Assembly (NCBI GenBank): GCA_016928495.1
Contig: JAFGKQ010000258.1
Location: 1-8,672, forward strand
DNA length: 8,672 nt
Source of the DNA: Candidatus Fermentibacterales bacterium
GTDB lineage: Bacteria; Fermentibacterota; Fermentibacteria; Fermentibacterales; JAFGKQ01
Reading direction: 5' to 3'
Shown here: positions 1-8,672 of the stretch, piece after piece
How the letters are laid out: every line of letters starts with the position of its first letter
Position numbering within the stretch: the stretch's first letter is position 1
Made by a program: the position numbers and the translations under genes
Notes under the pieces: model-generated
The model's database searches: none
Told to the model about the DNA's origin: nothing
Seen by the model: only the letters and a program-made list of their open reading frames with translations

Positions 1-33
1 CCGAACCAGAGCTACTCCGGGAGAACCAGATGA
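1..33 (+). CDS. C-terminal tail of an upstream gene (partial)
   Basis: The first reading frame is open from the window edge and reads PNQSYSGRTR before a TGA at 31-33. That stop overlaps the ATG of the next gene as ATGA (30-33), the classic arrangement of translationally coupled operon genes. The two later junctions in this operon also overlap, which makes a third plausible. Only ten residues are visible, so no function can be given. The reading is inference from the overlap geometry; the next gene's own frame is also open to the edge. Confidence 0.35.
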   Translation, partial: PNQSYSGRTR

Positions 34-1721
34 CAAGACGTCCGTATGCGCTCGTTGCGAGCATCCTGATGCTCGCGGCAGGTCTGCTTCTCTCAGGCTG
101 TCGTCGGGTCGACGATCCTTCCTCACCGGAGGGAATGGCACGGCTGGCCAGGACCGACATGGAAGAGGGCCGCTTCGAGGACGCTCTGGGCATCGCCAGA
201 GACCTCCTGGACCGCTTTCCCGATCATCATGATGTGCCGGAGTGGTACCTCCTCGAGGCGAACGCTCTCGGCTCACTCGGCTACTCCGACCAGGCTCTGC
301 AGGCGGCACAGACCGCGGAGAGTCAGTCCAGGTCGGCCTCCACTGCAGGACGAGCCAGGCTCTACCAGGTGGAGCTGCTCGAGGCGGGCTCCAGGTTCTC
401 CGAAGCTCTCGACAGACTTGCCGGACTCTCCATGGAGGACCTGGCGAGGTCCGACGGTGACAGGGCAAGATCACTCGCGCTCACGGGGACTTCGGAGGTT
501 TCCACTGACCAGTTGATAGAGCTCCGCCAGACGACCGCGGGTTGGCTGGAGCTGTTTCTTCTGCTCGAGCTGGAGAGAAGAGCCGCCGCCTCGGGTGACT
601 ACGAGCATGCGATCCTGTACGGCGCCGAGATAGACAGGCTCTTCCCCTCCGCGCGAGAGGAGTATGGACGTCCCGAGCTCGCGGGTCCCGAGAGGCCTTA
701 CATCGCGCTCCTCATGCCTCTCGCCGGAGAAGGCTCCGTCTGGGGCACGCAGGTCGCCAGAGGAGTCCGGCTGGCGTTCTCCCAGTTCGAGGACCTTCAC
801 GCGGACTCCCCTGCCCTTCTGGAGCTGGACACCAGCGTGGCTGGAGAGTCCGTAGCGGCCCTGCTGGAGTCTCTCGCGTCCGATCCCTCATGTGTTGCCG
901 CGATCGGTCCCCTGACCAGCGCCGAGACCCTGGAAGCGGGGCGGCTGGCTCACGACCTGGGCATTCCGCTGCTCTCTCCGACGGCAACCTCCGCTTCGAT
1001 CGACGGCATCGGCAGCTTCGTCCACAGGCTGGTCGTCAAGTCCGGGGACGAGGCGGCCGCAGTCGCGGAGTACGCCGTGCTCACGGCCGGGGAAGGCAGG
1101 ATAGCCATACTCCATCCCTATACCGCCGAGGCGGTCTCCGAGGCGGAGCAGTTCAGGAGAACGGCCGAGCAGCTCGGGGCAACGGTCGTGGCGGTAGAAG
1201 GCTACGAGACAGGGGACACCGACTTCAGGGAGCAGATCAGGTCGATAAAGGCCCGCTCTCCCGACGCGGTGTTCCTGCCGGTCTCTGCGTGGGACGCCAT
1301 ACAGATAGCTCCGCAGCTCCGCTTCTACGATGTGAGGGTCTCGATCTACGGGACCTCCGGCTGGGACAACGAGATGGTGCCGAGACTGGGTGAGGAGTAC
1401 GTAGAGGGTGCCGTCTTCACGGTCAGCTTCGGATCGAGCTCCCTCTATCCACCTGCCGCCAGGTTCAGCTACCTCTTCCGGAGGTCCTTCGAAGGAACCG
1501 ACCCCACCAGAGAGGCCGCGCAGGGCTATGACTCGGCCACGCTGATGCTCAAGGCATGGGAGTCTCCTCCGCACACGAGGAACTCGATCGAGTCCTACCT
1601 GTCGAGGATAACCTGTTTCGATGGCGTTCTCGGCCGGGTCACCCTGGGAAGCAGGGACCTGCCGCGAGTATCCTATCCACTGGTGAGAATAGAGGATGGG
1701 GAGATCATCAGCGTCGAGTAG
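30..1721 (+). CDS. Lipoprotein with TPR-like N-terminus and periplasmic-binding-protein (LpoA/LivK-like) domain
   Basis: This is a 563-residue secreted lipoprotein. It opens with a basic MTRR start, a hydrophobic stretch and a lipobox L21-S22-G23-C24, so the mature protein would be lipidated at Cys24. The following Arg is not a retention Asp, so outer-membrane sorting is likely by the E. coli rule. Residues about 35-205 are Ala/Leu/Glu-rich helical repeats of TPR type (EGRFEDALGIARDLL and similar). Residues about 222-563 match the type I periplasmic-binding fold of the Leu/Ile/Val-binding family: IALLMPLAGEG, then AAIGPLTSAE, IPLLSPTATS, DAVFLPVSAWD and AAQGYDSATLM. TPR plus binding-protein fold is the architecture of LpoA, the outer-membrane activator of PBP1A. 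An ABC-type substrate-binding protein is the alternative, but no permease or ATPase genes are nearby. A GGGAG ribosome site at 19-23 supports the ATG at 30. The function is inferred from architecture only. Confidence 0.8.
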   Translation: MTRRPYALVASILMLAAGLLLSGCRRVDDPSSPEGMARLARTDMEEGRFEDALGIARDLLDRFPDHHDVPEWYLLEANALGSLGYSDQALQAAQTAESQSRSASTAGRARLYQVELLEAGSRFSEALDRLAGLSMEDLARSDGDRARSLALTGTSEVSTDQLIELRQTTAGWLELFLLLELERRAAASGDYEHAILYGAEIDRLFPSAREEYGRPELAGPERPYIALLMPLAGEGSVWGTQVARGVRLAFSQFEDLHADSPALLELDTSVAGESVAALLESLASDPSCVAAIGPLTSAETLEAGRLAHDLGIPLLSPTATSASIDGIGSFVHRLVVKSGDEAAAVAEYAVLTAGEGRIAILHPYTAEAVSEAEQFRRTAEQLGATVVAVEGYETGDTDFREQIRSIKARSPDAVFLPVSAWDAIQIAPQLRFYDVRVSIYGTSGWDNEMVPRLGEEYVEGAVFTVSFGSSSLYPPAARFSYLFRRSFEGTDPTREAAQGYDSATLMLKAWESPPHTRNSIESYLSRITCFDGVLGRVTLGSRDLPRVSYPLVRIEDGEIISVE

Positions 1722-2634
1722 CTCCCGGCCGGTCTGGGGGCTCGATGTGGGCGGCACGACCGCGATACTGGGAAGCCTCGACGCCGATGGCCGTTTCGAG
1801 GTCCTGTCGGAGCTGCGGACGACACCACTTGCGGCTCCGGTCGAGACGCTGAGGCAGGCTGCGGGGATCGTTGGCGATTCGGGTCGCGGGATAGGGGCCA
1901 TCGGCATAGGTGTCGCCGGTCTGGTCGACTTCGACGGGGGAATCGTGCTGAAGGCCCCCAACCTCCCGACCTGGGAGGGGTTCGCGGTTCGTGAGGAGGC
2001 CTCGAGGCTCTTCGGGGTGCCTTCAGTCGCGGACAACGACTGCAACGTCTTTGCCGCCGGAGCGGTAAGCCTCGGCGAGGTGCCTTCGTCCGGGCTCTGG
2101 ATCGTGATCACCTTCGGGACGGGCATAGGCGGCTCCCTGGTGCTGGACGGGGCGATCCAGAGGGGCAGGGGCCAAGCAGGCGAGGTCGGTCACATGTCCA
2201 TCCAGGCCGAGGGAGGCCTTGCGTGCCCATGTGGCTCCTCCGGATGCTGGGAGCGATACGCCGGAAGGGAGGCGCTCCTTGCCTACTACAGGGACTCGGG
2301 TGGGGATCCGGAGGACATCGAGCCGAGGTCCATCGCCGACAGGGCAAGGAACGGATGCGGGAGCGCACTCGAGGCCTTCGACAGGCTGGGAGCATGGATC
2401 GGACGTGGGCTGGCCAACATCAACAACTGCTTCTTCCCCCATGGCATAGCGATAGGCGGAGGACTGACGGGAGCCATGGACCTCTGGGAGCAGAGCGCCA
2501 GACGCAGGTTCCGTGAGAACGCCATGCTGCCCGTATGGAACGTCGTTGTCCTGGAGGCAGTATCGTCCACCGGTGCTCTGGGAGCCGCGGTTCTCGCATC
2601 GCGCCTGCTCATGGGCAGGGAGGACGCCCCCTGA
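1696..2634 (+). CDS. ROK-family sugar kinase (glucokinase-like)
   Basis: This 312-residue protein is the usual length for ROK kinases, which phosphorylate glucose or N-acetylated hexosamines with ATP in the cytoplasm. The ATP-binding motif is DVGGT at 17-21. The catalytic Asp is D115 in ADNDCNVFAAGA. GTGIGG (141-146) is the second phosphate loop. The ROK zinc site is complete: H166 in GEVGH, then C177, C179 and C184 in CPCGSSGCWE. A further GGG loop is at 254-256. An intact zinc site and catalytic Asp with no N-terminal helix-turn-helix point to an enzyme rather than a ROK repressor. The start at 1696 is the only ATG, GTG or TTG in this frame ahead of the DVGGT motif. It overlaps the upstream gene by 26 bp. 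Substrate cannot be read from sequence; glucose, ManNAc and GlcNAc are all possible. Its place between two envelope genes hints at amino-sugar or wall-sugar metabolism (inference). Confidence 0.88.
   Translation: MGRSSASSSSRPVWGLDVGGTTAILGSLDADGRFEVLSELRTTPLAAPVETLRQAAGIVGDSGRGIGAIGIGVAGLVDFDGGIVLKAPNLPTWEGFAVREEASRLFGVPSVADNDCNVFAAGAVSLGEVPSSGLWIVITFGTGIGGSLVLDGAIQRGRGQAGEVGHMSIQAEGGLACPCGSSGCWERYAGREALLAYYRDSGGDPEDIEPRSIADRARNGCGSALEAFDRLGAWIGRGLANINNCFFPHGIAIGGGLTGAMDLWEQSARRRFRENAMLPVWNVVVLEAVSSTGALGAAVLASRLLMGREDAP
2617..2634 (+). promoter_or_regulatory. Ribosome binding site and CTG start of the LptD-like gene
   Basis: AGGGAGG at 2617-2623 is a near-perfect Shine-Dalgarno sequence. Seven bases later lies CTG at 2631-2633, overlapping the ROK stop as CTGA, a direct analogue of the common ATGA coupling. 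CTG gives a textbook signal peptide (MRARLLPAIA onward). In this frame there is no ATG, GTG or TTG between the ATG at 2535 and 2631. Starting at 2535 would add a 32-residue hydrophilic, Gly/Arg/Cys-rich stretch, which looks like out-of-frame ROK sequence. Confidence 0.7.
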
Positions 2635-4853
2635 GAGCCCGACTGCTGCCGGCCATTGCCACCCTGCTCATCCTGTCTTCCCTCTCTGCAGCCCAGGAGG
2701 GTTCCGGGGAGGACTCCCTGACGATCCCACCCCAGGTCGAGACGATCGCCTACTCCGCCGACTCCATGGTCTTCTACCCCGACACCCGGGACATCGTGCT
2801 CGTGGGTGCAGCGCGGGTCGACTACAGGGACATGCGGCTGCTGGCCGACACTGTCAGGCTGGATGCCTCCTCCGAGGTGGTATGGGCAACCGGGGAGCCG
2901 GAGCTCTTCGACGCTGGCGAGTCAGTCCGGGGCGCGAGAATGGTCTACGACATGGCAAGCAGGCAGGGCAGGGTCGATCAGGCGGCGTCCAGGTACGAGT
3001 TCGGCTTCTACAGCGGAGACGAGATAACGAGGATCACTCCCCGGGAGTTCAACATAGTGAACGCCAGGTTCACTACCTGTGATCAGGACTCGGCGCACTT
3101 CTACTTCTTCAGTCCCAGCATGAAGGTCTTCCCGGGCGACAAGGCGGTTGCCAGGCCCCTGTATATGTACGTTTACGACACCCCGGTGCTCTACCTGCCC
3201 TTCTGGGTGTTCCCCATTCGAACGGGAAGGCAGTCCGGCTTCACCATCCCGAAGCTGGGTCAGACCAGCCGGGACGGACGGTACCTCAGGGACATGGGTT
3301 ACTACTGGGCCCCGTCGGACTACCTGGACTTCCTGCTTCAGGGCGACATCATGGAGAAGACCCGCTTCGTCCTGCGGGCCAGGGAGCGCCACAGGCTGAG
3401 ATACGTGCACGAGGGCTTCGTGAGGGGGGAGTGGCGCAGGGAGTTCGAGAGCTCCAGGGATCGCTGGCTGCTCTTCGCCGAGCACATGCACGAGCTGCCC
3501 GAAGAGGTGATAGTGCGGGTCAAGGGAGAGTTCGTCAGCGACAACTCCTACCTGTCCGAGACCCAGCAGACTCCGGAGGACAGGATGGTGAGGGAGCTGC
3601 GCTCGTGGGCGAGCTTATCGAGGAGCTGGAGCAGGGCCAGTCTTCAGGTGGTGCTGGACCGGACCAGCTACCTCGACACCGACCCCGACACGATACCGAA
3701 CGAGGTCACGAGCGTTCAGGAGCTGCCGGACGTCAGACTGACCGTTCCGTCGAGCCCTCTTCTGCCGACGCCGTCCGACCCCTCCGAGAGGAGCTTCCTT
3801 CACACGATCTACTGGAACCTCTCTTCCCACTACGTGGCAACCGACACCAGACGGGAGGATTCCCGCAATACCTACTCCGGCCTCCGCAACACAGCGGACC
3901 TGACCTCCTCGACCCGCCTGGGAGGATGGCTGAGCATCTCGCCCCGCATATCGGGCATCTGCATGGTCTACGACAGGGACAGGAGCGGCAACAGCCTGCC
4001 CTACGCCCTTCAGGGCGGGGCAAGCATCTCTGTCGGAACGGACATCTTCGGGGTCTTTCCGGCCAGTTTCCTCGACATCACGGCGATCAGGCACACCCTG
4101 TCCCCCTCGGTCAGCTTCTCCTTCTCTCCGGACAACTACCTGGAGGGTTCGGGGGACGGGCTCGAAGTGGTACCAGCCGACTCGGCCGCTACAAGGCTGT
4201 TCTCGTTCAGCGACTTCAGCCTGCCGGCCTCGAGACGTCTGCTGACCTTCTCTCTCTACAACTCCCTCGAGATCAAGCGTGCGACCCCCTCGGGCCTTGT
4301 CAGGAGCGAGGTGGCGAGCCTCGATCTCTCGACGTCACTGGACCTGGAGGACGACAGCACCCCCTGGACCCCCCTGAGGGCTTCGCTGGCCATGTCCCCC
4401 ACCGATGCCTTCCAGATGAGGCTCGATGGCTCATGGGATCTCTACGAGGGATCCATGGGCGACATCACGGTCACGAGCTCTCTGCGCCTGGCGGGCTCCG
4501 ATCCCACGCTCGTGCCGGACTCCCTGAGGGAGGTGTCTGCCCAGCTGCTTCCCTTCAGGCTCACCCTCGCCCACAACTACAGGTACTCCCAGGAGGGAGG
4601 ATCGGATCTCAGCAAGCTCAGGATCTCATCATCGCTCGAGCTGACTCCCTCCTGGCACATCGACTACAATGCCTACTATGACATCCTGGAGGGCAGCTTC
4701 ATAAACCACAGCTACTCGCTCAGACGGGACCTCCACTGCTGGGAAGCGGTGTTCGTGCGGCACGTGTCCGATGTGGACACCGGTTTCTACTTCAGGATAA
4801 ACATCAAGGAGATCCCCGATATCAAGCTCGAGCAGCACGTCAGCAACTTCTGA
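2631..4853 (+). CDS. lptD: LptD/OstA-like outer-membrane LPS-assembly protein
   Basis: From the CTG start the protein has 740 residues, normal for LptD, which forms the outer-membrane barrel that inserts lipopolysaccharide delivered by LptA. A signal peptide spans 1-21, with likely cleavage after S19-A20-A21. Residues about 38-115 form the LptA-like OstA N domain (YSADSMVFYPDTRDIVLVGA and a following GARMVYD repeat). The LptD core follows: FTTC ending at C150, TPVLYLPFWVFPIRTGRQSGF at 184-204, and GYYWAPSDYLDF. The remainder is barrel-like, with alternating Tyr/Arg/Ser strands, and ends in Phe. Mature cysteines are C150, C444 and C703. C703, in HCWEAVFVRH, aligns by eye with the second Cys of the E. 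coli CCYAIRVGYER segment, and C150 with E. coli Cys173. The gene is the last of the operon. Low overall similarity to proteobacterial LptD is expected for a distant phylum, so a related OstA-domain barrel remains possible. Confidence 0.82.
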   Translation: MRARLLPAIATLLILSSLSAAQEGSGEDSLTIPPQVETIAYSADSMVFYPDTRDIVLVGAARVDYRDMRLLADTVRLDASSEVVWATGEPELFDAGESVRGARMVYDMASRQGRVDQAASRYEFGFYSGDEITRITPREFNIVNARFTTCDQDSAHFYFFSPSMKVFPGDKAVARPLYMYVYDTPVLYLPFWVFPIRTGRQSGFTIPKLGQTSRDGRYLRDMGYYWAPSDYLDFLLQGDIMEKTRFVLRARERHRLRYVHEGFVRGEWRREFESSRDRWLLFAEHMHELPEEVIVRVKGEFVSDNSYLSETQQTPEDRMVRELRSWASLSRSWSRASLQVVLDRTSYLDTDPDTIPNEVTSVQELPDVRLTVPSSPLLPTPSDPSERSFLHTIYWNLSSHYVATDTRREDSRNTYSGLRNTADLTSSTRLGGWLSISPRISGICMVYDRDRSGNSLPYALQGGASISVGTDIFGVFPASFLDITAIRHTLSPSVSFSFSPDNYLEGSGDGLEVVPADSAATRLFSFSDFSLPASRRLLTFSLYNSLEIKRATPSGLVRSEVASLDLSTSLDLEDDSTPWTPLRASLAMSPTDAFQMRLDGSWDLYEGSMGDITVTSSLRLAGSDPTLVPDSLREVSAQLLPFRLTLAHNYRYSQEGGSDLSKLRISSSLELTPSWHIDYNAYYDILEGSFINHSYSLRRDLHCWEAVFVRHVSDVDTGFYFRINIKEIPDIKLEQHVSNF

Positions 4854-4930
4854 CGGGAGCGTCGGGTAGCGTCGTTTATTGGTAAATCTATGACTGTAAA
4901 ACCTGCAAAACGGCCCTGATCCCGGCACTT

Positions 4931-4983
4931 TGCGGCCCGGAAGCCGCAGCCCCGTTCCGGGCAGGATGGCCCGCAATGGCGGG
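4931..4983 (+). repeat. Cluster of GC-rich inverted repeats in the lptD-HU gap
   Basis: Three stems lie close together. TGCGGC (4931-4936) pairs with GCCGCA (4943-4948) around a 6-base loop. GCCCGGAA (4935-4942) pairs perfectly with TTCCGGGC (4955-4962) around 12 bases. CCCGC (4970-4974) pairs with GCGGG (4979-4983) around AATG. The first two share bases and cannot form together. CCCGCAA also recurs at 4990-4996. No T-run follows, so these are not an obvious intrinsic terminator. The cluster lies upstream of the HU promoter, so it would be transcribed only by read-through from lptD or from an unseen promoter in the AT-rich stretch at about 4871-4910. Role unknown. Confidence 0.5.
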
Positions 4984-5014
4984 TGGAGTCCCGCAAACTG
5001 CGTTCTGAAGCGGC

Positions 5015-5043
5015 TTGACAACCGTATCCGAGGATTCTACAGT
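5015..5043 (+). promoter_or_regulatory. Sigma70-type promoter of the HU gene
   Basis: A consensus -35 box TTGACA (5015-5020) is separated by exactly 17 bp from a -10 box TACAGT (5038-5043, four of six consensus bases). Transcription should begin near 5050, giving a leader of about 25 bases before the GTG at 5077. This is the best promoter match I found in the window, and it sits in the only large intergenic gap. Confidence 0.78.
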
Positions 5044-5047
5044 AGGG

Positions 5048-5075
5048 CAGTCACGGTTTTGAGAGGGGGTGACTG
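5048..5075 (+). promoter_or_regulatory. Perfect 7-bp inverted repeat around the HU ribosome binding site (operator or leader hairpin)
   Basis: CAGTCAC (5048-5054) and GTGACTG (5069-5075) are exact reverse complements separated by 14 bases. The half-site centres are 21 bp apart, two helical turns, as expected for a dimeric DNA-binding regulator. The repeat covers the predicted transcription start. As RNA it would place the GAGAGGGG ribosome site (5061-5068) in a 14-base loop. A further GTGAC at 5077-5081 overlaps the start codon. The regulatory role is inference. Confidence 0.5.
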
Positions 5076-5076
5076 A

Positions 5077-5346
5077 GTGACAAAGAAGGATCTGGTAGCG
5101 CACGTTGCGTCCGAGGCAGGGCTGACCAAGAAGCAGGCCGGCATGGCCGTGGATTCCGTCTTCGGCGGGATCAAGAAGGCTCTCAAGAAGGGCAGCAAGG
5201 TCGGTCTCGTGGGGTTCGGGACTTTTTCGGTGAAGCAGAGAAAGGCCCGCGTCGGCGTACATCCGCGCACACAGAAGAGGATGCAGTACCCGGCTAAGAA
5301 GGTTCCTTACTTCAAGCCTGGAAAAGCCCTCAAGGACGGCGTATAG
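5077..5346 (+). CDS. hup: HU-family nucleoid DNA-binding protein
   Basis: At 89 residues this is the standard length of HU/IHF subunits, which form dimers that bend and compact DNA. The start MTKKDLVAHVASEAGLTKKQA matches the HU N-terminal helices. VGLVGFGTFSVKQRKARVG is the HU signature and beta arm. VPYFKPGKALKDGV matches the typical C-terminus. The arm tip reads G60-V61-H62-P63 where E. coli HU has G-R-N-P; the intercalating Pro63 is kept. The start is GTG, preceded by a purine-rich ribosome site (GAGAGGGGG, 5061-5069). Nearly every Lys codon is AAG, consistent with strong expression. The gene has its own promoter and terminator and so looks monocistronic. HU rather than IHF is favoured by overall sequence, but paralogues cannot be told apart here. 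Confidence 0.95.
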   Translation: MTKKDLVAHVASEAGLTKKQAGMAVDSVFGGIKKALKKGSKVGLVGFGTFSVKQRKARVGVHPRTQKRMQYPAKKVPYFKPGKALKDGV

Positions 5347-5366
5347 CTTAGCCGGCTTTCCGGTAC

Positions 5367-5403
5367 GGGAGAGGGAGAGATTCGGTTCTCTCCCTCTTCC
5401 TTT
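5367..5403 (+). terminator. Rho-independent terminator after the HU gene
   Basis: GAGGGAGAGA (5371-5380) pairs perfectly with TCTCTCCCTC (5387-5396) around a 6-base loop TTCGGT. The stem extends outward by A5370-T5397, a G-T wobble and two G-C pairs (to 5367/5400), for about 14 pairs. It is followed by TTT at 5401. It begins 20 bases after the HU stop codon. The T-tract is short but the stem is very stable. Confidence 0.82.
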
Positions 5404-5437
5404 ATGAACCCCATGAGTTGGATGGAACTCCGTATCC

Positions 5438-6256
5438 ATGCCGATCGATCTCTCGGTGGTCATCACGACCTTCAACAGCTCCTCGACGATCCGCGCCGCA
5501 CTGGATTCCCTGCAGGGCAGGGCCTCTACCGACTCCGCCTCCGAGGTGATCGTGGTGGACAACCACTCCTCGGACGGGTCGGCCGATGCCGCCGCTAGCT
5601 ATGATGGGGTCACGGTAGTACGCAATGCGGCCAACGAGGGCCTTGCCCGCGCCAACAACAGGGGCGCCGCGGTTGCCTCGGGGCGATCGCTCTTCTTCAT
5701 CAACCCCGACGTGGTAGTGCTCCCGGGCTGCCTGCGGGATCTCTCGAGCTTCGAGACCGGAAACGCCGGCTCGGCCCTGCTGGGCCCGGCGACACTCGAT
5801 GATGGCGGGGCGATGATCTCGTCGGCCAGGAGCTTCCCCACGCCTCTGGACATCGCCCTTCGCCGCAGTCCGCTGGGAAGGCTCCCGCTGGCCGGGGCAA
5901 GGCTACGCAGCCACATGTGGCCTCTCGGGAGAAACCCGGGCGCCCCGGCGCGAGTGGACTGGCTGGTCGGTGCAGCGATCTGGCTCACCGCTGCCGGCAG
6001 GGACAGGGTCGGCCTCATGTCCGAGAGGTTCTTCCTGTACTTCGAGGACGTGGAGTGGGCCTGGAGGGCCCATTCCCGCGGCATGGGTGTCTGGCTGGTG
6101 CCCGACGCCCGGGTGCGCCACGAGTGCAGAAGGGAGAGCGCCGGCGGCCTGCGAATGCCTCTGTGGCACCACCTGCGCAGCATGCTTATCTTCTACTCCG
6201 GACACCCATCCGCTCTCACCCGCGGAAGGAAGAGGCGGGGCATTGCCGCAACGTAG
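5438..6256 (+). CDS. Family 2 glycosyltransferase (rhamnosyltransferase-like)
   Basis: This 272-residue GT-A fold enzyme would transfer a sugar from a nucleotide donor during surface polysaccharide or O-antigen synthesis. The N-terminus VVITTFN (7-13) and VVDNHSSDGS (39-48) bind the nucleotide. NEGLARANNRG (66-76) and INPDVVV (88-94, the N-P-D form of the metal-binding DxD) are typical of the WbbL/rhamnosyltransferase subgroup. FFLYFEDVEWAWRA (198-211) supplies the acidic ED pair E203-D204, followed by VRHE (226-229). It is near the short end of the family and has no extra C-terminal domain; the tail is Arg/Lys-rich (RGRKRRG), suggesting contact with the inner face of the membrane. The ATG at 5438 is the only in-frame start near the conserved N-terminus; its ribosome site is weak (GGATGGA). 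It overlaps the next gene by 14 bp. Acceptor and donor sugars are not predictable. Confidence 0.9.
   Translation: MPIDLSVVITTFNSSSTIRAALDSLQGRASTDSASEVIVVDNHSSDGSADAAASYDGVTVVRNAANEGLARANNRGAAVASGRSLFFINPDVVVLPGCLRDLSSFETGNAGSALLGPATLDDGGAMISSARSFPTPLDIALRRSPLGRLPLAGARLRSHMWPLGRNPGAPARVDWLVGAAIWLTAAGRDRVGLMSERFFLYFEDVEWAWRAHSRGMGVWLVPDARVRHECRRESAGGLRMPLWHHLRSMLIFYSGHPSALTRGRKRRGIAAT
6227..6245 (+). promoter_or_regulatory. Ribosome site deciding a TTG start for the sugar-phosphate transferase
   Basis: AGGAAGAGG (6227-6235) is an excellent Shine-Dalgarno sequence seven bases before TTG 6243-6245. It lies inside the 3' end of the glycosyltransferase gene, so the two genes overlap by 14 bp and are probably translationally coupled. 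Confidence 0.65.
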
Positions 6257-7673
6257 TCGTGCGCTCACACCGCTCATGGCACTTGGCGATGTCGTCCTCG
6301 TCGTCGGCGTGTTCCTGCTGGGCTACTGGGTCAGGCACTACCTCCTGGCGGACTTCCTCCACTCCACCATGGGTCTCGAGCAGGACTTCAGGCTGGGCCT
6401 GACGCAGTACCTCGTCACAGGGACCATCATGGGCCTCACCGAGGTGCTCCTGCTCCAGGCCTTCGGGGTCTACGGCCAGAGCTACGGGCTCGCCCACATC
6501 GAGGAGCTTGCCTGGATACTCCGATCCTCCTTCATGGCAATGGTGATGACCTTCGCATTCACCTTCCTGGCCCGTCAGCACTTCTTCTCGAGATCTGTTC
6601 TCATAACCGCCTTTCCCGCAGCGGCGGTGGCGGTTGCGACATGGCACAGGCTCTGCAGGAGCCTGGCAAGAAGAAGGGCCAGGAGCAGGGGACAGGCGAC
6701 GAGGGCGGTCATATACGGCTCCGGGGACGTCGCGGCGGAGGTCGCGGCACATCTCGAGAGCCGCGCCTCCCGGCCATACGAGCTCGTCGGGTTCATCCAG
6801 CCGTCCCGCAGCAGCGAGACCGCCAGGGTCGAGGCCCTCGACGCGCCCGGGGATCTGCCCGGATGGCTCGCGGCCAACTCCATCGAGGAGCTGATCGTCA
6901 CCGACGCGACCCTGTCGAGGGAGGAGCTCTCGGCAGTCATCTACGCGTGCGAGCAGGGCGGCGTCGCGTACAAGCTGGTCGCCGACGTGTTCGCCCTGAT
7001 AAGCCTGACGGCAAGGGTAACGCAGGTCGGAAGCACGACCATGGTGGAGTCCATACCTCCTCCCATCAGGGGCTTCAGGGCCCTGCTGAAGAGGGGACTG
7101 GACCTGGCGATCTCCATGCTTCTCCTGATCCTGCTCTCGCCCGTCTTCCTGCTGATATCGGCGGCGATAGTCCTGGATTCGGGAATGCCAGTGTTCTACG
7201 TCCAGACGAGGCTCGGGAGGCACAACAGGGAGTTCCGCATGCTCAAGTTCAGGTCCATGAGGAAGGGAGCCGACAGGGAGAGGGCCGGGCTCTCGGAGCT
7301 CAACGAGGCCTCGGGGCCCCTTTTCAAGATGAGGTCCGATCCCCGGGTGACGCGAATCGGCGGATTGCTGAGGCGATGGAGCCTGGACGAGCTCCCGCAG
7401 CTTTTCAACGTGCTTTCCGGGTCCATGAGCCTGGTCGGACCGAGGCCCCCTCTCCCGTCCGAGGTCGAGCACTACAAGAGGCGCCACCTCAAGCGCCTGG
7501 AGACGACCCCGGGGATGACCGGAGTCTGGCAGATCTCCGGCAGGAGCGAGCTGAGCTTCGACAGGATGATCAAGCTGGATATCTACTACGTGGACAACTG
7601 GTCGGTCTGGCTCGACCTCTCCATCATCATGCTGACACTCCCTGCGATTCTGCGACGCCAGGGCGCCTACTGA
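6243..7673 (+). CDS. Polyprenyl-phosphate sugar-1-phosphate transferase (WcaJ/WbaP-like)
   Basis: This integral membrane enzyme would move a sugar-1-phosphate from UDP-sugar to undecaprenyl phosphate, the first step of a lipid-linked glycan. From TTG 6243 it has 476 residues, normal for the long-form family. The N-terminal half has about four membrane segments, beginning ALGDVVLVVGVFLLGYWVRH. A Rossmann-type CoA_binding_3 domain begins IYGSGDVAAEVA (GSGD at 159-162). Another hydrophobic segment (KRGLDLAISMLLLILLSPVF) precedes the catalytic domain, with MLKFRSM, the DE dyad D382-E383 in WSLDELPQL, SLVGPRPP and TPGMTGVWQISGR. TTG is preferred because AGGAAGAGG (6227-6235) lies seven bases upstream. 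The ATG at 6276 has no ribosome site and would leave almost no cytoplasmic residues before the first membrane segment. It is co-transcribed with the preceding glycosyltransferase. Glucose, galactose or a modified amino sugar could be the substrate. Confidence 0.93.
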   Translation: MPQRSRALTPLMALGDVVLVVGVFLLGYWVRHYLLADFLHSTMGLEQDFRLGLTQYLVTGTIMGLTEVLLLQAFGVYGQSYGLAHIEELAWILRSSFMAMVMTFAFTFLARQHFFSRSVLITAFPAAAVAVATWHRLCRSLARRRARSRGQATRAVIYGSGDVAAEVAAHLESRASRPYELVGFIQPSRSSETARVEALDAPGDLPGWLAANSIEELIVTDATLSREELSAVIYACEQGGVAYKLVADVFALISLTARVTQVGSTTMVESIPPPIRGFRALLKRGLDLAISMLLLILLSPVFLLISAAIVLDSGMPVFYVQTRLGRHNREFRMLKFRSMRKGADRERAGLSELNEASGPLFKMRSDPRVTRIGGLLRRWSLDELPQLFNVLSGSMSLVGPRPPLPSEVEHYKRRHLKRLETTPGMTGVWQISGRSELSFDRMIKLDIYYVDNWSVWLDLSIIMLTLPAILRRQGAY

Positions 7674-8672
7674 TCCTCCCTGCCACCAGGGATCCCGAAG
7701 CCAGCAGCACACCCGCAAGGACCTGAGCCGCGAGCAGCGGGGCGAGCAGGGCGGGTCTCTCCTGCGCCGCGCGCCAGGGCAGCAGATCGGGCTCTCCGGC
7801 CCCCAGTCGCTCCAGTGAGACGAAGAGCGGAGAATGAGCGGGGCTCCAGATCACCGCCTGCCTGGACGGCGCCTCGAACGAGTCCTCGCCGAGCTCTCTC
7901 TCGAGATCGGTCACGTGACTCCAGACCGCTGCGCAGCAGATCAGGACCCCCCAGAGAGCCGGGAGGACCGGCCACCACGATCGCCCCGCTTCACCGGCCC
8001 ACCGGGCCAGAAGGGGTATGCAGGCGAAGACGATCGCGGGGAACAGGAACCTCGGTCCCCATCCGGTGCCTCCAGTCCAGTCGTGCAGCAGAGAGTGCAG
8101 GAGCAGGCCGAGAGCGAGAGGAACCAGGTATGCATACCAGTCCCTGCGTCCCGAGAGGCAGATCAGAGCAACGGCGGCCGCTCCCATGGGAGCGTACCAG
8201 ATCATGCCCTTGCCGGGACTGGCGAGCAGACCGGCAATCCCGTCCAGCGGAGCGGACAGGCCCATGGCAGGGTCCTGAGAGTGGCCATCCTCGAGGACAC
8301 CGCCGAACCTGTACAGGTTGATCGAACCGGCAAGGATGAGGGCGAGCAGGATTCCCGGGAGAGCCCGGAGGGCGAAGTCACGGCGTCTCCAGGGAAGCAG
8401 GGGCAGGAAGACGATGCTGTCCAGTCGCACCAGGAGCGCGAGCCCGGCGGCCATGCCGGCACCGATCGGCCTGCCCTTCCTGCCCAGGAGCACGGAGAGC
8501 AGACAGAGGAAGGCGGCGGCAGTCACGTCGAAAGGCAGCCTGGCGTAGACCAGCATCATGCACCCGATAGCCGTGAGTAGAGACTTCCATACTGCAAGAC
8601 GGCCTCCCCCCGCCTCCATGCGGGCCAGGGCTGTCCAGACGAGGAAGAGCCCTGCGCTGAGCGCGCAGTTGA
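7627..8672 (-). CDS. Membrane glycosyltransferase, GT39/GT-C-like (5' end outside window)
   Basis: This minus-strand frame stays open to the window edge, giving 347 residues of the C-terminal part. An internal ATG at 8619 is preceded by in-frame hydrophobic sequence (ALSAGLFLVWTALA), so the true start lies beyond 8672. The protein is polytopic, with roughly eight visible membrane segments. GLLASPGKGMIWYAPM (about 8232-8185) and WTGGTGWGPRFLFPA (about 8079-8035) resemble the SPGKGLxxYxP and GGxxWGPRFLxP motifs of family 39-like transferases, which use polyprenyl-phosphate sugars on the outer face of the membrane. The N-terminal catalytic acidic motif of this family would be in the missing part. 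A C-terminal non-membrane stretch with WRAAQERPALLAP precedes a last hydrophobic segment. It converges on the sugar-phosphate transferase and shares 47 bp with it. Family membership is by motif; substrate unknown. Confidence 0.75.
   Translation of the reverse strand, partial: NCALSAGLFLVWTALARMEAGGGRLAVWKSLLTAIGCMMLVYARLPFDVTAAAFLCLLSVLLGRKGRPIGAGMAAGLALLVRLDSIVFLPLLPWRRRDFALRALPGILLALILAGSINLYRFGGVLEDGHSQDPAMGLSAPLDGIAGLLASPGKGMIWYAPMGAAAVALICLSGRRDWYAYLVPLALGLLLHSLLHDWTGGTGWGPRFLFPAIVFACIPLLARWAGEAGRSWWPVLPALWGVLICCAAVWSHVTDLERELGEDSFEAPSRQAVIWSPAHSPLFVSLERLGAGEPDLLPWRAAQERPALLAPLLAAQVLAGVLLASGSLVAGRISRRPGVAESQGVSA
7677..7692 (+). terminator. Small hairpin after the sugar-phosphate transferase stop (weak terminator candidate)
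   Basis: TCCCTG (7677-7682) pairs with CAGGGA (7687-7692) around CCAC, starting three bases after the TGA. It has no T-run and lies inside the coding sequence of the opposing gene, so termination here is doubtful. Confidence 0.2.

Follow-up and report, generated by a model that had tools for sequence, protein, structure and literature searches.

NCBI translation table 11 includes CTG among the possible start codons. CUG accounts for 0.024% of bacterial starts, and its output in E. coli reporters is 0.86% of that of AUG (PMC11497404). The 0.024% share is likely low, as gene finders skip CTG. Genes that begin with a codon other than AUG tend to have the stronger Shine-Dalgarno (SD) sequences, and only 2 AUG-to-CUG switches were counted in 61,358 (Belinky et al. 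2017, PMC5622118). Translational coupling of genes that share a 4-nt overlap is well described (PMC10666635).

The window, by which we mean the whole 8,672-nt stretch of DNA that was analysed, corresponds to contig C20 in a draft genome of 2.3 Mb (337 contigs, completeness 81%). This genome is the sole member of its family in the same-order comparison set. Its named relatives are Candidatus Fermentibacteria, Aegiribacteria and Sabulitectum, of the phylum Fermentibacterota (Hyd24-12). The window carries the following genes:

30-1721, + strand: periplasmic-binding-protein-like lipoprotein gene, upstream of the ROK gene
1696..2634, + strand: ROK-family sugar kinase gene (PF00480, E 5e-50; NCBIfam ROK hits), start at 1696 putative, stop codon TGA at 2632-2634
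2631..4853, + strand: lptD, 740 aa if CTG-initiated (PF19838 LptD_2, E 6e-42)
5077-5346, + strand: HU protein gene, a neighbour in the window
+ strand: glycosyltransferase 2 gene and sugar transferase gene, further neighbours

LptD exports lipopolysaccharide at the outer membrane, and most Gram-negative bacteria cannot live without it. The lptD product passes the profile of the LptD barrel domain (PF19838; 144 bits, cut-off 22.5), and a protein search with it returned a match in 41/41 same-order genomes, mostly at 44-59% identity along almost the whole protein. One of these assemblies (G041, L043) has lptD split over several frames, apparently through frameshift errors. The NCBIfam LptD equivalog cut-offs (PRK03761, PRK04423) are not reached (53 bits versus 683 for PRK03761). 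Since these cut-offs are missed and the branch appears to be a distant one within LptD, 'LptD-like, LptD_2 family' would be the safe name. At the other end of the kinase gene, ATG 1696 is the sole standard candidate for the ROK start before the GxDxGGT motif and gives a 26-nt overlap with the upstream gene. In most sampled relatives ROK starts at TTG or GTG within the final codons of the upstream gene (..TTGAGTAA); the window codon that aligns with this start by eye is TCG, and the ROK start has moved (1696-1760).

The 3' end of the ROK gene reads GAC GCC CCC TGA. The original prediction placed the lptD start at a CTG that overlaps this stop as CTGA, 7 nt past AGGGAGG, in a frame with no sensible ATG, GTG or TTG, and reading of the sequence confirmed each of these points. 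The lptD frame opens 38 codons upstream of CTG 2631. Standard start codons are absent between ATG 2535 (-32 codons) and ATG 2766 (+45 codons), and neither of these two nearest candidates serves the conserved start position. By the code table, every base at 2631 keeps the last sense codon of ROK (CCC) as Pro, so the C is silent in ROK. The elements of the junction are:

2617..2623, + strand: Shine-Dalgarno sequence AGGGAGG, 7 nt (ACGCCCC) ahead of the CTG, duplex energy -11.1 kcal/mol
2631..2634, + strand: CTGA, in which the putative lptD start CTG (2631-2633) shares 4 nt with the ROK stop; standard start in place or one codon off in 41/41 relatives
2631..2693, + strand: predicted Sec signal peptide MRARLLPAIATLLILSSLSAA, from hydropathy, with cleavage presumably before Q
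2535..2537, + strand: upstream ATG inside ROK, rejected as a start; SD of -2.7 kcal/mol, not usable; frame closed in 25/40 relatives
2766..2768, + strand: next downstream ATG, the probable automatic call from frame reading and the rules of Prodigal; would remove the signal peptide

In a folding analysis of the lptD start (2596-2655), the SD is predicted to be paired in a GGGC/GCCC hairpin, no more than in shuffled sequences (z = +1.0). A paired SD would fit a dependence of lptD on ROK translation; shuffled sequences fold equally well.

We read the same junction in each of the 41 same-order relatives and scored the upstream frame and the SD in 40 of them. A standard start is present within one codon of the junction in all 41, exactly in place in 25, which is more than a coincidence of position, and the window is the sole exception. 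The codon that overlaps the ROK stop at the exact position is ATG in 21 relatives (20 counted by script, plus G040 read by eye), GTG in two and TTG in two. In fifteen genomes of genera g7 and g8 the ATG precedes this position by one codon (ATGNTGA or a close form), a 7-nt variant of the overlap, and in one relative (G003) it follows by one codon (CTGATG). The CTG that these last junctions also contain at the overlap was considered as a start in G003, g7 and g8 and ruled out, the ATG being one codon away. Wherever ROK is intact in the order, the overlapping start and stop are conserved as a pair. In four relatives (G015, G009, G024 and G040; loci L002, L010, L017 and L041) the ROK match is absent upstream of lptD, with only an apparent DNA remnant of the last ROK codons ahead of the gene, and the ATG is still in place.

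The original prediction had called for ATG or GTG at the same spot in homologues, a test that came out in its favour in every relative to within one codon, and had named conserved coding of 2535-2630 as evidence against it. The relatives were found to lack such an extension: a stop codon closes the lptD frame within 32 codons upstream in 25/40, which makes the long form impossible there, and 16/40 are without any other upstream standard start. The comparison thus indicates that the start position is ancestral and that the N-terminal extension is not. On the LptD tree the window lineage is one long branch by itself that joins near family f3, with weak support for the join. Since the lineage is a single branch, the CTG would most simply represent one derived change.

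The predicted N-terminus agrees with this position. The CTG-initiated protein begins MRARLLPAIATLLILSSLSAAQ, with two Arg ahead of a hydrophobic core that starts at about residue 5 by hydropathy, consistent with the clean signal peptide originally proposed for this start. Short hydrophobic signal peptides begin at the same place in the relatives. Initiation at 2535 would move the core to around residue 37, with eight basic residues ahead of it.

The SD before CTG 2631 (-11.1 kcal/mol) is the strongest among the window and 40 relatives, in which the lptD SD averages -3.8 kcal/mol (sd 1.6) and reaches -8.4 kcal/mol at best. Values are -2.9 to -4.1 kcal/mol in the f3-family relatives (G004, G006, G008), including -2.9 and -4.1 kcal/mol in the GC-matched G006 and G008. 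Within the window genome itself, -11.1 is strong but not exceptional, being reached by 12% of 76 standard 4-nt overlaps.

Taken together, lptD very probably starts at CTG 2631, within a coupling overlap of 4 nt with ROK; this was the main reading of the original prediction, and the junctions of 41/41 relatives support it. The strong SD would compensate at least in part for the weak codon. The position of the signal peptide, which begins at that very codon, and a fur/outer-membrane protein (OMP) junction with the same replacement elsewhere in the genome (see below) also speak for this start. What counts against it is the weakness of CUG initiation, which would be costly for an essential gene, together with the draft state of the assembly and an SD that is not exceptional for this genome and is predicted to be paired. 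Alternatively, the C could be a sequencing or assembly error for A, G or T and the junction an ordinary ATGA, GTGA or TTGA. Every relative has its standard start at this position or one codon from it, and in a draft genome of 81% completeness nothing else would reveal such a ROK-silent error. However, single-base errors are uncommon in assembled contigs, and for the second, independent ATGA-to-CTGA case and for a weaker third one, a further error would have to fall on the one base that matters each time, so that we regard this explanation as quite improbable. It is highly improbable that translation begins instead at ATG 2535, the sole standard upstream start in the open frame, and adds a 32-residue extension ahead of the signal peptide: the SD is weak (-2.7 kcal/mol), the genes would overlap by 100 nt, an Arg-rich 36-residue stretch would precede the hydrophobic core, and most relatives cannot encode the extension (frame closed in 25/40). 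Further near-cognate codons (CTG 2643 and 2646, ATT 2655) lie in frame within 24 nt downstream, followed by ATG 2766. These would be too distant from the SD, would shorten or abolish the signal peptide and lie off the position at which the relatives start, which makes a start at any of them very hard to credit.

A separate matter is why a weak codon would be kept. The original prediction suggested deliberately low synthesis, with the CTG acting as a throttle that keeps LptD levels low and coupled to the ROK kinase; this competes with compensation by the SD, and not with the start position. CUG is indeed a weak initiator and the coupling overlap is conserved, but every scored orthologue has a weaker SD, and the relatives show no comparably weak start save two TTG. 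The strongest SD of the whole set points to compensation and fits it better, and we consider a throttle unlikely. The SD would then be compensatory and not incidental.

The CTG start bears on annotation. Prodigal accepts only ATG, GTG and TTG and allows same-strand overlaps of at most 60 nt (PMC2848648). It was originally expected that gene callers would miss the CTG and add 32 codons upstream. The former holds, since Prodigal ignores CTG; the latter probably does not, as a start at 2535 creates a 100-nt overlap with ROK that exceeds the limit, and a call at 2766 is therefore likelier. With ROK kept, Prodigal would probably call lptD at ATG 2766, with the loss of 45 residues and the signal peptide. 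If the CTG start is right, the lptD annotation would thus probably be short by its first 45 residues, signal peptide included, because common gene finders ignore CTG.

We then surveyed 758 kb (about one third of the genome) with our own codon-usage gene finder, which yielded 623 genes and 230 close tandem pairs. The 4-nt overlaps comprise 38 ATGA, 27 GTGA, 11 TTGA and 25 in-frame CTGA. At most CTGA overlaps a standard start lies within a few codons; six are orphans without a usable one. An SD of -8 or stronger precedes 4/6 orphans, where other codons of these zones would give 8.4% (binomial test, P = 0.0006), and 3/5 when lptD is left out (P = 0.005); the thresholds were picked while looking at the data, and both P-values are no more than indicative. 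Orthologues of these four back lptD and fur/OMP clearly and the GT9 gene in part, and they speak against L257. Five relatives, with 400 kb in all, gave 0/4 orphan CTGA cases with a strong SD. The difference in strong-SD orphans between the window genome and the relatives (4/46 versus 0/30) is not significant (Fisher test, P = 0.15). Three further genes are of interest:

L181 4300-5007, contig C46, - strand: fur/OMP junction, second probable CTG start; CTGA, SD -11.8
L161 6032-7114, contig C22, - strand: GT9 glycosyltransferase (PF01075), probable CTG start; CTGA, SD -11.1; epimerase-like gene upstream
L163 10263-11039, contig C40, - strand: Mut7-C/ubiquitin-fold protein, no standard start near the conserved N-terminus

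The first reads clearly as a second clean case of ATGA replaced by CTGA: in relative G005 the junction is fur-ATGA-OMP with an SD of -12.2, and in the window genome it is fur-CTGA-OMP, two residues off in the alignment. Both names were assigned by eye from the sequence, the OMP being without a Pfam match. Orthologues partly support the putative CTG start of the GT9 gene, in which the first standard start lies just 28 codons downstream; in three of them the start precedes the CTG by three codons, and in others it is an ATG where this genome has GCC. Candidate starts of the Mut7-C gene are a CTG at +14 after GAGGGGG or a CTG in the overlap.

Several other candidates were set aside. Most orthologue alignments of L257 begin only at residue 13-14, in line with an ATG at residue 11; at L170 and a second L181 gene the overlap itself is GTGA or TTGA, so that the CTG is not needed. 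Raw genome-wide counts of the pattern GGAGG-N5-9-CTGA (334 versus 197 for the reversed pattern; 312 versus 105 with ATGA) are uninformative because CTGA is common inside genes. A search for a relaxed initiation machinery found an initiator tRNA with normal GGG/CCC anticodon-stem pairs and IF3 present. The 16S rRNA gene is partial in this genome. It is possible, though rather doubtful, that CTG is a regularly used start in this lineage, notably at CTGA overlaps with a strong SD, and that such genes are systematically mis-started as a class.

We propose the following course of events. The ancestral state in the order would be an ATGA with a 4-nt ROK-lptD overlap, at which ribosomes either end ROK and then re-initiate on lptD or are recruited by the SD. 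In the window lineage, one change of the wobble base in the last sense codon of ROK would have produced the CTG, silently for ROK. The unusually strong AGGGAGG may offset at least part of the resulting loss, and initiator fMet-tRNA would start translation at CTG 2631. We infer that initiation takes place at the CTG itself and that the coupling works by re-initiation. If true, lptD would show cleanly, in nature, how a start codon can be weakened by a mutation to which the overlapping gene is blind, with a stronger ribosome-binding site alongside. That CTGA starts may recur in the lineage is the aspect that most deserves to be followed up. Re-initiating ribosomes may tolerate CUG better than those initiating de novo, which the hint of recurrence makes testable.

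The CTG start of lptD is of a rare but known kind. Its geometry is that of ATGA and GTGA termination-reinitiation overlaps, which is also the most common state of the lptD junction in the relatives; it differs from the 4-nt ATGA and GTGA overlaps listed in PMC10666635 in that the first base of the start is C, and CTG is unmentioned in the part of that article considered here. With other bacterial CUG starts it shares the codon, here with a strong SD, whereas it was identified by comparison and not by proteomics and lies in the coupling overlap of an essential export gene. As in the compensation described by Belinky et al. (PMC5622118), a weaker start goes with a stronger SD than in the orthologues, but their trend concerns GUG and UUG.
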